A stretch of DNA of 64,000 bases from Phenylobacterium sp. (lineage in GTDB: Bacteria > Pseudomonadota > Alphaproteobacteria > Caulobacterales > Caulobacteraceae). The notes below the pieces were generated by a model, which was not told where the DNA came from, did no database searches, and worked only from the letters and a program-made list of their open reading frames with translations. Shown here one piece after another: positions 1 to 64,000 of the stretch (its first letter is position 1; each line of letters starts with the position of its first letter). The DNA is taken from NCBI RefSeq assembly GCF_016124325.1, contig NZ_WGNY01000030.1, positions 1 to 64,000 on the forward strand, given 5' to 3'. The position numbers and the translations under genes were made by a program.

Positions 1-115
1 CGGCCTCCACGACGAAGGAGAATCCGCCCGCGGACATCTTCTTCACCGTCTCGGGCGTGATGGCCACGCGCGTCTCGCCGGCCCGGCGTTCCTTGGTGAC
101 GGCGATCACAGGCAT
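1..115 (-). CDS. pntA: NAD(P) transhydrogenase subunit alpha, N-terminal fragment (runs off the window)
   Basis: Only the first 38 codons lie in the window; the gene continues beyond base 1. The start ATG is at 115. The N-terminus carries RRAGETRVAITPE followed by VKKMSAGG, the signature opening of the alanine dehydrogenase/PntA N-terminal domain. PntAA is the NAD(H)-binding subunit of the proton-translocating transhydrogenase that makes NADPH at the cytoplasmic membrane. It is separated by 286 bases from the cytochrome oxidase subunit IV gene on the same strand. A palindrome (205-218) lies 90 bases before the start. An alanine dehydrogenase would share the fold, but the neighbourhood and opening motif favour PntA. 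Confidence 0.8.
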   Translation of the reverse strand, partial: MPVIAVTKERRAGETRVAITPETVKKMSAGGFSFVVEA

Positions 116-204
116 GGTCGGCGAAGTCCCCCAAGTCGAGCACGACAGGCGCGGACCATAGGAGGCGTTCTCACCCCTTGTCCAGCGGCCCGGCTGGAGG
201 GTTT

Positions 205-218
205 CTAACGACTGTTTG
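205..218 (-). promoter_or_regulatory. CAAAC-N4-GTTAG palindromic operator candidate upstream of pntA
   Basis: On the minus strand this reads CAAACAGTCGTTAG, and the flanks extend the match (CTTTCAAAC...GTTAGAAAC). An almost identical box lies at 1779-1792 before the alpha/beta hydrolase. The layout resembles the G/CAAAC-N2-4-GTTTG/C sites bound by PsrA-type TetR regulators of fatty-acid metabolism; that link is inference. The rest of 116-401 holds no gene that I can support. Confidence 0.5.
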
Positions 219-401
219 AAAGAATCTGCTGCAGCGCAGCAATTGTGGGAGAGATCATTTCGCGCGATCGCCTGCGGCCACGCTTGGACGCAAGCTCGTG
301 CCCGGCGGGCGAGCGCCGTTCGGCGCCGCGGGGGCGGGGCGCTCCAGGCGCGGCGGGACCTCCGCTCGCGCGGAGGCCGTCAGCCTCGCCCGATCGTCGC
401 G

Positions 402-644
402 TCAGTGCGCTTCGGAGGGCTTGTCGCGCAGGAAGAAGGTGCCCAGGGCGACCACGACGACCGCCGAGACCACGCCCGTCAGGAAGCCGGCGGCCGGCAC
501 GCAGAACCACAGCACCAGCAGGAGCAGGATGGCCGCGAGGTACAGCGAACCCCACTTGGTCATGCCCATCACCAGGTTGAAGGTCGCCTGCTGCTCGGCG
601 ATGTCCATCTCGCCGCGGTGGTAGTCGGAAGACGCTCCGGCCAT
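402..644 (-). CDS. aa3-type cytochrome c oxidase subunit IV
   Basis: An 80-residue membrane protein. The motif HRGEMDIAEQQATF near residues 9-22 followed by a hydrophobic segment matches the small bacterial aa3-oxidase subunit IV family (typically DH..MDI..QE.TF then one TM helix). Two hydrophobic stretches are visible, at roughly residues 33-48 and 53-71; the second is longer than in the shortest family members. The likely role is structural support of the terminal oxidase in the cytoplasmic membrane. It sits between the alpha/beta hydrolase and pntA, all on the minus strand, an arrangement I associate with Caulobacterales. Confidence 0.75.
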   Translation of the reverse strand: MAGASSDYHRGEMDIAEQQATFNLVMGMTKWGSLYLAAILLLLVLWFCVPAAGFLTGVVSAVVVVALGTFFLRDKPSEAH

Positions 645-705
645 CAGGTGTCACTCTCGAAGATGCAGGAAGTTGGTCGGGCGATACACGAACCGCCCCT
701 CGCGT

Positions 706-1767
706 TCAATGCGGCCAAAGCGCCAGAACGGTCCGGAGCGCCGCCACCAGCGCCAATGGCTGGTCGATCATCACGTGGTGATGCGAGTCCGGGATCGCGA
801 TCTCCTCGATCTGGCCATCCAGGAAGCCCGGCTCGCCCGACGCGCGGCGCTCGATGATCCGGCTCTTGTCGCCGAAGAGGTGCACCATCGGAACCTTGAT
901 GTCGGGGAACACGCCGCCGAACGTCCCGTCGGTGCGGTCCAGCTTCTCCCACATGTTCGGATCGAACTTCCAGCTCCAGCCCTCGCCCGAACCGTCGGGG
1001 CCCTTTTCGCCGTTGGGCAGGGGCGTCCGCTTCAGCGAGCGGCGGGCGATGAAGTCGAGGATGTAGTGGTTCTCCGCCGGCTGCGGCGGCATCAGGCGGA
1101 AGCGCGCCAGGGCCGCGGCCAGCGTCGGATAGACCCGGCTCGGCCGGTCGGGGCTGGGATTGTTGGCCAGCAGCTCCTGGCGCTTCCTCCGCTCCTCCAG
1201 CACCTCGGGCGGCGGGCCGCCGAAGCCGGTGTCCACCAGGATCGCGGCCTGCATCCGCTCCGGATAGCGCGCCGCGGCGAAGAACACCTGGCCGCCCCCG
1301 AACGAGTGGCCGATGTAGACCGGCTTGCGGCCGTTCGCGTAGAGGCCCGTGGCGCGGGCCACCGCCTCGGCGTCGTCGGCGAAGTCGTGGAAGCGATAGG
1401 TCTCGCGCCAGTCCGAGGCCCCCATGCCGGCCAGCGACATCGAGGTCACGCGGTAGTCGCTGGCCAGATAGGGGGCGATGAAGCTCCACCAGTCGGCATG
1501 GGCGCTGTTGCCGTGCACCAGCAGCAGGCCGGGCTTGCCCGCCTCGCCCCAGGTCAGCGCCTCCAGCCGCGCCCCGTGGCTGCCCACCATCGTCCGTTCC
1601 GGCTCCTGGGCGATGGCCCACTTGAACCACGCCGGCGCCGGCGGCTCGGCGCCCCCGTAGGGCTCGAGCGGCGCGCGCACCTCGGGCGGCAGGTCTTCCG
1701 AATGGAAGGGCCGGTCGTCGTAGGTCTCTTTCGAAGGTGCGGTCTTTTTCTGGGTGTCGTCAGCCAT
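706..1767 (-). CDS. alpha/beta hydrolase
   Basis: 353 residues. The start is placed at the ATG at 1767 (MADDTQKK); an upstream start at 1803 would run through the operator palindrome. Visible alpha/beta-hydrolase features are the oxyanion strand LLLVHGNSAHADWW, the nucleophile elbow YIGHSFGGGQ (Ser in GHSFG), and a C-terminal PDSHHHVMIDQP segment supplying the catalytic His. An acid residue lies in VHLFGDKSRI. There is no signal peptide, so it is probably cytoplasmic. The substrate cannot be read from sequence. The operator box 12 bases upstream, shared with pntA, suggests membership of a small lipid- or redox-linked regulon (inference). Confidence 0.75.
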   Translation of the reverse strand: MADDTQKKTAPSKETYDDRPFHSEDLPPEVRAPLEPYGGAEPPAPAWFKWAIAQEPERTMVGSHGARLEALTWGEAGKPGLLLVHGNSAHADWWSFIAPYLASDYRVTSMSLAGMGASDWRETYRFHDFADDAEAVARATGLYANGRKPVYIGHSFGGGQVFFAAARYPERMQAAILVDTGFGGPPPEVLEERRKRQELLANNPSPDRPSRVYPTLAAALARFRLMPPQPAENHYILDFIARRSLKRTPLPNGEKGPDGSGEGWSWKFDPNMWEKLDRTDGTFGGVFPDIKVPMVHLFGDKSRIIERRASGEPGFLDGQIEEIAIPDSHHHVMIDQPLALVAALRTVLALWPH

Positions 1768-1778
1768 CGCCCATGGGT

Positions 1779-1792
1779 CTAACGGTCGTTTG
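1779..1792 (-). promoter_or_regulatory. CAAAC-N4-GTTAG palindromic operator candidate upstream of the alpha/beta hydrolase
   Basis: On the minus strand this reads CAAACGACCGTTAG, with a perfect AACG-AC-CGTT core and TTTT/TCTA flanks very similar to the box at 205-218. It is only 12 bases before the hydrolase start, so a bound protein would block transcription or initiation. Confidence 0.5.
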
Positions 1793-1842
1793 AAAAATGG
1801 CAAGCGCGGAGGCTTCCACGCCGTCGCCCGACATCGGGGGCG

Positions 1843-3078
1843 CTAGAAGTAGCGACGCAGCTGGACGTAGGCGCTCGCGGGCGGCGCGAAGCGCAGCGGC
1901 GATCCCGCCCCCACCGCCCGTCCGCCGTATTCCGAACCGTCCCGGCCCACCGGAACGCGCGCCCCCAGCTTCAGCACTGCGTTGTCGCTCAGCGACCAGT
2001 CCACATCCCCGGCCAGATAGGCGCCGCCATCGCTCAGGTTGGCGATCACGACCGGAGTCAGGGTGACCAGCGGCGTCCATTCCAGGGTCAGGCCAGCGGC
2101 CAGGTAGTCGCGGCCGGTGTTGAACAGCTGCCCGCGGCTCAGGCGATCCGAGAGCCCGTTCGGAAGCGCGTCCAGGGGCCGGTCGTCGCCCACCCCGAAG
2201 CCGTTGTGGAAGTACTCGGCGAAGACCGTGGCGTTGCGGCCGGCCAGGGTGACGGCGTTGCTGATGTTGGCCAGGGCCGAGGTCCGCACGCCCCCGTCCG
2301 CCTCCCAGGTCGGAACGGCCTCCAGGTTCCAGACCGCCCCGCCCAGCGCGCCGCTCAGCCCCAGGGCCGCCGTCCAGTCGCCGCGATCGCGGGCGGCCAT
2401 CGCCGTGGTCCCCAGCCCGCCGATCCGCCCGTGCCAATGGAGCGCGAAGGTGCTGGCGTCGGCGGTGACCGCCCCCCCGCGCCGCGCCGGCCGGGGCGCG
2501 GCGATCACCTGCAGGTCCGAGCCGTCGTCGAACAGCCACTGGGCGTAGGCGAGGTCGATGCCGGGCTTGTAGTCGGTGTCCACGGCCTCGGGCGCGAAGG
2601 GATCGATCAGGTCCATCGGCCGGAACACCTGGCCCGCGCCCCAGGTGATCGCCTGGCGGCCCAGCCGCACCACCAGCTTGTCGGCGGCGTAGCCCACCGA
2701 GAGGCGGTCGATCTTCTGCGTCAGGCTCTGGCGCCGGCGGTCGGCGATCGTCCCCGTCAGGTCGAGCCAGGTCGCCGGCGGCGGCGCGAACAGGCCCGCC
2801 TCGGCCCGCGCCAGGGCCACGCCAGGGCCCGCCCGGCCGGTCAGTTCGTAGTCGAGGGCGAAGTCCCAGGGCCCGGCGCGGCGCGCCCAGGTCAGCCGCA
2901 GGTCCAAGGCCGCGTCGTTGCGCCGCCGCTCGCCCAGCGCCCCGGCCAGGCTGTCGTGGGCGTCGGCCGAGGCCTCGTCCGTGACGGCGAGGCGGCCGTG
3001 CAGGCCCTGGGCATGGGCGCCCGGGCCCACGAGACCCGCCGCCAGGGCCGCCGCGATCGTCAGCCTCCAGCGGATCAT
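1843..3078 (-). CDS. outer-membrane beta-barrel protein, terminal gene of the ABC/LolA-like operon
   Basis: 411 residues with an N-terminal signal peptide (MIRWRLTIAAALAAGLVGPGAHAQ) and a long run of alternating amphipathic beta strands ending in LRRYF; a terminal Phe is typical of BAM-inserted barrels. The segment VRLGRQAITWGAGQVFRPMDLIDPF (about residues 135-160) resembles DUF1302/porin-like barrels found beside lipid exporters. It is the last gene of a five-gene operon, 6 bases after the ABC ATPase. Its inferred role is the outer-membrane exit or acceptor for whatever the ABC transporter and LolA-like carrier move. I cannot name an exact family. Confidence 0.65.
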   Translation of the reverse strand: MIRWRLTIAAALAAGLVGPGAHAQGLHGRLAVTDEASADAHDSLAGALGERRRNDAALDLRLTWARRAGPWDFALDYELTGRAGPGVALARAEAGLFAPPPATWLDLTGTIADRRRQSLTQKIDRLSVGYAADKLVVRLGRQAITWGAGQVFRPMDLIDPFAPEAVDTDYKPGIDLAYAQWLFDDGSDLQVIAAPRPARRGGAVTADASTFALHWHGRIGGLGTTAMAARDRGDWTAALGLSGALGGAVWNLEAVPTWEADGGVRTSALANISNAVTLAGRNATVFAEYFHNGFGVGDDRPLDALPNGLSDRLSRGQLFNTGRDYLAAGLTLEWTPLVTLTPVVIANLSDGGAYLAGDVDWSLSDNAVLKLGARVPVGRDGSEYGGRAVGAGSPLRFAPPASAYVQLRRYF

Positions 3079-3084
3079 GGGCGC

Positions 3085-3795
3085 CTACGCGGGCTCCCGC
3101 GCGGCGGCGGAGTCGGAGGTGACCCGGCCGTCCGTCAGCTCGATGTGGCGGCGCGAGCGGGCGATCACCCGGGCGTCGTGGGTGCTGATCAGGAAGCTCG
3201 CGCCCGCCTCGGCGTTCAGCCGCGCCATCAGGTCGATCAACTCGCCGGCGGTCTTGGAATCCAGGTTGGCGGTCGGCTCGTCGGCCAGCACGATCGACGG
3301 CCGCGAAACCAGGGCGCGCGCCACCGCCACCCGCTGCTGCTGGCCGCCGGAGAGGAAGCCGGGACGCCGGTCCTCCATCCCCTCCAGGCCCACCTCCTTC
3401 AGCGCCGCCGTCGCCCGCGCCCGGCGCTCGGCCGGCGCGACGCCCTGGAGCTGCAGGATGAACTCCACGTTCTCCACCGCCGACAGCACGGGGATCAGGT
3501 TGTAGGCCTGGAAGACGAAGCCGATCTTGCGCAGGCGCAGGTCGGTCAGGGCGTTCTTGCCCAGCTCGCCCAGCCGGACCCCGTCGACGACCACCTCGCC
3601 CTCGCTGGGTGTATCGAGGCCGCCGATCAGGTTGAGCAGCGTCGTCTTGCCCGAGCCCGAGGGCCCCGCCAGCGTCGCGAAGTCGCCGGGGGCGATGTCG
3701 AGGTCGACGCCGTTCAGCGCCACCGTCTCCACCGCGCCGGTCCGATAGCGTTTCTTCAGCCCCCGGCAGGAGACGATCGGAGCTTCACTGGGCAT
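3085..3795 (-). CDS. ABC transporter ATP-binding protein, LolD/MacB type
   Basis: 236 residues. Walker A GPSGSGKTT (near 41-49), the ABC signature LSGGQQQRVAVARAL and Walker B IVLADEPTANLDSK are all intact, with STHD as the switch His. The size and the ALNGVDLDIAPGDF opening match the LolD/MacB/FtsE subgroup that powers FtsX-type permeases by mechanotransmission rather than classical substrate translocation. It starts inside the 3' end of the upstream permease (11-base overlap), so translation is probably coupled. It partners the two permeases 3785-5011 and 5011-6231. Confidence 0.9.
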   Translation of the reverse strand: MPSEAPIVSCRGLKKRYRTGAVETVALNGVDLDIAPGDFATLAGPSGSGKTTLLNLIGGLDTPSEGEVVVDGVRLGELGKNALTDLRLRKIGFVFQAYNLIPVLSAVENVEFILQLQGVAPAERRARATAALKEVGLEGMEDRRPGFLSGGQQQRVAVARALVSRPSIVLADEPTANLDSKTAGELIDLMARLNAEAGASFLISTHDARVIARSRRHIELTDGRVTSDSAAAREPA

Positions 3796-5011
3796 GGGAC
3801 ATCACCTCCGCGGGGCTGGAGCCGGCCGCCTTGCCGGCAGGCCAGAGCGCGACCAGGACGCCCAGCGCCCAGACCAGGGCCGACACGGCGGCGAACTGGG
3901 CGGGCGCCAGGCGCGGATAGAGCACGTGGCCCGCGCCGAAGAACTCCGCGCCCCGGGCCAGGAAATGCAGGTCCACCCCGCCCGAGAACGCCAGCACGGT
4001 CGCCACCGCCGCCGCCGCGCCCGCCAGCACCCCCAGGCCGATCAGCAGGGCCGATTCCAGCAGCACCTCGGCCAGGACCAGGCGCGGGCGCATGCCCAGG
4101 GCCTGCAGCAGGCCGAACTCCCGCACCCGCTCGAACACCGCCATCAGCTGGGTGTTCACGATGCCGATGGCCATCAGCACGAACATGATCCAGAGCCAGA
4201 TGTAGACGAAGGCCTCCATGAAGCTGTTCATCGCGGCGGTAAGCGGCGCCAGCGCCGTCCAGGGGCGGACGTCGAGGCCGGGGCCGGCGGCTTTCAGGGC
4301 CGCCACCGTGGCGGGCGCCCCCGCGTCGTCGGCTAGCTTGAAGCTGATCTCCGAGACGTCGGTTCCGATCCCCAGCATGGCCTGGGCCGGCTCGATGCCT
4401 GTGAAGGCGAAGCGGTCCTCGTCCTCCTGGCTGGCCGAATAGAGGCCCACGACGCGGAAGCTGCGCTGCGCCAGCGCGCCCGTGGCGTCCTGGGCCATGA
4501 CGATCACCCGTTTGCCCAGGCGCGTCTTCAGCCGCTTGGCCAGGTGGGCGCCCAGCACGATCCCGCCGTCGGCGTCGCCGGCGAGGTAGCGGCCAGCGCT
4601 CACGTCGCGCGGAACCACCGAGATCGCCCGCTCGCGCGCCGGCCGCACGCCCAGGAGCTCGGCCGGCAGGGTCTTGTATTCGCTCTGGATGACGGCGGGG
4701 GTCCGCACCCGGTCGGCCCAGCCCTCGACCGAGGGACCGTCGAGCACCGCGCGCAGGCGCGCTCCCGGCGCCGCCATCCGCTGGGCGATCGTCTGGTCGT
4801 CGAGGTAGCGCGGCGCGTGGACCTGGCCGCTGCCGATCAGCACGTCCAGCGCCGCATCGCGGCTGGAACGGGCCCAGGCGTCCAGCAGGGCGGCGAACAC
4901 CAGGATCGAGTAGAGCCCGACCGCCACCACCGCCAGGGTGATCCAGGTGCGGCGCGGATTGCGCCACAGGTTGCGCCAGGCCATGGGCGCGAGCAGGGAG
5001 AGCCCGCCCAT
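3785..5011 (-). CDS. FtsX/MacB-type ABC transporter permease 2
   Basis: 408 residues starting at an ATG that overlaps the stop of the upstream permease (TGATG at 5009-5013). The N-terminal MAWRNLWRNPRRTW motif precedes a first TM helix, then a periplasmic MacB-PCD-like domain to about residue 250, then three C-terminal TM helices in the FtsX domain (FVLMAIGIVNTQLMAVFER and following). This topology matches LolC/LolE and MacB half-permeases. It is paired with the 5011-6231 permease as a probable heterodimer, as LolC pairs with LolE. Confidence 0.88.
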   Translation of the reverse strand: MGGLSLLAPMAWRNLWRNPRRTWITLAVVAVGLYSILVFAALLDAWARSSRDAALDVLIGSGQVHAPRYLDDQTIAQRMAAPGARLRAVLDGPSVEGWADRVRTPAVIQSEYKTLPAELLGVRPARERAISVVPRDVSAGRYLAGDADGGIVLGAHLAKRLKTRLGKRVIVMAQDATGALAQRSFRVVGLYSASQEDEDRFAFTGIEPAQAMLGIGTDVSEISFKLADDAGAPATVAALKAAGPGLDVRPWTALAPLTAAMNSFMEAFVYIWLWIMFVLMAIGIVNTQLMAVFERVREFGLLQALGMRPRLVLAEVLLESALLIGLGVLAGAAAAVATVLAFSGGVDLHFLARGAEFFGAGHVLYPRLAPAQFAAVSALVWALGVLVALWPAGKAAGSSPAEVMSHAQ

Positions 5012-6231
5012 CACGCCGCCCTCATGGCGGCGACCGGCTTCAGCGCACGGACCCGGCCGTAGGGGATCAACCCGCCCAGGGCCACGGACGCCACGATCGC
5101 GAGGGGACCCGACAGTGCGCTGACCGCGCTGAGCGTCGGATAGATCCGCCCCGGCAGGCCCCACTGGGCCATCAGCCCCTCAAGCCCGGCGATGGCGATG
5201 CCGTGCCCCTCGAACCACAGGGTGGCCGCCCCGCCCACGGCGATCCCGGCGCCCGCGCCCATCACCGCCAGGAACAGCATCTCCAGCCACATCATGCCGG
5301 CGATCTTCTCGGCCCGCATGCCCAGCGCCAGCAGCATGCCGAACTCGCGGGTGCGCTCCAGCGCCGACATGATCAGGGTGTTGAGGATGATGAAGGCCAC
5401 CACCACCACCAGGCTCGCGTACCAGAACATGCTGGTGGAGAAGTCGAGGGTGATCGCCTGCTTCAGGCCGGGCATCAGCGCGCCCCAGTCCTGCACCTTC
5501 AGGCTTTTGTCGCCGAGCGCCGCGCGCACCGCCGGCAGGGCCCGCGTCACCTCACCCAGGCTCTCCCCGCCCAGCACCACCACGTTCGCCGCGCCGTACA
5601 TGGCGAAGGTGTCCTGGAACCGCGCCAGCGGCATCTCGGCCACCTGCCGGTCCACGTCGCCCAGGCCGGTGTGGAAGACGCCCACCAGCCGCAGGCTGTC
5701 GGCGGCGACGGTCTGGTCGGCGGCCGAGCCCAGCACCGTGACCCGGTCGCCCAGCTTCAGGCCCAGGTCGCGGGCCAGGGCGTCGCCCAGGACGATGGCG
5801 TCGTCGTCACCTTCCTTGAGATAGCGCCCCTGCCGGATGGTCGCCGAGAGGGTGGAGACGCGCGGCTCGCGGGCCGGATCGACGCCGTCCAGCGCCGCGC
5901 CATAGCTGCGCTCGCCATTGGCCAGGATCACATAGGCGGCGGCCCGGGGCGCGGCCGCCGAGACGCCGGGGACCTTCCGCGCGGCGGCCGCCGCGGCTTC
6001 CGGGTCGGCGATCATCCGGCGCACGTCGGGATCGTCGGTGTAGCCGGCCGGCTCGATCCGCGCGAAGCCCTCGAACAGGCGCAGCGCATTGGCCTTCATG
6101 GTGGCGTACGAGCCAAGCTGGAACGACAGCATGAACACCAGCAGCGCCGTGGCGAACGCCATGCTGGCGACGCTCAGCCAGGTGCGGATCTTCCGCCGCC
6201 AGAGATTGCGCCATGCGAGAGCGGCGAGCAC
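5011..6231 (-). CDS. FtsX/MacB-type ABC transporter permease 1
   Basis: 406 residues. It opens MLAALAWRNLWRRKIRTWLS, the hallmark of MacB/LolCE-type permeases, followed by a TM helix, a large periplasmic domain (with VPGVSAAAPRAAAY, typical of MacB-PCD), and three TM helices that include FIILNTLIMSALERTREFGML. Its start is 3 bases after the stop of the LolA-like gene, so it is clearly co-transcribed. It probably forms the inner-membrane engine with the second permease and the ATPase and hands substrate to the periplasmic LolA-like carrier (inference from the LolCDE-LolA parallel). Confidence 0.88.
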   Translation of the reverse strand: MLAALAWRNLWRRKIRTWLSVASMAFATALLVFMLSFQLGSYATMKANALRLFEGFARIEPAGYTDDPDVRRMIADPEAAAAAARKVPGVSAAAPRAAAYVILANGERSYGAALDGVDPAREPRVSTLSATIRQGRYLKEGDDDAIVLGDALARDLGLKLGDRVTVLGSAADQTVAADSLRLVGVFHTGLGDVDRQVAEMPLARFQDTFAMYGAANVVVLGGESLGEVTRALPAVRAALGDKSLKVQDWGALMPGLKQAITLDFSTSMFWYASLVVVVAFIILNTLIMSALERTREFGMLLALGMRAEKIAGMMWLEMLFLAVMGAGAGIAVGGAATLWFEGHGIAIAGLEGLMAQWGLPGRIYPTLSAVSALSGPLAIVASVALGGLIPYGRVRALKPVAAMRAA

Positions 6232-6234
6232 GCC

Positions 6235-7002
6235 TTAGCCCCTCGGATTCTCGAGGTTGGACCGGGTGAACAGGCTGGCCGGCAGGGCGACGTCGAACTG
6301 CGCCGAGGTGGTCTCGATCCGCGTCCACCGCCCCGGCTCGTCGGCCGGGCGCATCACCAGCACCAGCGGATAGGGCCGCCCGCCCAGGGGCCCGATCTTC
6401 TCGGTGGTCATCACCCGCACCAGCTTCATGTCCTGGTCGTAGAAGGCCTCGCGCAGCATCACCCCGTCGTCGCGGACGCGCACGGCCTGCTTGCCCCACA
6501 CCACCGGCGCGCCGGGCTTGGGGACGGCCTCGATGTCATAGGCGGTGTGGCCGTCGACGGTGGCGGTCCCGGTGATCCGGTGGGTGTAGTCGGTGAGGAT
6601 GTCCTCGGCCTTGGCCAGGTCGTTGTACGAGAAGTCCGAGCCCAGCCATGATTGCGCCAGCATCGAGGCCGGCAGCTTGATCGTCTGGTTCAGCTTCGGA
6701 TTGTAGATCCAGGTCTCGTGGCCCAGCTTCAGGGTGGCGTTGCCACGCTCCTTGGCCGGCGCCGTGAAGCGCACCAGCGCCTTGTCGTCCCCTTCGGTCC
6801 AGCTCTGCATGGTCAGGCCGCGCTCCCAGGCCGGCCGATGGATCGTCATCTCGATCGTCGCGCGCGAGCTCTTGCCCCGCCAGTTGTCGAACGCCGCCTT
6901 GAGCAGGGCCGTGGCGTCGGCCGCCGCCGCGGGCCCGGCGATCGCCAGCGCGCCCGCCAGGAGCGCCGCGGCGAGGCCGGATCGACGGGAAACCAGGAAC
7001 AT
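6235..7002 (-). CDS. periplasmic LolA-like lipid/lipoprotein carrier (outer membrane lipoprotein-sorting protein family)
   Basis: 255 residues with a signal peptide ending near AAAADA. The body shows the LolA-like (PF17131-type) pattern: SRATIEMTIHRPAWERGL, LVRFTAPAKERGNATLKLG, ETWIYNPKLNQTIKLPASM, GSDFSYNDLA and AYDIEAVPKP. Members of this group usually accompany RND/MMPL exporters or ABC permeases and are thought to shuttle lipids. It is the first gene of the operon; an AAGGA ribosome-binding site lies 10 bases before the ATG, and the operator at 7059-7078 is about 57 bases upstream. It is distinct from housekeeping LolA, which is shorter and monocistronic in most alphaproteobacteria. Confidence 0.82.
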   Translation of the reverse strand: MFLVSRRSGLAAALLAGALAIAGPAAAADATALLKAAFDNWRGKSSRATIEMTIHRPAWERGLTMQSWTEGDDKALVRFTAPAKERGNATLKLGHETWIYNPKLNQTIKLPASMLAQSWLGSDFSYNDLAKAEDILTDYTHRITGTATVDGHTAYDIEAVPKPGAPVVWGKQAVRVRDDGVMLREAFYDQDMKLVRVMTTEKIGPLGGRPYPLVLVMRPADEPGRWTRIETTSAQFDVALPASLFTRSNLENPRG

Positions 7003-7058
7003 GTCGGTCGTGTCCTTTCCGGCGGGCGTCGCAGCGCGGCGCGGGCTTGGACGTCATT

Positions 7059-7089
7059 TGTGGACCATCTGGTCCACACCTCTGGTCCA
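7059..7089. promoter_or_regulatory. TetR operator between the LolA-like operon and tetR
   Basis: A perfect inverted repeat with 9-base arms, TGTGGACCA (7059-7067) and TGGTCCACA (7070-7078), separated by 2 bases. A third half-site, TGGTCCA, follows at 7083-7089 immediately before a CATAAT element. It lies between divergently transcribed genes, so one repressor can control both the export operon and itself. Confidence 0.8.
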
Positions 7090-7119
7090 TAATCCCGCGC
7101 GGTGCTACAGGTCAAGGCC

Positions 7120-7740
7120 ATGAGCCGCCGCCGTTTCGAGAATCTGGATCAGGACCGCCAGCAGAAGCTACTGGACGCCGCCGCCGAGGAGTTCGGCGCC
7201 CGCGGCTACGAGGCCGCCTCGCTTAACCGGATCCTGGAAGGCGCCGGCATGAGCAAGAGTTCGCTCTACTACTACTTCGACGACAAGGCCGACCTGTTCG
7301 CCTCGATGGTCGAACGCTCCATCGCCTTCCTGTTCAAGGCGGTCGGCGGCCTGGACCTGCAGGCGCTCACCGCCGAAACCTACTGGTCCGAGCTGGAGGG
7401 CCTCTTTCGGCGCGCCATCGCGGTGATGAACGGCGACGCCTGGTACCTGCGGCTGGGCCGGATGTTCTACCGCCTGCGCGGCCAGTCGCGGGCTGGCGGG
7501 CCCACCGACCGCGCCTTCGACGTCGCCGCGCGCTGGATCGCCGCCATCATCGAGCGCGGCCAGGCGCTGGGCGTGGTCCGCACCGACCTGCCGATGTCAT
7601 TGCTGGTCGCCTGCGCCATGGGCCTGGGCGAGGCGCTGGACCACTGGGTCATCGACCACTGGGACGAGCTGGACGACGCCGCCCGCCTGCGCATGGCCGC
7701 CGAACAGACCGACCTGTTCAGGCGCTTCCTGGCGCCTTGA
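7120..7740 (+). CDS. TetR/AcrR family transcriptional regulator of the export operon
   Basis: 206 residues from the ATG at 7120 (MSRRRFENLD); a GTG 18 bases earlier is possible but would start too close to the operator. The N-terminal HTH is typical: LLDAAAEEFGARGYEAASLNRI followed by GMSKSSLYYYFDDKADLF, where the recognition helix ends in YYYF. The C-terminal ligand-binding domain is helical and unassigned. It is divergent from the LolA-like/ABC/barrel operon with a strong palindrome between them, so it most likely represses that operon and itself until an envelope ligand binds. Confidence 0.88.
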   Translation: MSRRRFENLDQDRQQKLLDAAAEEFGARGYEAASLNRILEGAGMSKSSLYYYFDDKADLFASMVERSIAFLFKAVGGLDLQALTAETYWSELEGLFRRAIAVMNGDAWYLRLGRMFYRLRGQSRAGGPTDRAFDVAARWIAAIIERGQALGVVRTDLPMSLLVACAMGLGEALDHWVIDHWDELDDAARLRMAAEQTDLFRRFLAP

Positions 7741-7871
7741 TGTCATCCCGGGCGGAGCGCAGCGAAGACCCGGGACCCAGCCGCTCAGACCGTGGATCTG
7801 CTCTGCGTCGAGTTTGGGGCTGCCGGGTCCCGGCTCGGCGCCTCGCAGAGCGAGGCTTGGCCGGGATGACA
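7741..7871. repeat. REP-like inverted-repeat element in a convergent gap
   Basis: It begins TGTCATCCCGG (7741-7751) and ends with the exact reverse complement CCGGGATGACA (7861-7871). A second nested pair (CCGGGACCC near 7770, GGGTCCCGG near 7824) gives a long stem. It fills the gap between convergent tetR and the penicillin-acylase gene, so it can act as a bidirectional terminator. It belongs to the same family as the block at 12585-12785. Confidence 0.7.
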
Positions 7872-7884
7872 GGCTGAATAGGCC

Positions 7885-9927
7885 TCACTCCCCCGGCCGG
7901 TAGTCGCGCGCGACGTGGCCCTTCAGTTCGTCCTCGGTGAACCAGACGGGCTTGGTCTGCATGGCGGCGAACAGCGGCGTCTGGTCGGCGTAGTGGGGCG
8001 AGGTCTCGTCCAGGGTCGCCGAGCCGAACTGGTGGATGCTCTTCGACGACAGCTTCCCGTCCTTGTCCCAGGTCACGAACATCACATAGGTGTCGCCGGC
8101 CACGGCGTGCAGCCGGCCGTCCGGGTCGGGGCGGCCGTAGACCGCGCGGAACACGTCGGGCCCGCCGTCGATGGGCAGGTCCACCTTGCCGCGACGGATG
8201 CGGTTCACCTCGCCCCAGGTGGGGTCGATGCGGCCATAGTGCTTGCGCAGGTCGGCCATCACGCCCTTGAGCGCGGTCAGCGGCGGCGTCTCGGGCGACT
8301 GGACCAGCTTCAGCACCGTCAGCACCGCCAGGGGCGCGGCCCGGCTCTCGCGGTTGGTGCGCCGGTCCCAGTCCTTCATCAGCGCCTGTGCCGCGGCCAG
8401 GTCGGCGTCGTTCCCCGCCGGGATCGACATCAGGAGCGCGATCCCCTTCGCCAGGTCGGACTTCGTCGAATAGGCCAGGTCGTACTTGTAGGCCTCGAAC
8501 TCCTCGGCCGTGATCGAGGGGTCGGCGCCATAGGTCTCCAGCGCGCGATACGCCCGGTTCGTCATGTTGGTCTGGATGCCCATCTCCTTCGGATAGGCCT
8601 CGGGCTTCATATCGTCGGCCGGGTCGGTGGCGTGGAAGGGCGTGTTGTTCGAATTGAACACCCAGTCGCCCTTGGGATTCCACAGCTGCGGCACGCCCGC
8701 GAACGGGACCTGCTTGGTCCAGATCAGGTCGGACCGGTCGCCCGGCAGCACGCCCTTCCAGTCCACGCCCGCTTTCCGCACCGGATAGCGGCCGTTGTAG
8801 ACGTAGCCCACGTTCCCCTTCTCGTCGGCGTAGATGTAGTTGATCGAGGGCAGCAGCCCCATCGCCATCGCCGCCTTCCACTCGGCCAGGCTGCTGGCCT
8901 TGTTCATGGCGTAGTACTGGGCGTTCTGGCGGACCTCATCCATGCCGGCGTAGCGGAAGGCGAACACCCCGTGGTCGGTGCGCACCACCGGGCCGTGGAC
9001 CGAGCGCAGCGCCTCGCGCCGCACGGTGTCGAAGCCGCCGTCGGGCCGCTTCACCTTGATCTCGACCCAGCGGGCTTCCAGCCGCTTCCACTTGCCGTCC
9101 ATCCGGTACTGCAGCCGGTCGGGATCGTCGGGGTTCATCACCAGCTTGTAGATGTCGACGAGGTCCGGGTTGTCGACCGTGCTGGCCCAGCCCAGGTGGG
9201 CGTTGTGGCCGTGCAGCATGAACGGCCCGCCGGGGAAGAAGCCGCCGGCCACGTGCCAGCCCTCGTCGGTCTGGATCACCGCCTCGTACCAGGCCAGCGG
9301 TCCCGTGTAGGGCTGGTGCGAATTGACCAGCAGGCGGGTGGCCCCGTCGGCCGAGCGGCGCGGGCCGACGGCCACCCCGTTGGAGCCGATCTCCACGCCG
9401 TCGTTCACCTCGGCGATCTTCTTCGCGCTCGGGCGCATGGTGCGGCGGAAGGCGTCGTCCAGGCCGTAGAAGGTGGGGCCGCGATAGGTGGTGGCCGCCG
9501 CCAAGTCCTGGCCGGTGATCGGCAGCAGGCCCGGCGCCACTTTCTCGGGATGCTGCGCGGCATAGGCGTTGGCGCCGGCGGCATAGGCCTCCAGCACGGC
9601 CCGCGTCTTCGCGTCCAGGTCGCGGGCGTAGCGGCGCGTCACCGTCCCCCACACGTCCTGCAGCGCCACGAGGTAGTCGCTCTCGATCCCCGACGGCCCC
9701 TGCAGCTCGGCCAGCCGGCCGCGGCCGGTGAACACCGACTCCTGCAGGGTGGCGAAATCGTCCTCCGACTGGGCGTAGCCCAGGCCGTAGGCCGCGTCGG
9801 CGTCGGTCTTGGCCCGGATGTGCGGCACGCCCCAGTCGTCGCGGCGGATGTGGACGTCCCAGGTCCTGGCGTCGGCCGCCGTCGCGGCCAGCACCGCGGC
9901 CACCAGCCCGATCAACACTCGGCGCAT
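7885..9927 (-). CDS. penicillin acylase family protein (Ntn-hydrolase; acylase of AHL/beta-lactam type)
   Basis: 680 residues from the ATG at 9927 (MRRVLIGLVA), giving a signal peptide that ends near ADA. The alpha-chain region has DDWGVPHIRAKTDADAAYGLGYAQSEDDF, characteristic of the family. The likely autoprocessing site and N-terminal nucleophile is Ser182 in EIGSNGVAVGP, followed by LLVNSHQPYTGP. Later motifs GYVYNGRYPVR and NSNNTPFHATDP also fit. These periplasmic enzymes hydrolyse amide bonds of acylated substrates, such as N-acyl-homoserine lactones, beta-lactams or N-acyl amino acids; which one cannot be decided here. It is divergent from a secreted amidohydrolase. Confidence 0.85.
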   Translation of the reverse strand: MRRVLIGLVAAVLAATAADARTWDVHIRRDDWGVPHIRAKTDADAAYGLGYAQSEDDFATLQESVFTGRGRLAELQGPSGIESDYLVALQDVWGTVTRRYARDLDAKTRAVLEAYAAGANAYAAQHPEKVAPGLLPITGQDLAAATTYRGPTFYGLDDAFRRTMRPSAKKIAEVNDGVEIGSNGVAVGPRRSADGATRLLVNSHQPYTGPLAWYEAVIQTDEGWHVAGGFFPGGPFMLHGHNAHLGWASTVDNPDLVDIYKLVMNPDDPDRLQYRMDGKWKRLEARWVEIKVKRPDGGFDTVRREALRSVHGPVVRTDHGVFAFRYAGMDEVRQNAQYYAMNKASSLAEWKAAMAMGLLPSINYIYADEKGNVGYVYNGRYPVRKAGVDWKGVLPGDRSDLIWTKQVPFAGVPQLWNPKGDWVFNSNNTPFHATDPADDMKPEAYPKEMGIQTNMTNRAYRALETYGADPSITAEEFEAYKYDLAYSTKSDLAKGIALLMSIPAGNDADLAAAQALMKDWDRRTNRESRAAPLAVLTVLKLVQSPETPPLTALKGVMADLRKHYGRIDPTWGEVNRIRRGKVDLPIDGGPDVFRAVYGRPDPDGRLHAVAGDTYVMFVTWDKDGKLSSKSIHQFGSATLDETSPHYADQTPLFAAMQTKPVWFTEDELKGHVARDYRPGE

Positions 9928-10025
9928 CACGCCCTCCCTCCCGTTTGCCCCACCATCGCGGAGCCGGCCCGTTCGCGCAAACCGTGCGGCCATGCCATGG
10001 TCGCCGCGTGACGGGAGGCATGTTG

Positions 10026-11510
10026 ATGGTTCGATGGCTCGCCCTGGCGCTGGCGGCGCTGGTTTCGGCCCCGGCGGCGGCCGCGCCGCAGATCCTGGCG
10101 CCGCCCGCGGCGCCCGGCGCGGCGGTGAGGCCCTTCGTGACCACCGAGGCCAAGGCGCTCGTCCTGGCCCACGTCCGCGTCATCGACGGCACGGGCGCCG
10201 CGCCGCTGGAAGACCAGACCCTGGTCATCGCCGATGGCAGGATCGCCGCGATCGCCGGCCCCAACGCGCGGCCCATGATCCCCGCCGGCGCCGAGACGAT
10301 CGACCTCACCGGCCACACCGTGATCCCCGGCCTCGTGGGGATGCACAATCACCTCTACTATATCGCCCGGCCCAACCTGGACGCCCACGGCCACTCCGAC
10401 CCGCCGGTGTTGGTGCCGCAGATGACCTTCTCGGCGCCGCGCCTCTATCTGGCGGCCGGGGTCACCACCATGCGCACCACGGGCAGCGTCGAGCCCTACG
10501 CCGACCTCAACCTCAAGGCCCTGATCGACAAGGGCGAGCTCCCCGGCCCGCACCTCGACGTCACCGCGCCCTACCTGGAGGGGCCCAACTCGCCCTTCAT
10601 CCAGATGCACCAGCTGAAGGATCCCGACGACGCGCGCCGCACCGTCGCCTTCTGGGCCGACCAGGGGGCCACCTCGTTCAAGGCCTACATGAACATCACC
10701 CGCGCCGAGCTGAAGGCGGCCATCGACGAGGCCCACAAGCGCGGCCTGAAGGTCACCGGCCACCTCTGCTCGGTCACCTATCCCGAGGCCGCCGACCTCG
10801 GCATCGACGACCTGGAGCATGGCTTCATGGTCAACACCCAGCTCGACCCCGGCAAGGCGCCCGACCTCTGCCCCCGCACCTCCGGCGATCCCACCATCCT
10901 CGCCATGACCCCGGACACGCCCCAGGGCCAGGCGCTGATCGCCCAGCTCGTGGCCAAGAAGGTGGCCGTCACCTCCACCCTGCCGGTGTTCGAACAGCGC
11001 GTCCCCGGCCATGCGCCGCTGAACCCCAAGGCCATGGCGGTGCTGACGCCGGAAGCGCGCGAGGCCTACCTCTACGCCCGCAACCGCACCAACCAGGCCC
11101 CGCGCGAGAACTACGCCGACGCCACCCGGATCCTGAAGAACGACATGGCCATGGAGAAGGCCTTCGCCGACGCCGGCGGCCTGCTGCTCACCGGCCCCGA
11201 TCCCACGGGCAACGGCGGGGTCATCCCCGGCTTCGGCGACCAGCGCGGCGTCGAACTGCTGGTGGAGGCCGGCTTCACCCCGGTGCAGGCCATCCGCATC
11301 GCCACGCTCAACGGCGCGACCTACCTGGGTCTGGCCGACCGCATCGGCTCCATCGCGCCGGGCAAGAACGCCGACCTCGTGGTGGTGAAGGGCGATCCGT
11401 CCCAGGCCATCGCCGACATCGAGAACGTCGCCATCGTGTTCAAGGACGGCGTCGGCTACGACCCCGGCAAGCTGCTCGACTCCGTCGCCGGCCGCTACGG
11501 GCAGTACTGA
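10026..11510 (+). CDS. secreted metal-dependent amidohydrolase
   Basis: 494 residues. The start is set at the ATG at 10026 because GGGAGG (10013-10018) is 7 bases upstream; the ATG at 10020 is only 1 base from that site. A signal peptide (ALAALVSAPAAAA) precedes the amidohydrolase domain: composite beta-sandwich ALVLAHVRVIDGTG, metal ligands HNH at about 107-109, a probable bridging Lys in TSFKAYMNIT, His in VTGHLCS and DLEHGF, and Asp in LTGPDPTG. The C-terminal APGKNADLVVVKGDP is the classic closing strand. It is co-transcribed with the esterase starting one base after its stop. Confidence 0.85.
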   Translation: MVRWLALALAALVSAPAAAAPQILAPPAAPGAAVRPFVTTEAKALVLAHVRVIDGTGAAPLEDQTLVIADGRIAAIAGPNARPMIPAGAETIDLTGHTVIPGLVGMHNHLYYIARPNLDAHGHSDPPVLVPQMTFSAPRLYLAAGVTTMRTTGSVEPYADLNLKALIDKGELPGPHLDVTAPYLEGPNSPFIQMHQLKDPDDARRTVAFWADQGATSFKAYMNITRAELKAAIDEAHKRGLKVTGHLCSVTYPEAADLGIDDLEHGFMVNTQLDPGKAPDLCPRTSGDPTILAMTPDTPQGQALIAQLVAKKVAVTSTLPVFEQRVPGHAPLNPKAMAVLTPEAREAYLYARNRTNQAPRENYADATRILKNDMAMEKAFADAGGLLLTGPDPTGNGGVIPGFGDQRGVELLVEAGFTPVQAIRIATLNGATYLGLADRIGSIAPGKNADLVVVKGDPSQAIADIENVAIVFKDGVGYDPGKLLDSVAGRYGQY

Positions 11511-11511
11511 G

Positions 11512-12582
11512 ATGGAGGAACAGGTCCTCGACGACCTTACCGAGCTGCTGCCGCCGCTGCTGCGCAGCCTGGAGGGCCTGGCCTTCGTCGCCCGCTACCT
11601 CAACCCCGCCGACTTCGGCCGGGTGATGGACGCCGTCGGCGCCCCCGACGAACCCCTGCCGCCCCTGCGCGCGCGCCTCGACGCCTGGCCCGAGGCCCTG
11701 GCCGACGTCCGCGCGGGCATGGCCGCCGCCGCCGACGCGGCCATCGCCGCCTTCGCCGAGCTGCGCGGCGCCTCGGAGAGCGACGAGGGCGTGGGCGCGG
11801 TCTTCCGGGCCCTGCGCCACCTGCCCCGCGCCCAGGCCGCGCTCTACCCGTTCGCCCAGGCCCTGCCGCCGCTGAACCGCTACTTCCTCGAACCCGACCG
11901 CCGCGACGACGACGCCCTGCTGGCCCGCCTCGCCGGCGCCGAGTCGCGGCCCGACACCGGCGTGCTCCAGCTCGCGGGCGAGCCCGGCGCGCGGGGCAGC
12001 GTCACCGCCTATGCGCCCGAGACCTATTCGCCCGATACGCCCCTGCCCCTGATCGTCGCCCTGCATGGCGGCAGCGGCAACGGCGCGGCCTTCCTCTGGA
12101 GCTGGCTGCGCGCCGCCCGGGCCGGCGGGGCGATCGTGGTCGCGCCTACGGCCACGGGCCGCACCTGGGCGCTGCAGGGCGAGGACGCCGACACGCCCAT
12201 GCTGGCCCGCATCGTCGAGGCGGTCGCCGCCCAGTGGGCCGTCGACCCCGGCCGCATCCTGCTCACCGGCATGAGCGACGGCGGCACCTTCTCCTATGTC
12301 AGCGGCCTGGAGCCCGCCTCGCCCTTCACCCACCTGGCGCCCGTCTCGGCCGCCTTCCACCCGATGCTGACCCAGTTCGCCGACCCGGAGCGGCTCTACG
12401 GCCTGCCCATCCACATCGTCCACGGCGCGCTCGACTGGATGTTCGGGATCGATATGGCCCGCGAGGCCCGCGACGCCCTCTCGGCCGCCGGCGCGGCGGT
12501 CACCTATGCCGAGATCGACGACCTTTCCCACACCTGGCCCCGCGAGGCCGGCCCGATGATCCTGGACTGGCTGAAGAGCTGA
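11512..12582 (+). CDS. phospholipase/carboxylesterase-type alpha/beta hydrolase with N-terminal helical domain
   Basis: 356 residues in two parts. The first ~150 residues are an acidic, helical, Ala-rich domain that I do not recognise. The second part is an alpha/beta hydrolase: LIVALHGGSGNG (oxyanion), the nucleophile elbow GMSDGG with Ser255, HGALDWMFG for the acid, and His340 in DDLSHTWP. This resembles carboxylesterase/phospholipase family members acting on short esters. There is no signal peptide. It begins 1 base after the amidohydrolase stop, so the two probably work on one substrate in sequence, although the amidohydrolase is exported and this one is not obviously so. Confidence 0.75.
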   Translation: MEEQVLDDLTELLPPLLRSLEGLAFVARYLNPADFGRVMDAVGAPDEPLPPLRARLDAWPEALADVRAGMAAAADAAIAAFAELRGASESDEGVGAVFRALRHLPRAQAALYPFAQALPPLNRYFLEPDRRDDDALLARLAGAESRPDTGVLQLAGEPGARGSVTAYAPETYSPDTPLPLIVALHGGSGNGAAFLWSWLRAARAGGAIVVAPTATGRTWALQGEDADTPMLARIVEAVAAQWAVDPGRILLTGMSDGGTFSYVSGLEPASPFTHLAPVSAAFHPMLTQFADPERLYGLPIHIVHGALDWMFGIDMAREARDALSAAGAAVTYAEIDDLSHTWPREAGPMILDWLKS

Positions 12583-12584
12583 GA

Positions 12585-12785
12585 CGTCATCCCGGACGCA
12601 GGGCGCGAAGCGCCCGAAGATCCGGGACCCGGCCGCCCCGGCCTCGACGCCTTCGCCGCAGCGATCCGACGCCGTCATCCCAGGCCTCGTGCCTGGGATC
12701 CCTCTCTCGGCCGCACAGCCAGGGATAGTCCCGCCCCACCCCTGAAGCGGCGCTAGGGATCCTCGCCACGAGGGCGAGGATGACG
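12585..12785. repeat. cluster of REP-like hairpins in a convergent gap
   Basis: The block opens CGTCATCC (12585-12592) and closes with its complement GGATGACG (12778-12785). Inside are three hairpins: GGGCGC-GAA-GCGCCC near 12601, CCCAGGC-N5-GCCTGGG near 12681, and ATCCTCGCC-N5-GGCGAGGAT near 12759. The gap is between the convergent esterase and methyltransferase genes. The shared GTCATCC ends link it to the element at 7741-7871. Confidence 0.65.
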
Positions 12786-12792
12786 GTGGCCC

Positions 12793-13563
12793 CTAAGCCC
12801 TCCGCGCCACGTAGAGGTGGGTCTCCCAGCGGGTGTCGAAGGGCGTCGGTTCCGCCGCGACCGCCGCGCACATCTCGTCGAACAGGGCGAAGCGTGGGCC
12901 CTCGGGCAGGAAGTGGTAGCCGGAATCCGTGCGCAGGTAGCGGCCGAAGCCCTCCGCATCGAGCCGCCACGTCCATTCGTAGCCGCGGTGCGTCACCGGC
13001 CCGAACAGGCCCGAGGCGTCGAACATCCCCGCGACCGGGCCATCCGGCAGATACCAGGCCTGGGGCGGCGGATGGCCCCAGGCGCCGGGGGCGTAGCGGT
13101 CGAAGATCGCCTTGAACGGCGTGGCGAACGGCTCGCCGGGGATCACGGGCACATGGCCGAACACCGCCATCGCGCCGCCGTCGGCCAGCGCCGCGGCCGC
13201 CTTCGGGAAGCCCGCCTCCGGGTCCACCCAGTGCCACGCTTGGGCCGAGGCCACGAGGTCGAAGCCGCCGGGCGCCGCCTCGAACGCCTCGAACGTCGAG
13301 ACCGCGAAGTCGGCGTTGGGCGCGCTCACCCGCCGCCGGGCCTCGTCGATCAGCTTCGCGCCCGGATCGATCGCCAGCACGCGGCCGGCGCGGGCGGCGA
13401 GGTCGCCGGTCGCCTGGCCTCCGCCGCAACCCACTTCGAGGACGCGGCAGGCGGGCCCCAGCCCGGCCAGGGCCTCCAGGTCGTCGAACAGGGCCGCCGG
13501 ATAGCCGCGCCGCACCTCGGCGTAGAGGTCGGCGACGGCCTCGAAGCTCTCGCGCTGGTCCAT
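12793..13563 (-). CDS. class I SAM-dependent methyltransferase
   Basis: 256 residues. Motif I is VLEVGCGGGQATGDLA (about 40-55), followed by VLAIDPGAKLID with the ribose-binding acid and FDLVASAQAWHWVDP as motif post-II. The YPAALFDDLEAL opening and WHWVDP motif are typical of a widespread 'methyltransferase domain' family related to UbiE/trans-aconitate methyltransferases. The substrate is unknown. It stands alone, convergent with the esterase and upstream-adjacent to the GDSIGWW protein on the same strand. Confidence 0.82.
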   Translation of the reverse strand: MDQRESFEAVADLYAEVRRGYPAALFDDLEALAGLGPACRVLEVGCGGGQATGDLAARAGRVLAIDPGAKLIDEARRRVSAPNADFAVSTFEAFEAAPGGFDLVASAQAWHWVDPEAGFPKAAAALADGGAMAVFGHVPVIPGEPFATPFKAIFDRYAPGAWGHPPPQAWYLPDGPVAGMFDASGLFGPVTHRGYEWTWRLDAEGFGRYLRTDSGYHFLPEGPRFALFDEMCAAVAAEPTPFDTRWETHLYVARRA

Positions 13564-13617
13564 GGCGGGCCTCCTGTCGGCCCGTCGTCTAACCTGCCGC
13601 GAGCGGCGAGGCGAGGC

Positions 13618-14694
13618 CTACGGCTGCGAGCCGCCCTTGGCCGCGGTCTTGGCCTTCTCGGCGGCTTCGGCCTCCTCGGCCCGGGCCCCCGCGAGCATGC
13701 CGGGCAGGGCGTAGTTCCCCTCGTGGCAGGCATATTCGTAGATGATGCCCTGCATCGGCGAGAACTCGTACTCGCCGCCCCACGCGGCGTCCCAGATCGT
13801 CGGGTCCTCGACCGAGAACTGATAGTGGAGCCGCGCCTTGCCCACGCGGGTGAAGCGCTCGGTCACCTTCAGGTTCTTCCACGAGCCGAAGAACTGCTGG
13901 GCCTGCGGGATATGAGTGGTCTCGACCACCAGGGTGTCGCCATCCCACCAGCCGATGGAGTCGCCCATCCAGGGGCGCACGTCGTCGGTGCGGTGCTTGG
14001 CGTTCAGCCGGATGATGCGCACGTCGTGCACCATCTCGACGTTGATCATCACCGCATCGGGCGTCTGAACGATCTCGTAGTCGTTGTTATAGAAGCCGTT
14101 TGGGAACATCGGCGGGCCGGCGTTGCGGCCGAAGCCCATGATGCAGCGCTCGCCCAGCGAACGGGTCTCGTAGCTGTCGAACGAGCCCAGCCCCCCGCGG
14201 AAGCCGCCGGCCGGCGGCGCGCCGGCCTTGCGCTTGGGCGGCATGCCGTTGGGCGTGGTGATCAGGCTGGTGCGCGGCTCGCCGTGGACGCGCATCACCG
14301 TGTTGCCCGGATCGAGCCAGCCGCGGTTGTAGCCGCCGACGTCGCCGCCCGCGGCGGCGAACTCGGGCCGGATCTCCGTCGTCTGCGGAGCCTTCGCGTC
14401 GACCGGGGCGTTCGGATCGGTGGGCGCGTTGCCGTCGGCGATCTCCTTGTCGACGGCCGATTCCATCTTCTTCACCTCCTCGGGGGTGAAGACCGCGCGG
14501 TCGCCCAGCTTGGCCGGACGCATCAGCGGCGTCAGCGTCGCGTTGGTCCAGTAGCCGCCGAGGTCGGGCTGGCCGAAGCTGGTCCGCGGGACCTTGTAGG
14601 CGGCGGCCGCCTTGGTCTCGGCCGCGGCGGACGAGAGCGCCAGGGGCGCGGTCGCGAGCGCGGTTCCAAGGGCGAGGATGAGGGCGCGGCGCAC
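13618..14694 (-). CDS. exported protein of an unrecognised family with GDSIGWW core (copy 1)
   Basis: 358 residues from a GTG at 14694, chosen because CCGGAGAC lies just upstream and the protein then begins with a clean signal peptide (VRRALILALGTALATAPLAL). The mature protein has VPRTSFGQPDLGGYWTNATLTPL at its start, ERCIMGFGRN mid-way, a block VRPWMGDSIGWWDGDTLVVETT near residues 255-275, and a C-terminal YEYACHEGNYALPGML. A paralogue at 25396-26430 shares every one of these blocks. I do not know an assigned function. The conserved Cys pair (ERC, YACHEGN), Trp and acidic residues suggest a folded periplasmic binding or catalytic domain. Confidence 0.7.
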   Translation of the reverse strand: MRRALILALGTALATAPLALSSAAAETKAAAAYKVPRTSFGQPDLGGYWTNATLTPLMRPAKLGDRAVFTPEEVKKMESAVDKEIADGNAPTDPNAPVDAKAPQTTEIRPEFAAAGGDVGGYNRGWLDPGNTVMRVHGEPRTSLITTPNGMPPKRKAGAPPAGGFRGGLGSFDSYETRSLGERCIMGFGRNAGPPMFPNGFYNNDYEIVQTPDAVMINVEMVHDVRIIRLNAKHRTDDVRPWMGDSIGWWDGDTLVVETTHIPQAQQFFGSWKNLKVTERFTRVGKARLHYQFSVEDPTIWDAAWGGEYEFSPMQGIIYEYACHEGNYALPGMLAGARAEEAEAAEKAKTAAKGGSQP

Positions 14695-14946
14695 GGGCGT
14701 CTCCGGTTTTTGTTCTCTTGCCGCGCACTGGCGCGGTTTTCCGATACCGAAAGTACGAAAACCAACGACCTCCGGCAATGGCCGCCGGCGGCCTCCGGAC
14801 GGGTTTCCGGCCCCGAAAACGCGCGGGATTCTGCAAAGCTGAAACGAGGTGTCGGCTGCGCAATCGCCAGGCGCCGAATGCGCCGGTCCGGACATGATCG
14901 CGCCGGCCGCGTGCAACTGTCACAGCCGGCTGGTATCGGCCGAAGC

Positions 14947-15549
14947 ATGGGCGCGGTGTCCGACGAACGGGCGGTCTGGCTGGCCCGGCATGCCCTGCCG
15001 GCGGAACCCGCGCTGCGCGCATGGCTGGCGCGCCAGCCGCGTTTCCACCTCGAGGTCGACGACATCGTTCAGGAGACCTACGCGGTGCTGGCCGGGCTGG
15101 AGCGGGTGGACCACATCGTCAACCCGCGCACCTACATGTTCCAGGTCGCCAAGACGGTGATCCTGCAGGCCCTTCGCCGGCGGCGCGTGATCGCCTTCGA
15201 GACCCTGGCGGCCGCCGACAGCCTGGAGATCCCCGACGATCAACCCGGCGCCGACGTGGTGCTGGCCGACCGCCAGGAGCTGGGGCGCGTGGCCGCCCTG
15301 ATCGCCGCCCTGCCCGCCAAGTGTCGCGAGGCCTTCACCCTGCGCAAGGTGCTTGGCCTGTCGCAGAAGGAGGTGGCCGCGCGCATGGGCCTCTCGGAAA
15401 GCACAGTCGAAAAGCACATCGGCCGGGGCCTGCGCCAGGTGATGAATGCGATGGGACGTGGCGGAAGCGGCCGTATCGCGGCATCTAGGAAACGTGGCGC
15501 CCGAACCGAACCCCCCGCCGAAGATGCGAGAGCGCGCAGCCGCGATTGA
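14947..15549 (+). CDS. ECF sigma factor, FecI type
   Basis: 200 residues from the ATG at 14947 (MGAVSDERAVW). Sigma region 2 is visible in VDDIVQETYAVLAGLERVDHIVNPRTYMFQVAK, where YMFQVA is the typical FecI-like block, and region 4 in LPAKCREAFTLRKVLGLSQKEVAARMGLSESTVEKHI. The next gene is a FecR-type regulator whose start overlaps its 3' end, followed by a TonB receptor with a signalling domain. This is the standard cell-surface signalling order. It should direct polymerase to the receptor promoter. Confidence 0.9.
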   Translation: MGAVSDERAVWLARHALPAEPALRAWLARQPRFHLEVDDIVQETYAVLAGLERVDHIVNPRTYMFQVAKTVILQALRRRRVIAFETLAAADSLEIPDDQPGADVVLADRQELGRVAALIAALPAKCREAFTLRKVLGLSQKEVAARMGLSESTVEKHIGRGLRQVMNAMGRGGSGRIAASRKRGARTEPPAEDARARSRD

Positions 15550-16480
15550 CGCGACGGCCGCCGACTGGGCCGCGCGCGTCGACCGTGGACCGCTCAGCGA
15601 GGCCGAGCAGGCCGAGCTCGACGCCTGGGCCGCCGCCGACCCGCGCCGCGCCGGCGCCTACGCCCGCGCCCGCGCGGTCAGCGCCCATTTCGACCGCGCC
15701 CGCGCCCTGGGCGACGACTTCGTCCCCGCGCGCCACCCCGAGGCCCGCCGCCGCAGCCGGCGGCGGTTCCTGGCCGGGGCCGGCGGCCTGCTCGCCGCGG
15801 GGTTCGCCGGCGCCGGCGTCTTCGCGCTGTCGCGGTTGAACGGGCGGGTGGCCACCCACAAGGGCGACGTGCGGCGCGTGGCCCTGAGCGACGGCTCGGC
15901 CGTCACGTTGAACACCGACACGGCCGTGCGCCAGGCCTATGGCGACAAGGTGCGCCGCGTGGTCCTGATCCGGGGCGAGGCCCTGTTCGACGTGGCCAAG
16001 GACGCGGCGCGGCCGTTCGACGTGGTCGCCGGCCCCGTGCGCGTGCGCGCCGTGGGCACCAGCTTCACCGTCCGCATCCTGCCGGACGACGAGGTCGTCG
16101 TGATGGTGCGCGAGGGCGTGGTCGAAGTCCGCCGCGGCGACGCCTCGCCGGTCCGCCTCGCCGCCGACCGCGCCGTGACCGTGGCCGCGAGCCGGCCGCT
16201 GGCGCCGGTGACCCTGCCGGCCGGCGGCGCCGAGCGCGCGACCGCCTGGCGCCAGGGCATGCTCGACCTCGACGGCCTGACGCTCGCCGAGGCGGCCGGC
16301 GAATACGCCCGCTACACCGACCGGCGCATCCGCATCGCCGATCCGGCGGTGGCGGCGATGCGGGTGACCGGCCTCTTCTCCATGAGCGACCCCGACGGCT
16401 TCGCCCGCGCCGCGGCGCTCAGCCTTGATCTCAAGGTGACCTCCGAGCCCGACGGCCTGCGCCTCGACCCGCGCTCCTGA
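15494..16480 (+). CDS. FecR-family anti-sigma/sensor protein with a Tat-like membrane segment
   Basis: 328 residues from a GTG at 15494 (AGGA at 15487-15490); an ATG at 15524 is an alternative. The N-terminal part holds ADWAARVDRGPLSEAEQAELDAWAAADP, the FecR N-domain that contacts the sigma factor. A twin-arginine segment SRRRFLAGAGG precedes the only TM helix. The periplasmic FecR domain includes GDVRRVALSDGSAVTLNTDTA and RGEALFDVAKDAARPF, VRAVGTSFTV. The C-terminal STN-like tail LTLAEAAGEYARYTDRRI resembles the signalling fold of receptors. It overlaps the sigma gene by 56 bases. Confidence 0.88.
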   Translation: MAPEPNPPPKMRERAAAIDATAADWAARVDRGPLSEAEQAELDAWAAADPRRAGAYARARAVSAHFDRARALGDDFVPARHPEARRRSRRRFLAGAGGLLAAGFAGAGVFALSRLNGRVATHKGDVRRVALSDGSAVTLNTDTAVRQAYGDKVRRVVLIRGEALFDVAKDAARPFDVVAGPVRVRAVGTSFTVRILPDDEVVVMVREGVVEVRRGDASPVRLAADRAVTVAASRPLAPVTLPAGGAERATAWRQGMLDLDGLTLAEAAGEYARYTDRRIRIADPAVAAMRVTGLFSMSDPDGFARAAALSLDLKVTSEPDGLRLDPRS

Positions 16481-16590
16481 GCGCCGCGCGAAAAAAGCTT
16501 GGCCGCGGGTGGCGGAAATCCGGCGGCGGGGCATCGAACCCCATGAGACGGCGGCGCGGGCCGCGCGTCCGAGCGGAACAGGGGGCGGAT

Positions 16591-18978
16591 GTGTCGAGGC
16601 TTTCGAGGCGGATGTGGGGCTGCGGCGCGGCCCTGGCGATGATCCTGGCGGCGGCGACGCCCGCCCTCGCCCAGCAACGGGTGTTCGACGTGCCCGCCCA
16701 GCCGGCGGTGACGGCGATCCCCCAGTTCGCCCGGCAGGCGGGCCTGCAGATCGTGGCGCCGGCCGACCGGCTGCGCGGCGTCAGCACCCCGGCCCTCAAG
16801 GGCGCCCTCGACGCCCGCGCCGCCCTGCGCCAGCTCATCGCGGGCACGGGCCTGGCCATCCTCTCCGACTCGGGCGGCGTGATCGTGCTGGGCTTTCCCC
16901 CGGCCGGCGCCGCGCCCGCCGGGGCCGCCGACCCGTCGCCCACGGCCCTCGAGACCGTCGTGGTGACGGCGCAGAAGCGCGAGGAAGCCGCCCAGACCGT
17001 GCCCATCACGCTGACCGCCTTCTCCGGCCGGGCGCTGGACGCCTACCGCCTCGACAGCCTGCGCGACATCTCGCGGCTGACACCCGGCCTGCTGGTCTCG
17101 GCGTTCAACTACTCCAGCCCGACGATCGCCGTGCGCGGGGCCAGCAACACCTTCACCCAGATCGGCGCCAACAAGCCCGTCGCCGTGGTGGTCGACGACC
17201 TGTTCATCCCGCGCAACAGCGCCGCCTCGTTCGAGCTGTTCGGCCTGCGCTCGGTGCAGGTGCTGAAGGGGCCGCAGGGCACCCTGTTCGGCCGCAACGT
17301 CACCGGCGGCGCCATCGTGATCGACACCGGCAAGCCGGCCTTCGGGGAAACCAGCGCCATGGCGCGCGGCGAGACCGGCAACTACGGCCTCTACCGGGCC
17401 GACGCCCTGGTCGACGCCGCCCTGGGCGACCGCGCCGCCGTGCGGCTCGCAGGCTCGATCAAGGTCCACGACGGCTACGGCCGCGACCGGCTGACCGGCG
17501 CCGAGGAGGACGATCTCGACAGCCGCACCCTGCGCGCCCAGCTGCGGCTGCAGGCCACCGACACCCTCGAGGCCCTGCTGGGCGCCGACTACAACGAGGA
17601 CCACAACGGCGGCCGCACGCTCTCGTCCAAGGCCGCCGGATCGGACGGGAACCGCCGCACCTCCGAACTGGGCTTCCCGCAGGACTTCGCGCGCAACCAG
17701 TGGGGCGCTTCGGCGCGGCTCTACTGGAGCGCCCCGGTCGGCGAGGTCACCTCGGTCACCGGCTATCGCTGGTCGCAGTCGGGCGAGGACTATGCCGGCA
17801 CGGGCGCCAGCTACACGTTCCTGACCGGTACGTCCTCCCAGGCGGTCAACCGCGACGTCGACCGGGTCGGGCTGTTCTCCCAGGAGCTGCGCTACGCCAG
17901 TCCCAAGTGGGACCGGGGCGACTTCGTGGCCGGGGTCTATTTCGCCGACGAGGACGCCAAGCGCCAGCTTCGCACCATGTCGCTGGCCGCCGTCACCGGC
18001 GCACGGGTCGCCGACGTCCTCACCGACCAGGCCGTGAAGACCACGAGCTATGCGGTCTTCGCCGACGGCGTGGTCCACCTGGGCGAGGCCTTCGACCTGA
18101 CGCTGGGCGCCCGCTACACCCACGACCGCAAGACCGCCTCGCTGAACCGAACCGACTTCGTGCGCCCGGCCACCGGCAGCTTCGCCGCCAGCGACCTCAA
18201 GGCCTCGTGGGGCGAGGTCACCCCCCGCGCGGTGCTGACCTGGAAGGCCACGCCCGACGCCCGGGTCTACGCCAGCGTCACCCGCGGCTACACGGCCGGC
18301 GGCTTCAACACCGACGCCTCGTCGCTCACCGCCCTCACCCAGCCGTTCAACCCCGAGAAGGTGACCAACTACGAGCTGGGGGTGAAGTCGCAGTGGCTGG
18401 GGGATCGCCTGCGCCTGAACGCCTCGGTCTTCCAGATGGACTACAAGGACAAGCAGGAGCTGTTCTTCAACGGCCTGACCCGGGTGCTCACCATCACCAA
18501 CGCCGCCAAGGCCACGGTGAAGGGCGTCGAGGTCGAGCTGACCGTGCGCCCCACCGCCTGGCTGAACCTGATGGCCACCTACGGCTACCTCGACACCCGC
18601 TACGACGACTTCGTCATCCCGGGCGGCGCCGACAACACCGGCCACCCGCTGGGCTCGTCGCCGCGCAACAAGGGCTCGCTCGCGGCCGACCTGCACGCCC
18701 CGCTCGCCTCGGGCTACCTGATCGGCGCGGCGAGCTGGTCGTACACCGACGGCTACTACACCGGCGCCACCAAGGACCCGAACCTGCACATCGACAGCTA
18801 TTCCCTGGTCAACGCCTCGCTGGGCTACGAGGCCGCCGACGGCGCCTGGAGCGTCACGGTCTGGGGCCGCAACCTCGCCGACAAGGACTATGTGCTGACG
18901 CCCTCGACCCAGGGCGTGCTGGCCGAATACCTGGGCGAGCCGCGCACCTACGGCGTCACCCTGCGCGGGCGGTTCTGA
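16591..18978 (+). CDS. TonB-dependent receptor with N-terminal STN signalling domain
   Basis: 795 residues from a GTG at 16591. A signal peptide ends at ALAQQ. The STN domain follows (VFDVPAQPAVTAIPQFARQAGLQIV ... LRGVSTPALKGALDARAALRQLI), then the TonB box region ETVVVTAQKREE, the plug (RGASNTFTQIGANK, VLKGPQGTLFGRN, GGAIVI), and a 22-strand barrel ending VTLRGRF. The STN domain implies signalling to FecR at 15494-16480. The substrate is unknown; the RGP..TLFGRN plug style is common in sphingomonad/caulobacter receptors for organic ligands as well as siderophores. Its stop overlaps the next start (TGATG). Confidence 0.92.
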   Translation: MSRLSRRMWGCGAALAMILAAATPALAQQRVFDVPAQPAVTAIPQFARQAGLQIVAPADRLRGVSTPALKGALDARAALRQLIAGTGLAILSDSGGVIVLGFPPAGAAPAGAADPSPTALETVVVTAQKREEAAQTVPITLTAFSGRALDAYRLDSLRDISRLTPGLLVSAFNYSSPTIAVRGASNTFTQIGANKPVAVVVDDLFIPRNSAASFELFGLRSVQVLKGPQGTLFGRNVTGGAIVIDTGKPAFGETSAMARGETGNYGLYRADALVDAALGDRAAVRLAGSIKVHDGYGRDRLTGAEEDDLDSRTLRAQLRLQATDTLEALLGADYNEDHNGGRTLSSKAAGSDGNRRTSELGFPQDFARNQWGASARLYWSAPVGEVTSVTGYRWSQSGEDYAGTGASYTFLTGTSSQAVNRDVDRVGLFSQELRYASPKWDRGDFVAGVYFADEDAKRQLRTMSLAAVTGARVADVLTDQAVKTTSYAVFADGVVHLGEAFDLTLGARYTHDRKTASLNRTDFVRPATGSFAASDLKASWGEVTPRAVLTWKATPDARVYASVTRGYTAGGFNTDASSLTALTQPFNPEKVTNYELGVKSQWLGDRLRLNASVFQMDYKDKQELFFNGLTRVLTITNAAKATVKGVEVELTVRPTAWLNLMATYGYLDTRYDDFVIPGGADNTGHPLGSSPRNKGSLAADLHAPLASGYLIGAASWSYTDGYYTGATKDPNLHIDSYSLVNASLGYEAADGAWSVTVWGRNLADKDYVLTPSTQGVLAEYLGEPRTYGVTLRGRF

Positions 18979-20261
18979 TGGCCCGGGTCGCCCGGCGCGC
19001 GGTGCTGGGCGGCCTGGCCGCCCTGGCCGCGGCGCCCCGCGCGCAGGCCCAGGCGGGCGGGCGGCTTTCGCCGTGGCGGCCGGGGACGCTGGAGATCCAC
19101 CACCTCGCCACCGGCCGGGGCGACTGCACGCTGGTGATCGGGCCGGACGGCACGGGTCTGATGGTCGACGCCGGGGCCACCGCCAGCCCGCCGGAGATGT
19201 CCACCGCGCCCCGGCCCGATGGGACGCGCCGCCCGGGCGAGTGGATCGCCCGCTACGCGCGGCGGCGCCTGCCCGACCCCGACGCGGGCCTCGACTATTT
19301 CGTGGCCACCCACATCCACCCCGACCACATCGGCGACGTGACGCCGCGGAGCCCGCCCGCGCCCGGCGGGGCCTATCGCCTGACCGGGGTCAGCGACGTG
19401 GCCGCCGGCCTGCCCATCCGCCAGGTCTTCGACCGCGGCTGGCCCGACTACGCCGACCTGCCGCCGATCGACGCCCCGTTCGCGGCCAACTACCTGGCCT
19501 TCCTGAAGGCTCGCGCCGCCGCGGGTCTGGCCAACGGCCGCCTGGAGCCCGGCCGCGCCGACCAGCTCGTCCTGCGCCGGCGCCCCCGTGACTTCCCCGG
19601 TTTCGAGGCCCGCGTCCTGGCCGCCAACGGCCGCGTCTGGACCGGCCGGGGGACCACGGCGCGCGCGACCTTCCCGCCGCTCGCCGCGCTGGCGCCGCAG
19701 GACCGGCCGACCGAGAACATGGCCTCGGTGGCCCTGCGGATCGGCTACGCCGGCTTCGCCTGGTTCTGCGGCGGCGACCTGACCGCCGAGACCTCCGACG
19801 GCGCGTTGCCCTGGGCCGACATCGAGGGCGCGGCCGCCCGCGCCTGCGGCCCGGTCGACGTGGCCGTAGCCTGCCACCACGGCTACTACGACGCCGTCGG
19901 CGCGGCCGCCGTGGCCGCCCTGCGCCCGCGCGTCTGGGTGGTCACGCCCTGGCACGTCACCCACCCCGACCTGAAGCCGCTGGAGCGGATGACCGGCCCG
20001 CGGCTCTATCCGGGGCCGCGCGAGCTGTTCCTCACCCAGGTCACACCCGAGGCGCTGAAGGTGGGCGACCGGTTCCTGCGCAAGGCCGCCAGCGTGTCGG
20101 GCCATGTGGTCGTCCGCGTCGAGCCGACCGGGCTGTATTCGGTGTTCGTCACCGACCCCTGGAGCGAGGCCGACCGCGTCCTGGCCGCCTTCGGCCCCTA
20201 CGCGCCGCACGTGTCCGGACACGATTCCGCTACGATCCCGGCGTCAGATGAGCTTGACTGA
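18978..20261 (+). CDS. exported MBL-fold metallo-hydrolase coupled to the TonB receptor
   Basis: 427 residues. The N-terminus VARRAVLGGLAALAAAPRAQAQ looks like a Tat signal. The metallo-beta-lactamase motif HIHPDHIGD is intact, an earlier Asp lies in GLMVDAGATA, and downstream His residues lie in CHHGYYDA and TPWHVTHPD. The layout LATGRGDCTLVIG resembles the ComEC/Rec2-like MBL subgroup. The ATG at 18978 overlaps the receptor stop, so translation is coupled and the enzyme is likely periplasmic, acting on the ligand brought in by the receptor (inference). The reaction cannot be assigned. Confidence 0.8.
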   Translation: MARVARRAVLGGLAALAAAPRAQAQAGGRLSPWRPGTLEIHHLATGRGDCTLVIGPDGTGLMVDAGATASPPEMSTAPRPDGTRRPGEWIARYARRRLPDPDAGLDYFVATHIHPDHIGDVTPRSPPAPGGAYRLTGVSDVAAGLPIRQVFDRGWPDYADLPPIDAPFAANYLAFLKARAAAGLANGRLEPGRADQLVLRRRPRDFPGFEARVLAANGRVWTGRGTTARATFPPLAALAPQDRPTENMASVALRIGYAGFAWFCGGDLTAETSDGALPWADIEGAAARACGPVDVAVACHHGYYDAVGAAAVAALRPRVWVVTPWHVTHPDLKPLERMTGPRLYPGPRELFLTQVTPEALKVGDRFLRKAASVSGHVVVRVEPTGLYSVFVTDPWSEADRVLAAFGPYAPHVSGHDSATIPASDELD

Positions 20262-20294
20262 GCCTTTCCAAGCTCGACGCCGGCGACGCCTTCC

Positions 20295-20672
20295 ATGACC
20301 CGACCCCTGAAGAAGAGCGAAACGCTCGAGATCCGCCTGCCCCACCCGACCAAGCTGGCCTTCATGGCCCGCTGCCGCGACGACGGCGTGTCGGCGAGCG
20401 AGGCCCTGCGCGGCTTCATCGAGGGCCGGATCGAGCCCCGGCCCGTGGTCCGCCCGCGCCGCCTGCCGCTCGCCGCCGCCGGCGCCCTGGTGGCCGCCGC
20501 CGTGGCCGCCGCGGCCGCGCCCTCGCTCGCCCGCACCGGCCCGCCCGGCGACTTCGCCCGGCTCGACGCCAACGGCGACGGCCGGGTCACCGCCGCCGAA
20601 CTGGCCCGCCTCGACGCCGATCACGACGGCGCCGTCAGCCTCGCCGAGTACCGCGCCGGGCTTCACCGCTAA
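20295..20672 (+). CDS. membrane-anchored EF-hand protein with an RHH-like N-terminus
   Basis: 125 residues in three parts. Residues 1-47 (KKSETLEIRLPHPTKLAFMARC, then SASEALRGFIEGRI) have the strand-helix-helix spacing of ribbon-helix-helix DNA-binding proteins. Residues about 57-78 form a TM helix (PLAAAGALVAAAVAAAAAPSLA). The C-terminus has two EF-hand loops, DANGDGRVTAAE and DADHDGAVSLAE, which should bind Ca2+ outside the cytoplasm. The stop overlaps the convergent lepB stop by three to four bases. Function is unknown; a calcium-sensing membrane regulator is one reading. Confidence 0.65.
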   Translation: MTRPLKKSETLEIRLPHPTKLAFMARCRDDGVSASEALRGFIEGRIEPRPVVRPRRLPLAAAGALVAAAVAAAAAPSLARTGPPGDFARLDANGDGRVTAAELARLDADHDGAVSLAEYRAGLHR

Positions 20673-21442
20673 CGCAGCACCCGGAAGAAGCGGTCGGGCT
20701 CAAGGCCGGCGATCCAGGTCCAGGGCTTCATGATCGAGGCCCCGTAGCGCCAGGAGATCAGCGAGAGCCGCGCGCGGCCCACCAGGTTCTCGGCCGGCAC
20801 GAACCCCACGCCCACCGCCTCGGGCCAGCGGCTGTCGAGCGAGTTGTCGCGGTTGTCGCCCAGCATGAAGTAGCTGCCTTCCGGCACGCGGTAGACCCCG
20901 GTGTCGTCGCCGTCGTGGCCCGGCCCCTGGTCCCAGGTGACGTAGTCGCCGCCGCGCGCGCGGGGCTCGAAATAGCGGGTCACCGCCAGGTCGCCGAGGC
21001 CGGGATCGTGGGTCACCCCGCCCGGCGTCCGCGGGATCGCCTTGCCGTTCACATAGACCACCCCGTCCTTCAGCTGCACGCGGTCGCCGGGCAGGCCGAT
21101 CACCCGCTTGATGTAATCGACGTTGGGGTCGCGCGGCAGGCGGAAGACCACCACGTCGCCGCGCATCGGGTCGCGGCCGAAGAGCCGGCCGTGGAACAGT
21201 GGCGGGTTGAAGGGGATGGAGGCGCGGCTGAAGCCGTAGTCCCACTTGGAGACCAGGATGTAGTCGCCGGTGCGCACCGTGGGCTCCATGGAATCGGAGG
21301 GAATGGTGCAGGGCTGGAAGATGAAGATCCGCGCGACGAGGGCGATCGCCAGGGCCCAGGCGATCGTGCGAGCCATGTCGAGGGCTTCGCTCGCGAAGGT
21401 CCGGGCGGGCGGCGGGGCGGCGGCTTGGGTCGGGGTGGTCAT
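20669..21442 (-). CDS. lepB: signal peptidase I
   Basis: 257 residues. One N-terminal TM helix (TIAWALAIALVARIFIF) leads into the catalytic Ser box IPSDSMEPTVRTGDYILVSK. The Lys box is RGDVVVFRLPRDPNVDYIKRVIGLPGD, and the C-terminal signature is MLGDNRDNSLDSRW. All boxes B-E are present, so it should be active at the outer face of the cytoplasmic membrane. It is not next to rnc/era, where the main alphaproteobacterial lepB usually sits, so this may be a second copy. The palindromes GTCCGGAC at 21489-21496 and 21511-21518 lie upstream of the start. Confidence 0.92.
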   Translation of the reverse strand: MTTPTQAAAPPPARTFASEALDMARTIAWALAIALVARIFIFQPCTIPSDSMEPTVRTGDYILVSKWDYGFSRASIPFNPPLFHGRLFGRDPMRGDVVVFRLPRDPNVDYIKRVIGLPGDRVQLKDGVVYVNGKAIPRTPGGVTHDPGLGDLAVTRYFEPRARGGDYVTWDQGPGHDGDDTGVYRVPEGSYFMLGDNRDNSLDSRWPEAVGVGFVPAENLVGRARLSLISWRYGASIMKPWTWIAGLEPDRFFRVLR

Positions 21443-21522
21443 GGCGCGGTGATGCCGCCGCTGTCGCCGCCGCCGCAACCGCGATCGTGTCCGGACAAGC
21501 CCGCCGGATCGTCCGGACGGCC

Positions 21523-21849
21523 CTACTTCGGCGGCAGCGAGGCGGCGAAGGCCCAGGCGAAGGCGATCCAGTCCTCCAGGCCGTCCTCCAGCGCCGCGTC
21601 GGGGTCGACCCAGACGAAGCCGCCCATGGTCCGGTCGCCGAACACCACCGGCTCGGCGCCGCTGCGGGCCAGCGCCTCGGCCATGCGGTCCTTGCCCACC
21701 CGGAACATGAAGCGGGCCTCGCCCACGCCGCAGACCATGTTGCCGTTCAGCATCCAGGAGCGGCCGCCGAACATCGCCTTCTCGATCACGCCGGGCCGCC
21801 CGGCCATCAGGGCCCGCATCTCGGCGGCGAGCGAACGGTCGTAGGCCAT
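21523..21849 (-). CDS. TfoX N-terminal domain family protein
   Basis: 108 residues. The pattern EKAMFGGRSWMLNGNMVCGVGEARFMFRVGK is the TfoX/Sxy N-terminal domain, here standing alone without the C-terminal helix-hairpin-helix domain. Such short proteins are common in alphaproteobacteria and are not shown to act in competence. The ATG lies 3 bases after the stop of the adenylate cyclase gene, so both are probably on one transcript. Confidence 0.8.
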   Translation of the reverse strand: MAYDRSLAAEMRALMAGRPGVIEKAMFGGRSWMLNGNMVCGVGEARFMFRVGKDRMAEALARSGAEPVVFGDRTMGGFVWVDPDAALEDGLEDWIAFAWAFAASLPPK

Positions 21850-21851
21850 GG

Positions 21852-24584
21852 CTACTTCTCGGTGAGGTTCCAGACGCCGTCCCAGTCGGCGGGCGGCGGG
21901 GTCGCGGCCAGCACGGCGCAGCGCTCGCGGTAGACCCCGGCGGGCCCATCGTCGGGATAGAGCTCCAGCGCCGCGTCGAAGGCCGCGGCCGCCCGCGCCC
22001 AGTCGCGGTCGCGATAGGCCGCGAGGCCGGCGGCGTGCAGGTCGAGCAGCGCGGTCAGCGCGGGCTCGCCCGCCCGGTAGCCCAGCGACTCGTAGACCGC
22101 CACCGGCCGGTCCTTGCCCTTCACCCGCATCAGGTCGATCTCGCGCAGGATCGCCGGTCCCTTCAGGTCGCGCACCGTCATCTCCGACAGCAGCACGCCG
22201 GCGCGGTACTGCTTGGTCGCGCCTTCCAGCCGCGAGGCGAGGTTCACCGTGTCGCCGATCACCGTGTAGTCGAGGCGCCGGGCCGAGCCGATGTTGCCCA
22301 CCACCGTGGGGCCGGTGGAGAAGCCGATGCCGATGGCCAGCGCCGCCTCGCCCGCCTCGGCGCGCCGGGCGTTCAGGACGGCCAGTCGGCCCATCATGGC
22401 GTCGGCCGCGGCCAGCGCGTTGTCGGCGTCGCCGTCGCCCACCAGCGGCGCGCCGAACAGGGCCATCATCCCGTCGCCGATGTATTTGTCGAGGATGCCG
22501 CCGTGGTCGAAGATCACCTCGACCATCTCGGTGAAATAGGCGTTCAGCAGCGACACCGTCTGGCGCGGCCCCAGCGCCTCGGCGATGGCGGTGAAGCCGC
22601 GCACGTCGGTGAACATCACCGTCACCTTCTGCTCCTTGCCGCCCAGCTCCAGCTCGCCGGCGGCCAGCAGCTGGTCGGCCACCTCCTTGCTCATGTAGCG
22701 GCTCATGGTGGAGCGGATGCGCTTCTCCTCGGTGATGTCCTCCAGCACCAGCATCGAGCCGATACGCGCCTCGCCGGCGTCGATCAGCGGCATGGCGGTG
22801 AGGTTCACCGTCGCGCCGGTTCCGTCCGGGCGGCGGATCTCGGCGTCGATGGCCAGCGCCGTCTCGCCGGTCGCCTGGGTCTTGCCGAGGCTCTCCAGGA
22901 TCCAGTCGTTGTCGCCCCAGAACGCCACCTCGGCGGGCTTGCCGGCCATGGCCTCGCGCGGCGCGCCCAGCAGCGCCTGGGCCGCATCGTTGACCGTCAC
23001 CACCTTGCCGTCGGCGTCCAGGGTGACGATGCCGTTCGACGTGCTCTTCAGGATGCTCTCGTTGTAGTTCTTGGTGGTCAGCACGTCGTCGAACAGCTTG
23101 GCGTTCTCCAGGCTCACCGCCACCTGCGCCGCGAAGGCCTTCAGGCGCGACTCGTCCTTGGCCGTGAAGGCGCCGCCGCGCTTGTTCAGCGCCTGGGCCA
23201 CGCCCACTCGCGCCCCGGCCTTGTTGGTGATCGGCACGCACAGGATGCTGCGGGTCACGAAGCCCGTGCGCTGATCCACGTCGCGGTTGAAGCGCGCGTC
23301 GGCGTAGGGGTCGGAGATGTTCTCGGTGCGGCCGGTGGTGAACACCGCCCCGGCGATGCCGCTGGCCGTCGACACCCGGATCTGCCGTGTCTCCAGCCCG
23401 TCGGCGTAGAGGGTGAACAGCTCGTCGGCCTTCTCGTCGTAGACGAACAGCGAGGCGCGTTCGGCGTTCAGGAGCTGCGTCGTCGCCGTCATGATACGCG
23501 CGATCAGCACCTCCAGCAGCAGCTCGCCGGCGAGGTCCTGGGTCACCTCCAGGATCTGCTGCTCCTCGCGCAGGGCGTCGAGCATCAGGGAGAAGCCGCG
23601 GTTGATCTCGGCGTATTCGTCGGTGGTCAGCACGTCGAGCTCGGCCTCGTCCAGCCGGCCGCCCTCCACGTGGCGCATGGCGTCCACCAGCCGCGCCGCC
23701 GAGTGGCTGACCTCGCGCGCGGTCAGGATCGCCATGGCCACCGCCCCCACGACGCAGACGAGCACCACCCCGCTGCCCCATAGGTAAAGCGACGTCAGCT
23801 CGCCCGCCGGCACCACGAAGCCATGGGCCTGGAGCATCCGGTCGAACTTGAACAGGAACGAGGCCACCGCGAACACCAGCGGCAGCGACGAGACGAACAC
23901 CGCCAGGAACAGCACCTTGTTGCGCAACGGCACCGCGATCAGGCGCTTCGCCTGCTCGGGCGGGATGGGCCCGTCCAGCGCGCGCCACAGGCGGATCGCC
24001 ACCGGCTCGATGGCCTTGCTGACGGCGAAGAACTCGAAGATCGCGTGCGCCGGCGAGGCGAAGACGAAGATCATCGTTCCCAGCGCCACCAGCTGCCACA
24101 TGGCGATCCCGGCCTGGAAGAAGGTGTTCAGGACCACGATCACCCCCACCAGCGACAGGGTCGCCGCCGGGCCGTGCAGGGCGATCACCCGCACCGCCGA
24201 CATCTGGGGAAGGTTCAGCGCCCGCACCACGGCCGCCCCCAGCGCCGCGTCGCTGGGCCGCTCGCCGCGGTCCAGGGCGGCGAGCACGCTCGACACCGGG
24301 CGCAGATGGAGGCTGATGGCGAAGAAGTCGAGCGAGGTGAAGAACGCCGTGCCGAACGGCACCGCCATCCAGAAGATCAACCATTGGCGGGGCGTGAATT
24401 CCAGGCCCAGCAGGCCCAGAAGCAGGGTCAGCGAGACGGCCGCGCCCGTGGCCGCCGAATAGATGCCGATCAGCCGCCAGAACAGCGCGCGGCCGGAATC
24501 GACCTTCCGGTCGGTCGCCTGCGGCGACGGGGCGAGCGGCATCAGGGCGTTCAACCGCCCCGCCTCCGCCGTGTCGCCCCGCAC
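21852..24584 (-). CDS. membrane adenylate/guanylate cyclase with HAMP, GAF and PAS domains
   Basis: 910 residues. The N-terminal ~300 residues hold about six hydrophobic segments (for example SLTLLLGLLGLEF, ATLSLVGVIVVLNTFF). A HAMP-like linker (REVSHSAARLVDAMRHVEGG), a GAF domain (about 355-500, NAERASLFVYDEKADELFTLYADG), a PAS domain (about 515-625, STSNGIVTLDADGKVVTVND) and the class III cyclase domain (FTDVRGFTAIAE near 660, KYIGDGMMALFG near 705) follow. Both metal Asp residues are present. The C-terminal ~60 residues look like a TPR. It should make a cyclic nucleotide in response to a small molecule or redox input. The GTG start at 24584 is uncertain; an ATG at 24542 is an alternative. 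Confidence 0.85.
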   Translation of the reverse strand: MRGDTAEAGRLNALMPLAPSPQATDRKVDSGRALFWRLIGIYSAATGAAVSLTLLLGLLGLEFTPRQWLIFWMAVPFGTAFFTSLDFFAISLHLRPVSSVLAALDRGERPSDAALGAAVVRALNLPQMSAVRVIALHGPAATLSLVGVIVVLNTFFQAGIAMWQLVALGTMIFVFASPAHAIFEFFAVSKAIEPVAIRLWRALDGPIPPEQAKRLIAVPLRNKVLFLAVFVSSLPLVFAVASFLFKFDRMLQAHGFVVPAGELTSLYLWGSGVVLVCVVGAVAMAILTAREVSHSAARLVDAMRHVEGGRLDEAELDVLTTDEYAEINRGFSLMLDALREEQQILEVTQDLAGELLLEVLIARIMTATTQLLNAERASLFVYDEKADELFTLYADGLETRQIRVSTASGIAGAVFTTGRTENISDPYADARFNRDVDQRTGFVTRSILCVPITNKAGARVGVAQALNKRGGAFTAKDESRLKAFAAQVAVSLENAKLFDDVLTTKNYNESILKSTSNGIVTLDADGKVVTVNDAAQALLGAPREAMAGKPAEVAFWGDNDWILESLGKTQATGETALAIDAEIRRPDGTGATVNLTAMPLIDAGEARIGSMLVLEDITEEKRIRSTMSRYMSKEVADQLLAAGELELGGKEQKVTVMFTDVRGFTAIAEALGPRQTVSLLNAYFTEMVEVIFDHGGILDKYIGDGMMALFGAPLVGDGDADNALAAADAMMGRLAVLNARRAEAGEAALAIGIGFSTGPTVVGNIGSARRLDYTVIGDTVNLASRLEGATKQYRAGVLLSEMTVRDLKGPAILREIDLMRVKGKDRPVAVYESLGYRAGEPALTALLDLHAAGLAAYRDRDWARAAAAFDAALELYPDDGPAGVYRERCAVLAATPPPADWDGVWNLTEK

Positions 24585-24682
24585 AGGTCCATGAACACCC
24601 CCAGGATGCGCCCTGCCGAGGCCACCTTACGACGTCGGCAGGCTCAGGCACAGCGCGACCGGCGTACGGGGGGTTCGAAGCC

Positions 24683-25399
24683 TCAGGCCGCGTGGGGCTG
24701 CGGCCGTCGGCGCGCGCGCCACAGGGTCCGGGCCAGCCAGTAGAGCGTCAGCGCGACGACCCCCAGGACGGGAATCGCCGGCAGGAAGGTCCCGCGCACC
24801 GCCTCGGGCAGGAACTTCTGCTGGCCCAGGAAGAACGAGCCGTTGGCGACGAACAGCGCCGCGCCCATGCGCCACAGGTGCCGCGCGATCCGGGACGGGC
24901 CGGCGAGGCCGCCCTTGCGGATCATCGACAGGTCGCAGGCCGCGGCGACGGCCGAGAACGCCGCGAAGGCGAAGACGGTGGAGAAGCCTGCGAACCGTGG
25001 GCCGCCGGCGTGGATCGCCGCCAACGCCACACCCATGGCCGCCAGGCCCAGCGGCACGATCACGGCCGCCCGCTCGAACCCGCCGACCACGCCGGGCCGG
25101 CGCTGCGTCACCGCCCAGCCGGTGGCCACGAGGTAGAGCGTGAAGATGGCCGCGGTGGTGTTGGTCCATTGCCCCTCGGGCAGGAACGGCGAGACGCCCG
25201 CGCCCACCGCGGCCATGGCCAGCATCGACACCAGGAAGACGGTCCCGGCCACCTGGTGCATCCGGCCGCCCTTGCGGGCCAGCATGGCGGTCCAGCCGAA
25301 GACGATCCCCGCCGTCCCGCCGGCGATATGCAGGACCAGCAGGGCCACGGCGCCGGCGCGCAGCACGGCCGGCGCCTCGGGGGGCGGCATCAGGTTCAT
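24683..25399 (-). CDS. DUF2306-like multi-pass membrane protein
   Basis: 238 residues with about seven hydrophobic segments. The motifs LHIAGGTAGIVFGW and RKGGRMHQVAGTVFLV match the DUF2306 group, whose conserved His residues suggest heme or metal binding (inference). A late DLSMIRKGGLAGPSRIARHLWRMG segment also contains a conserved RHLWRM. The ATG at 25399 overlaps the stop of the upstream GDSIGWW-family gene (ATGA), so both are made together. Function is not established. Confidence 0.7.
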   Translation of the reverse strand: MNLMPPPEAPAVLRAGAVALLVLHIAGGTAGIVFGWTAMLARKGGRMHQVAGTVFLVSMLAMAAVGAGVSPFLPEGQWTNTTAAIFTLYLVATGWAVTQRRPGVVGGFERAAVIVPLGLAAMGVALAAIHAGGPRFAGFSTVFAFAAFSAVAAACDLSMIRKGGLAGPSRIARHLWRMGAALFVANGSFFLGQQKFLPEAVRGTFLPAIPVLGVVALTLYWLARTLWRARRRPQPHAA

Positions 25400-26430
25400 G
25401 GATGGGCTCCTTGGGGCGGGGTGGCCGCCTCGGCGGCGGCGCGCTCCTCGGCCCGCGCGCCCGACAGCGCGTTGGCCAGGCTGTAGTTGCCCTCGTGGCA
25501 GGCGTATTCGTAGATCGGGCCGGCCGCGCGCCGGAACGGCATCTCGGCCCGCCACGGGGTCTTGAAGGTCGCCGGATCGTCGACGGAGAACTCGTAGAGG
25601 ATCCGGTCGTCGGCCGTGCGGGTGAACCGCTCGAGGACGCGGGCCTCGGCCGTATAGGCGAACCCGCCGCCCAGGCTCGCCACATAGGCGCCGCGCGGAT
25701 TGAGGTTGGTGGTCTCGACCACCAGGGTGTCGCCCTCCCACCAGCCGATGGAATCCCCCATCCAGGGCCGCACCGCCGCCGGGATGTGGGCGGGCGGACG
25801 CCCCGCCGGACCCAGCCGGACGATCCGCACCTCGTGGTTCATCTCCACCTCGATGGCGACGAAGCCCTGCGTCTGGACGATCTGGTAGTTGGCGTCATAG
25901 CCGGTGTTCATCATCGGCGGTCCTTCGGGCGAGCCGATGCCGCTCAGGCAGCGCTCGGCCGTGGGCCGCCCCTCGGGGCCGTCGAACGATTCCGCCTGGG
26001 CCGCGCGGGCGGCGGCCTTGCCGGCGTCGGTGAACGGCAGGCGTCCGTCGGCCGGCTCGACGATCCACGACGAGCGGGGCTGGCCGTCGATGCGGGCCAG
26101 CTTCATGTCCATCTCCACCCACTCGGTGTTCGGCGCCTCCTCGGCGGGCGGCAGGGCCGGCGCGTCGGGATCGGCGTGGTCCGGACCAAGGGCGCTGGCG
26201 ACGAACTGGGCGAAGCCGCCCTCGATCATCGCGGCCTCGGCGGGCGTGGGGACCAGCGACTTCGTCACCGGCGGCCGCTGCAGCATAGTCACCGAGCTGT
26301 TGGTCCAGATCCCCTGCAGGTCGGGCGCGCCGTAGGGCGTTCGCGGCGGCTTGTAGTCGCCTGCCTGGGTAGAATTTGATATCGATAGCACGCATAGCGC
26401 GAGTAACGGGCCGAGACGGGTCGGACGCAT
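25396..26430 (-). CDS. exported protein of an unrecognised family with GDSIGWW core (copy 2)
   Basis: 344 residues with signal peptide (LGPLLALCVLSISNSTQA) and a strong AGGAAGGAG ribosome-binding site. It shares with the 13618-14694 protein the opening PPRTPYGAPDLQGIWTNSSV, ERCLSGIG, YQIVQTQ, VRPWMGDSIGWWEGDTLVVETT, a YEFSVDDPATF segment and YEYACHEGNYSLANAL. The two are clear paralogues. Here it is coupled to a DUF2306-like membrane protein, which suggests a membrane partnership. I do not recognise a named function. Confidence 0.7.
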   Translation of the reverse strand: MRPTRLGPLLALCVLSISNSTQAGDYKPPRTPYGAPDLQGIWTNSSVTMLQRPPVTKSLVPTPAEAAMIEGGFAQFVASALGPDHADPDAPALPPAEEAPNTEWVEMDMKLARIDGQPRSSWIVEPADGRLPFTDAGKAAARAAQAESFDGPEGRPTAERCLSGIGSPEGPPMMNTGYDANYQIVQTQGFVAIEVEMNHEVRIVRLGPAGRPPAHIPAAVRPWMGDSIGWWEGDTLVVETTNLNPRGAYVASLGGGFAYTAEARVLERFTRTADDRILYEFSVDDPATFKTPWRAEMPFRRAAGPIYEYACHEGNYSLANALSGARAEERAAAEAATPPQGAHP

Positions 26431-26452
26431 GGCCGGACTCCTTCCTCTCAGA

Positions 26453-27388
26453 TCAGAACGGGATGGCGGACCGGCGCCGTCGCGCCGCGGCCCAGATCAG
26501 CAGGGCGGCGACCGCCGGGGCGATCCAGAAGTAGGGCAGGGCCATCACCCGGGCGGGATCCACCTGGCCGAAGCTCTCGATCGCCGCCTGCCCCTTGCCT
26601 TCGACGCTGAAGGCCTCGCCGAAGCCGCCGAACAGCGCATAGCCCCCCAGCTTCGCCAGGTTCGAGGTGCCGAACGCCACCCGCTCGAAGACGGCCAGGC
26701 CCACGATGGGCGCCAGCGCCCAGACGATGGCCATGCGCCTGGCCCAGCCCGAGACCAGCAGGAACCAGGCGTGGAGCGGCGACTGCCAGATCGCGTTGAC
26801 CAGGAGACCGTAGGGCAGCACCACCCACATCAGCCCGAGGTTCTCGTGCTTCCACAGCGTGGGCAGGCTGTGGCCGCTCAGGCCCACGATCACCGTGCTC
26901 CAGGCCAGGAACGCGGCCTGGCAGGCCACCACGATCACGTAGGTCAGCACCGGGGTCACCACCATGGGCACGCAGGCCTTGGAGAGCACGGTCGTCAGGT
27001 CCGAGACCGGCAGCGACTTCCAGAACAGCAGGCTGCGGTCGCGCCGCTCGCCGTTCAGCGCCCCCAGGCTGTAGAACGCCGCCACGACGAGCCCGGTCAG
27101 CAGCACGGCCAGCGCCACGAAGCTGTGGCCGGTCATCAGGCGGTCGGCCCGCTTGAGATCGCCGGCTTCGATGGCCGTCATGGCGTGCGGCAGGGTGAAG
27201 CTGCTCAGCAGGAAGCCGGCCAGCGCCAGGGCCGCCACGGCCAGCGGCGCGACGATCACGGCCCGGTTCTCCCAGAGCTCGCGCCGCACCGACCAGTAGA
27301 GCACCCGCATCCAGGGCAGGGGCGCCGGCGCGTGATCCGCGCGCGGCTCGGCCGCGGAGCCGCTGAAGGTGTCGTCGGTCGTGCTCAT
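26453..27388 (-). CDS. ABC-2 type transporter permease
   Basis: 311 residues with about six TM helices and a cytoplasmic N-terminal helix (PWMRVLYWSVRRELWENRAVI) typical of ABC-2 permeases. The conserved LNGERRDRSLLFWKSLPVS loop is the hallmark of the YtrC/GntR-linked subgroup, following the second helix. It overlaps the ATPase stop by 4 bases. The transporter's cargo is unknown; related systems answer cell-wall stress. Confidence 0.85.
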   Translation of the reverse strand: MSTTDDTFSGSAAEPRADHAPAPLPWMRVLYWSVRRELWENRAVIVAPLAVAALALAGFLLSSFTLPHAMTAIEAGDLKRADRLMTGHSFVALAVLLTGLVVAAFYSLGALNGERRDRSLLFWKSLPVSDLTTVLSKACVPMVVTPVLTYVIVVACQAAFLAWSTVIVGLSGHSLPTLWKHENLGLMWVVLPYGLLVNAIWQSPLHAWFLLVSGWARRMAIVWALAPIVGLAVFERVAFGTSNLAKLGGYALFGGFGEAFSVEGKGQAAIESFGQVDPARVMALPYFWIAPAVAALLIWAAARRRRSAIPF

Positions 27389-28266
27389 GCCGCCCTCCCC
27401 TCGCCGGCCATCTCCCGAGGCCGGCCGCCCATCACGGCCACGAACAGGTCGGCGAGGCCCGGCGTCCGCACCTCGCCCAGCGGGGCGAGCCGGGCGCGGT
27501 CCACGCCGTCGAAGATCATCAGGCTGCGGCCGAACACCTGCCGTTCATGGATCGGCTTCAGCGACCGCGCCGAGGCCGCCTGCTCGGGCCCGGCCATCAG
27601 CTCGCAGAAGCGCGCCTCCAGGTCCTCCAGGCTGGCGTCCAGCACCACCCGGCCGCGGTCGAGGAACACCACGTCGGTCAGGATGTGCTCGATCTCGTCC
27701 ACCTGGTGCGTCGAGACCAGGATCGTCCGGCTGCGGTCGAAATAGTCGTTGATCAGCTGGTCGTAGAAGGCCTTGCGGTAGAGCAGGTCGAGGCCCAGCG
27801 TCGGCTCGTCCAGCACCAGGACGCGCGCGTCCACGGCCATCACCAGCGCCAGGTGGAGCTGGGTCACCATCCCCTTCGACAGTTCCCGCACCCGGCTCTC
27901 GCGCCGGATCGTGGTCTTGGCCAGGAACCCCTCGGCCTTGGCCCGGTCGAAGCGGGGGTGGACGCCGGCCATATAGTCCAGCGCCTGCCACACCCTCATC
28001 CAGCGCGGCATCACGGCGACGTCGGCGATGAACGAGACCTCGCCCATCAGCGCGTCGCGCGCGGTCCAGGGGTCGCGGCCCAGCACGGTCAGCCCGCCGT
28101 CGTGCGGGATCAGGCCCAGGATCGCCTGCATGGCCGTGCTCTTGCCGGCGCCGTTCGGGCCGATCAGGCCGACGATGCGGCCCTCGCCCACCGTGAAGTC
28201 GACGCCGCTGAGCGCGGGCGTCTTGCCATAGGCCTTGGAGAGGCCGCGAGCTTCGATCACGCCCAT
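27385..28266 (-). CDS. ABC transporter ATP-binding protein (YtrB type)
   Basis: 293 residues. Walker A is GPNGAGKST, the signature region is RELSKGMVTQLHLALVMA (a degenerate ABC signature usual for this subgroup), and Walker B is RVLVLDEPTLGLD. The switch His is in STHQVDE. It lies 4 bases after the GntR regulator and overlaps the permease start, forming a three-gene operon like ytrABC of Bacillus. Confidence 0.87.
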   Translation of the reverse strand: MGVIEARGLSKAYGKTPALSGVDFTVGEGRIVGLIGPNGAGKSTAMQAILGLIPHDGGLTVLGRDPWTARDALMGEVSFIADVAVMPRWMRVWQALDYMAGVHPRFDRAKAEGFLAKTTIRRESRVRELSKGMVTQLHLALVMAVDARVLVLDEPTLGLDLLYRKAFYDQLINDYFDRSRTILVSTHQVDEIEHILTDVVFLDRGRVVLDASLEDLEARFCELMAGPEQAASARSLKPIHERQVFGRSLMIFDGVDRARLAPLGEVRTPGLADLFVAVMGGRPREMAGEGRAA

Positions 28267-28270
28267 CGCC

Positions 28271-28642
28271 TCAGCCCTCCCCGCGCGTCTTGAACGGGAT
28301 CACGCCCAGCAGCTCCCGGGTCAGTCCCAGGCGCTCGATGGTGGCGCGGATCTCGGGCCACCGCTCGGCCAGGAACTTCTCGCGCTCCCCGGCCAGCAGC
28401 CGTTCGCGCGCGTCCGTGGTGACGAACATCCCCAGCCCCCGTCGCTTCTCCACCAGCCCGTCGTCCGCGAGCTGCTGGTAGGCCTTCATCACCGTCAGCG
28501 GATTGACCCGGCTCTCGGTGGCCACCGCACGCACCGACGGCAGCGGGTCGCCCTCCTTGAGCAGGCCGTCGAGCACCATGGCGACGACCCGGTCGCGGAT
28601 CTGGCGATAGATCGGCTGGCTGTCGTTCCATTCGGGGTCCAT
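28271..28642 (-). CDS. GntR family regulator, YtrA subgroup
   Basis: 123 residues. The winged helix is QPIYRQIRDRVVAMVLDGLLKEGDPLPSVRAVATESRVNPLTVMKAYQQL, with the conserved LPSVR and NP.TV.KAY motifs of the YtrA group. The short ~45-residue C-terminal part is the small dimerisation domain, not an FCD or UTRA effector domain. It is the first gene of the operon and is preceded by the TGTTATA/TATAACA palindrome. Autoregulation is the expected mode. Confidence 0.9.
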   Translation of the reverse strand: MDPEWNDSQPIYRQIRDRVVAMVLDGLLKEGDPLPSVRAVATESRVNPLTVMKAYQQLADDGLVEKRRGLGMFVTTDARERLLAGEREKFLAERWPEIRATIERLGLTRELLGVIPFKTRGEG

Positions 28643-28689
28643 CGGCGCGCTACGGTCCTGCGGCCGCCTACCGGCCGTTCAGTGCATTA

Positions 28690-28711
28690 GTGTTATACAT
28701 GACTATAACAC
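28690..28711. promoter_or_regulatory. GntR (YtrA-type) operator palindrome
   Basis: Perfect 8-base arms GTGTTATA (28690-28697) and TATAACAC (28704-28711) around a 6-base spacer, 48 bases before the GntR start. It overlaps a TATAAC -10-like element on the minus strand, so binding would block transcription of the GntR-ABC operon. The Gre-like gene on the plus strand starts 57 bases to the other side. Confidence 0.75.
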
Positions 28712-28767
28712 CTAGCCGAGTCAAGCGACCGCTTCCGATCCGCGGCGCGTGGGCTTAGATTCACGCG

Positions 28768-29247
28768 ATGGCCGTCGCCTTCACCCGCGAGGAAGACTAC
28801 GAGGCCCGGGCGGCCGACCTGCCCGACCGCCCGATCTCCCCGCACGCCAACCTCGTCACCGCCACGGGCCTCGCCGCCATCGAGGCCGAGCTGGCGGCCG
28901 CGCGCGCCGCCTACGCCGCCGCCCAGGCCGACGGCGGGATCAGCGCCGACCGCACCGCCATGGCTCGGGCCACCCGCGACCTGCGCTACTGGTCGGCCCG
29001 CCGCGCCAGCGCCCAGCTCACCGAACCCGACGCCGCGGCCGGCGCCGTGCAGTTCGGCTGCACGGTCGAGATCGAGCGCGAGGACGGCCGCCGCCAGACC
29101 TTCCGCATCGTCGGCGAGGACGAGGCCGATCCGGCCAAGGGCTCGGTCTCCTATGTCTCGCCGCTGGCCCGCGCGCTGCTGGGCCGCGCCGTCGGCGACA
29201 CGGCGAGCGTCAACGGCGCCGAGGTCGAGGTGATGGCGGTCGGCTAG
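28768..29247 (+). CDS. GreA/GreB family transcription elongation factor homologue
   Basis: 159 residues. The C-terminal domain is clear: VEIEREDGRRQTFRIVGEDEADPAKG, then SYVSPLARALLGRAVGD, matching GreB. The N-terminus (about 30-80) should be the antiparallel coiled coil that enters the RNA-polymerase secondary channel. The coil tip normally carries an Asp and Glu (GDRSEN in GreB); here the corresponding stretch reads GGISAD, so the acidic pair appears absent. Transcript-cleavage activity may therefore be lost. An Rnk-type protein is an alternative. Confidence 0.75.
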   Translation: MAVAFTREEDYEARAADLPDRPISPHANLVTATGLAAIEAELAAARAAYAAAQADGGISADRTAMARATRDLRYWSARRASAQLTEPDAAAGAVQFGCTVEIEREDGRRQTFRIVGEDEADPAKGSVSYVSPLARALLGRAVGDTASVNGAEVEVMAVG

Positions 29248-29607
29248 CCGCGCCAAGGTCCATGAAGATCGCCGCCAGGCCGCTGGCTACGCGGCGCGGC
29301 GGGCTTCGGAGCCATCAAGGCCTTTCGCTCGCCATGCAGTGGCGTCCAGCCGTCTTATCCACCCCTACTTGAAGTATCGTCGCGAGCCTGTCTCCGGATA
29401 GACCACGAACTCAACTTAGAGTGTTCTCGACGATCGTTCTCGTGATTATATCGGATTGCGAAATACAGTCTTGAGTAAATTTTGGGCATACCCAATATGA
29501 GTAACAGCCCCTGAATTAACTGCGCCAGATCAACGGATCTGGAACCTCGTTCCGCAAAAAGCATGGCGTGCGCCGGGGATGGCGCGTGTGATCCGACGGA
29601 CGCGTTC
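29248..29607. other. long AT-richer intergenic region before the glycan operon, with a palindrome and promoter candidate
   Basis: From about 29370 to 29530 the base composition drops well below the surrounding GC. No ORF here is convincing. A possible promoter is TTGAGT (29471-29476), 17-base spacer, AATATG (29494-29499). Inside the spacer is the perfect inverted repeat TTGGG-CATA-CCCAA (29482-29495), a plausible operator that would cover the promoter. Confidence 0.4.
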
Positions 29608-30756
29608 GTGAAAATTCTATCCGTCTTCGGGACCAGGCCCGAAGTCATCAAGATGGCGCCCGTGCTGCGCGCGCTGGCGCGCGAGCCCGGCGTCGAATCC
29701 GTCGCCTGCGCCACGGGCCAGCATCGCGAGCTGCTGGACCAGACTGCAGCCGAGTTGGGCGTTCGCCCCGACATCGACCTGGCGCTGATGCGACCCGATC
29801 AGACGCTCAACGGCGTAACCGCCGCGGCCATCGAGGCGCTCGACGCAGTGATGGCCCGGGTCGAGCCCGACCGCGTGCTGGTGCACGGCGACACCACCAC
29901 GGCGATGGCCGCCGCCGTGGCAGCCTTTCATCGCCACATCCCGGTGGGCCACGTCGAGGCCGGCCTGCGGACAGGCGACCTCGACCAGCCGTTCCCCGAG
30001 GAGTTCAACCGCCGCGTCGTCGACATGGCGGCCAACCTCCTGTGGGCCCCGACCGAGGAAGCCGCCGACAACCTCCGCGCCGAGCGTCTGGCCGGCCGCA
30101 TCCTCGTCACCGGCAACACCGTCCTCGACGCGCTCGAGTTGGCCGGCGAGCGCCTCGCCGCCGACCCGGCGCCCGGCGCCGAACTGGCCCGCGCCCTGCC
30201 CGGCCTCGATCCCGCCAAACGCCTGGTGCTGGTCACCGCCCACCGGCGCGAGAACTTCGGCGACGGCCTCGACGAGATCTGCGCGGCCCTGATCCAGCTC
30301 GCCAGCCGTCCCGACGTCGAGGTCGTCTATCCGGTCCACCTCAACCCCCACGTTCGCGCCCAGGTGATGGGCCGCCTGCGGGGGCTGGACCAGATCCGCC
30401 TCATCGAGCCTCTGGGCTACCTGGCCTTCGTCGCCCTCATGCGGCGCGCGGCCCTGGTGCTCACCGACTCCGGCGGCGTGCAGGAGGAGGCCCCGGCGCT
30501 CGGCCGGCCCGTGCTGGTCATGCGCGACGCCACCGAGCGGCCCGAGGCGCTGCGGGCCGGCGCCGCCCGCCTCGTGGGCGCCCGCGCCGAGGTTATCGTG
30601 CGCGAGGCCGGCCGGCTGCTCGACGGCGAGGTCCACGCCGTAGCCGCGCCCAACCTCTACGGCGACGGCGCCGCCGCCGAGCGCATCGTCGATTCCATCA
30701 TGGGCCGCCCGGTGAAGCCCTTCGTGGCCGCCCAGGCCTCAACCCTCGCGGCCTAG
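29608..30756 (+). CDS. wecB: UDP-N-acetylglucosamine 2-epimerase (non-hydrolysing)
   Basis: 382 residues from the GTG at 29608, which begins VKILSVFGTRPEVIKMAPVL, the family N-terminus; an ATG at 29563 would add 15 residues with no homologous pattern. Visible motifs are VLVHGDTTTAMAAAV, VGHVEAGLRTGD, PFPEEFNRRVVD, LVTAHRRENFG, VYPVHLNPHVR and LTDSGGVQEEAPALGRPVLVMRD. It interconverts UDP-GlcNAc and UDP-ManNAc in the cytoplasm. It lies 2 bases before nfrB, so the product likely feeds that glycosyltransferase. Confidence 0.93.
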   Translation: MKILSVFGTRPEVIKMAPVLRALAREPGVESVACATGQHRELLDQTAAELGVRPDIDLALMRPDQTLNGVTAAAIEALDAVMARVEPDRVLVHGDTTTAMAAAVAAFHRHIPVGHVEAGLRTGDLDQPFPEEFNRRVVDMAANLLWAPTEEAADNLRAERLAGRILVTGNTVLDALELAGERLAADPAPGAELARALPGLDPAKRLVLVTAHRRENFGDGLDEICAALIQLASRPDVEVVYPVHLNPHVRAQVMGRLRGLDQIRLIEPLGYLAFVALMRRAALVLTDSGGVQEEAPALGRPVLVMRDATERPEALRAGAARLVGARAEVIVREAGRLLDGEVHAVAAPNLYGDGAAAERIVDSIMGRPVKPFVAAQASTLAA

Positions 30757-30758
30757 CG

Positions 30759-32690
30759 ATGACCGACCTCCTCCACACCCTGGCCGCGGGATACGTCGCG
30801 GTGCTCCAGGCCGTCGCCCTGGCCGTGGCGCTCCTCATCGCGGTGTGGGCGGTGGACGACCTGTTCATCTCGGCCAGCTTCTGGTCGGGCCGTCTCCGGA
30901 GGCGCGACGCCCCGCGGCCCACCGACGACGAGCTGCGCGCCGAGCCCGAGGCGCCGATGGCCATACTGATCCCAGCCTGGCGCGAGGCCGACGTGATCGC
31001 GGCCATGCTCGACAGCGCCGTCGCCGCCCTCGACTACGACAACTACGTGATCTTCGTCGGGGTCTATCCCAACGACCCCGAGACCATCGCCGAGGTCGAG
31101 CGTGTACGCCGCCGCACACCACGGGTGGTCCGCGTGGACGCGCCCAACCCGGGGCCGACCTGCAAGGCCGACTGCCTGAACGCGATCATGGCCGGCGTGG
31201 CCGACTACGAGCGCCGCCACAACATGACCTTCGAGGGCTGCGTGCTGCATGACAGCGAGGACGTCCTGCACCCGCTGGAACTGCGCCTGTTCAACCACCA
31301 CCTGCCGGGCCGCGACATGGTCCAGATCCCGGTGATCTCTCTGGAGCGCGGAGCGTTCGACTGGACGGCCGGCGTCTACATGGACGAGTTCGCCGAGTTC
31401 CACGCCAAGGACCTCGTCGTGCGCGGCCGCCTGACCGGCTCGGTCCCCTCCGCGGGCGTGGGCGCCTGCTTCCGCCGTTCGACGCTGAAAGCCCTGCAAG
31501 GCAACCGCGACGGCCCCTTCAACACCGAGAGCCTCACCGAGGACTATGACGTCAGCATGCGCATGGCGGTGGAGGGCTTCACCTCCGTGATCGTCCACCA
31601 TCCGGCGCCCTATCGCACCGTCCGGCGCACGCTGTTCGGCTTCGGGCCGCGCAAGACGGTGACGGTCCGCGCCCCGGTGGCGGTCCGCGAGTACTTCCCC
31701 AACACCTTCCGCACGGCGACGCGTCAGCGGTCGCGCTGGACGCTGGGCATCGCGCTGCAGGGCTGGAGCCAGATCGGCTGGACGCGCTCGCCGGCGCTCA
31801 ACTACTTCCTCCTGCGCGATCGCAAGTCGCTGGCGACGCCGCTGGTCTCGGCCGTCGCCTATCTCGTGCTCGCCAACGGCGTCGTCATGCTGCTGCTGTC
31901 CGGCGTCGGCCTGTTCGACGACCGGCCGTGGATATCGGCCCTGCTGGCGTTCAACCTCTTCGCCTGCCTCGTCGGCCTAGGCCAGCGCGTCTACTTCACC
32001 GGCCGCCTCTACGGCTGGGAGCACGCGGTGCTCTCGATCTTCCGCATCTTCGTCGGCACGGCTGTCAGCGCCGCCGCGGCGATCCGGGCCGTGTGGCAGT
32101 TCACCGTCGGCCGCCTCACCGGGGCCAGGCTCGGCTGGGACAAGACCATGCACGATTTCCCCTCTCCGGCCGTCATCGACCAGCCGCACCGCCGGCTGGG
32201 CGAGCTGCTCGCCGCTTGGGGCGCGGTGGACGCCCGGCAGATCGAGGCGGCGCTGGCCGACAAGGCGCCGGACCGACGCCTGGGCGACGTCCTGCTCGAT
32301 CGCGGCCTGATCGACGAGGACATTCTGGCCGAGGCCCTGGCCGCCCAGTCGAACCTGCCACGCGCCATCTTCGAGCCGCAGCAGGTCCGCGAGGCCGCCC
32401 ACCTGCTGCCCTCCTCGCTCCAGCGCCGCGCCCGCACCGTGCCGCTGGGCGTGCGCAGCGGCGGCGCCCTGATCGTCGCCTCCGACGGCCCCATTCCGCT
32501 GGGCTTCCTCGAGGAGATCCGCCAGGCCTTCGGCGATCGCAACATCGTCCAGCAGATCGCCCGGCGCGGCGAGATCCAGGCCGTCCTCGACGACGCCCCG
32601 TCCCCGCTCGCCCCGCCGCGCGTGCTCACGACCCCGGCCCGCGCCGCCGCCCGTCGCCGCGCCGCGCGACGCCAGGCCCGCGCCTCATGA
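30759..32690 (+). CDS. nfrB: NfrB-like processive glycosyltransferase with C-terminal MshEN c-di-GMP domain
   Basis: 643 residues. A TM helix at 15-35 is followed by the GT2 domain: ILIPAWREADVI (68-80), HDSEDV at 164-169 (acidic metal motif), TEDYD at 260-264 and QRSRW at 323-327 (QxxRW). Several TM helices lie at 360-450. The C-terminus (478-530) has two tandem MshEN-type blocks, RLGELLAAWGAVDARQIEAAL and RLGDVLLDRGLIDEDILAEAL (20-21 residues each), the c-di-GMP-binding signature. E. coli NfrB, with NfrA and WecB, makes an N-acetylmannosamine polymer under c-di-GMP control. The stop overlaps the nfrA start. Confidence 0.88.
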   Translation: MTDLLHTLAAGYVAVLQAVALAVALLIAVWAVDDLFISASFWSGRLRRRDAPRPTDDELRAEPEAPMAILIPAWREADVIAAMLDSAVAALDYDNYVIFVGVYPNDPETIAEVERVRRRTPRVVRVDAPNPGPTCKADCLNAIMAGVADYERRHNMTFEGCVLHDSEDVLHPLELRLFNHHLPGRDMVQIPVISLERGAFDWTAGVYMDEFAEFHAKDLVVRGRLTGSVPSAGVGACFRRSTLKALQGNRDGPFNTESLTEDYDVSMRMAVEGFTSVIVHHPAPYRTVRRTLFGFGPRKTVTVRAPVAVREYFPNTFRTATRQRSRWTLGIALQGWSQIGWTRSPALNYFLLRDRKSLATPLVSAVAYLVLANGVVMLLLSGVGLFDDRPWISALLAFNLFACLVGLGQRVYFTGRLYGWEHAVLSIFRIFVGTAVSAAAAIRAVWQFTVGRLTGARLGWDKTMHDFPSPAVIDQPHRRLGELLAAWGAVDARQIEAALADKAPDRRLGDVLLDRGLIDEDILAEALAAQSNLPRAIFEPQQVREAAHLLPSSLQRRARTVPLGVRSGGALIVASDGPIPLGFLEEIRQAFGDRNIVQQIARRGEIQAVLDDAPSPLAPPRVLTTPARAAARRRAARRQARAS

Positions 32691-33871
32691 TCCGCGCCAT
32701 CCGACTCGGCCTCGCCGCGGTCTCGGCCGCCCTCATGGCGACCGCGGCCGCTCACGCCCAGTCGCCAGCCCCCAGCGCCGAGGGCCGCGCCTACGCCATT
32801 CGCGCCGAGGTGCTCGACCTGGTCGCCGCGGGCCGCAAGGCCGAAGCCCGCACCCGTTTCGACGCCGCGATGGCGGCGGGCGAGCTCGGGCCTTCGCCCG
32901 CCCTCGACCTCGCCATGACCGCCCTGGCCGTCGGCGACGACGACACGGCGCTCGCCGCCTTCGCCCGCGCCCAGAAGACCGGCTCGCTGCCGCCCGCGGC
33001 CGCGCTTGACGCCGCCTATGCCGCCAAGCGCCGGGGTCGCGACGCCACCGCCCTCGCCGATTTCCGCCTCGGCCTCGACGCGGCCCGCGATGGCCAGATC
33101 GAGCTTCCTCCGCAGACCGAGGCCGGGCTGCGCCGCGACTACGCCAACCTCTCGCGCCGGTTCGGCGTCAACGGCTACCTGGGCTACGGCGAAGCCGGCG
33201 TGGCCAACGCCGTCACCCCCTTTCGTGACGCGCGCGGCGTCACCCAGGCCGGGCTGGAGGCCTACGTCCGGCCTTTCGGCTACCGCAATGGCGCGCCCGT
33301 GGAGGTCTTCGCCCGCGCCTTCGAGACCCTGGATGCGCCGGCCGGCGACCCCGAGGGCGGCAAGACCCGGCAGGGCTGGATCGGCGCACGCTGGAAGCCG
33401 CTCTCGGATCAGAACGTCGTGCTGGAAGCCAGCCGCATGGTCCGGCTGGGCCGCCTCGCCCGCAACGACTGGATGGCGCGCGCCGCCTGGTCGGGCGGGA
33501 CCAGCCTCGACGTCGCCGAGCCGCCCGGCCTCCAGCCCATGTGGAGCGCCTACGCCGACGTCGCGCGCATCGTGGACGCTCACCAGACGCTCGCCGTGGC
33601 CGAGACCCGCCTGGGCGCCGTGCTGCGTCCGCACGGCGACCGCAATGGGCTGGTCGTTCCGTTCGTCGGCGCGGCCGCGGGCTACGACAACACCCTGGCG
33701 CGCAAGGGCGCGCTCGGCGCAGGCCCCGGCGTGCAGATTCGTCGATGGTTCAACGCCAGCGACTACGCCGCGCCGCGCTCCTACCTGGACCTGACCGCTC
33801 AATACCGCGTGCGCCTGGCCGGCGACCGGCGCGCCGAGGGCTGGTTCGTGACCCTCGGCGCGTCGTTCTGA
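32687..33871 (+). CDS. nfrA: NfrA-like outer-membrane secretion protein (TPR plus barrel)
   Basis: 394 residues from an ATG overlapping the NfrB stop (ATGA). A signal peptide ends at AHAQ. Residues about 25-140 are alpha-helical with TPR-like repeats (AVGDDDTALAAFARAQKTG, AAYAAKRRGRDATALADF). The rest is beta-rich, ending FVTLGASF with a terminal Phe, and contains NGYLGYGEAG, GWIGARWKPL and DLTAQYRVRLAG, recalling the NfrA C-terminal domain. It is much shorter than E. coli NfrA (about 990 residues). Its inferred role is export of the NfrB polymer across the outer membrane. Confidence 0.75.
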   Translation: MIRAIRLGLAAVSAALMATAAAHAQSPAPSAEGRAYAIRAEVLDLVAAGRKAEARTRFDAAMAAGELGPSPALDLAMTALAVGDDDTALAAFARAQKTGSLPPAAALDAAYAAKRRGRDATALADFRLGLDAARDGQIELPPQTEAGLRRDYANLSRRFGVNGYLGYGEAGVANAVTPFRDARGVTQAGLEAYVRPFGYRNGAPVEVFARAFETLDAPAGDPEGGKTRQGWIGARWKPLSDQNVVLEASRMVRLGRLARNDWMARAAWSGGTSLDVAEPPGLQPMWSAYADVARIVDAHQTLAVAETRLGAVLRPHGDRNGLVVPFVGAAAGYDNTLARKGALGAGPGVQIRRWFNASDYAAPRSYLDLTAQYRVRLAGDRRAEGWFVTLGASF

Positions 33872-33877
33872 ACGCGG

Positions 33878-36800
33878 CTACTTCTGCTCCCACCACCACG
33901 GCGCGCGCTTGTGGTCGCCGGTCACCACCTCGTTCAGCGTCAGGGAGTCGTAAATCCGGCCGCCCACCATCACGCGGCTGACCTTCTCGCTGTTGCGGAT
34001 GTCGGTCGTCGGGTCGGCGTCGATCACCACCAGGTCGGCCAGCTTGCCCGGCTCCAGCGAGCCGATGTCGGCGTCCATGCCCAGCGAGCGCGCCGGCTCG
34101 ATGGTGCCGGCCCGCAAGGCCTCGATCGGGCTCATGCCGCCGCGCACGAACGACCACAGCTCCCAGTGCGGGCCGATGCCGGCCTGCTGGCCGTGGGCGC
34201 CGATCGAGACGTGCACGCCGCGCTTGGCCAGCTTGTGCGCCTCGCGGGCGCTGTCGTCGTCGACGTAGTCCTCCTCGGGCGCGATCGGCCGGCGCACCGT
34301 GTCGGCGGCGAGCTTGGCCGGCGGGGTGTGCGCCGCCACGATCGGCTGCTTCCAGACGTCGGTGTGCGCGCGCCAGTAGGGATCGCCCGAAAGGCCGGAG
34401 AAGGTCACCACCAGGGTGGGCGTGTAGTTGGTCTTGCTCTCGCTGAAGTAGCTCAGCACGTCCTCGTAGAGGTGGAGCTGCGGGATGTTGTGCTCCAGCG
34501 TCGAGTTGCCGTCGGCGATGATGGTCATGTCCTGGCCGAACAGCGAGCCGCCCTCGGCCACCACCTGCATCCCCTCGCGCCGGGCCGCCTCCACGATCTG
34601 CTGGCGCTGGTCGCGGCGCGGCTGGTTGTAGTTCTTGATGCTCAGCGCGCCCTCGGCCTTCAGCCGGCGCACGTGGGCCAGGGCGTCGTCCAGGCTGTTG
34701 ATCTCGGCGTAGTTCCGCGCGGCCTTCGCCCCGTAGACGGGCTCGCCGGTCGAGAAGATGTGCGGCCCCACGATCTTGCCGGTCCGCTGCAGCTCGGCGG
34801 CCTCGTAGACCTCGGCGGCGCGGTTCGACGGGTCGTGGATCGTCGTGGTCCCGAGCGCCAGGTTGACCATCAGCGACCAGTTCTGCTGCGGCACCAGTTC
34901 GTCCACGCCCTGCGGCCCGTGGGCGTGGGCGTCGACCAGGCCGGGGATGATGGTCTTGCCGGTGACGTCGACCACCTTGGCGTCGGCCGGGATCTCCACC
35001 GCGCCGCGCTTGCCGACGGCCACGATGCGCGCGTCGCGCACCACCACCACGCCGTCCTCGATGATCCCGCCGTCGTCGGCCGCCATGGTCACCAGCTTGG
35101 CGCCGGTCAGGGCCACCACGCCGTGCGGGCGGTCGGCGGCCACCTCCATCGATAGCGACACGCCCGAGGTCGGCGGCTCGAACTTCGGCGCGTCCTTGGC
35201 CGGCGGCGCATCGGGGAAGAACTTGGCGGTCTCGGCGGTGAACACCGTCGGGCCGATGCTCCAGTGCAGCTCCGCGCCGCCGTTCGACCAGTGGATCCAG
35301 TCGGCGCCGCCGCGGCTGATCCGCGTCACCGGCAGCGGCCCGCCCTTCAGGTCGACCGGCACGTCCTGGGTCCCGGGCATCAGCGGCATGGCGCTGACCT
35401 CCCAGTTCTGGCGGAAGGCGAAGACCTTGCCGTCCGGGGCGACCGAGTATTCGTTGACCAACTCGCCCTCGGCGTGGACGCGGCGCGCCTCGCCGTTCAG
35501 GTCGACGCTGACGAGCTGCTGCTTGCCCTTCTCCGAGGCGGTCAGGAACAGGCGGTCGTTGGCCGCGCCGAACTGCGGCGCGCCGCCGTCGCGGGTGATC
35601 AGGCTCGCCTCGCCGCCTGCCGCCGGGATCCGGTAGACGCCGGGATTCTCGCCCCAGCGGTTCGAGGTGAGGAACCCGCCCTCGTTCTGCTCGAACACGA
35701 TGGTCCTGCCGTCGGGCGAGAAAGCGGGCCGCGCATAATGGCCCGGATGCCGGGTCACCGCCTTCGGCGTCCCGCCGGCCGCGCCCACCGTCACCACCTG
35801 GCCAAGGCCCGCGTCGGTCCAGGCCACATAGGCGATGGTCTTGCCGTCGCGCGACCACGTCGGCCACAGTTCGAAGCCCGCCTCGTCGCCCTTGGTCAGG
35901 CGCTTCGGCGCGCCCTCGCCCATCGGCTTGATCCACAGCTTGCCCAGGCTCTCGAACACCACCTGCTTGCCGTCGGGCGACACCGCCGCGAAACGGGTCA
36001 TCTTGGTCTGGAACCTGTCGGGCGAGACGGCGACCTTCGGGTGCGGCGGGTCGATCACGCTGCGGCTGTCGGCCACGTGGAACGGGATCACCGCGGCGTT
36101 GGCGCCGTCGGCGTCCACCCGCCGGATCTGGCCGCCGGCCCAGAAGACGAGGCTCTTGGAATCCGGCGTCCAGCCCATGTTGGGATAGACGCCCAGCACG
36201 GCCCAGCCTTCCTGCATGTCGGGATCGAGGCCGTCATAGACCTTGGTCTCGGCGCCCGAAGCCAGGTCCTTCACATAGAGCTTCGACTGCGCCCGCTCGC
36301 GGCGGACGAAGGCGATCTTGGTCCCGTCGGGCGACGGCTGCGGCCGCACCGACCCGCCGGCCCCCGACACGGCGGTGGTCGTCTCGCCGCTGGCCAGGTC
36401 GTAGCGCTCGATGTTGAACAGGTCGGTGTTGGAATCCTGGGCGTATTCGAAGATCGGCCCGGGGGTGACGTTCTTCTCGAAGTAGATCGCCTGGCCGTCG
36501 GGGGCGAAGACCGGCTCGCCCAGCTCCTTCTGGAACACCTCGTTGGGCCGCTTGACCAGCGGCACGCCGGCCCCGCCGCTGACGTGGTAGAGCCAGATCT
36601 CGCCGGTCCCGAGCGAGCGGCCGGTGGTGAAGTGCTTCTTCGCCGCGATGAACCGGCCGTCCGGGCTCCAGGTGGGCTGGTTGACCAGCCGGAAGTCCTC
36701 CTTGGTCACCTGGCGCTTGTCCGACCCGTCGGCGTTCATGATCCAGATGTTGTCGCCGCCGCCGCGGTCGGAGGTGAAGGCGATCCGCTTGCCGTCGGGC

Positions 36801-37087
36801 GAGAACCGCGGCTGGACCTCCCAGGCCAAGCCCTCGGCGATCCGCTTGGGCGTCCCGCCGCCGATCGGCATGAGATAGATGTCGCCCAGCAGGTCGAAGG
36901 CGATCGTCTTCCCGTCCGGGCTGACGTCGAGGTTCATCCAGGTGCCTTCGGTGACGTCCAGCGGCAATTGCCGGATGGTCAGGCCGGGCGGGGCGTTCAC
37001 GTCCCACTTGGGGGCGTCGGCGGCGTCGGCCGCGACGGCGGTGAGGCCGAGCGAAAGCGCGGCTGTGGCGAAAAGCTTGAACTTCAT
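33878..37087 (-). CDS. exported amidohydrolase fused to WD40/PD40-type beta-propellers
   Basis: 1069 residues from the ATG at 37087 (MKFKLFATAALSLGL signal peptide). The first ~680 residues contain at least a dozen PD40/TolB-like blades (FSPDGKRIAFTSDRGGGDNIW, WSPDGRFIAAKKH, FAAVSPDGKQVVFES, FSPDGRTIVFEQNEGG). The C-terminal amidohydrolase domain has the metal motif HAHG, the bridging Lys in SIKNYNQ, His in LEHNIPQLHL and SIGAHGQQ, and the closing PGKLADLVVIDADP. It probably hydrolyses peptides or cyclic amides in the periplasm, after a propeller-guided selection. It is downstream of the M20-like gene by 73 bases. Confidence 0.85.
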   Translation of the reverse strand: MKFKLFATAALSLGLTAVAADAADAPKWDVNAPPGLTIRQLPLDVTEGTWMNLDVSPDGKTIAFDLLGDIYLMPIGGGTPKRIAEGLAWEVQPRFSPDGKRIAFTSDRGGGDNIWIMNADGSDKRQVTKEDFRLVNQPTWSPDGRFIAAKKHFTTGRSLGTGEIWLYHVSGGAGVPLVKRPNEVFQKELGEPVFAPDGQAIYFEKNVTPGPIFEYAQDSNTDLFNIERYDLASGETTTAVSGAGGSVRPQPSPDGTKIAFVRRERAQSKLYVKDLASGAETKVYDGLDPDMQEGWAVLGVYPNMGWTPDSKSLVFWAGGQIRRVDADGANAAVIPFHVADSRSVIDPPHPKVAVSPDRFQTKMTRFAAVSPDGKQVVFESLGKLWIKPMGEGAPKRLTKGDEAGFELWPTWSRDGKTIAYVAWTDAGLGQVVTVGAAGGTPKAVTRHPGHYARPAFSPDGRTIVFEQNEGGFLTSNRWGENPGVYRIPAAGGEASLITRDGGAPQFGAANDRLFLTASEKGKQQLVSVDLNGEARRVHAEGELVNEYSVAPDGKVFAFRQNWEVSAMPLMPGTQDVPVDLKGGPLPVTRISRGGADWIHWSNGGAELHWSIGPTVFTAETAKFFPDAPPAKDAPKFEPPTSGVSLSMEVAADRPHGVVALTGAKLVTMAADDGGIIEDGVVVVRDARIVAVGKRGAVEIPADAKVVDVTGKTIIPGLVDAHAHGPQGVDELVPQQNWSLMVNLALGTTTIHDPSNRAAEVYEAAELQRTGKIVGPHIFSTGEPVYGAKAARNYAEINSLDDALAHVRRLKAEGALSIKNYNQPRRDQRQQIVEAARREGMQVVAEGGSLFGQDMTIIADGNSTLEHNIPQLHLYEDVLSYFSESKTNYTPTLVVTFSGLSGDPYWRAHTDVWKQPIVAAHTPPAKLAADTVRRPIAPEEDYVDDDSAREAHKLAKRGVHVSIGAHGQQAGIGPHWELWSFVRGGMSPIEALRAGTIEPARSLGMDADIGSLEPGKLADLVVIDADPTTDIRNSEKVSRVMVGGRIYDSLTLNEVVTGDHKRAPWWWEQK

Positions 37088-37160
37088 GGAGGGCCCCTCA
37101 TGGAAGCCGCCATGACTAGCAAGCAGGGCCGGGGGTGGGAACCGCGAGGCCCGCCCCGAC

Positions 37161-38702
37161 CTAGCTCCTCGCCGCCAGTGCGTAGAGGAACTCCACATAG
37201 CCCAGGCTGGCGCCCGCCATGCCGCGCAGCTTCGGGTTCTCGGCCTCGATCACATAGTACTCGTCGGGCGCGTGCTGGTGGGCCCCATGGCCGAAGCCGA
37301 AGTGGGCGGCGGGCAGGTTCACCGGCGGCCCGGTGAAGATGTAGCCCGGCCACGAGCCCGCCAGCCGGGGCGACATGCCCACCTCCAGCCCGCCCTTGCG
37401 GTAGACCTCCAGCGCCGACTGGATCACCGGCGAGGTCTCGTCGGTCTGGGTGGGGTCGTAGCCGCCCGTCCGGGTCACCGAGATGTCGCCGTAGCCCCGC
37501 CGCGCCAGGTGCGCCTTCAGCTTGCGCTCGGCCTCGTCCGCGGTCTGGTTCGGCACCAGCCGCAGGTCCAGCTTCGCCACGGCCTTCGACGGCAGGATGG
37601 TCTTGCCGCCCGGCCCCGTGTAGCCAGCGTACATGCCCTCGATGTTCACCGTCGGCTGCGAGGCCAGCCGCTCCAGCGCCTGGCGGTAGGGCAGGTCGCG
37701 CACCCAGGTCTGCACGCCCAGGAACTTCTTGCGCTCGGCCTCGCTGGTGTTGGCCGCCTGCTCGGCGATCAGCTCCTTCTGCCGCGCGGTCAGCGGCTGG
37801 ACGTTCTCGAACCAGTCGTCGATCGCCGGGTCGTTGCCGTCCTCCGACACCAGGGTCGACAGCGCCTTCACCAGCCGCCAGACGGCGCTGTCCAGCTCGG
37901 CCTTGTACGACGAGTGGATGTCGTTCTCGGCGCCCCGGCCCCAGGCCTTGGTCGAGCACACCAGCTCCACCTCGATCACCCCCTTGGCGCCCAGGTCCAC
38001 CTCCACGCTGCCCTTGGGCGTCTGCGAGGCGAACGGCATCCACACCTCGCGGCACTTGCCCAGCGCCGAGAGCACCTCGGGGCGCCGCACCAGCTGCGGG
38101 AAGTGCGGCGAGGCGATCTCCTCCTCGCCCTCGGCGATCAGCACGATGTTCACCGGCGGCTTGCGGCCGGCCGCGCGCAGCCCATGCAGCCCGGCCAGGA
38201 AGCTCGCCTCAGGCCCCTTCTGGTTCACCGCGCCGCGCCCGATCATCACCTTGCCCAGGCCGGGCCGGTCCACGATCCGCGCCTCCAGCGGCGGCGAGCT
38301 CCACTCCGACGGGTCGAACTGCTTGACATCGTACATCAGGTACATGCCCACCGACCGCGGCGAGCCGTTGTCCATGGTGGCGAACACGCCGGGCCGGCCG
38401 TCGGTCTGGATGATCGTCGTCTGCTGGAAGCCGGCGTCCTTCAGCAGCTCGGCCATGTACTGCGCGCCTTCCTGGGCGTTCAGCCCCTCGGCGGCGATCG
38501 ACGGCAGGGCGATCCAGTCCTGCAGGCGCTTGATCGCCTCCGGCCGCTGCTTGTCGATGGCCGCCTTCACGTCCGACAGGTCGCCGCCGCCGCACCGCGC
38601 GGCGGCCATCAGCGGCCCTGGCATGGCCAGACTGGCCCCCGCCGCCGCCGCCATCAGCATCAGCCCCCGCCGATGCGCCGTCCCCGGAATCCCCGCGTCC
38701 AT
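37161..38702 (-). CDS. M20-family peptidase-like protein with degenerate metal ligands
   Basis: 513 residues with a Tat-like signal peptide (HRRGLMLMAAAAGASLAMPG). The fold is M20/CNDP-type: PLEARIVDRPG, GRGAVNQKGPEASFLAG, EGEEEIASPHFP, GAENDIHSSYKAELD, then GAHQHAPDEYYVIE at the C-terminus. Two canonical ligands differ: the first His of G-H-x-D is Met123 (MYLMYDVKQFDP), and the bridging Asp is Asn160 (GAVNQKG). The catalytic Glu pair near 192-195 remains. It could be a reduced-metal enzyme or a binding protein. It lies in the monoamine oxidase operon. Confidence 0.75.
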   Translation of the reverse strand: MDAGIPGTAHRRGLMLMAAAAGASLAMPGPLMAAARCGGGDLSDVKAAIDKQRPEAIKRLQDWIALPSIAAEGLNAQEGAQYMAELLKDAGFQQTTIIQTDGRPGVFATMDNGSPRSVGMYLMYDVKQFDPSEWSSPPLEARIVDRPGLGKVMIGRGAVNQKGPEASFLAGLHGLRAAGRKPPVNIVLIAEGEEEIASPHFPQLVRRPEVLSALGKCREVWMPFASQTPKGSVEVDLGAKGVIEVELVCSTKAWGRGAENDIHSSYKAELDSAVWRLVKALSTLVSEDGNDPAIDDWFENVQPLTARQKELIAEQAANTSEAERKKFLGVQTWVRDLPYRQALERLASQPTVNIEGMYAGYTGPGGKTILPSKAVAKLDLRLVPNQTADEAERKLKAHLARRGYGDISVTRTGGYDPTQTDETSPVIQSALEVYRKGGLEVGMSPRLAGSWPGYIFTGPPVNLPAAHFGFGHGAHQHAPDEYYVIEAENPKLRGMAGASLGYVEFLYALAARS

Positions 38703-38761
38703 GATCTGCTCCCCAAAGCGTTCGCGGGGAGCTTAGGGCCGGCGCCCGACGGGCGTCGACT

Positions 38762-40210
38762 TCAAAGCAGGGCGCCGACCTCCGCCGCCGCCCGCTCGCC
38801 CGAACGGATGGCGCCGTCGATGTAGCCCACCCACGCCTCGGCGGTTTCCGTGCCCGCCCAGTGGATGCGGCCCACCGGCGCGCGCAGGGCCGGGCCGAAC
38901 GCCGTCAGCACCCCGGGGCCGGGCACGCAGACGTAGCCGCCGCGATGCAGCGGCGCCCGCGTCCAGACCTCCTCCAGATAGCCGGTCGGCGACTGGGCGG
39001 CCTCGCCGAAATAGCGGGCGATGTCGGCCAGGGTCTGCGTCTTGCGTTCGTCGGGGCTGCGGTCCGCCCACGCCTGGGCCGGGCCGCCGTCGTAGAAGCC
39101 CACCAGGGCGCCGTGCGAGCCGTCCTGGGGCGAATGATCGAACCAAGGGCCGAATTCCGTGCGGTCCGACAGCACCAGGCCGGTCAGCCCCTGCTCGCGC
39201 CAGAACGGGCGGGCATAGGCGATGTGGACCTTGATCACGCAGCCCAGCGGCATGCGCTGGGTGAGGCCGTCGCGCATCGCCGGCAGGGCCGGGGCATAGG
39301 CGATGCGGCTGGCCAGCGGCGGCGGCGCGGTGACCACCACGTAGCGCCCGCGCCAGTCGCCCTTCGGCGTCGAGACGGTGACGCCGGCGTCGTCCTGCGC
39401 GATCGAGACGGCCGGCGCGCCCAGCGTCACCGCCGGGCCCAGGTCGGCCGCCATCTTCGCCGCGAGCTGCCAGACCCCGCCCTCGAACACCGCGTCCTGC
39501 GCCCCGCCCCGCGTCGCGATCAGCTCCGAGAAGCTTCCGGCCGCCGAGGCGTAGGCCGCGAAGGCCAGCATCGACACCTGGCTGGCCTCGGACGACAGCA
39601 CCGCCCGCACGATCAGGCGGATCGCGCTTCGCACCGCCGGGGTCTCGGCGTTGGCCAGCAGCCAGCTCTCGATGGTCTGGGCGTCCAGCGCTTCCGCGCC
39701 GGGCGCGGTCCAGGGGTCGGGCATGGGCGCGGCGGCCGAAAGCGCCTCGATCTTTCCGACCACCTGCGCGAACTCGGCCATCGCCGACGGTTCCAGCGCC
39801 GGGATCTCGCCCTGGTAGGCGGCGCGATGGCCGGCGATGTCGATCAGGTTCTTGCCGGTGGCGTACTGCGGATAGACCGCCACGCCCATCGCCTTGGCCA
39901 GCGCAAGCAGCCGGGTCTGGGTGGGCCCCACCCACTGGCCGCCCAGGTCGACCACCTCGCCGGCGATCTGGCCCGGCTTGGTTCGGCCGCCCACGCGGTC
40001 GTCGGCCTCCAGCACCGCCACGCTGTGGCCGGCGGCGCGCAGCTCGCGCGCGGCGGTCAGCCCGGCGAAGCCCGCGCCCACGACGATCACGTCCGCCCGC
40101 CGGGGGCCGGCCGCCGCCTCGGCCACGGCGGGCGCCGCGGCCAGTCCCGCCATCCCGACGCCGAACCCCAGCGCCGCCCGCCGCGTCGGCGCGTCCGCTT
40201 GCCTGCCCAT
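38762..40210 (-). CDS. exported flavin monoamine oxidase family protein
   Basis: 482 residues from the ATG at 40210, which has GGGAGG 8 bases upstream. The N-terminus PTRRAALGFGVGMAGLAAAPAVA is a Tat-like signal, in keeping with a cofactor-containing exported enzyme. FAD motifs are VIVVGAGFAGLTAARELRAAG with LEADDRVGGRT, and a C-terminal IHWAGTETAEAWVGYIDGAIRSG. It oxidises an amine to aldehyde, NH3 and H2O2 (family knowledge). It is the first gene of an operon with the M20-like and amidohydrolase genes and divergent from a TetR gene with tandem operators between. Confidence 0.88.
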   Translation of the reverse strand: MGRQADAPTRRAALGFGVGMAGLAAAPAVAEAAAGPRRADVIVVGAGFAGLTAARELRAAGHSVAVLEADDRVGGRTKPGQIAGEVVDLGGQWVGPTQTRLLALAKAMGVAVYPQYATGKNLIDIAGHRAAYQGEIPALEPSAMAEFAQVVGKIEALSAAAPMPDPWTAPGAEALDAQTIESWLLANAETPAVRSAIRLIVRAVLSSEASQVSMLAFAAYASAAGSFSELIATRGGAQDAVFEGGVWQLAAKMAADLGPAVTLGAPAVSIAQDDAGVTVSTPKGDWRGRYVVVTAPPPLASRIAYAPALPAMRDGLTQRMPLGCVIKVHIAYARPFWREQGLTGLVLSDRTEFGPWFDHSPQDGSHGALVGFYDGGPAQAWADRSPDERKTQTLADIARYFGEAAQSPTGYLEEVWTRAPLHRGGYVCVPGPGVLTAFGPALRAPVGRIHWAGTETAEAWVGYIDGAIRSGERAAAEVGALL

Positions 40211-40284
40211 CGTTGGTTCCTCCCGTTCCACTCGACGGCCGCGCGCTGTTCTGGACCCGTCCCGGCCCGGCTGCTATGCCGTCT

Positions 40285-40341
40285 CGTACAAGTACGAAAC
40301 GGATATCCCGACGGGCGTCAAGCCGAATCCGTACAAGTACG
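40285..40341. promoter_or_regulatory. tandem TetR operators CGTAC-AA-GTACG
   Basis: Two identical perfect inverted repeats, CGTACAAGTACG at 40285-40296 and 40330-40341, each followed by AA. Their centres are 45 bases apart, about four helical turns. They fill the space between the divergent monoamine oxidase and TetR genes; the second is 15 bases before the TetR ATG, so it should repress tetR directly and the first the catabolic operon. Confidence 0.82.
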
Positions 40342-40356
40342 AATTGCGGAGTCGCG

Positions 40357-40956
40357 ATGACCAGGCCGAGCCTTCCGGCGACCAGCAAGGAACAGCGCCA
40401 GGAGGCCGTGCGGGCGCGCATCCTCGAGGCGGCGCGTGAGATCTTCGAGGCCAAGGGCAGCGGCGCGCTCAGCATCCGCGCCATCGCCGCGCGGGCCGGC
40501 ATCCCGGCCATGACCCTCTACAGCTACTTCCCCAGCAAGACGGCGGTGGTGCGGGCGCTGTGGTCGCTGGCCTTCGACCCCCTGTTCGCCGAGATGCGGG
40601 CCGCCGAGGACGCCGAGACCGAGCCCAGGGCGCGCCTCCTCCGGGTGGCCCAGGCCTATGTCGACTACTGGCTGGCCTTTCCCGACCGCTACCGCATCGT
40701 CTTCCTGATCGAGGACCGGCGGGAGGCCGACCAGGACCCCTGGTTCATCGGCGAGACCGACGTCATCGCCTCCTACATGCGCTTCGCCCCGCTCATCGCC
40801 GCGGCCAAGGGCGATCCCGACGGCGACCACACCCGCGAGGCCGAGGCGCTGATCTGCGCGCTCACCGGCGTCGTCCACATGCTGGTGACCGTCAGCGAAT
40901 ACCCCTGGGCCGACAGCCGGAGCTACGTCGAGGTGATGATGCGGGCGTTCGGCTGA
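40357..40956 (+). CDS. TetR/AcrR family regulator of the amine-oxidase operon
   Basis: 199 residues from the ATG at 40357 (MTRPSLPATSK), which keeps the operator outside the coding region. The HTH is ILEAAREIFEAKGSGALSIRAIAARAGIPAMTLYSYFPSKTAVVRALW. The C-terminal ligand domain is helical and includes YVDYWLAFPDRYRIVFLIED, found in several TetR_C-type domains. Divergent arrangement and tandem palindromes indicate autoregulation and control of the 40210-33878 operon. The inducer is probably an amine or peptide, by inference. Confidence 0.88.
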   Translation: MTRPSLPATSKEQRQEAVRARILEAAREIFEAKGSGALSIRAIAARAGIPAMTLYSYFPSKTAVVRALWSLAFDPLFAEMRAAEDAETEPRARLLRVAQAYVDYWLAFPDRYRIVFLIEDRREADQDPWFIGETDVIASYMRFAPLIAAAKGDPDGDHTREAEALICALTGVVHMLVTVSEYPWADSRSYVEVMMRAFG

Positions 40957-40983
40957 GGCGCCGGGCGGTTCCGCCCCGGCGCC
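40957..40983 (+). terminator. strong GC hairpin between convergent genes
   Basis: Begins immediately after the TetR stop. Left arm GGCGCCGGGCGG, loop TT, right arm CCGCCCCGGCGCC with one bulged base. There is no U-tract, so it may be a weak bidirectional terminator or RNA-stability element for tetR and the convergent TonB receptor gene. Confidence 0.5.
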
Positions 40984-41100
40984 AGCGGGACGCGCCGGCG
41001 GGGGCCGGCGGCGCGGGCTGGGCCGGGACGGGCTCGCCCGGTACGCGGGCGAAGGTGGCCGCGGCGGCGAAGGCGCGCCGCCGCGTGGAAGCGGGCCTGG

Positions 41101-43365
41101 TCAGATCGTGGCGCGCAGGGTGAACTGGAAGCTGCGGGGCGGCTGGAAGAAGTACTGGTCGTGGCTGTCCAGCGGGTTCGGCGTCGGCCCGTCGTTGATG
41201 CTGATGTCGGTGACGTCGCGCTGGTCGAACAGGTTGTAGAGCCCCAGCTGGGCCTTCACCCGGCCGAAGTCGTAGCCGACGACGAGGTTGGTGGTGCTGT
41301 ACGAGCCGATCTTGTAGTCGGCCGGCTCGCCGTCGTCGGCCCACTGCGGCCCGACGAACTTGTTGAGCAGCGACACGCTCCAGCGGTCGGCCTTGTAGAT
41401 CGCGCCCACGCCGGCGGTCCACTTGGGCGCGTTGGCGATGGTCAGGCCGGCGTCGTCCTTGGCCGAGTTGATCGAGCCGTTCACGTACAGGCTGAGGCCG
41501 TCGACGACGAGGAAGCTCGCCTGCCCCTCGATCCCCTTGTACTTCGTCGTGCCCGGCAGGTTCGTGTAGTAGGGGTCGGACTTCGGACCGACCTTGGCGA
41601 ACTTGTCGGTGAACTCGATGTAGTAGACGTCGCCGTCGAGGGTGAAGCGGCTGGCGTTATAGACGCTGCCCAGCTGGTAGTTGGTCGACTGCTGCGGCTT
41701 CAGCCCCGCGTTCAGGCCCGAGTTGGGCACGTAGAACACCTTCAGCGGCGGGATCAGGAAGCCCTTGGCGTACTGGCCGTAGACCGACCAGTTGTCGGCC
41801 AGCCGGTAGTTCACGGTCAGGAACGGCAGGGTCTTGGTGAAGGTGATGCTCGAGAACTCGCCGGCCAGGCGGGTCTTCGAGCCGACCGGCGCGCTGACCT
41901 TGCGGGTGAAGTCCAGGTACTTGATCCCCGGCGTCACGGTCAGCGCCTCGGTGGGGCGCCACTCGAAGTCGGCGAAGAGCTGGTACTGGAACCACTTCGA
42001 GTGTTCCAGGAACTGGATGTCGGCCGGCGGGACCGGCCCCGTCGCCGGCGGCTTCTCGATCGGGTTCGGCAGGTTCAGCGTCCGGTCGAGGTCGAAGCGA
42101 TGCCGGTCGGTGAAGGCGGTCTCGTACATGCCCCCCACCCGCAGCTGGCCGAATTCGAAGTCCTTCGACCCGCGGATGATGTCGCCCCAGACGCGGTAGT
42201 GGTTCAGCTTGTCGTAGCCGATGACGTCCTTGTTGCCGGCCGGGCCGGCCTTGGTCCCCACGGCCGACTTCGGGAAGGTCCCCGCCGCCAGTTCGGCCTG
42301 GTTCTGGGTGACGTCGGCCGCCGACAGGGTCTGGTTGTCGTAGTAGTAGGTGTAGGCGGTGTTCTCGAGGCCGAAGCCCTCGCCGAGATCGCCCTTCACC
42401 CGGATGTACTCGAAGTCGGTCCGCTTCCGGACGGTGTTGTACCCCTGGTAGAGCGGTGTGCTCGGGTCGTTGTTCATCGAGAAGTCTTTGCCGTACGCCG
42501 CCACCTGCGCCAGCGTGGCCCCGTTGTTGTCCGGCTCGTGGATCTTGCCCGAGTTGTGGGTGGCCAGCAGGGTTAGGGTCCAGTCCTCGCCGAGCGGCGT
42601 CTCGATCTTCAGGAACTGGTTGTACTCGCGCACCTTCGCGTAGCTGAGCGCGCCGTCGCTGAACAGCTCCTGGAAGTTGGCCGTGACCTTGGTCCCGTGC
42701 AGCGCGTCGAGCGGGCCGCTCTGCAGCGTTGTCACGAAGTTGAAGGTGTTCCAGCTGCCGGCCGTGACCTTCTGCTGGGCGTAGGGCGTGTCGCTCAGGG
42801 TGCGCGAGTAGAGCTCGATCGCGCCCCCGAAGTTGGCCTGGCCCAGGTCGCCGGCCTGCCCCGGGCCGCGGTCCACCTGCACCGCGCCCAGCGTCGAGGC
42901 CGGGAAGTAGGCGGTCGAGTGGTGCGTGGGATCGTTGGTGTCGCCGAACGGGATGCCGTCGTAGCGGACGTTGTACTCCCCGTCGCCGAAGCCGCGGATC
43001 ACCGCGTCCTTCTCGCTCAGGCCCGGACCGTTGTTGTTCACGGCCGAGACGCTGGGCGTGTTCACCAGCGTGCCGGTGAAGTCCGAGGTGTCGGCGATGG
43101 AGTCCTCGATGAAGGCGCGGGTCACGATGGCGGTCGGCTGGAAGGCCGAAATCGGCGCGGTCGCCGGCGCCAGCTTGGCCGCGTCGGTCTTGGGCGCGGT
43201 CACGACCACCTGCTCCAGCTCAGGCGAGTCCGGCCCGATCGGCCGGGGGCCGGCGGAGGCCGCGGCCTCGGCGGCGAAGGCGGCCGGGGCCATGGCGAGC
43301 GCGAGCGCGAAGCCCGATCCCGCGGCCAGGAGGGCAAGTCGCGTGGCGTGCGATGGTGTCGGCAT
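41101..43365 (-). CDS. TonB-dependent receptor
   Basis: 754 residues. A signal peptide ends near AFAAEA. The TonB box region is LEQVVVTAPKTD, with no STN domain. Plug motifs are NNNGPGLSEKDAVIRGFGDGEYNVRYDGIPFGD and VQVDRGPGQAGDLGQANFGGAIELYSR, and the barrel ends FTLRATI. The ligand is unknown. It is divergent from a response regulator gene with a striking palindrome in the 250-base gap, and convergent with TetR. This gap, 43366-43615, is AT-richer than its surroundings. Confidence 0.9.
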   Translation of the reverse strand: MPTPSHATRLALLAAGSGFALALAMAPAAFAAEAAASAGPRPIGPDSPELEQVVVTAPKTDAAKLAPATAPISAFQPTAIVTRAFIEDSIADTSDFTGTLVNTPSVSAVNNNGPGLSEKDAVIRGFGDGEYNVRYDGIPFGDTNDPTHHSTAYFPASTLGAVQVDRGPGQAGDLGQANFGGAIELYSRTLSDTPYAQQKVTAGSWNTFNFVTTLQSGPLDALHGTKVTANFQELFSDGALSYAKVREYNQFLKIETPLGEDWTLTLLATHNSGKIHEPDNNGATLAQVAAYGKDFSMNNDPSTPLYQGYNTVRKRTDFEYIRVKGDLGEGFGLENTAYTYYYDNQTLSAADVTQNQAELAAGTFPKSAVGTKAGPAGNKDVIGYDKLNHYRVWGDIIRGSKDFEFGQLRVGGMYETAFTDRHRFDLDRTLNLPNPIEKPPATGPVPPADIQFLEHSKWFQYQLFADFEWRPTEALTVTPGIKYLDFTRKVSAPVGSKTRLAGEFSSITFTKTLPFLTVNYRLADNWSVYGQYAKGFLIPPLKVFYVPNSGLNAGLKPQQSTNYQLGSVYNASRFTLDGDVYYIEFTDKFAKVGPKSDPYYTNLPGTTKYKGIEGQASFLVVDGLSLYVNGSINSAKDDAGLTIANAPKWTAGVGAIYKADRWSVSLLNKFVGPQWADDGEPADYKIGSYSTTNLVVGYDFGRVKAQLGLYNLFDQRDVTDISINDGPTPNPLDSHDQYFFQPPRSFQFTLRATI

Positions 43366-43525
43366 GGTGTCCCCGTCTTGATCGTTGGCGGGACACGCCG
43401 CGCAGCCGCCCCCAGCAGCAAGCGAAAGAAATGCTGCGGAAATGCGAAGCTTTTGCGTCAGTCTATAAGTATTTGTTCGTATTCGGATTTTTGCGCTAAA
43501 TCGGCTGCGTCTGAAAACTGTCGCA

Positions 43526-43547
43526 AACGTTGAGATATCTCAATGTT
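43526..43547. promoter_or_regulatory. long palindrome in the receptor/response-regulator gap
   Basis: The core TTGAGATATCTCAA (43530-43543) is perfectly symmetric, and the flanks AAC-G and T-GTT extend it to 22 bases with one mismatched pair. A second pair of repeats, GCGTCTGAA (43507-43515) and TTCAGACGC (43546-43554), overlaps it off-centre. It lies about 70 bases before the response regulator start and about 160 bases before the receptor start. Confidence 0.65.
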
Positions 43548-43615
43548 CAGACGCCTTGAGAGCCTCCGGAGCCCTTGCGACAATTGTGGTTCGTAGCGCC
43601 ATGAAGGGTTGGCAG

Positions 43616-44326
43616 ATGCGCGCTTTCGCCGGCTCTTCGGCCGCCTCGGCGTCCCTGTCCCTTCTGGTGGTCGAGGACGACGCGGCCGACGCCGAATACG
43701 TCCGCGAGGCCCTCACCGACGCCGGCCACGAGGTCGCCGTCGCCGCCGACGGGCCGGCGGCCCTCGTGTTGGGGCGCAGCCGGTCGTTCGACGTGCTGAT
43801 CATCGACCGCATGCTGCCCGGCATGGACGGCCTGACCCTGCTCGGAGCCCTGCGCGCCAGCGGCGTCGATGCGCCGGCCCTGTTCGTCACCGCGCTGGGC
43901 GCGGTGGGCGATCGGGTCGCCGGCCTGGAGGCCGGCGGCGACGACTACCTGGTCAAGCCCTTCGCCTTCGCCGAGCTCAAGGCGCGGGTCCACGCGCTCA
44001 ACCGGCGACGCGCCAACGCCCGCCCCGCCACCCTGCTGCAGAGCGGCGACCTGACGCTGGACCGGATCGAACGCCAGGCGCGCGTCGCCGGCGCGGCCGT
44101 CGACCTCCTGCCGCTCGAATACCGGCTGCTGGAGTTCCTGCTCCTCAACCTCGGCCAGCCGGTGACCCGCAAGATGCTGCTGGAGGAGGTCTGGGGCTTC
44201 CGCTTCGACCCGCGCACCAACATCGTCGAGACCCACATCAGCCGGCTGCGCGCCAAGCTCGACCGCCCCGGCGCCGCGCCGCTGATCCAGACCGTGCGAG
44301 GCGCCGGCTATGTCATCGGCGGCTGA
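43616..44326 (+). CDS. OmpR-family response regulator
   Basis: 236 residues from the ATG at 43616; AAGGG lies 7 bases upstream, so this start is favoured over the ATG at 43601. The receiver domain has acidic VVEDDAAD, phospho-acceptor Asp64 in LIIDRMLPGMDG, Thr/Ser in LFVTALG and Lys in LVKPFAFAEL. The C-terminal winged helix includes LPLEYRLLEFLLLNLGQPVTRKMLLEEVW and THISRLRAKLD. It overlaps the histidine kinase by 17 bases. The divergent TonB receptor is the most likely target. Confidence 0.92.
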   Translation: MRAFAGSSAASASLSLLVVEDDAADAEYVREALTDAGHEVAVAADGPAALVLGRSRSFDVLIIDRMLPGMDGLTLLGALRASGVDAPALFVTALGAVGDRVAGLEAGGDDYLVKPFAFAELKARVHALNRRRANARPATLLQSGDLTLDRIERQARVAGAAVDLLPLEYRLLEFLLLNLGQPVTRKMLLEEVWGFRFDPRTNIVETHISRLRAKLDRPGAAPLIQTVRGAGYVIGG

Positions 44327-45674
44327 ACGGCCCGCGGCGTGGCGCGCCGCCGCCGGCCTCTGGCGGCGCACCGGCGTACGCCAGATGCTGCTGCAGACCC
44401 TGGTGGTCGCCGCCGCCTTCGTGATCGCCGGCGTCCTGGCCCAGGCCTCGATCGCCCGGCTGAGCGAGGCGGGCATCCGCCGCCAGGTGCTCGGCGAGGC
44501 CGGCTCCATGGTCGAGGAATGGCGCCAGCACGGCGCGGCGCACCTCCCGCACACCATCCGCAAGCGCTCGCGGCTGTGGCGCGGGTTCGAATACGGCCTC
44601 GCCCGCCCGGATGGGCGGCTCGTCGAAGGCGACCCGGACATCGTCGTCGCCGCCGCGGGCTGGCGCGAGGCGACGGCCGGCGGCCGGACGATCCTCGCCT
44701 ACACCCAGCGCCTGCCGGACGGTTCGTGGCTGTCGGTCGGCCAGGACGAGTCCGTGCAGCGCCGCCAGGCCTCCGCCGTCGCCAGCGCCCTCTGGGCCTG
44801 CGGCGGCGCGGGCGTGCTGATCGCGCTCGGCGTCTCAGCCCTGCTCTACCGGCGCACCTGGCTGCGGGTGGATCGCCTGGCCCAGACCGCGGCGCTGGTC
44901 TCGGCGGGCGACCTCAAGGTCCGCGCCCCGCAACGCCGCGCCGCCAAGGCCGACGACATCGACGACCTCGCCCGCGACTTCAACGGCATGCTCGACCGCA
45001 TCGAGCGGCTGATCGCCCAGGTCCGGCAGGTGACGAGCGATGTCGCCCACGACCTGCGCACCCCGCTGACCCGCGTGCGCCATCGGCTGGAACGGCTGGA
45101 GACCGCCGCCGCCGACCACCCCGCCCTGGCCGAGTCGGTCCGCCAGATCGACGCCGACATCGCCGAGACCCTGCGCACCTTCGACGCCCTGCTCCATCTG
45201 GCCGACATCGAGAGCGCCTCGACGCCGCCGGGCATGGCCGACCTGGCCGACGTCGCCGCGCGGGTGACCGACGCCTACCGCCCCGACATCGAGGAGAGCG
45301 GACGCTCCGTCGAGGCGCGCTTCACCTCGGCCAAGGTGTTCGGCGACGCCGACCTCCTGGCCCAGCTGGTGGCCAACCTGCTGGAGAACGCCATGCGGCA
45401 CACGCCGACCGGCACCCGGATCCGCGTCGTCGTGGAGGCCGACGCCGGGACGGCCCGCCTCTCGGTCGTCGACGACGGCCCCGGCGTGCCCGAGCACCTT
45501 CGCGCCGCCGCCCTTGCCCCGCTCGTCCGCCTGGAGCCCAGCCGCAACACGCCCGGCAGCGGCCTGGGGCTGTCGATCGTGGCCGCCGTCGCCACCCGCC
45601 ACCGCGCGCAACTGACCCTCGGCGACGCCGCGCCCGGCCTGGCCGTCACCGCCACCTTCCCCGCCGCCGCCTAG
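44310..45674 (+). CDS. sensor histidine kinase
   Basis: 454 residues. TM1 is about 26-47 and TM2 about 152-172, framing a ~100-residue periplasmic sensor domain. A HAMP domain (LVSAGDLKVRAPQRR) is followed by DVAHDLRTPLTRVRHRLE with the phospho-His near 247, then LVANLLENAMRHTPTGT (N box), VDDGPGVPEHL (G1) and GSGLGLSIVAAVATRH (G2). All boxes are intact, so it should be active. It is the cognate partner of the overlapping OmpR-type regulator. Confidence 0.92.
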   Translation: MSSAAERPAAWRAAAGLWRRTGVRQMLLQTLVVAAAFVIAGVLAQASIARLSEAGIRRQVLGEAGSMVEEWRQHGAAHLPHTIRKRSRLWRGFEYGLARPDGRLVEGDPDIVVAAAGWREATAGGRTILAYTQRLPDGSWLSVGQDESVQRRQASAVASALWACGGAGVLIALGVSALLYRRTWLRVDRLAQTAALVSAGDLKVRAPQRRAAKADDIDDLARDFNGMLDRIERLIAQVRQVTSDVAHDLRTPLTRVRHRLERLETAAADHPALAESVRQIDADIAETLRTFDALLHLADIESASTPPGMADLADVAARVTDAYRPDIEESGRSVEARFTSAKVFGDADLLAQLVANLLENAMRHTPTGTRIRVVVEADAGTARLSVVDDGPGVPEHLRAAALAPLVRLEPSRNTPGSGLGLSIVAAVATRHRAQLTLGDAAPGLAVTATFPAAA

Positions 45675-45763
45675 AGCCGCAGGCCGCGCGCGGCATAAAA
45701 TCGGGGCCCGTCGACCATTCGGTGGACGACGCCTCGCTCCGCCTCATGCAGCAATGGTCGAGC

Positions 45764-47278
45764 ATGGCTCCGAAACGAAGATTCGCCCGAAACGCCGCCG
45801 CCGCGGCTCTGTCTCTGGCGCTGGCGGGCGCGGTGGGCGTCCAGGGGCCAGGCGGCCGCGCGGCGGCGGCTCCGTCCCCGGCCGCGCCCACGGTTCCCGA
45901 CGATTCTCCCGCCGCCCGCGACGCCGCCATCGCTCGCCTGCGGGCCGCGCCGGCGCGGCCGGTCTGCGCCGATCCCTCGGCCATGAGCCGGGTCTACGGC
46001 ACGAGCTGCAACAGCCGGGAATTCCCCGCGCCCCCCATCCTCGCCGCGCCGCGGGTGGCCTGGGAGGCCAAGCCCGGCTGGTGGTCGGTCTGGTCGCCCT
46101 TCCTCGTCGGCCGCCTGGTGCTCACCGGAAGCTGCAACAACGACACCAACGCGGGACTGTCGGCGCTCGACATGGCCACCGGCAAGATCGTCTGGCGCAT
46201 CGCCAGCATCTGCGACGTCGGCGGCCGGCGCGGCTCGATGGGCTCGGTGGCGTTCCACGAGCTGCCGTCGGGCGAAGTGCTGATGATCTATCCGCGCCAG
46301 AGCGGCCAGCCGACCGACTTCTATGTCATCGACCCTAAGGCCGGCCGTATCGTGCGCTCGCTGACGCCCGCGGCCAACGTCGCCCTGCGCAGCCAAGGCG
46401 CCTTCACCGGCGTGAGCCAGTCAAACCGCGACGGCGTCAGCTACATCACCGGCCTGAGCCCGGCCCTCGACAAGGTGCTGTGGCGCAACGGCGGCTTCCG
46501 CCTGGCCATGGCGAAGGACGATCCGCGCTACCTGCCCACCTTCAGTCCCCCGGCGGCCGACGGCGGCGTCCTGTTCCAGACCGCGCGCAGCAAAGACCAG
46601 GCCGATCCGCCGACGCGGCAGTTGCACGCCATCGACCTTCACACCGGCCAGACCCTGTGGCGGCACACGGACCAGCCGGTGGCCGAGCGCGGCAACGGCT
46701 CGGCCTGGCGCTCCGACGACGGCACGCCGATGGTGGCGGGCGGGAAGGTCATCGTCCCCGTGCAGGGGCTGCTGGGCCCGGCCGCCTACGGCCGCAAGCC
46801 CGACGGCGACGCCCTGCGGGCGCTCGATCCGCGCAGCGGCGCGGTGCTGTGGACCAGCCGGCCGGTCGCCGGCGCCACCATCGCCGACTATGTGGCGGCC
46901 GGCGACGTCCTGGTGGCCGAGGTCGACCGCGGCGGGATGCGCGAGCTGTGGGGCTTTCGCCTCGCCGACGGCGGGCTGGCGTGGCGCCGCCCGGCGGGCA
47001 AGGAGGTCCGCGTGCTGGCCTCGTCCGGCGGCGTCGCCTACCTCTCCGAGCGCGTCCCCGGGGCCGGCGGCTACGACTTCCGCGTCCAGGGCCTCGACGG
47101 CCAGACCGGCGTGCTGCTGTGGACCACGGTGCTGCCGGGCCACGACAACCCGTTCGACAGCCAATGGGGCGTGGTCCCTGATCTCCGCGCCGGGGGCGTC
47201 CAGGGGCCGGCCTGGCGTATCGGCCGCGACGGCGCGATCTACGGGATCCTGCTCAACGGCGCCTACAAGCTGCAATGA
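45764..47278 (+). CDS. exported PQQ-like beta-propeller protein
   Basis: 504 residues from the ATG at 45764 (MAPKRRFARN), giving a signal peptide; an ATG at 45746 is possible. Cys pairs occur at CADPSAMSRVYGTSC and GSCNNDT...CDVGG. Propeller blades typical of PQQ-like repeats are seen: LSALDMATGKIVWRI, LHAIDLHTGQTLWRHT, LRALDPRSGAVLWTS, and GLDGQTGVLLWTT. No PQQ-dehydrogenase catalytic WD signature is evident and no heme motif, so it is likely a binding or scaffold propeller. It is coupled to the RCC1 protein downstream. Confidence 0.78.
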   Translation: MAPKRRFARNAAAAALSLALAGAVGVQGPGGRAAAAPSPAAPTVPDDSPAARDAAIARLRAAPARPVCADPSAMSRVYGTSCNSREFPAPPILAAPRVAWEAKPGWWSVWSPFLVGRLVLTGSCNNDTNAGLSALDMATGKIVWRIASICDVGGRRGSMGSVAFHELPSGEVLMIYPRQSGQPTDFYVIDPKAGRIVRSLTPAANVALRSQGAFTGVSQSNRDGVSYITGLSPALDKVLWRNGGFRLAMAKDDPRYLPTFSPPAADGGVLFQTARSKDQADPPTRQLHAIDLHTGQTLWRHTDQPVAERGNGSAWRSDDGTPMVAGGKVIVPVQGLLGPAAYGRKPDGDALRALDPRSGAVLWTSRPVAGATIADYVAAGDVLVAEVDRGGMRELWGFRLADGGLAWRRPAGKEVRVLASSGGVAYLSERVPGAGGYDFRVQGLDGQTGVLLWTTVLPGHDNPFDSQWGVVPDLRAGGVQGPAWRIGRDGAIYGILLNGAYKLQ

Positions 47279-48417
47279 AGGGACGGCGTCTCATGCCCCG
47301 CACGCGGACGATGCGCCATGGATGGCGCGCCGGCGCCCTGGTCGCCGCCCTGGCGCTGGCCGGCGCGGCCCGGGCGCAGGCTCCGGCGGCCCCGACGCTG
47401 CCGATGGCGGCGGCCGCCTCCTGGGGCACGGTGGTCGTCGATCCCGACGGCTCTGTCACCGCCTGGCCCGACCAGGCCGACGGCCAGCCCGTCCGGATGG
47501 CCCTGCCGCGAAAGGCCGTGGGCGCCGCGGTCCACCAGTCCACGGCCTTCTTCCTGCTGGAGGACGGGACGGTGATGGGCGTGGGGCGCAACAGCTACCA
47601 GTCGCTGGGCCGGCCGGGCGGCGACGCGGCCACGCCCGTGCCGATCCCCGGCCTGCGCGACATCGTCCAGATCACGGCGACCTACGACCACGCGCTGGCC
47701 CTGCGCCGCGACGGGGCGGTGTTCGCCTGGGGCGAGGAGGTCGACGGCCTGCGCGGCGACGCCGCCTCCAGCCACGCCCCGGTCACCCGCGTGCCCGGCC
47801 TGCCGCCCATCGTGCAGATCGCCACGGCGGCGCGGCACAGCCTCGCGCTCGGCCAGGACGGGCGGGTCTACGCCTGGGGCGCCAACAGCCAGGGCGAACT
47901 GGGCCGCGGCGTGGCCGGCGAGTCGGCGCCGCCCGCGCCCACGCCGGGGCTGGAAAAGGTCGTCGCCATCGCCGCGGGCTTCAAGAATTCCCTGGCCGTG
48001 ACCCAGGACGGCGCCGTCTGGGCCTGGGGCTCGAACCAGAGCGCCATGCTGGGCGACGGCGGCCGGGGCGGCAGCGCCTCCGAAGGCTACGCCGTCTCTC
48101 CGGCCCGGGTCCCGGGCGTCGCGGGCGCGCGCCAGGTCGCGGCCGGCGAGGGCTTCGCGCTCGCGCGGCTCGCCGACGGGTCCGTGCGCGCCTGGGGCTT
48201 CGACGGCTATGGCGAGATCGGCGTCGGGACGGCGGGCGGCTACCACACCTCGCCCACGCGCATTCCGTCGCTGGCCAAGGTGGTGGGCGTGAACGCCGGC
48301 GGCTACCGGGTCTTCGCCACCACCGCCGACGGGCGGCTATGGCACTGGGGCACGCCGATCCCGGTCGCGCCGGGCCGCCGGCCCAACGTCAAGACGCCGG
48401 CGGTGCTCGACCACTGA
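47275..48417 (+). CDS. exported RCC1-repeat beta-propeller protein
   Basis: 380 residues whose ATG overlaps the stop of the upstream propeller (ATGA). A signal peptide ends near ARAQ. Six or seven RCC1-type repeats are seen, such as HALALRRDGAVFAWGEEVDG, HSLALGQDGRVYAWGANSQGELG, NSLAVTQDGAVWAWGSNQ and FALARLADGSVRAWGFDGYGEIG. Secreted bacterial RCC1 proteins have no settled function. The coupling to a second propeller protein, downstream of a two-component system, suggests a surface or periplasmic complex. Confidence 0.82.
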   Translation: MKGRRLMPRTRTMRHGWRAGALVAALALAGAARAQAPAAPTLPMAAAASWGTVVVDPDGSVTAWPDQADGQPVRMALPRKAVGAAVHQSTAFFLLEDGTVMGVGRNSYQSLGRPGGDAATPVPIPGLRDIVQITATYDHALALRRDGAVFAWGEEVDGLRGDAASSHAPVTRVPGLPPIVQIATAARHSLALGQDGRVYAWGANSQGELGRGVAGESAPPAPTPGLEKVVAIAAGFKNSLAVTQDGAVWAWGSNQSAMLGDGGRGGSASEGYAVSPARVPGVAGARQVAAGEGFALARLADGSVRAWGFDGYGEIGVGTAGGYHTSPTRIPSLAKVVGVNAGGYRVFATTADGRLWHWGTPIPVAPGRRPNVKTPAVLDH

Positions 48418-48434
48418 CCGGCGCGGGCCGGGCC

Positions 48435-50225
48435 TCACACCACCGCTTCGAACTCGTCGACCAGCCGTTCCATCTGCTTCATGCCCGCCGCCCAGAACGC
48501 CTTCTGGCGCGGATCGAGGCCGAAGGGCGCCAGGGCCTCGACGTAGGTCTTGGTGCCGCCGGCGGCCAGGAGCTGCTCGTACAGCGGCGCGAAGGCGGCC
48601 GGGTCCTCGCGGCGCTTCTCCATCAGGCCGCGCACCAGCAGGTCCCCGAAAGCGTAGGCGTAGACGTAGAACGGCGCGTGGGCGAAGTGGCTGATGTAGC
48701 CCCAGTAGTGCTCATAGCCCTTGTTGAGCCGCACCGCCGGACCCAGGCTCTCCTCCTGGATCTGCAGCCACAGGCTGGAGATTTCCTCGGGCGACAGCTC
48801 GCCCTGCGCCCGCGCGGCGTGGAACTTGGTCTCGAAGCGGTGGAAGGCGATCTGGCGGATCACCGTGTTGATCCCATCCTCGATCTTGCCCGCCAGCAGG
48901 CCGCGCCGCTCGGCCTTCGACGCGCCCGCCAGCAGCTTCTCGAACACCAGCCCCTCGCCGAAGATCGAGGCGGTCTCGGCGAGCGTCAGCGGCGTGTCGG
49001 CCAGCAGCGTGCCCAGCGGCTGGCACAGGGTCTGGTGGACGGCGTGGCCCAGTTCGTGGGCCAGGGTCAGCACGTCACGCCGCTCGCCCATGTAGTTCAT
49101 GAAGACGTACGGGTGGCGGTTGGCGGTCACCGGGTGCGAATAGGCGCCCGACTGCTTGCCCGCTCGCGGTCGCGCGTCGATCCACGGCTGGACGAAGAAG
49201 GTCTGGGCGGTGTCGGCGAAGCGGGGCGCCAGCGCCTGGAAGCTCTCCAGCACCATCTCGCGCGCCTGGCCCCAGCTGTAGGTGCGCGGCGCGGCCTGAT
49301 CGAGCGGGGCGTTGCGGTCCCAGTGGTCGAGCACCGTCTTGCCCATCGCCTTGGCCTTCAGGCGATAGTAGCGGTGGGCCACCGGCGCATAGGCCTCCAC
49401 CACCGCGGCCTCCAGGGCCTCGACGGCCTCGGCGTCCACCTCGTTGGCCAGGTGGCGCGAGGCGGCCGGCGACGGATACTTCCGCCAGCGGTCCTCCACC
49501 TGCTTCTCGAAGGCCAGGGTGTTGAGGCTGAGCGCCAGGATCGGCCCCCGCGCCTCCAGCGCCTTGGCGAGCGCCTGGGCCGCGGCGCGGCGGCGCTTGG
49601 GATCGGCGTCGCTCATCCGGTTGAGCAGCTCGGGCAGGGTGAGCGTCTCGCCCTCCACCCGCGCCGAGAGCCGCGCCAGGGTCTCGTCGAACAGGCGCAC
49701 CCAGTTGGCCACCGCCGGCGCCTTGTCCACCAGCAGCCGCTCCAGGTCGGCCGACAGTTCGTGCGGCCGGCTGGCCCGCACGCGCCGCAGCCAGGGCCGC
49801 CAGCGCTGGGCGGCCTTGTGCGCCTTCAGCGCCGCCTCCAGCTCCCCGTCGTCGAGCTGGTTGATCTCCAGGGTGAAGAACAGGCTGAGCGCGCCGATCT
49901 GGCTGGCCCGGGCTCGCAGGTCGGCCTCGAACTTCGACCAGGCCGGGTCGTCCCGCGCCGTCGAGGCGGCCAGCCCGGCATAGGCGCCCACGCCCCACAG
50001 GGCGTTGGTGGCCTCCTCGTAGAGCTGGATGCCCCGGTCGAGGATGCCGCCCAGCTCGGCCGGGCGGTCGCGCGTGGCGATCAGGCGGCCCTCCAGCTTG
50101 GCCAGTTCGCCGTTCAGCTTCTCGGCTTCGGCCAGGTCGGCCTCGATGCAGGGATCCTCGCGGTCGGCGTAGAGGTCGGCGAGGCTCCAGACGGGCAGGG
50201 CGTCGGTCTTCAGGGGCGCGTTCAT
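48435..50225 (-). CDS. pepF: oligoendopeptidase F (M3 family)
   Basis: 596 residues with no signal peptide. The zinc motif HELGHAVH is near residue 391 (LTLAHELGHAVHQ), and the third ligand Glu lies in LAETASIFGEGLVFEKLL. The C-terminal motif EHYWGYISHFAHAPFYVYAYAFG is typical of PepF. It cleaves short peptides in the cytoplasm. It is convergent with the RCC1 gene and shares its strand with the Lrp regulator, whose stop lies 39 bases upstream. Confidence 0.92.
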   Translation of the reverse strand: MNAPLKTDALPVWSLADLYADREDPCIEADLAEAEKLNGELAKLEGRLIATRDRPAELGGILDRGIQLYEEATNALWGVGAYAGLAASTARDDPAWSKFEADLRARASQIGALSLFFTLEINQLDDGELEAALKAHKAAQRWRPWLRRVRASRPHELSADLERLLVDKAPAVANWVRLFDETLARLSARVEGETLTLPELLNRMSDADPKRRRAAAQALAKALEARGPILALSLNTLAFEKQVEDRWRKYPSPAASRHLANEVDAEAVEALEAAVVEAYAPVAHRYYRLKAKAMGKTVLDHWDRNAPLDQAAPRTYSWGQAREMVLESFQALAPRFADTAQTFFVQPWIDARPRAGKQSGAYSHPVTANRHPYVFMNYMGERRDVLTLAHELGHAVHQTLCQPLGTLLADTPLTLAETASIFGEGLVFEKLLAGASKAERRGLLAGKIEDGINTVIRQIAFHRFETKFHAARAQGELSPEEISSLWLQIQEESLGPAVRLNKGYEHYWGYISHFAHAPFYVYAYAFGDLLVRGLMEKRREDPAAFAPLYEQLLAAGGTKTYVEALAPFGLDPRQKAFWAAGMKQMERLVDEFEAVV

Positions 50226-50264
50226 GGGTCGAGCATTTACCCCTCCGCGCCGCCGCGCGCACCG

Positions 50265-50684
50265 CTAAAGCGTCGCCAGCAGGATCGACGTCTCGGTGGA
50301 GGCGATGCCCTCGATGCGGCGGATGTCGTCGAGCGCGCCGCTGAACGCGGCCAGGGTCTCCACGTCCAGGTCGGCCACCAGGTCCCAGCGCCCGTTGGTG
50401 GTGTGGACGCGGGCCACCTGCGGGAAGCCCTTCAGCGCCCGGACCACCGCGGCCGAGCGCTCGCCCTCGATGGCGATGGTCATCACCGCGCGGACCCGGT
50501 TGGCCTCCATCTCGGGCGCGGTGGCGATGGTGAAGCCGCGGATGTCGCCCCGGACCAGCAACCGCTCGATCCGGTTCTGCACCGTCCCGCGCGAGACCTT
50601 CAGCGCCTGGGCCAGCGCCGCCGCCGGCCGCCGCGAATCGGCCCGTAGCAGGGCGACGAGACGCCGGTCGAGGTCGTCGAGCAT
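50265..50684 (-). CDS. Lrp/AsnC family transcriptional regulator
   Basis: 139 residues. The HTH is LDDLDRRLVALLRADSRRPAAALAQALKVSRGTVQNRIERL, and the C-terminal RAM domain includes VRAVMTIAIEGERSAAVVRALKGFPQVARVHTTNGRWDLVADL. The size is standard. It is divergent from the arginine/ornithine gene pair; a palindrome lies between, so it likely responds to an amino acid such as arginine or ornithine. Confidence 0.92.
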   Translation of the reverse strand: MLDDLDRRLVALLRADSRRPAAALAQALKVSRGTVQNRIERLLVRGDIRGFTIATAPEMEANRVRAVMTIAIEGERSAAVVRALKGFPQVARVHTTNGRWDLVADLDVETLAAFSGALDDIRRIEGIASTETSILLATL

Positions 50685-50709
50685 ATCGCGATCCCTATTG
50701 CTCAGATCG

Positions 50710-50730
50710 GCAATTCATAACGCGAATTGC
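50710..50730. promoter_or_regulatory. Lrp operator candidate
   Basis: Perfect 7-base inverted repeat GCAATTC (50710-50716) and GAATTGC (50724-50730) with a 7-base spacer, 25 bases before the Lrp start and 50 bases before the hydrolase start. Symmetry and position fit an Lrp/AsnC site controlling both directions. Confidence 0.7.
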
Positions 50731-50780
50731 GGCATGCTGCTCGCTTTTCGTTAGCGCCATCCGGGGCGACCCTCGGGATC

Positions 50781-51674
50781 ATGTCGCAAAACGAGGTCCA
50801 CGTGCCCGATCGCCCGACCTTCCTCATGACCGACCCGGCGGCCTTCGACGTCAGCTACCGGATCAATCCCTGGATGCGCCCGGACGCTTGGAGCGACGGC
50901 CACGCCCAGGCCGCGCGCGCCGGCTCGGCCGCCCTGAAGGCCGCTCTCGAGGCCGCGGGCGGCCACGTCGAGACCATCGAGGCCGTCCACGGCTTGCCCG
51001 ACCTGGTCTTCCCCGCCAACGCCGCGGTGGTGCTGGACGGCGTGGCCCTGATGGCCCGCTTCCGCCACCCCGAACGCCAGGGCGAGGAGCCGGTGTTCCG
51101 CGCCGTCTTCCAGCGCCTCAAGGCGCGCGGCGTGATCCGCGAGATCGTCGACCTGCCCGAAAGCCTGTTCCACGAGGGCGCCGGCGACGCCATCTGGGAC
51201 GCCGAACGACGCCTGTTCTGGTGCGGCCACGGCCCGCGTTCCAGCCGCGCGGCGATCCCCGTCCTGCGCCGGACCTTCGGCCAGGAAACCGTGGCCCTGG
51301 AACTGGCCACCGAGCAGTTCTACCACCTCGACACCTGCTTCTGCCCGCTGGCGGGCGGCAAGGTGCTCTACTACCCGCCGGCCTTCACGCCCGACGCGCT
51401 CGCCACCATCCACGCCCGCATCCCGGAGAGCCAGCGCATCGAGGCCAGCGAGGCCGAGGCCGCCGCCTTCTGCGTCAACGCTGTGAACCTCGATTCCCGG
51501 ATCATCATGGCCAAGGCGCCCGAGAGCCTGCGCAACACGCTGCGCGCCCGCGGCTACGAACTGACCGAGGTGGACCTTTCGCCCTTCATCCTTTCGGGCG
51601 GCGCCGCCTTCTGCATGACGCTGCGCCTCGATCGCACCAGCCAGCCCGCCCACGCCCGCTTCGCCGCCGAATAG
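50781..51674 (+). CDS. amidinotransferase-fold hydrolase, probable arginine dihydrolase (ArgZ-like) or DDAH
   Basis: 297 residues from the ATG at 50781. Conserved features are FLMTDPAAFDVSYRINPWM near residue 14-32, LPDLVFPANAAVVLD with Asn80, HEGAGDAIWD (131-140), His182 in YHLDTCFCPL, and the nucleophile Cys278 in SGGAAFCMTLRLD. The opening INPWM and VFxANA pattern recalls the catalytic domain of cyanobacterial ArgZ/AgrE more than classical DDAH. The next gene makes glutamate semialdehyde from ornithine, which fits a reaction giving ornithine directly. A dimethylargininase producing citrulline is the main alternative. Confidence 0.72.
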   Translation: MSQNEVHVPDRPTFLMTDPAAFDVSYRINPWMRPDAWSDGHAQAARAGSAALKAALEAAGGHVETIEAVHGLPDLVFPANAAVVLDGVALMARFRHPERQGEEPVFRAVFQRLKARGVIREIVDLPESLFHEGAGDAIWDAERRLFWCGHGPRSSRAAIPVLRRTFGQETVALELATEQFYHLDTCFCPLAGGKVLYYPPAFTPDALATIHARIPESQRIEASEAEAAAFCVNAVNLDSRIIMAKAPESLRNTLRARGYELTEVDLSPFILSGGAAFCMTLRLDRTSQPAHARFAAE

Positions 51675-51683
51675 GAGGCCGCC

Positions 51684-52900
<1,217 letters not shown>

Positions 52901-52904
<4 letters not shown>

Positions 52905-55024
52905 TTCATCCCGATCGGCGTGCCGGTCGAGGTCTGGCCCGCGGCGGCCTTCTTCGCCTCGGTGATGACGTAGGCGCGGATGTCCTCGGCGTCCTGCGGC
53001 GACAGGAAGCGCGAGAAGCTGGCCATGCCGCGCGAGGCGCTGGCGCCGTCGATCACCACGCCCTTCCAGTTGTCGGCCGTCTGCAGCATCGGCGAGCGCT
53101 TCAGGTCGGGCAGCCAGGCGCCCGAGGCGTTCGGCCCGTGGCAGACTTGGCAGTTCTGGTGGAACAGCGCGAAGCCGTGCTGGGCGTCGCCGGTCGAGCT
53201 GAGCCCGGCCACCTCGAACGGCGGCGGCGCGGGCGCGTCGAACGCCGGAGCCGTCGCCTTGCCGCCCAGCTTGAACACCAGGAGCCGGCCGGGCAGGCGC
53301 GGACGCGTCGGCATCGAGGCCGGCGCCGAGATCTGGCCGCCGCCGCCGACGCCCACCATCACCGCCACGTACTGCTGGCCGTCGAGCTCGTAGGTCATGG
53401 GCGCGGCGATCACGCCGTTGCCGGTCTTGTAGCTCCACAGCTTCTTGCCCGAGGTGGCGTCGTAGGCGCCCAGGTCGCCCTCGGCCGTGCCCTGGAAGAC
53501 GAGGCCGCCGGCCGTGGCCAGCACGCCCGCATTCCAGAAATAGGGATGGTCGACCTTCCACACCGGCTTCTGCTGGATCGGATCCCAGGCCACGAGCTGG
53601 CCCTTCACCAGGGCCTGCACCGCCTTCAGGGTCGCCTCGTCGGTCGGGAGCGCGTTGGCCAGGAAGTCGACGCCCACGTTCCAGGCGCCCTCCTTGTAAC
53701 CGCGGCCCTTGTCATCCGTGTAGGCGAAGGGGGTCACGTTGGTCGGGATGTAGACCAGGCCGGTCTTCGGATCGAAGGCCATCGGCTGCCAGTTGTGCGC
53801 GCCCAGCGGGCCGGGCACCTGCATGACCGCCGCCTTCTCATAGCGCGCCCCGGGGGTTTCGATCGGCCGGCCCGTCTTCATGTCGACGCCGGTCGCCCAG
53901 GTGATGGAGTCCACGTACGGCTTGGCCGAGATCAGCGCGCCGGTGGCCCGGTCGAGCACGTAGAAGAAGCCGTTCTTCGGCGCCTGCATCAGGACCTTGC
54001 GGTCCTGCCCGTCGATCTTCAGGTCGGCGAGGATGATCTGCTGGGTGGCGGTGTAGTCCCAGCTCTCGCCCGGCGTGGTCTGATAGTGCCAGACGTATTC
54101 CCCGGTCTCGGGCTTGAGCGCCAGGATCGAGCTCAGGAACAGGTTGTCGCCCTTGCCGCCCGAACGCTTCACGTGGTTCCAGGGCGTGCCGTTGCCGACG
54201 CCGATGTAGACGATGTCGAGGTCGGGGTCGTAGGCGATGGCGTCCCAGGGCGTGCCGCCGCCGCCGGTCTGCTTCCACTCGCCGTCCGACCAGGTGGCCG
54301 CGGCCTTCTCGGCCATGACCTTGTCCGAGGCCGCGCCGTCGGGCTTGCCCTCGGGATTGGGCGTCATGAAGAAGCGCCAGGCCTGCTTGCCGGTGGCCGC
54401 GTCGTAGGCGGTGATGTAGCCGCGCACGCCGTACTCGGCGCCGCCGTTGCCGATCAGCACCTTGTCCTTGATGACCCGCGGCGCGCCGGTGATCGTGTAG
54501 GGCTTCTTGGGATCGGTGGTCTGCGCCGTCCAGACCGGCTGGCCGGTCTTGGCGTCGAGCGCCACGAGGCGGCCGTCCAGCACGCCCACATAGACTTTGC
54601 CCTTCCAGACCGCGACGCCGCGGTTGACCACGTCACAGCAGGCATCGAAGCCCTTCGAGCCCTCGACCTTCGGGTCGTAGGCCCAGAGCTGCTTGCCGGT
54701 GACCGCATCGAAGGCGAACACCTTCGACCAGGCGGTCGTGGTGTAGATCACCCCGTCGACCTCGATCGGCGTCGCCTCCTGGCCACGGTCGGTGTCGAAC
54801 TGGGCGTACCAGGCCAGGCCCAGCTCGCCGACGTTGCCGGCGTTGACCTTGTCGAGCGGGCTGAAGCGCTGCTCGGAGTAGCCCTTGCCGTACGACAGCC
54901 ACTCGGCGTTGGAGTCGGCCGCGGCGATGCGGGCGCCGTCGACGTTCCCGGGCTCGGCCTTCTTCTGGCAGGCGGCCACGGTGATCGCCAACGCCAGCGC
55001 CAAACCCAGCCGGATGATCTTCAT
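52901..55024 (-). CDS. PQQ-dependent quinohemoprotein alcohol dehydrogenase, lipoprotein form
   Basis: 707 residues. A lipoprotein signal ends in VAACQ at Cys19, so the protein should be anchored to a periplasmic membrane face. The propeller domain has the vicinal disulfide CC at 129-130, tryptophan-docking motifs such as [13 protein letters not shown], and [11 protein letters not shown] with the catalytic Asp323. Two residues on is Thr rather than Asp, which argues for Ca2+ rather than a lanthanide. The C-terminal cytochrome c domain has CQVCH near 625. No separate electron acceptor gene or pqq gene is nearby. Confidence 0.9.
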
Positions 55025-55116
55025 TGCCGTCCTCCCAGCCGCCGAGTTCGTTCGCGTGATCGGCGATCAGGCGGCACTATGCCCGGCAGGCGCCGGCCTG
55101 CAACCCTGCCGCAACG

Positions 55117-56562
55117 TCAGATGAGGGCGCCCACCGTTCCGGCGCGCGCGGGGGCCATGCCGGGGCGCAGGCGCGAATAGGTCTGGGCCAGTCGCGCGAC
55201 GGCGTCCGACAGCACCTCCGGGTCGTGGGTGAAGGGCAGGCGCAGGAAGCGCTCGAAGGCGCCGTCGACCCCGAACCTGGGCCCCGCGGCGAGGCGCACG
55301 CCGAACCGGTCGGAGGTGGCCGCGAGCGCCGTCGACACCGCGGCGGGCAGCTCGGCCCACAGCACCAGGCCGCCTTCGGGAATCTCGAAGCGCCAGTCCG
55401 GGAACGCCTGGCCGACGGCGGCCGCCAGATGGTCGCGCCGCGCCCGCAACAGCTCGCGCCGGCGGGCGATGGCGGCCGCGTCGTCGGCGAGCAGGTGGGC
55501 CGCGGCGAGCTGCTCCAGGAGCGGCGTTCCGAGATCGAGCGAGGCCCGCCGCGCGGCCAGCGCCTGGATCGTCTGGACGTCGGCGCGGATCCAGCCCAGC
55601 CGCATGCCGCCCCAGAACGTCTTGCCCATCGAGCCCAGGCGCACCAGCCCTTCCTCCGGCTCGTCGAAGCCGTACGGGCGGCTCTCGCCCTCCAGGCCAA
55701 GGTCGATCAGAGTCTCGTCGAAGATCAGCGTGGTGCGCGCCCGCGCCGCCGCCGCGACGATCGCCGCGCGGGTGTCCGGCGTCATCCAGCGTCCGGTGGG
55801 GTTGTGGAAGTCGGCGATGAAGTAGGCCAGGCGCGGGCCGCTCTGGCGCAGCGTCGCGGCGACGCCCTCCACGTCCCAGCCCTCCCCCGGCAGGCCCACC
55901 GGCGCGGGCCGGCACGAGGCGCGCTGGATGGCGTCGATGGCGTGCGGATAGGTGGGGTGGTCGATCACCACCCGGTCGCCGGGTCCGGTCATCAGCCGCA
56001 GCATCAGCGCGAACGCATGCTGGGCGCCGTTGGTGACCATAATCTGGTCGGCGCGCGTGGGCAGGCCGCGCCGCGCGTAGCGCTGGGCGATCACCTCGCG
56101 CAGCACCGGCAGGCCCAGCGCCGCGTAGCCGTGGTGGGGCAGGTGCGCGGGCAGCGCCTGCAGCGCCGCCGCGTAGGCCTGGTGGACGCCCTCCCCGGCC
56201 GGCGGGGCCGCCGAGGCCATGTCGATCAGCCCTTCGGCCTCCGAGCCGGCGATCAGGCTGGCCTGGCCGCGCTCGCCGGGGCCCGCGGGCAGGCGCGTGC
56301 GCGCGCCCGCCCCCTGGCGCCGTTCCAGGAAGCCCTCGTCGCGGAGGCAGGCCAGGGCGGCGGTGACGGTCGTGCGGCTGACTTCCAGCGCCGAGGCCAG
56401 CTCGCGCTCGCCAGGCAGCACCACGTCCAGCGGCAGGCGGCCGTCCAGGATGAGCAGCCGCAGGCTGTCGGCCATGCGGCGATAGGCGGGTCCGCCGCCC
56501 TCGCCGCGCCAGGCGCCGAGGAGACGGGTCAGCGATGCGGGACCGATCCGACGGAGGTTCAT
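55117..56562 (-). CDS. MocR-type regulator (GntR HTH fused to a class I aminotransferase-like domain)
   Basis: 481 residues. The N-terminal winged helix (YRRMADSLRLLILDGRLPLDVVLPGERELASALEVSRTTVTAAL) is followed by an aminotransferase fold: NGAQHAFALMLRLM, YPHAIDAIQ, FHNPTGRWM and the PLP lysine in GSMGKTFWGGMRLGW. MocR proteins use PLP or its amino-acid adduct as effector. It lies upstream of the PQQ dehydrogenase on the same strand, and divergent from tacA. The repeated CCAG/ACTGG sequence before its start is a possible binding region. Confidence 0.88.
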   Translation of the reverse strand: MNLRRIGPASLTRLLGAWRGEGGGPAYRRMADSLRLLILDGRLPLDVVLPGERELASALEVSRTTVTAALACLRDEGFLERRQGAGARTRLPAGPGERGQASLIAGSEAEGLIDMASAAPPAGEGVHQAYAAALQALPAHLPHHGYAALGLPVLREVIAQRYARRGLPTRADQIMVTNGAQHAFALMLRLMTGPGDRVVIDHPTYPHAIDAIQRASCRPAPVGLPGEGWDVEGVAATLRQSGPRLAYFIADFHNPTGRWMTPDTRAAIVAAAARARTTLIFDETLIDLGLEGESRPYGFDEPEEGLVRLGSMGKTFWGGMRLGWIRADVQTIQALAARRASLDLGTPLLEQLAAAHLLADDAAAIARRRELLRARRDHLAAAVGQAFPDWRFEIPEGGLVLWAELPAAVSTALAATSDRFGVRLAAGPRFGVDGAFERFLRLPFTHDPEVLSDAVARLAQTYSRLRPGMAPARAGTVGALI

Positions 56563-56570
56563 GGTTCGAA

Positions 56571-56604
56571 CCTGCCAGAACTGGACTGGTTTTCCATAGC
56601 CAGT
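56571..56604 (-). promoter_or_regulatory. CCAG/ACTGG repeats before the MocR gene
   Basis: The stretch contains CCAG, CTGG, ACTGG and CCAGT in short succession; ACTGG (56585-56589) and CCAGT (56600-56604) form an inverted repeat with a 10-base spacer. It starts 9 bases upstream of the MocR ATG. MocR-type proteins typically bind such repeats, so autoregulation is plausible. Confidence 0.45.
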
Positions 56605-56684
56605 TTTTGGCCGCTGGCATGCTCGCCGCGACGACGCCGATCCGGGCCCACGGCGGGCCGCCGCCGGAGGGCGACGCGGTTAAC

Positions 56685-56697
56685 TCCTGACTCAGGA
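56685..56697. promoter_or_regulatory. palindrome with a GANTC site in the tacA promoter
   Basis: TCCTGA-C-TCAGGA is a perfect 13-base palindrome. Its centre is GACTC, a CcrM methylation (GANTC) site. It is preceded by GTTAAC, which contains a TTAA half of the CtrA consensus, but no second TTAA follows at 7 bases. It is about 100 bases before the tacA start. Confidence 0.5.
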
Positions 56698-56796
56698 ACG
56701 GGAAACTCGGCCTTTACCCCTCCCCTGTACCAAAGGGAGACAACAACAAGGCCTCGTCCAGAAAGGGCGAGCGTCCAATCTGGTGGGTGTTTTCAT

Positions 56797-58281
<1,485 letters not shown>

Positions 58282-58286
58282 GGCCG

Positions 58287-60044
58287 CTAGGCCCTGAGGC
58301 GATCGGCCTCGCGCTCGGTCTGCGCCGTCTCCAGCCGACCCAGGCATTCGGCCAGCGCCGACAGCTGGATCGGCTTGGCCAGCACAGCGTCCATCCCGGC
58401 TTCGAGATAGCCGTCGACCTCGTGCGAGAGGACGCTCGCCGTGACCGCGACGATCGGCGTGCGCAGGCGGCCGGAGACCTCCTCCCGCGCCCGGATCGCG
58501 CGCGCCGCCGCCAGGCCGTCCATGTGCGGCATGTGGACGTCCATCAGGATCGCGTCCCAGGTCTCGGACGCGAACGACTCCAGCGCCTCCACGCCGTCGC
58601 AGGCCACGCCGTGCGACATGCCCAGGCCGCCGAGCAGGGCGCCGAGGACCAGCCGGTTGGTCGGATTGTCGTCCACCACCAGCACGCGGCCCGTTGCGAC
58701 CACCTCCGGCTCGGCGCCCGCATCGGGATCGGCCGCGCCTTCGGCCGCCGGCAGCGGCAGGCGCAGCGTGAAGGTCGAACCACGCCCCGGCTCCGACCGG
58801 CACCAGATGTCGCCACCCATCAGCTGGGCCAGATCGCGGGAGATCGCCAGGCCCAGGCCGGTCCCGCCGATCCGGCGCGTGATGGTGTCGTCCACCTGCA
58901 CGAACCGCTCGAAGATCGAGGCCTGCGCCTCGGGCGACATGCCGACGCCGGTGTCCTCCACCGCGCCGGTGAGGTGCTCGCCTTCCAGCCTGAGGACCAC
59001 GCGGATCTCACCCTGCTCGGTGAACTTCAGCGCGTTCGAGATCAGGTTGGATACAATCTGGCGCAGGCGCCCGGCGTCGCCCCAGCGCCACGCCGCGCCC
59101 TCGCCCTCCAGGTCGAGCTGGAAGCCCAGGCCCTTCTCCGCCGCCAGCGGTTCGTAGAGCCTCCGGAGGCTGTCGGCGAGCACGTCGAGCCGGAAGGCGT
59201 TGGGCCTTATCTCGGCGCGCCCGCTCTCGATCTGGGCCATGTCGAGCACGTCGTTCAGCACGCCCAGCAGCGCCTGCGCCGACTCCTGGATCACGTGGAG
59301 CCGGTCGCGCTGGTCGATCTCGAGGCGCCCCGCATCCATCGCCTGGACCATGCCGAGCACGCCATTGAGCGGCGTGCGGATCTCGTGGCTCATCGTCGCC
59401 AGGAACGCCGACTTGGCGCGGCTGGCGGCCTGGGCGTCGCGGGCCAGGGCCTCCGAAGCGACCCGCGCCTCGAGCTCCCGGATGACCGCCCCGCGCATCA
59501 GGGTGGCCATGCCTAGGGCCGCGAAGCCCGAAGCAAGGCCGATGTAGCCGAAATTGTTGATGAAGCCCGGGTCGTAGCGCGCGCCCAGGAAGACGAGGCA
59601 GGCCAGACTGGCGCCCACGCTGAGGTACGCCAGTCGATCGGTCGAAGCGGTGGTGCCGCAGACCAGCGCCAGCAGCGAGAAATAGATCAGCTTCTGCTCT
59701 TCGAAATGGAAGGCGTGGTAGGCGACGATGTTGATCAGGAAGAGAAGATAGACCAGGCCCGAGATCGCCTCGACGCCTCCGGCCGACATCTTCCCCCGGC
59801 CAAGCCGGAGCCAGAAGCCGGCCGCCGCCGCCGCCGTCACGACGGCCAGGCTGTCGAGCACCACCAGGGCCGCGCCGGTTTCGAAGAACGGATGGGAGAC
59901 CGCGACGATGGCGTAGTACGCCGCCGCGGCGATCATGAAGCCGCGAACCACCGGCGTATAGGCGTCCGCGATCTGCTGCCGCGAGATCGATGTCGGCCGC
60001 CTGCGCCGCCGAAAAGGTCCGCCGTGGGCCCCCGCCTCCGACAC
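58287..60044 (-). CDS. hybrid sensor histidine kinase/response regulator
   Basis: 585 residues from the GTG at 60044, which has GGGGAG 7 bases upstream; an upstream TTG at 60110 lacks such a site. About six TM helices lie in the first 195 residues. The dimerisation and His box is LATMSHEIRTPLNGVLG (near 220), and the catalytic domain has LISNALKFTEQGE, DTGVGMSPE and GGTGLGLAISRDLAQLMGGD. A C-terminal receiver domain has VVDDNPTNR, Asp near 500 in ILMDVHMPHMDG and Lys in LAKPIQLS. It is convergent with tacA; it may feed TacA but is not identifiable as ShkA. Confidence 0.88.
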   Translation of the reverse strand: MSEAGAHGGPFRRRRRPTSISRQQIADAYTPVVRGFMIAAAAYYAIVAVSHPFFETGAALVVLDSLAVVTAAAAAGFWLRLGRGKMSAGGVEAISGLVYLLFLINIVAYHAFHFEEQKLIYFSLLALVCGTTASTDRLAYLSVGASLACLVFLGARYDPGFINNFGYIGLASGFAALGMATLMRGAVIRELEARVASEALARDAQAASRAKSAFLATMSHEIRTPLNGVLGMVQAMDAGRLEIDQRDRLHVIQESAQALLGVLNDVLDMAQIESGRAEIRPNAFRLDVLADSLRRLYEPLAAEKGLGFQLDLEGEGAAWRWGDAGRLRQIVSNLISNALKFTEQGEIRVVLRLEGEHLTGAVEDTGVGMSPEAQASIFERFVQVDDTITRRIGGTGLGLAISRDLAQLMGGDIWCRSEPGRGSTFTLRLPLPAAEGAADPDAGAEPEVVATGRVLVVDDNPTNRLVLGALLGGLGMSHGVACDGVEALESFASETWDAILMDVHMPHMDGLAAARAIRAREEVSGRLRTPIVAVTASVLSHEVDGYLEAGMDAVLAKPIQLSALAECLGRLETAQTEREADRLRA

Positions 60045-60167
60045 GTCCGCTCTCCCCGATCCGCCCAACCCGGCTAAAGCCGGGCGCGAATGAACATGAT
60101 CTCCGAACAACGGAGTCCGACCAATGTGACCTGTTGTCCCAAGTTGCGCTTTTGGCGCGGATGGGCG

Positions 60168-61007
60168 CTATCGGCCCAAGGCGCGCGTTCCCAGTTGGGC
60201 CAGCCGCGCGGGCGCCTGGGCGCGCTGCGCCGCGAGGAGGTCGGAGACTTCGGCGAGGGCCTGGGCGGCTTCGCCCCGGGTCTGCGGGTCGGCGTCGGGG
60301 TTGTCCGCCGCGGCCTGCAGCCATTCCTGCGCGGTTTCGAAGTCGCGCGGCACGATGTAGCCCGCCGCATAGGCGCGGCCGAGCTCGAGCTGCGCGCCGG
60401 GCTGGCGTCGGCTCGCGTCGGCGCGCAGGCGCGCGAGCTTCTCGCGGATGTCGGCGGCGCCGCGCGCGCTCACCGCCGGCATGGAAAGCGTGAGCGGGCG
60501 CATTCGGCTCACCTCGGGGGCCGGCCGCGCGAACGCGGCCACCTGCACGCCGGCCGAGCCGAAGCCGTAGGGCTCGAGGTGCAGGTGCGGCCCCTGGGTC
60601 CCGTGCGCGCCCTTGGGCTGGTACCGCGCGAACGGCGCCCCCGCGCGGCGCAGGCGATCGGCGGCGTCGTAGGGACTCATCCCGTCGACCACGAGGTCGA
60701 AGGCGCCCGGCGCGTCGGCGCTGCCCAGCGAATGTCGCGACGTCCCGCCGGGGCGCACGGTCATCGCCCCCTGGGCGCGCAGCTGGTCCTCGCGCTGCGG
60801 GGTGCGGTAGCCGCCGGTCATTCGCCAGACGCCCTGGCCGAACGCGGCGTCCATGATCTGGGCGAACCGGGCCTGGGTCATCTCCTGGGCCGACGCCGGG
60901 GCCGCCAGCAGGCACAGCGCCGCGGCGGCGGCCAGCGGACGTGCGACATCAGGGATGGATCGTGATCCGAACACGACCGGAATAGACGCCGGCCGAGGCC
61001 AAGACAT
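60168..61007 (-). CDS. exported M15-like peptidase with C-terminal SEL1/TPR repeats
   Basis: 279 residues. The signal region ends near APASAQ. The motifs GGYRTPQREDQL, SRHSLGSADAPGAFDLVVDG and GTQGPHLHLEPYG give the H..D..HxH set of zinc residues typical of D-Ala-D-Ala carboxypeptidase/M15-type proteins. The C-terminal AQLELGRAYAAGYIVPRDFETAQEWLQAAADN is a SEL1-like repeat. It probably trims peptidoglycan peptides in the periplasm. The start is uncertain because no strong ribosome-binding site precedes 61007. Confidence 0.7.
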   Translation of the reverse strand: MSWPRPASIPVVFGSRSIPDVARPLAAAAALCLLAAPASAQEMTQARFAQIMDAAFGQGVWRMTGGYRTPQREDQLRAQGAMTVRPGGTSRHSLGSADAPGAFDLVVDGMSPYDAADRLRRAGAPFARYQPKGAHGTQGPHLHLEPYGFGSAGVQVAAFARPAPEVSRMRPLTLSMPAVSARGAADIREKLARLRADASRRQPGAQLELGRAYAAGYIVPRDFETAQEWLQAAADNPDADPQTRGEAAQALAEVSDLLAAQRAQAPARLAQLGTRALGR

Positions 61008-61044
61008 CGTGAAGTCGAATGGTGAATCGCGACGGCCCCGCGCG

Positions 61045-61353
61045 CTAGCCGTCGGCCTTCCTGCGCTTGAACGGCCGGCGCTGCAGGCCCTTCTTCTCGC
61101 CCTTCGCTTTGGCGGCGATCTCCTTGAGCTTCACGTGCTGCATCGCCGACAGGGCCTGGCCGGGCGCGCCCTTCTCGGGGTCGCCGAACGCGCGGCCGTA
61201 GGTCTTCACCCGGTCGGACACGCTGCCCAGGAACTCGCCCTCCCACTCGGAGAGCTCGACGCCCGACTTGTCGGCCATGCGCCGGGCGCGGCGCAGCGCG
61301 TTGAGGGCGGCGCGCTTGGCCGCCGCCTTCGGGTCTGGCGCCTTGCGCTTCAA
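61045..61353 (-). CDS. small basic protein coupled to gapR, unknown function
   Basis: 102 residues, start ATG overlapping the gapR stop (ATGA). It is rich in Lys/Arg at both ends ([32 protein letters not shown]) with a conserved-looking centre [25 protein letters not shown]. No known domain is recognised. The charge and coupling to a nucleoid protein suggest DNA or RNA contact, but this is inference. Confidence 0.65.
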
Positions 61354-61619
61354 ATCTCTCCGATGGCGGAGAGGTAGAGGTCGAGGATGGCCTCTTCCTC
61401 CTGGCGCTTGGCCCGGTCCTGCTTGCGCAGGCGCACCACCTTGCGAAGGATCTTCACGTCGAAACCGTTGCCCTTGGCCTCGGCGAAGACCTCCTTGATC
61501 TGCTCGGCGATCTCGGACTTTTCCTGCTCGAGGCGCTCGACGCGTTCGATGATGCTCTTGAGCTGGCCCTGGGCGGTCGCGTTCAGGACGTCGGAGTGGG
61601 CGGTAGCGTCGTCGGCCAT
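61350..61619 (-). CDS. gapR: GapR nucleoid-associated protein (DUF2312)
   Basis: 89 residues, the same length as Caulobacter GapR. The block [23 protein letters not shown] and the C-terminal [23 protein letters not shown] are the DUF2312 signature. GapR is a clamp that binds overtwisted AT-rich DNA ahead of replication and transcription in alphaproteobacteria. It lies upstream of and overlaps a small basic protein. A GACTC (GANTC) site is at 61675-61679, in the divergent space shared with folE. Confidence 0.93.
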
Positions 61620-61749
61620 GGCCTAGCCTTTAAACTGGAAGGGGTGGGTCGGAAAGGCGCGGACCCTATCGATCGACTCGCGCCCTGTCATCCGCCCCCG
61701 GACCTGCGCTACAGCCATATGGTCGGGACCGATGCACGCGGAGGACGCG

Positions 61750-62340
61750 ATGGCCAAGACGCCCAAGGCGAAACCCACCGAGGCGGACGCGCATGCGGCC
61801 GTGCGCACCCTCATCGAATGGGCCGGCGACGACCCCGACCGCGAGGGTCTGCGCGACACGCCGCGGCGGGTGGCCAAGGCCTACCGCGAGCTGTTCGCCG
61901 GCTACGAGACCGATCCGCGCGAGTACCTGGCCCGCACCTTCGAGGAGGTCGGCGGCTACGACGAGCTGGTGCTGCTCAAGGACATCCGCGTCGTCAGCTT
62001 CTGCGAGCACCACATGCTGCCGTTCCTGGGCCGCGCGCATGTGGGCTATCTGCCGACCGACCGGGTGGTCGGCATCTCCAAGCTGGCGCGCGTGGTCCAC
62101 GGCTTCGCGCGGCGCCTGCAGATCCAGGAGAAGCTCACCGCCGAGATCGCCGAGGCGATCCAGGATGTGCTGCGGCCCAAGGGCGTGGGCGTGGTGATCG
62201 TCTCCGAGCACAGCTGCATGACCATGCGCGGCGTCAACACGCCCGGCTCGCGCCTCACCACCAGCCACCTGCTCGGCGAAATCCGCGACGATCCGCGCAC
62301 CCGCCAGGAGTTCTTCGACCTCGTGCGCAGCGCCGACTGA
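61750..62340 (+). CDS. folE: GTP cyclohydrolase I
   Basis: 196 residues from the ATG at 61750, which has GGAGG 5 bases upstream; the ATG at 61732 lacks one. Zinc ligands are seen in FCEHHMLPF and in SEHSCMTMRG, and the substrate motif is VGYLPTDRVVGISKLARVV. It makes dihydroneopterin triphosphate for folate synthesis in the cytoplasm. It is followed on the other strand by a terminator for the surface-protein gene. Confidence 0.95.
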   Translation: MAKTPKAKPTEADAHAAVRTLIEWAGDDPDREGLRDTPRRVAKAYRELFAGYETDPREYLARTFEEVGGYDELVLLKDIRVVSFCEHHMLPFLGRAHVGYLPTDRVVGISKLARVVHGFARRLQIQEKLTAEIAEAIQDVLRPKGVGVVIVSEHSCMTMRGVNTPGSRLTTSHLLGEIRDDPRTRQEFFDLVRSAD

Positions 62341-62346
62341 GCCAAG

Positions 62347-62376
62347 AAAAAGCCCCCCGCCGCGAGGCGAGGGGCC
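62347..62376 (-). terminator. intrinsic terminator of the PEP-CTERM gene
   Basis: On the minus strand the stem GGCCCCTCGCC / GGCGGGGGGC with a short loop is followed by TTTTT (62347-62351). It lies just downstream of the 62409-63092 stop and also 6 bases after the folE stop, so it may serve both genes. Confidence 0.7.
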
Positions 62377-62408
62377 TGAAGTTCGTTGCTGCTCAGCTGG
62401 AGAAGGGT

Positions 62409-63092
62409 CTAGGCGACCGCGCCCGCCACGCGCCGGCGGCGCATCTCGGCGCCCAGCAGGCCGAAGCCCAGGATCATCGCGATCCAGGTGGCCGGCTCGG
62501 GCACGGCGGCCTGGGCGGCGAAATTGTCCACTTCGAACGAGTTCGAGCTCGAGCTCAGGACGATGCGGTTCACGTTGTAGCCGCCGAAGTCGAAGTTGAT
62601 CCGCTGGCCCCAACCCCAGCTCTGGCCGGTGTAGCCGGCCGTGATCTGGCCGCCGGTCAGGGTGAAGTCGTAGTTGTCGCCGATGAAGCGGATCGAATTG
62701 TAGGTGTCGGGCGAGCCCATGTAGAGGCTGAAGCTCTTCAGCAGCTTCACCGAGGTCAGCTCGGCCGACTTGCCGCCCGGCACGGTCAGGTAGTGCGTGG
62801 GGTCGTTCGGCAGGGTGCCGCTGTAGCCGCCGACGCCTTCGTTGACGCCCACGGTGGCGCCGTTGAGCGTCAGGGTGAAGCCGGGCGCGACCACGGCGGT
62901 GGGGTCGCCGGCGTCGTTGAAGTCGGCGACCAGGATCTGGTCGATCGGCAGGGTGTCGGGGTCGCCGAGGTTCGAAAGCGACACGACCGGCGCATCGGCG
63001 GCGGCGGGCGCGGCGACGGCGGCGAAGCCCGCGAGGGCGGCGGTCGCGACCAGGGCGCGGAGAGTGGTGCGGGGGCGCATCGTCTGGGTCAT
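62409..63092 (-). CDS. PEPxxWA-CTERM surface protein
   Basis: 227 residues (a start at 63080, four codons later, is equally possible). A signal peptide ends near AAADA. The C-terminus has VPEPATWIAMILGFGLLGAEMRRRR, the PEP-x2-WA sorting tail with TM helix and basic end, processed by an exosortase. The middle is beta-rich and Ser/Thr/Asn/Gly-rich (TLNGATVGVNEG, VLSSSSNSFEVDNF), consistent with a secreted beta-sandwich. It should be attached at the cell surface or in extracellular matrix. No exosortase gene is in this window. Confidence 0.85.
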   Translation of the reverse strand: MTQTMRPRTTLRALVATAALAGFAAVAAPAAADAPVVSLSNLGDPDTLPIDQILVADFNDAGDPTAVVAPGFTLTLNGATVGVNEGVGGYSGTLPNDPTHYLTVPGGKSAELTSVKLLKSFSLYMGSPDTYNSIRFIGDNYDFTLTGGQITAGYTGQSWGWGQRINFDFGGYNVNRIVLSSSSNSFEVDNFAAQAAVPEPATWIAMILGFGLLGAEMRRRRVAGAVA

Positions 63093-63155
63093 CCTGTGGC
63101 GCCGAACCCCGAGGGAGGTCCGTGCGGAATTGGCACAAGGGAAGGTCCTTGCATG

Positions 63156-63175
63156 CCACCCCCTGCACGGGGTGG
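63156..63175. terminator. GC-rich hairpin downstream of the HAD gene
   Basis: CCACCCC (63157-63163) and GGGGTGG (63169-63175) form a short strong stem on either strand, 13 bases beyond the HAD hydrolase stop. There is no T-tract, so it is a weak terminator call. Confidence 0.4.
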
Positions 63176-63188
63176 GCCAACCCGGGCG

Positions 63189-63803
63189 CTACAGCAGTCC
63201 GTGGCCCCTCAGGGCGGGGGCGAGCGCGGCGGGATCGGTGAAGTGATGGGTGTGGAAGCCCATCTTCCCGGCCGTCTCGATGTTGCGGGCGCTGTCGTCG
63301 ACGAACAGCAGCTCGGCCGGTGCGTGGCCGAAACGGGCGCAGGCCAGTTCGAAGATCGCCGGATCCGGCTTCATCACCCCTTCGCGCCCCGAGGCGACGA
63401 AGTCCGCCAGCCGGCCGAACGCCGGGCTCATCACCAGGGTGGAATCGACGGTCTCGTGGCTGATGTTGGAGAGGCCGAACTGCGGCACGCCGCGCGCGTG
63501 CAACGCCTCGATGGCCGTCTCGGTCTCTTCGATGGGCCCGGAGAACATCTCGTCCCAGCGCTCGTGCCAGGCGCGGATCTCGGCTTCGTGATGGGGGTGC
63601 TTGTCGATCAGCGCCGCGCAGTTGTCGGCGAAGGTGACGCCGCAGTCGGTGGGCGCGTGCCAGGCCATGGTGCAAACGTCCGCGAGGAAGCGGTCGCAGT
63701 CGGCCGGATCAGGGAAGATCTTGGAATAGAGCGTGCGCGGGTTCCAGCGCACGATGACATTGCCGAAGTCCCAGACGACCGCCTTCGGTCCCGCCTGGGT
63801 CAT
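63189..63803 (-). CDS. HAD-superfamily hydrolase (subfamily IA-like)
   Basis: 204 residues. Motif I is VVWDFGNVIVRW (Asp nucleophile), motif II FGLSNIS, motif III lysine in GVMKPDPAIF and motif IV LLFVDDSARN. The cap domain lies between motif I and II and is small and helical. Likely a cytoplasmic phosphatase of unknown substrate. It starts 10 bases after the rpmJ stop on the same strand, so they may share a transcript. Confidence 0.85.
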   Translation of the reverse strand: MTQAGPKAVVWDFGNVIVRWNPRTLYSKIFPDPADCDRFLADVCTMAWHAPTDCGVTFADNCAALIDKHPHHEAEIRAWHERWDEMFSGPIEETETAIEALHARGVPQFGLSNISHETVDSTLVMSPAFGRLADFVASGREGVMKPDPAIFELACARFGHAPAELLFVDDSARNIETAGKMGFHTHHFTDPAALAPALRGHGLL

Positions 63804-63813
63804 CAGCGACCGC

Positions 63814-63939
63814 TCAGCCTTGCTTGGCCTTGAAGCGCGGGTCGGTCTTGTTGATCACATAGACTCGGCCCTTGCGGCGCACGAGCTTGCAGTCGCGGTG
63901 ACGCGTCTTGAGCGACTTGAGCGAGCTTCTGACCTTCAT
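63814..63939 (-). CDS. rpmJ: 50S ribosomal protein L36 (zinc-free type)
   Basis: 41 residues, opening [17 protein letters not shown] and continuing [12 protein letters not shown]. It has a single Cys instead of the zinc-binding C-x2-C/C/H set, so it is the C-minus (YkgO-like) form usual in alphaproteobacteria. It precedes the HAD gene on the same strand. Confidence 0.92.
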
Positions 63940-64000
63940 AGGACCGTATCTTCAATCGGGCCGTGGACCGGCCGGTTGGCGAACAAGAGCGGGCGCATAT

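Follow-up and report, generated by a model that had tools for sequence, protein, structure and literature searches.

A compact wecB-nfrB-nfrA operon in Phenylobacterium probably encodes a reduced NfrBA-type exopolysaccharide machine

Within a 64,000-nucleotide stretch of the genome of a Phenylobacterium sp. (contig NZ_WGNY01000030.1; hereafter the window), we identified a three-gene operon, wecB-nfrB-nfrA, which very probably represents a complete, reduced exopolysaccharide machine of the NfrBA (NGR-like) type. An initial annotation of the sequence had proposed such a WecB/NfrB/NfrA pathway in one operon, and the family scores, conserved residues, predicted folds and gene joints that we obtained all point the same way. 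The computed basis of this reading consists of homology, residue conservation, predicted fold, gene coupling and the presence in the genome of a single PF02350 epimerase and a single MshEN protein; catalysis, activation by c-di-GMP, polymer composition, export and expression are what we infer. Briefly, in the proposed mechanism WecB would convert UDP-GlcNAc to UDP-ManNAc, and NfrB, a BcsA-like synthase, would polymerise a ManNAc-based sugar and move the chain across the inner membrane once c-di-GMP binds its MshEN array. NfrA, forming a pore from a TPR region and a 12-strand barrel, would then export the chain across the outer membrane. The pathway, its control by c-di-GMP and its linkage to wecB have already been published, and the window holds an ordinary family member in a trimmed form. 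The modest news lies in the shortest intact NfrA of our comparison, in an NfrB without a second MshEN-like array but with a first array that fits both motifs, and in the absence of YbcH-like and BcsB-like genes.

All three genes lie on the + strand. The first, wecB (nfrC), encodes a non-hydrolysing UDP-GlcNAc 2-epimerase (29563..30756); nfrB encodes a 643-residue membrane GT2 glycosyltransferase with a C-terminal MshEN c-di-GMP domain (30759..32690); and nfrA encodes a predicted outer-membrane exporter of 394 residues with an N-terminal signal-like helix (32687..33871). As first described, the genes adjoin one another: all three reading frames are open, wecB and nfrB are separated by a 2-base gap, and nfrB and nfrA overlap in an ATGA. 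The span originally given for the operon, 29471..33871, is correct at its 3' end, while its start falls ~90 bases 5' of where this frame has its first start codon. The protein resembles WecB from residue 16 onwards, corresponding to the GTG at 29608, and this GTG may therefore be the true start of wecB. A simple scan of the operon region revealed no sigma-70-like promoter or terminator, and an Rfam search of the same region returned no match.

WecB scored well above the cut-off of the wecB equivalog model TIGR00236 (425 bits versus 210) and is 51% identical to E. coli WecB over 369 positions. The two proteins are identical at all 12 positions compared, which we picked as presumed active-site or nucleotide-site residues. 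The family score and these identical positions predict that WecB supplies UDP-ManNAc. The genome, rated 100% complete, encodes no other PF02350 epimerase, and this fits the statement that organisms lacking another epimerase have one adjoining nfrB (PMC8669469).

NfrB matched the glycosyl transferase model NF012033 (732 bits, cut-off 537) and shares 37% identity with E. coli NfrB over 623 positions. It comprises a GT2 catalytic domain (residues 66-329, 30954..31745, + strand; PF13641, 121 bits), membrane helices and an MshEN tail. The GT2 signatures are present as D165 of the DxD-type HDSED, TED at 260-262 and QxxRW at 323-327 (Q323, R326 and W327). Aligning the two proteins mapped D169, D267 and W330 of E. 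coli NfrB, which are required for plating of phage N4 (PMC8669469, PMC8669472), onto identical residues in the window protein. An AlphaFold2 model built from 40 of the 81 available aligned rows had a pLDDT of 88.6, and its top PDB matches were cellulose synthase BcsA (5ej1/4p00); the modelled tail matched MshE with bound c-di-GMP (5htl) with a TM-score of 0.79-0.80 by target length. NfrB fell below the strict E. coli NfrB equivalog model NF008411 (535 bits, cut-off 1170), as did all seven other non-E. coli homologues scanned, and NfrA fell below the phage-receptor equivalog NF007302 (24 bits, cut-off 1223). Because both cut-offs were missed, NfrB and NfrA are, by sequence, members of their families and not E. 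coli-type equivalogs.

The window NfrB also departs from its relatives at 20 alignment columns common to at least 95% of the other rows, compared with at most five departures in any other of the 40 rows, although the choice of best hits from other families as the other rows favours a high count for the window. These departures include Y180H, L181H and S239R. Together with the long branch of this protein in our NfrB tree (length 1.49), they indicate that its substrate or activity could have drifted. The same machine, with a fast-evolving NfrB that has changed its donor, might then make a mixed or non-ManNAc glycan, and even in E. coli the ManNAc polymer has only been postulated (PMC8669472). 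We regard a different polymer as rather unlikely, given that wecB, the one PF02350 epimerase gene of the genome, directly adjoins nfrB and that the catalytic signatures of NfrB are intact.

The MshEN tail of NfrB had initially been annotated with two c-di-GMP motifs at residues 478-530, and we placed them at 479-502 (motif I) and 507-530 (motif II). The MshE-type c-di-GMP motif model NF053729 matched this array at 479-530 (32193..32348, + strand) with 43.5 bits (cut-off 38). Pfam MshEN (PF05157) matched the C-subdomain that follows, at residues 543-612 (32385..32594, + strand; 28.6 bits, cut-off 23.1), a family that no other protein of the genome matched. We scored the array with strict and relaxed patterns of the 24-residue MshEN motif after Wang et al. 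2016 (PMC5013675). Motif I, starting at residue 479, fits the relaxed pattern and motif II, at 507, the strict one; shuffled NfrB sequences (2000 shuffles per pattern) gave 0.003 chance matches each for the relaxed pattern and none for the strict. The last residue of motif I is Lys, versus the usual Gln, and is Arg in E. coli NfrB. When the blocks were aligned for c-di-GMP-binding residues, six of seven E. coli positions proved identical (the counterparts of L490, G491, L509, L518, G519 and L537), with Ile in place of L505.

Changes at G491, G519 and L490/L537 of E. coli NfrB reduce N4 plating (PMC8669469, PMC8669472), and for several further single substitutions in the c-di-GMP site no effect on N4 was seen (PMC8669472). 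Since several such changes are harmless in E. coli, conservation of these residues alone is no proof of control. For a fragment of E. coli NfrB (residues 414-745) containing the two arrays of that protein, a Kd of 1 uM for c-di-GMP has been reported (PMC8669469). The window genome encodes eight GGDEF domains and can therefore make c-di-GMP.

Comparing tails across the family set the window protein apart. Among 90 NfrBs with readable tails, no other has both motifs of the first array fitting the relaxed pattern; 78 have motif II without motif I, and 11 have neither. In most of the aligned NfrB rows inspected, the turn position of motif I is Gln, not Gly. With a home-made profile at a permissive threshold, 68 of the 90 proteins showed a second MshEN-like array close to the C-terminus; none was called in the window NfrB. 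NCBIfam models detected this second array in seven of nine proteins scanned, E. coli NfrB included, with the window protein and that of locus L020 as the two exceptions. The text of PMC8669469 contains neither 'second MshEN' nor 'two MshEN'. Following the WDKT motif, the window tail extends for 183 residues, as against 227-295 in 80 of the 90 NfrBs. Other short tails occur in six Achromobacter proteins (89-100 residues), in L058 (188) and in L076 (181, cut by a contig end), and one protein, L077, has a longer tail of 347. We considered a frameshift as the cause of the short tail and rejected it, as the frame is unbroken up to the ATGA joint.

One conjecture, which we advance tentatively and think has less than an even chance of being right, is that most NfrBs, having two MshEN-like arrays (the second one weak), may sense c-di-GMP at two sites, and that the window lineage dropped the second array, with the first retaining or regaining its canonical Gly and RLG residues. 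If so, the window would hold a natural one-site, three-gene minimal exporter, with the second array, most TPRs, the BcsB-like protein and YbcH being dispensable.

NfrA matched the Pfam family NfrA_C (PF13283) with 136 bits (cut-off 25). Its AlphaFold2 model (38 rows; mean pLDDT 91.6, pTM 0.85) contains a periplasmic helical region of seven helices, or ~3.5 TPR-like units, at residues 31-156 (32777..33154, + strand), followed by a 12-stranded beta-barrel at residues 159-393 (33161..33865, + strand). Pfam TPR models found no match in this protein, and the TPR label is a prediction from the model and from relatives. The best solved structures were two entries of the cellulose exporter BcsC (E 4e-08 and 9e-08), with low TM-scores of 0.46 and 0.49 by query length; a PDB sequence search with NfrA gave no match up to E 0.1, so the correspondence is by fold only. 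Lower in the ranking came PelBC and a 'bacterial polysaccharide outer membrane secretin', alongside numerous barrels with other functions. These last included FapF, OpcA, Tsx and autotransporters, as might be expected if the protein were a general porin or autotransporter-like barrel that lies beside nfrB by chance. We consider this extremely improbable in view of the PF13283 score, the helical front, the ATGA coupling to nfrB and the best match to BcsC, and on the family score, the helical front and the BcsC match we rejected an unrelated porin. The barrel protein is thus NfrA-like, as had been claimed.

The initial estimate that NfrA has about 40% of the length of its E. coli counterpart also held (394 of 990 residues). 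An alignment with the last 340 residues of E. coli NfrA, which takes in part of the helical region, gave 71 identities in 315 shared positions, and all 12 strands of the window protein find E. coli counterparts. Because the window barrel can be aligned throughout with that of E. coli, the sequence alignment places the missing part in front of the barrel, where E. coli has TPRs, and not in the barrel itself. Judged from the model, the periplasmic helices would be few for reaching the inner-membrane synthase. To compare lengths, we took the 84 loci with both nfrA and nfrB, assigned starts by script and removed nine that were cut off, broken or unsure in their starts. The window NfrA is the shortest of the 75 judged intact; the next shortest are proteins of 400 and 401 residues from two members of its own family, followed by proteins of 448-504 residues. 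In two own-family loci (L012:7008-9008 and L013:7647-9649), a separate 255-residue TPR gene follows nfrB and precedes an NfrA gene of 400-401 residues.

To place the operon among its relatives, we scanned named genomes with an NfrB alignment and examined the best 80 of at least 572 loci. Home-made profiles detected wecB in 68 of these 80, nfrA in 75, a YbcH-like gene in 59 and a BcsB-like gene in 73, and Pfam confirmed BcsB in all seven loci tested. The BcsB-like gene (~737 residues) usually sits between wecB and nfrB, for example at L034:3758-5962 and L041:3748-5958, and is found in most of L030-L109. These profile matches suggest that the usual proteobacterial nfr machine includes a BcsB-type periplasmic partner; neither the window nor the nfr operon of E. 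coli has one. Sellner et al. had previously described BcsB homologues in Achromobacter (PMC8669472). The seven loci of the best 80 without a BcsB-like gene come from four Erythrobacteraceae, two Collimonas and one Comamonas. Neither PF03170 (BcsB) nor PF14488 (DUF4434, YbcH) had a match in the window genome, and in E. coli N4 infection does not require YbcH (PMC8669469). In three Xanthobacter loci (L051, L061 and L072), nfrB is accompanied by a YbcH-like gene and NfrA was not detected in the stretch; these loci may therefore use another exporter.

The nine own-family stretches with nfrB all contain wecB, close by on the same strand in eight and on the opposite strand in one (L028). No BcsB-like or YbcH-like gene was called in any of the nine, but in three of them (L018, L020 and L029) the contig breaks off within or ahead of nfrA, and the calls there extend only to the break. 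For two of these three genomes, the other contig end was also covered: that of G148 (L017) has no YbcH-like gene, and in that of G005 (L019) one directly follows nfrA, scoring weakly with Pfam DUF4434 (22.6, cut-off 30). Each reduced feature of the window occurs elsewhere, and only their combination is particular to it.

We built the NfrB tree from 69 of 91 sequences, leaving out 21 near-duplicates and one fragment. The window NfrB falls in a group of eight (support 99/99) with three own-family and four Erythrobacteraceae proteins; its branch is the long one noted above, and the tree program warns that the place of such a row is unsure. Five other own-family NfrBs form a separate group, which suggests two Nfr lineages within the family. 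Few of these bacteria have the system: PF13283 occurs in eight of 199 own-family genomes and in 13 of 385 genomes of the class, and NfrB was found at E 1e-60 in five of 101 genomes of the genus, each count including the window genome. Among 14 control genomes, E. coli was the only one with PF13283; Caulobacter vibrioides had no match.

The short NfrA, the short NfrB tail, the long NfrB branch and the rarity within the genus would also be expected of a decaying operon, in which loss of the second array, TPR units, BcsB-like protein and YbcH reflects degeneration and not streamlining. We think this unlikely. The operon retains three open frames with tight joints, intact catalytic residues and most binding residues, as well as the only first array among 90 NfrBs with both motifs fitting the MshEN pattern. 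NfrA departs at just one conserved column, the Erythrobacteraceae kin combine a short NfrA with the same lack of BcsB-like and YbcH-like genes in the stretch, and, as noted, E. coli can do without YbcH for N4 infection. We take it to be a genuine NfrBA/WecB operon in reduced form that probably works.

On its 3' side, nfrA faces a large convergent gene on the - strand encoding a PD40 beta-propeller fused to an amidohydrolase (33878-37090), which ends at 33878. Relatives of this amidohydrolase in two genus members (L126 and L127) have no nfr gene within the 13-kb stretch around them, and when these stretches were compared as empty sites with the other neighbours in the window, nothing aligned except a weak ABC match, so no clean empty site emerged. 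On the 5' side of wecB is a GreA/GreB-like gene (+ strand), and upstream of the operon lies a gntR-ABC ATPase-presumed permease set on the - strand (26453-28642), whose presumed permease had no Pfam match. Genes resembling this set also occur near the nfr operon of the genus member G148 (L018), in another relative orientation, which hints that the nfr locus is old in the genus and not a recent import. Recent import marked by unusual base composition was rejected: in 500-base windows, the GC content of the operon is 0.68-0.78, versus 0.68-0.76 in the left flank and 0.70-0.73 in the right, with lower values (0.60-0.66) only just upstream of wecB. A class III nucleotide cyclase with GAF and PAS domains is encoded at 21852-24584 on the - strand.

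Among the closest known systems is the NGR system of E. coli K-12 (NfrB-NfrA-YbcH with WecB), the N4 receptor. It shares with the window a GT2 synthase with MshEN, an NfrA_C barrel behind a helical/TPR front, WecB, the catalytic signatures and most c-di-GMP residues. In E. coli, however, wecB lies in the distant ECA cluster and not inside the operon, NfrA has 990 residues (394 in the window) and NfrB 745 (643), and NfrB carries the second array; the window genome, as described, has no DUF4434 match. The wecB - bcsB-like - nfrB - nfrA (- ybcH) clusters of Pseudomonas, Burkholderiales, Achromobacter and others have the same core genes and differ by their BcsB-like gene. The Erythrobacteraceae loci (L030, L033, L046 and L108), which in the tree lie closer to the window NfrB than any other named loci, resemble the window in lacking BcsB-like and YbcH-like genes in the stretch and in a short NfrA of 448-452 residues, but have no wecB within the stretch and a longer NfrB tail (234-239 versus 183 residues). 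The BcsA/BcsC cellulose and PelBC systems are similar in the fold of the synthase and of the TPR-barrel exporter, but belong to separate sequence families, and BcsA senses c-di-GMP through PilZ, whereas NfrB carries MshEN. Homologues of NfrB linked to wecB, occasionally in alphaproteobacteria, were already reported by Junkermeier & Hengge 2021. NfrB is mentioned in none of the 10 papers covered, out of 682 open-licence papers touching on Caulobacter, Phenylobacterium, Brevundimonas or Erythrobacter.

By analogy with E. coli, a phage-receptor role for the operon is plausible; the N4-like Caulobacter phage Circe requires smooth LPS, its proposed receptor. Our comparison brings out the BcsB-like gene in the usual cluster, as judged from the best 80 of at least 572 relatives, and the frequent second MshEN-like array in NfrB. 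It also suggests that a c-di-GMP-controlled Nfr pathway is present in a bacterial family in which it is rare, and in the smallest form met among the loci compared. The operon would thus offer a convenient model for a minimal machine of this kind, and its product might serve these bacteria as a surface glycan and their phages as an adsorption site.
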